A DNA stretch of 5,900 nucleotides, from NCBI GenBank assembly GCA_030753015.1, contig JASMDC010000075.1, positions 1 through 5,900 of the forward strand, given 5' to 3'. The position numbers were made by a program, and so were the translations under genes. Shown here one piece after another: positions 1-5,900 of this stretch (position 1 is the stretch's first letter; each line of letters begins with the position of its first letter). The notes under the pieces were generated by a model that had not been told where the DNA came from, did no database searches, and saw only the letters and a list, made by a program, of their open reading frames with translations. The stretch is from Candidatus Undinarchaeales archaeon (GTDB taxonomy: Archaea; SpSt-1190; JASMDC01).

Positions 1-42
1 CTCGCGGCCGTTGATGATCTTGATACGGGTGTACTTCTTCAT
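1..42 (-). CDS. 5' end of an unidentified leftward gene (partial)
   Basis: An ATG at 40-42 opens a leftward frame that stays open to the window edge and reads MKKYTRIKIINGRE. A TATA-like box at 65-72 lies about 25 bp upstream of the ATG, which would give an almost leaderless transcript, a common arrangement in archaea. The 14 residues are too few to identify the product. The basic start followed by a short beta-like segment and 'NGRE' vaguely resembles the N terminus of some IS4/IS1634-type transposases, but that is a weak impression. The promoter is the main reason to believe the gene is real. Confidence 0.5.
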   Translation of the reverse strand, partial: MKKYTRIKIINGRE

Positions 43-61
43 GAGCCTATTTAGGCGCATT

Positions 62-75
62 AATTTTATAAACCT
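62..75. promoter_or_regulatory. Symmetric TATA box, possible bidirectional promoter
   Basis: TTTATAAA at 65-72 is a perfect palindrome in an AT-rich patch between two divergent genes. Read leftward it is preceded by AGG, a plausible BRE, and places a start near base 43, right at the leftward ATG. Read rightward it would start transcription near 93-95, leaving a leader of about 56 nt before the GTG at 151. The leftward fit is better; rightward use is inference. Confidence 0.5.
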
Positions 76-150
76 ATCGCTGGAAAACGCTGTAATGGGC
101 GGTATCAGCCAAGAATCACGTGCCTAATTAGTGGGAGCTCAGGTCCGAAC

Positions 151-1293
151 GTGTTGGCAGTCCTCGGTCCACGCCGGTGTGGGAAATCGGTGTTCTCGCT
201 CCTTCTGTCACGACAGCTCGAAGGACCGTTCGCCTACATCAACTTCGACGATGAGCGGTTGATAGGGACATCGACCGGCGACCTCGACAGTATTCTGCAG
301 GTCTTCTATCAGATTCACGGGGACATGAACGTCGTGGTTTTGGACGAGGTGCATAACGTGAAGGGATGGGAGCTCTTCGTCAACAGACTGAGGAGGACTA
401 AAAAGGTCATCATTACCGGAAGCAACTCACGTATGCTCAGCGGTGAGCTCGCAACGCACCTGACGGGGAGGTACATCGATGTTCCGCTCCACACGTTCTC
501 GTTCCGGGAACACATCAGCCTAAAGACTGATGTACATTCAAGCAGGGACGTCGCTATGACGAGGAACTGTCTGAAGAACTACATCGAAGGGAGCGGTTTC
601 CCCGAGTTCAGGCATTTCGGAGCCCCGATCGTGCGCAGGATATTCGACGACATCGTGCAGAAGGACTGCATCAGGAGGTACGGCATCCGCAACACAGAGG
701 CCTTCAGGGAGCTCTCCAGCTACCTCATCACGAACTTCTCCAACGAGTTCACTTACTCGGCTCTTATGCGATTGTGTGGCACGAGGAACGTCCACACGAT
801 CAAGAACCACGTGCGCGCGCTGAGAGAGGCATTCCTCATCCACGTACTCGAGCGGTACTCGCCACGCTTGAGACAGAGGGTCAAAGCACCACGGAAGGTG
901 TACGCCATCGACCAGGGATTATGTAACTTCGTCGGTTTCAGACGTTCCTCCGACATCGGCAGGCTATACGAGAACGTCGTCTGTATCGATCTCCTCAGGA
1001 GACAGGCACGAGAACCTGACCTTGAGGTGTACTACTGGAAGGACCATCAGCAGAACGAGGTTGACTTCGTGGTCAAGCGTGGGAAGGTCATCGAGCAGCT
1101 CATCCAGGTCTGCTATTCCTTGGACGAGGAAGTGACACGACGTCGCGAGACCAAGGGATTGCTCAAGGCGAGCAAAGAGCTGCGGTGTAAGGACCTTCTG
1201 ATTATCACCGACGATGATGAAAGTGATCGGATAGTAGGATCGCTTAGGATACACCACATACCACTTTGGAGATGGCTCGTGTACGGCGCTTAA
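151..1293 (+). CDS. DUF4143-type AAA_14 ATPase, archaeal branch with short N terminus
   Basis: P-loop ATPase of the AAA_14/DUF4143 group, 380 aa; the cellular role of this family is poorly known. Walker A is GPRRCGKS at residues 6-13. Walker B is VVVLDEVHNV with D65 and E66. The sensor-like ITGSN starts at 88 and LTGR is at 104-107. A winged-helix-like stretch lies around 195-255. The C-terminal nuclease-fold region has NEVDFVV (E303, D305) followed by LIQVCY at 317-322, so the E-x-K half of a PD-(D/E)xK site is absent, as I recall for many archaeal members. The start is GTG with a weak AGGT 6 nt upstream. Relatives usually have 20-40 residues before Walker A, and here there are five. The frame is open back to base 64 but has no good start codon and no family-like sequence there, so the N terminus is either naturally minimal or damaged. 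No signal peptide or membrane segment is seen; a cytoplasmic location is expected. Confidence 0.85.
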   Translation: MLAVLGPRRCGKSVFSLLLSRQLEGPFAYINFDDERLIGTSTGDLDSILQVFYQIHGDMNVVVLDEVHNVKGWELFVNRLRRTKKVIITGSNSRMLSGELATHLTGRYIDVPLHTFSFREHISLKTDVHSSRDVAMTRNCLKNYIEGSGFPEFRHFGAPIVRRIFDDIVQKDCIRRYGIRNTEAFRELSSYLITNFSNEFTYSALMRLCGTRNVHTIKNHVRALREAFLIHVLERYSPRLRQRVKAPRKVYAIDQGLCNFVGFRRSSDIGRLYENVVCIDLLRRQAREPDLEVYYWKDHQQNEVDFVVKRGKVIEQLIQVCYSLDEEVTRRRETKGLLKASKELRCKDLLIITDDDESDRIVGSLRIHHIPLWRWLVYGA

Positions 1294-1349
1294 GACAGCT
1301 CATCGGTCGACTGGTGGACTTCTACTTCGAGATCTCGGAGACGACGTAG
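1272..1349 (+). CDS. Possible 25-residue ORF overlapping the ATPase end
   Basis: An ATG inside the last codons of the upstream ATPase opens a 25-residue frame, MARVRRLRQLIGRLVDFYFE followed by ISETT and TAG. The peptide has a basic amphipathic start and an acidic end, so it looks protein-like, but no ribosome-binding site is evident and I recognise no family. It could be a translationally coupled micropeptide, a relic of another gene, or chance. Confidence 0.12.
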   Translation: MARVRRLRQLIGRLVDFYFEISETT

Positions 1350-1354
1350 CTTTT
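1322..1354 (+). terminator. Weak hairpin plus T-run after the first ATPase gene
   Basis: CTAC at 1322-1325 can pair with GTAG at 1346-1349, and TCG at 1327-1329 with CGA at 1342-1344, with one mismatch between. A palindrome, CGAGATCTCG, lies at 1328-1337, and a TTTT run follows at 1351-1354. The position 30-60 bp past the stop suits a terminator. The stem is imperfect, so this is tentative. Confidence 0.25.
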
Positions 1355-1440
1355 CGGGGATTGCCTCAAGAGATAAGGTCTATGCCTGCAAAACATGTAC
1401 AATTAGACATCACCCAATATTATTTAGTAATAGTGATATA

Positions 1441-1453
1441 ATAACTAAGTTAT
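1441..1453. repeat. 13-bp palindrome in AT-rich intergenic DNA
   Basis: ATAACT-A-AGTTAT is a perfect inverted repeat with a 1-nt centre. It lies in a stretch of about 100 bp (roughly 1410-1500) that is far richer in A+T than the genes on either side. It sits about 35 bp upstream of the TATA box for the next gene, where a regulator could bind. In such AT-rich DNA a palindrome of this size can also arise by chance. Confidence 0.3.
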
Positions 1454-1484
1454 ATTGTAATAAATAAGTAAAACAACTGGGTTA

Positions 1485-1494
1485 AACTTAAATA
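1485..1494 (+). promoter_or_regulatory. TATA box of the second ATPase gene
   Basis: AACTTAAATA is centred near 1490, about 25 bp upstream of 1515-1517, so transcription would begin at or just before the ATG at 1518. No ribosome-binding site precedes that ATG, which fits a leaderless archaeal transcript. The 224-bp gap between the two ATPase genes holds only this box, the palindrome and a weak terminator. Confidence 0.55.
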
Positions 1495-1517
1495 CGACAA
1501 TTGTCCACTAATGTAAT

Positions 1518-2714
1518 ATGGGATCATATGTCCCACGCAGAGCAGAGAAGCTACTAAAAGACTACTTGGAGCTCACGCCCATCCTCGCCTTGGTGGGAGC
1601 TCGCCAGGTCGGAAAGACCACTATGACAAAGCACACCCTCGAGGGCGAGGGGAACGTTCCATACGTCACCTTCGATGATCCATCCGTCCTGATGCTATTC
1701 AACGAGAGCATCCACGAGTTCCATCGTGACCTCATCGAGGGCCACGAGCTCGTTGTGATGGACGAAGTCCAGTACGGTACGGACGTAGGGAGGAAGCTCA
1801 AATTTCTTTGCGACGTTAAAGATGCCCGGATGGTCATCACCTCGTCCTCCGAGACCCTCCTCAGGCGCGACGTACTCTCTCATCTCGTTGGAAGGCTTAC
1901 GCTTCTCAAGCTCCATCCATTCTCCACGAGGGAGTACCTGACGGCCCGAGGCATCAAGACCGAGTCGTGGAAGTATGTCACGGGACACATCCGCGAGCAC
2001 ATATCCTATGGCGGGTATCCGCGTGTCGTTCTCGAGAACGGGATCGAGAAGAAGCAGAAGCTGCTCACCGATATTATATCGCTGACTGTGATCAGGGATG
2101 TCGTCCATTCCTTTGGTCTCTCCGATGAGCTAAAGGCCTTCAAGCTCATGAGGATGCTTGCTGAACAGACGGGCAACATCCTCGAAATTGCCTCGATCTC
2201 CCGGGACAGCGGCATCCCCTATGCAAAGGTCTCAGCCTTCATCAACGCGTTCGAGATGTCGGGCATCCTGACCCTTCTTCGTCCTTTCTTCAAGAACAGG
2301 AGGACCGAGGTGGTCAAGGCGCCAAAGGTCTACTTCCAGGATTGCGGGATCCGGAACAGCATAAGAGGGTCCTTTGATGTTGACGGACCAGGCTTCGAAG
2401 GTCACATCCTTGCAGAGCTCACAAAGCATGACTTCCCCGTGCGCTACTGGCGGACAATGTCCAAGGCCGAGGTCGACTTCGTAGTGGAAGTGGGACCACA
2501 CCTTATCGCGGTCGAGGCGAAGATGGGCGATCCAAAGCCATCGAGGTCGCTGCGTAGTTTCATGAACAAGTACGCACCAAACCGGGCGTACGTTGTCACG
2601 ATGCGGGCGCACGAACCTCGCTCTGACAGGGGCGTGATCCAGGTCAATCCCCTCGACCTGATCGAACAGCTCGATGAGTTGAAGCGGTCTAGCGGGGCGG
2701 CCAAACCATCGTGA
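1518..2714 (+). CDS. DUF4143-type AAA_14 ATPase, full length
   Basis: A full-length (398 aa) ATPase of the AAA_14 plus DUF4143 type. Walker A is GARQVGKT at residues 27-34, preceded by the usual short helix. Walker B is LVVMDEVQ with D82 and E83. The sensor region reads ITSSSE (107-112), where relatives usually have a GS pair. LVGR at 123-126 and HPFSTREY at 133-140 are the family's linker motifs. A helical and winged-helix region runs about 160-260, then the DUF4143 domain with FEGHILAEL (293-301), AEVDFVV (E318, D320) and AVEAK (E333, K335), so a PD-(D/E)xK-like set is complete, unlike in the gene upstream. The ATG start fits a leaderless promoter. The stop is 24 bp from the stop of the convergent gene. 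The function of the family is not well established; a mobile-element or defence role is only speculation. Confidence 0.9.
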   Translation: MGSYVPRRAEKLLKDYLELTPILALVGARQVGKTTMTKHTLEGEGNVPYVTFDDPSVLMLFNESIHEFHRDLIEGHELVVMDEVQYGTDVGRKLKFLCDVKDARMVITSSSETLLRRDVLSHLVGRLTLLKLHPFSTREYLTARGIKTESWKYVTGHIREHISYGGYPRVVLENGIEKKQKLLTDIISLTVIRDVVHSFGLSDELKAFKLMRMLAEQTGNILEIASISRDSGIPYAKVSAFINAFEMSGILTLLRPFFKNRRTEVVKAPKVYFQDCGIRNSIRGSFDVDGPGFEGHILAELTKHDFPVRYWRTMSKAEVDFVVEVGPHLIAVEAKMGDPKPSRSLRSFMNKYAPNRAYVVTMRAHEPRSDRGVIQVNPLDLIEQLDELKRSSGAAKPS

Positions 2715-2738
2715 TACGTTGGACGAACAGCTCAGGCG

Positions 2739-3359
2739 CTACTGCTCGGGTCTCGGACCGAAGCCGATGGGCGAGACATCACCCAGCTCTTCCCACTCGA
2801 TGTGGACGCTGGATGCCGTGATCTTCTCATCGTGGAGCATGCTCTGCCTCGCGAACTCCTCGAGGGTCGCCTCGTTCTTGTCGGCCAGGAAGCTCTCGTA
2901 CGCATCCACGACCTCGTCGGGGAACTGGCCCTCCACCGAGTACGCAGTGATGGGTGGGACGTCCTTGTCCGGGCCCACCAGTGATGTTGCGTAGTCGCGT
3001 ACGGGCATCAGGTCAAGGGTGTAGAGCGAGGCAGCATCGGCCTCTAGGTCCGTCGTGATGTCGACGGTGCCGTGGACGGGACCTTTCATCTTGCCGGACG
3101 GCTCGTAGGCGCTCACTGCAACCTCGTGGTGCATGGTCATCTTCCCGTACTGTCCGGGGATGGCGTCGAGGGCTACGTCGAGCTTCTTGCTCTCCCCGCC
3201 GCTCGTATAGGACAAGCAGGTGAGCTGCTTGTCGGCCGAGTAGTCCTTTGACATCCCGGGGACCGTCATGGTAGTCTGGTAGGGGCCTTCGCCGTTCTGG
3301 CGCACGGCCATGAGCATCATGCTGTCGGTCTGGATGATACCTGTGTATTCGAGCTCCAT
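2739..3359 (-). CDS. Unknown-family protein, paralogue A
   Basis: I do not recognise this 206-aa family. It is clearly a paralogue of the next gene (3459-4112): the first 35 residues share about 28 identities, beginning MELEYTGIIQTDSMMLM, then VRQ, G-x-GPY and PG. Later shared blocks are YTSG, GP(V/I)HGT(V/L)D, LDL-x-PV, LVGP, (V/I)EG-x-x-PDEV-x-DAY, and near the C terminus H-x-EWEE-x-GD-x-S-x-IGF. The pattern of alternating hydrophobic and polar residues suggests a mostly beta fold, with one helix around the PDEV-x-DAY block. It is acidic, with no signal peptide, membrane span or metal-binding cysteine cluster, so probably a soluble cytoplasmic protein. The start is ATG, with AGGTGA ending 6 nt upstream and its own TATA box. 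No enzyme motif is visible. Confidence 0.85.
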   Translation of the reverse strand: MELEYTGIIQTDSMMLMAVRQNGEGPYQTTMTVPGMSKDYSADKQLTCLSYTSGGESKKLDVALDAIPGQYGKMTMHHEVAVSAYEPSGKMKGPVHGTVDITTDLEADAASLYTLDLMPVRDYATSLVGPDKDVPPITAYSVEGQFPDEVVDAYESFLADKNEATLEEFARQSMLHDEKITASSVHIEWEELGDVSPIGFGPRPEQ

Positions 3360-3365
3360 TGGTCT

Positions 3366-3371
3366 TCACCT
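3366..3371 (-). promoter_or_regulatory. AGGTGA ribosome-binding site of paralogue A
   Basis: AGGTGA on the minus strand, 6 nt before the ATG, is a good archaeal Shine-Dalgarno site and fixes the start at 3359. Paralogue B has nothing as good at the same place. Confidence 0.7.
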
Positions 3372-3380
3372 ATAGAGATG

Positions 3381-3408
3381 GCGCCTCGATGTCCGGATTT
3401 TAAAGGTT
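3381..3408 (-). promoter_or_regulatory. Promoter of paralogue A: TATA box plus GAGGCGC
   Basis: On the minus strand AACCTTTAAAAT (3397-3408) is a BRE/TATA-like box. It predicts a start near 3377 and a leader of about 18 nt. GAGGCGC (3381-3387) follows after exactly 9 nt. The same two blocks with the same 9-nt gap lie before paralogue B, so this unit was kept after duplication. GAGGCGC sits between the TATA box and the predicted start, where a bound protein could block transcription; that role is inference. Confidence 0.6.
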
Positions 3409-3431
3409 GTCTTGGGTCAACTACAATTACT

Positions 3432-3447
3432 CCGCCCGAACGGACGG
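3432..3447 (-). terminator. GC-rich hairpin after paralogue B
   Basis: Just past the stop of paralogue B, CCGTCCG and CGGGCGG form a 7-bp stem with one G-T pair and a 2-nt TT gap (in practice a 4-nt loop). No strong T-run follows, only GTAATTG. It could end transcription from paralogue B before the promoter of paralogue A. The call rests on shape and position only. Confidence 0.3.
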
Positions 3448-3458
3448 GATGCGCCAAT

Positions 3459-4112
3459 TCATGCTTCAGGCTGGAATCCGATGCTCGACGCGTCCCCCTG
3501 CTCCTCCCACTCGAGGTGGAGGCCGGAGAGCGCGATGCGTCCACGGTGGAGGTCGAGGGCTTCTATGAGGGTCTCGACGCTCGATGGCGAGCGTGTGCGG
3601 ACGACGTCCGAGTAGGCATCGGAGACCTCGTCAGGCATGACACCCTCGATGCGCAGCGAGCGCACGGGCCCCGTCAGACCATCGACGTACGGGCCGACGA
3701 GCCGCTGGGCGACGTACTCATCGTCACGGGCGAGCTCTATTACGGGGGTCAGATCAAGCTCCATGTGCGTCCCGTCGCCGTACCCTTCCGGCGCTGTCGC
3801 CTCAACGTCGAGAGTGCCATGGATAGGGCCCAGGACGCGTCCTGATGCATGATCGTAGGCGTCAGCGGTCACCGACTGGTGGACCGTCGCCCGCTCGTAG
3901 AAGGGCTCGAGGAACCGGCCAGGGTCCATGGAAATGATGTGCTTCTCGTCACCGGAAGTGTAGCCCACGGCCGTGGCCGGCCGGATGCTCTCGTACGAGT
4001 AGCCGGCCCCCGGTATGCTCATGCTGGTATGGTAGGGACCATCCCCTGCCTGTCGCACCGACATGAGCATCATGCTGTCGGTCTGTATGATTCCGGTGTA
4101 TTCGAGCTCCAC
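3459..4112 (-). CDS. Unknown-family protein, paralogue B
   Basis: A 217-aa paralogue of the gene at 2739-3359, of unknown function. The N-terminal 35 residues and the C-terminal H-x-EWEE-x-GD-x-S-x-IGF block are highly similar, while the middle (about residues 38-75 and 105-150) has diverged and carries small length changes. The DNA is also alike at the 5' end: a 24-bp block at 4062-4085 is identical to 3309-3332, and 16 bp at 4096-4111 match 3343-3358. The start codon is GTG where A has ATG, judged from the exact protein alignment. No clear ribosome-binding site is present (only GGTCGA nearby), so translation may be weaker or leader-independent. No signal peptide, membrane segment or catalytic motif is visible. 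It lies 99 bp from A and has its own promoter, so it is a tandem duplicate rather than an operon partner. Confidence 0.85.
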   Translation of the reverse strand: MELEYTGIIQTDSMMLMSVRQAGDGPYHTSMSIPGAGYSYESIRPATAVGYTSGDEKHIISMDPGRFLEPFYERATVHQSVTADAYDHASGRVLGPIHGTLDVEATAPEGYGDGTHMELDLTPVIELARDDEYVAQRLVGPYVDGLTGPVRSLRIEGVMPDEVSDAYSDVVRTRSPSSVETLIEALDLHRGRIALSGLHLEWEEQGDASSIGFQPEA

Positions 4113-4129
4113 GGGTATCGACCGGGAAT

Positions 4130-4157
4130 GCGCCTCCGGGAGGCCATTATATAGGTT
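4130..4157 (-). promoter_or_regulatory. Promoter of paralogue B: TATA box plus GAGGCGC
   Basis: AACCTATATAAT on the minus strand (4146-4157) is the clearest TATA box in the window. It predicts a start near 4126 and a leader of about 14 nt before the GTG. GAGGCGC (4130-4136) follows after 9 nt, matching paralogue A. The box lies just downstream of the phosphatase stop, so paralogue B need not rely on read-through. Confidence 0.65.
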
Positions 4158-4168
4158 CCCTTGGGCGT

Positions 4169-4969
4169 TCAGTGGACGATCGCGAGCAGCTTATTATGGA
4201 TCCGGCCGTTGGAGGCGAGGACAGGGCCGTTCCGAGGATAGTACGCGTTCCCTGCTAGGTCCGTGACCCGGCCACCCGCCTCCTCTATTAGGAGCTGGCC
4301 GACGGCAGTGTCCCACGGGCTAAGGTTGGCCGTCCAGTAGGCGTCCAGGCGGCCCCGGGCGACGTACGCCAAGGCAAGTGCCGCCGAGCCCATCACACGA
4401 ACGGACCTGACCGAGCGGCCGACACGAGGGAACCCGCTGAAATGTCCGGTCCGTCCACGGAGGAGCGCGTAATGGATCTCGGTGGCCACGACGCTATCAG
4501 CGAGGTTCTTGCACTTCGATACGGAGATCGACTTACCGTTGAGCTGTGCGCCATCGCTGCGGACCGCGGTGAACAGCTCGTCCCGGAAAGGATCGAGGAT
4601 GGCCCCGGCGACGACCTTGCTGTCGCGAGCGGCTGCCACCGACACGCAGCAGAACGGGATGCCGTTGACGTAGTTGGTGGTCCCGTCTATGGGATCGATT
4701 AGCCACACGGTCCCATCGCATGATCTCCAGTCTAAGTGCTCATCCGACTCCTCGCCCAGGATCGCGTGGTCGGGGAACGCCTCGAGCACATGCCCGACGA
4801 CGGTCTCCTGACATTGCAGGTCCACGTCGGACACGAGCTCCTTGAACGAGCTCTTCTCGTGGAACGAGAAGTCGCCCTCGAACGAAGAACGCATGATGGA
4901 GCCTGCGAGACGGGCCGCCTCGGCTGCCACGTCGCACAACCGGTGGAGTTCCGATACATCGTCGGTCAT
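4169..4969 (-). CDS. Inositol monophosphatase-family phosphatase
   Basis: A Mg2+-dependent sugar-phosphatase of the inositol monophosphatase / archaeal fructose-1,6-bisphosphatase superfamily, 266 aa from the chosen start, the usual family length. All metal-site motifs are intact: E44 with SDVD (D48, D50), GEES (E73), WLIDPIDGTTNYVNGIPF (D92, D95 and the phosphate-binding GTT), and the late SPWDTAVG (D220) followed by EEAGG. Family knowledge allows myo-inositol phosphate (lipid headgroups, solutes), fructose-1,6-bisphosphate (gluconeogenesis) or related substrates; archaeal members are often dual, and the sequence does not decide. The start at 4969 is preferred over an in-frame ATG at 5011 because the TATA box at 5022-5032 puts transcription start near 5002, after that upstream ATG, and homology begins after 4969. 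GTGA lies 4 nt before the chosen ATG. The gene is probably transcribed alone and looks intact and housekeeping. Confidence 0.93.
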   Translation of the reverse strand: MTDDVSELHRLCDVAAEAARLAGSIMRSSFEGDFSFHEKSSFKELVSDVDLQCQETVVGHVLEAFPDHAILGEESDEHLDWRSCDGTVWLIDPIDGTTNYVNGIPFCCVSVAAARDSKVVAGAILDPFRDELFTAVRSDGAQLNGKSISVSKCKNLADSVVATEIHYALLRGRTGHFSGFPRVGRSVRSVRVMGSAALALAYVARGRLDAYWTANLSPWDTAVGQLLIEEAGGRVTDLAGNAYYPRNGPVLASNGRIHNKLLAIVH

Positions 4970-5021
4970 GATGTCACGTCCTTCCCGGCCCGGAATACCT
5001 GGACAGGCCAAGGACCAACTT

Positions 5022-5032
5022 CTCTTAAACCT
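5022..5032 (-). promoter_or_regulatory. TATA box of the phosphatase gene
   Basis: AGGTTTAAGAG on the minus strand, centred near 5027, predicts a start near 5002 and a leader of about 33 nt to the ATG at 4969. It overlaps the last codon of the broken DUF1016 frame, which suggests that the tail of that frame is ordinary upstream DNA rather than selected coding sequence. Confidence 0.5.
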
Positions 5033-5618
5033 ATGCCCACCGGGTAGTGTCGTCGTGACATCCTCCCGAGACTAAACAGGCTGTCCGACAATTCATAGTT
5101 TCTACAGCTTCAAGGCCACCGAACAATGTCACAGGAAGTGTGCACCCTAACTCCCATTTGTGTGAGGTTCTTCGCACAAAGAGAAAGGGGCCCCAGGGAA
5201 GGCATGCAATTGGATTCGGCAGGATTAACCGCTCTAATTGTGCCACAGGTTGTGGCACAATTTCATTAGCACCCCCGTATGCGCAATAGAAAGCCTTCAT
5301 CCGCTTCAGGTTCCGAGCGGAAAAACCTTTGATACCGGGAAACGTGGCCCGGACGTCCGCAGAAAGACGGTCGATGACGCGCGCCCCCCACCCCTCCTCG
5401 CGCTGGCGATTCAGGATGCACCGGCCGATCTCCCAGTAGAGGAGAACTAACTTCCTGTTGACCGAAACGCTCGCCCTCGTCCGGGCGTCACGGATACGTT
5501 CCTTCAGGTCCGCGAGCAGTCGGCCGTATCCATCGGGCAGGATCGCGGGACCGGTCGGTGAAGAATGCTCCCGGCGGGCCACGGATCCCGTCCCATCTCG
5601 TGTCATACCATCCGTCAT
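5031..5618 (-). CDS. DUF1016 (YhcG-type) N-terminal fragment, nuclease domain lost; probable pseudogene
   Basis: Residues 31-128 of this 195-aa frame match the DUF1016 N-terminal domain: YGRLLADLKERIRDAR, then NRKLVLLYWEIGR (54-66), GWGARVIDRLSADVR (76-90), FPGIKGFSARNLKRMKAFY (93-111) and IVPQPVAQL (120-128). Full-length relatives run about 330-380 aa and end in a PD-(D/E)xK nuclease domain, which is missing here. After L128 the sequence stops resembling the family, apart from an LPWG at 140-143 that normally follows QL directly. The last ~50 residues look unselected and run into the phosphatase promoter. The break coincides with a 12-bp inverted repeat. The first 25-30 residues are unlike relatives, so the true start may be M5 or later. 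There is no TATA box in the 66 bp before the gene. It could still yield a small DNA-binding fragment, but a decaying gene is more likely. Confidence 0.75.
   Translation of the reverse strand: MTDGMTRDGTGSVARREHSSPTGPAILPDGYGRLLADLKERIRDARTRASVSVNRKLVLLYWEIGRCILNRQREEGWGARVIDRLSADVRATFPGIKGFSARNLKRMKAFYCAYGGANEIVPQPVAQLERLILPNPIACLPWGPFLFVRRTSHKWELGCTLPVTLFGGLEAVETMNCRTACLVSGGCHDDTTRWA
5157..5180. repeat. 9-bp inverted repeat with 6-nt loop
   Basis: TTTGTGTGA and TCGCACAAA pair over 9 positions with one G-T wobble around the loop GGTTCT. It lies in the non-homologous tail after the DUF1016 fragment. Its TTGTG...CACAA core resembles the larger inverted repeat at 5236-5262. Confidence 0.4.
5236..5262. 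repeat. Perfect 12-bp inverted repeat with 3-nt loop
   Basis: AATTGTGCCACA, loop GGT, TGTGGCACAATT: all 12 positions pair. It falls exactly over the codons for the conserved EIVPQPVAQL motif of the DUF1016 fragment, and homology to that family ends at its left edge. It may be a by-product of codon choice, a recombination or deletion hot spot, or a protein-binding site. Confidence 0.7.
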
Positions 5619-5635
5619 CGTCCGTCACACCGTGC

Positions 5636-5650
5636 GGGGAGAATCTCCCC
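5636..5650. repeat. GGGGA/TCCCC hairpin between tnpB and the DUF1016 fragment
   Basis: GGGGAGAATCTCCCC is a short perfect inverted repeat. Its CCCC arm (5647-5650) could instead pair with GGGG at 5659-5662. It lies outside the predicted end of the insertion element, downstream of tnpB, so it may stop tnpB transcription or be part of the old upstream region of the broken gene. Confidence 0.35.
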
Positions 5651-5673
5651 AGCGTGATGGGGTTGTCCGTCGC

Positions 5674-5800
5674 GTGAACTACCCCTAGCTGACGCAAGGG
5701 GCTTCCCGCTTCAACGCTGTTTCCAGCTCCACGGGCGCATCGGGTGGTCCCCACCCTGAGCGAGCCTGAATGTTGATGGCAGCGTTCAGGTCGCGGTCTA
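5674..5800 (-). ncRNA. Possible omega RNA from the tnpB 3' end
   Basis: In IS200/IS605 elements the TnpB guide RNA overlaps the tnpB 3' end and stops at the right end, with the guide taken from flanking DNA. Two stems fit here: GGGTGG/CCACCC with a 3-nt loop (5742-5756) and CCCCT/AGGGG with a 10-nt loop (5682-5701). If so, the guide would begin GCGACGGACAACCCC just beyond 5674. The 5' limit given is a guess. Confidence 0.3.
5682..5701 (-). repeat. Right-end hairpin of the TnpB element
   Basis: CCCCT (5682-5686) pairs with AGGGG (5697-5701) around a 10-nt loop. The tnpB stop codon, TAG, overlaps one arm. TAGTTCAC follows a few nucleotides 3' on the tnpB strand, which is the layout expected for a transposase-recognised hairpin near the cleavage site. 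Confidence 0.45.
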
Positions 5801-5900
5801 TCGTCAGGCCGCAGTTCCAACAGTCATGTACCCGAACCGACAGGTCTTTCTTCACCAGCATGCCGCACCGGCTGCATATCTGCGAGGTGTTCTTCGGGTC
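5685..5900 (-). CDS. tnpB: TnpB RNA-guided endonuclease, C-terminal part (5' end outside window)
   Basis: The last 71 residues of an IS200/IS605 TnpB (OrfB). The visible part begins [13 protein letters not shown] and holds the zinc ribbon: cysteines C-x2-C in ICSRCG and C-x2-C in CWNCG, 14 residues apart. It is followed by [12 protein letters not shown], which carries the third RuvC catalytic aspartate in the DRD-x-NAA motif. A short tail of about 25 residues ends at TAG (5685-5687). In this family the protein is a single-strand-guided DNA nuclease that helps retain the element. The frame is unbroken in the window; the first two RuvC acidic residues and the N-terminal domain cannot be checked here. 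The gene reads toward the DUF1016 fragment, leaving 66 bp between them. Confidence 0.92.

Follow-up and report, generated by a model that had tools for sequence, protein, structure and literature searches.

The locus and its contig

The window (the whole stretch of DNA analysed, 5,900 nucleotides) is the complete 5.9-kb contig C90, one of 117 contigs of a 3.85-Mb archaeal metagenome assembly with an estimated completeness of 98.9% and contamination of 5.0%. It holds two tandem paralogues, A and B, whose relative C lies elsewhere in the genome:

151-1293 and 1518-2714, plus strand: two AAA_14/DUF4143 ATPase genes (Pfam)
2739-3359, minus strand: paralogue B, 206 aa, ATG start, pI 4.3
3398-3416, minus strand: putative promoter element of B, CCCAAGACAACCTTTAAAA, whose end lies 38 nt upstream of the ATG
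3432-3447, minus strand: short G+C hairpin in the A-B gap, CCGTCCGTTCGGGCGG
3459-4112, minus strand: paralogue A, 217 aa, GTG start, pI 4.5
4147-4165, minus strand: putative promoter element of A, CCCAAGGGAACCTATATAA, whose end lies 34 nt upstream of the GTG
4169-5011, minus strand: inositol monophosphatase-family gene (Pfam), upstream of A, with A's promoter in the gap
5031-5618, minus strand: DUF1016_N gene (PADLOC PDC-S02), adjoining the TnpB fragment
5685-5900 (contig end), minus strand: TnpB zinc-ribbon fragment (Pfam)
C24:54959-55564: copy C, 201 aa, the third, dispersed copy

The TnpB fragment and the DUF1016_N gene beside it suggest that a mobile element is where the assembly broke. 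The hairpin at 3432-3447 is a possible end of the A transcript; folding of the whole intergenic region, which was no stabler than its shuffles, gave no sign of a structured RNA between A and B. At 3.85 Mb the genome compares with 0.6-1.1 Mb in the nine class mates examined, and the assembly searched yielded no match to an archaeal 16S rRNA gene; size and missing match together point to either a genuine expansion or a composite bin.

A tandem pair and a dispersed third copy

From the sequence alone, an earlier reading had described two tandem paralogues with conserved ends and widely differing middles, and we confirm the pair: both reading frames are present, and a BLASTP alignment shows homology over the whole length of the proteins (223 columns, 43% identity; E = 3e-51 as a single comparison). 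Coding signals support both as genuine genes (GC3 of 0.78-0.85 versus GC2 of 0.40-0.46), and a Shine-Dalgarno-like AGGTGA directly precedes the ATG of B. The high identity claimed for the start is borne out, with 78% over the first 36 columns versus about 43% outside them (Fisher p = 2e-4), and the DNA does show the 24-bp identical block near the 5' ends, CAGACCGACAGCATGATGCTCATG. The last 35 columns are 49% identical. The middle is indeed diverged (34%), but it is not unrelated: the two proteins can be aligned along all of it, and its indels leave the frame intact.

Copy C, on a 77-kb contig, is 36-38% identical to the pair, and its N-terminal block again stands out (58-67% identical to A and B, versus 31% elsewhere), such that these 36 residues are 58-78% identical in all three pairwise comparisons versus 31-43% for the remainder. 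The C-terminal block, H-x-EW...GD...GF, is kept in C too, indicating that the conserved ends proposed for this unrecognised family extend to its dispersed member. An acidic pI (4.1-4.5) and no more than one cysteine are common to all three proteins. Since A and B resemble each other more than either resembles C, the tandem duplication probably followed the split from C. A fourth profile match, on contig C84 (E = 0.02), was rejected as chance: it runs antisense to a large gene that, judged by eye, we take to be CdhA (the CO dehydrogenase/acetyl-CoA synthase alpha subunit), and it contains an internal stop.

At fourfold synonymous sites A and B agree in 19 of 50 cases (approximately 38%), near the expectation from base composition. 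This near-saturation indicates that the A/B duplication is old and that the amino acids have been held by purifying selection. With three such copies in the genome, the family has the two or more selected copies expected of lineage-specific orphan paralogues. It also bears on recent gene conversion between the neighbours, which the sequence-only reading had itself named as the process that might account for the similar ends, and to which the 24-bp block lends some weight. Fourfold sites are no more alike within the N-terminal block (6 of 13 codons) than elsewhere (13 of 37; p = 0.52), and the dispersed copy C bears the same conserved block, so that conversion is not needed; we consider it highly improbable, with room for a very short tract at most. 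Selection on the protein is the best explanation of the conserved start.

Relatives, neighbours and a possible mobile origin

Searches of Pfam-A, NCBIfam, PHROG and PADLOC returned no family match above the curated cut-offs for the A, B and C proteins (the best Pfam result, ATR1_N, was sub-threshold at E = 0.11), and PDB sequences gave no match for the A/B family. The initial impression that no known motif is present thus held, and no characterised family in the databases searched claims these proteins. Profile searches of the other genomes of the class and 394 archaeal genomes (about 400) found no relative; a repeat of the archaeal search drew almost the same genome sample as the first. A scan of about 85,000 species genomes was likewise negative, with a shorter reach because it was built on short peptide patterns, as were searches of viral, phage and plasmid collections. 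Across these sets no homologue appeared outside the lineage, and as far as the searches reach the family is restricted to one lineage, as expected of a lineage-specific orphan family. Profile comparison gave no link to the other multi-copy families of the genome, including an orphan pair on contig C11 (see below), and a literature search found nothing relevant.

A survey of relatives for copy number and neighbours, which the sequence-only reading had proposed, was partly productive: it yielded the third copy on contig C24, and the A/B and C loci have in common no neighbour suggestive of a partner, with the exception of nearby AAA_14-type ATPase genes (151-1293 and 1518-2714 in the window, L007:7843-9075 by copy C), a co-occurrence that may be due to chance. 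The inositol monophosphatase gene is missing at copy C and is accordingly counted as a non-conserved neighbour of the family.

The pair might instead belong to an integrated mobile element or to its defence cargo, given that AAA_14/DUF4143 ATPases and a DUF1016 gene share this short contig (by Pfam and PADLOC) and that the contig terminates in a TnpB fragment. We consider this improbable. The viral, phage and plasmid sets hold no relative, an inositol monophosphatase gene adjoins A, copy C sits among housekeeping genes (for example, a Cdc48-type ATPase), and A, B and C agree with chromosomal genes in G+C content and codon pattern. The Cdc48-type ATPase itself scores best against a class mate (62%).

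A promoter element common to A, B, C and other orphan genes

What the sequence-only reading missed is that each gene has a separate promoter, whose element recurs before other orphan genes. A, B and C each have their own TATA/BRE-like promoter, with an A-rich BRE and a TATA-like box shortly upstream of the start, as predicted for archaeal promoters. The strict pattern CCCAAGNNAANCTNTANAA, which we drew by eye from a comparison of these promoters, occurs at four places in 3.85 Mb (A, B, C and C11:8084-8102) and at none in the reversed control. At the fourth site it precedes an orphan gene, D (minus strand, ATG near C11:8053). Next to D lies its paralogue E, which is 37% identical to it and has a similar element. 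The 19 bp are identical before A and D, two genes whose proteins are unrelated by profile comparison.

A looser pattern, CCCRAGNNMANNTWTAWWA with at most one mismatch, has 25 sites versus 2 in the reversed control; it derives from A-E after they had been seen and was loosened to take in E. At most of these sites a reading frame starts 18-42 nt downstream, with a few lacking such a start, and the element is found in none of the 261 genes of 22 stretches that were not picked for the motif. Proteins encoded behind it tend to lack a Pfam match above cut-off (16 of 18 scanned, versus 7 of 19 control genes called by a simple codon score; p = 0.002, with sites lacking a nearby reading frame excluded), and the tendency persists when the five pattern-defining genes A-E are removed (p = 0.012). 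We regard this enrichment as suggestive, not proven. Sharing a rare element that mostly precedes genes of unknown family, A, B and C look like members of a lineage-specific co-regulated set. On the other hand, strong promoters in this organism could simply look like this: control genes aligned on their TATA boxes also have an A-rich BRE and a degree of C enrichment at -12.

Among the genes behind the element, those at L044, L051, L054 and L058 resemble carbon-nitrogen hydrolases of the nitrilase type; L044, L051 and L054 were scanned, and L051 alone scores above the Pfam cut-off.

Tandem paralogues across the genome

In a 0.92-Mb sample (stretches partly chosen around motif sites) the 646 called genes include 39 adjacent paralogue pairs, and many of the paired proteins are small and belong to no obvious family. 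Tandem pairs are therefore frequent in this genome, and A/B is one case of a common pattern. Conserved ends, tried as a general rule for such pairs, did not hold: the start is raised in only some of them, such as the D/E and MEIDFYEV pairs on contig C11. Two further clusters were observed. Directly adjoining D/E is a trio of tandem paralogues (C11, locus L040, 4513-6863, minus strand; about 230 aa, about 50% identical), neither of whose two scanned members has a Pfam match. Locus L093 (C40:45001-65000) carries five tandem, possibly ligase-like proteins with the motif GHSVGLEKEFYVV. Next to them lie two tandem carbon-nitrogen hydrolase-like genes, and the promoter element, with one mismatch, is present at one of these two.

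The frequency of tandem pairs, with the weaker A-rich BRE and C enrichment before ordinary TATA boxes, fits a plainer account, in which A and B are lineage-specific tandem copies of an ordinary kind, retained for dosage while doing the same job, and the promoter they share is just the strong form used by this organism, copied with the gene. This account deserves serious consideration, if at somewhat less than even odds. It has difficulty with the extent of divergence, because about 57% of residues are different between A and B, beyond what simple dosage would lead one to expect; with the identical 19 bp before the unrelated gene D, which duplication of A cannot explain; and with the absence of the looser element from all the unselected genes.

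Structure models

Structure prediction, which had also been proposed for the pair, was run on B and C and gave low-confidence models (AlphaFold, three-sequence input; pLDDT of 41 for B and 53 for C). In the model of C the C-terminal part (about residues 130-190) reaches a pLDDT of 66-84 and has a predicted strand-helix-helix-strand layout. Foldseek, run with these low-confidence models against the PDB and viral structures, returned nothing at E <= 0.001. A second structural comparison ranked eS1 chains at the top (Z of 3.1-4.1 over about 132 residues, rmsd about 6.5), raising the idea that A, B and C are diverged paralogues of an eS1 (S3Ae)-fold ribosomal protein recruited to another job. We think this very improbable: the Z-scores fall under the noise level of the tool and come from the pLDDT 53 model, Foldseek gives eS1 no support, a Pfam match to eS1 (PF01015) is absent, and profile-profile alignment (hhalign) with 29 archaeal eS1-locus sequences, one row of which is possibly in the wrong reading frame, gave a probability near 0, no higher than the reversed alignment did.

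Interpretation

The reading that we favour, at a probability of roughly 0.4, is that A, B and C are old, lineage-restricted duplicates kept by selection, which form an oligomer with a fixed core and a variable middle and are co-expressed with other orphan genes. Each family member is probably a soluble oligomer subunit. The three proteins would be soluble and cytosolic; the conserved blocks at their N and C termini would together make up a shared core by which the copies join in homo- or hetero-oligomers, while their variable middles would provide for a different partner or ligand in each case. We infer this division into core and variable middle from the pattern of conservation. A dedicated transcription factor, or a variant TFB/TBP, may bind the shared element and thereby switch the orphan genes on together.

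An extension of this reading, which we think unlikely, is that an archaeal lineage with an enlarged genome maintains a dedicated regulon of orphan, often tandem proteins, marked by an extended promoter with its own factor, and that A, B and C build a lineage-specific assembly within it. Of the new results, the promoter element offers the most useful lead. Functions are lacking for the majority of genes in uncultured archaea, and ways of approaching such genes are rare. Should the element prove to be a genuine regulatory site, it would unite orphan genes that are otherwise unrelated in a single testable set, and might show what purpose the lineage's enlarged genome serves; should it not, A, B and C are an ordinary orphan family.

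Comparison with known systems

With eS1 (PF01015) the family shares a weak structural resemblance, seen in a low-confidence model, and it differs in that a sequence-profile relation is absent. The element resembles the archaeal TATA/BRE promoter in its A-rich BRE, its TATA-like box and its position 18-42 nt before most called starts; it differs in an extra CCCRAG block upstream of the BRE and in the rarity of its strict form, which has just four occurrences genome-wide. Lineage-specific orphan paralogous families are a general phenomenon in archaea, and A, B and C are like them in having no homologues outside the lineage, in the small size of the proteins and in local duplication. They differ in that, in this genome, separate families seem to share one 19-bp promoter element.
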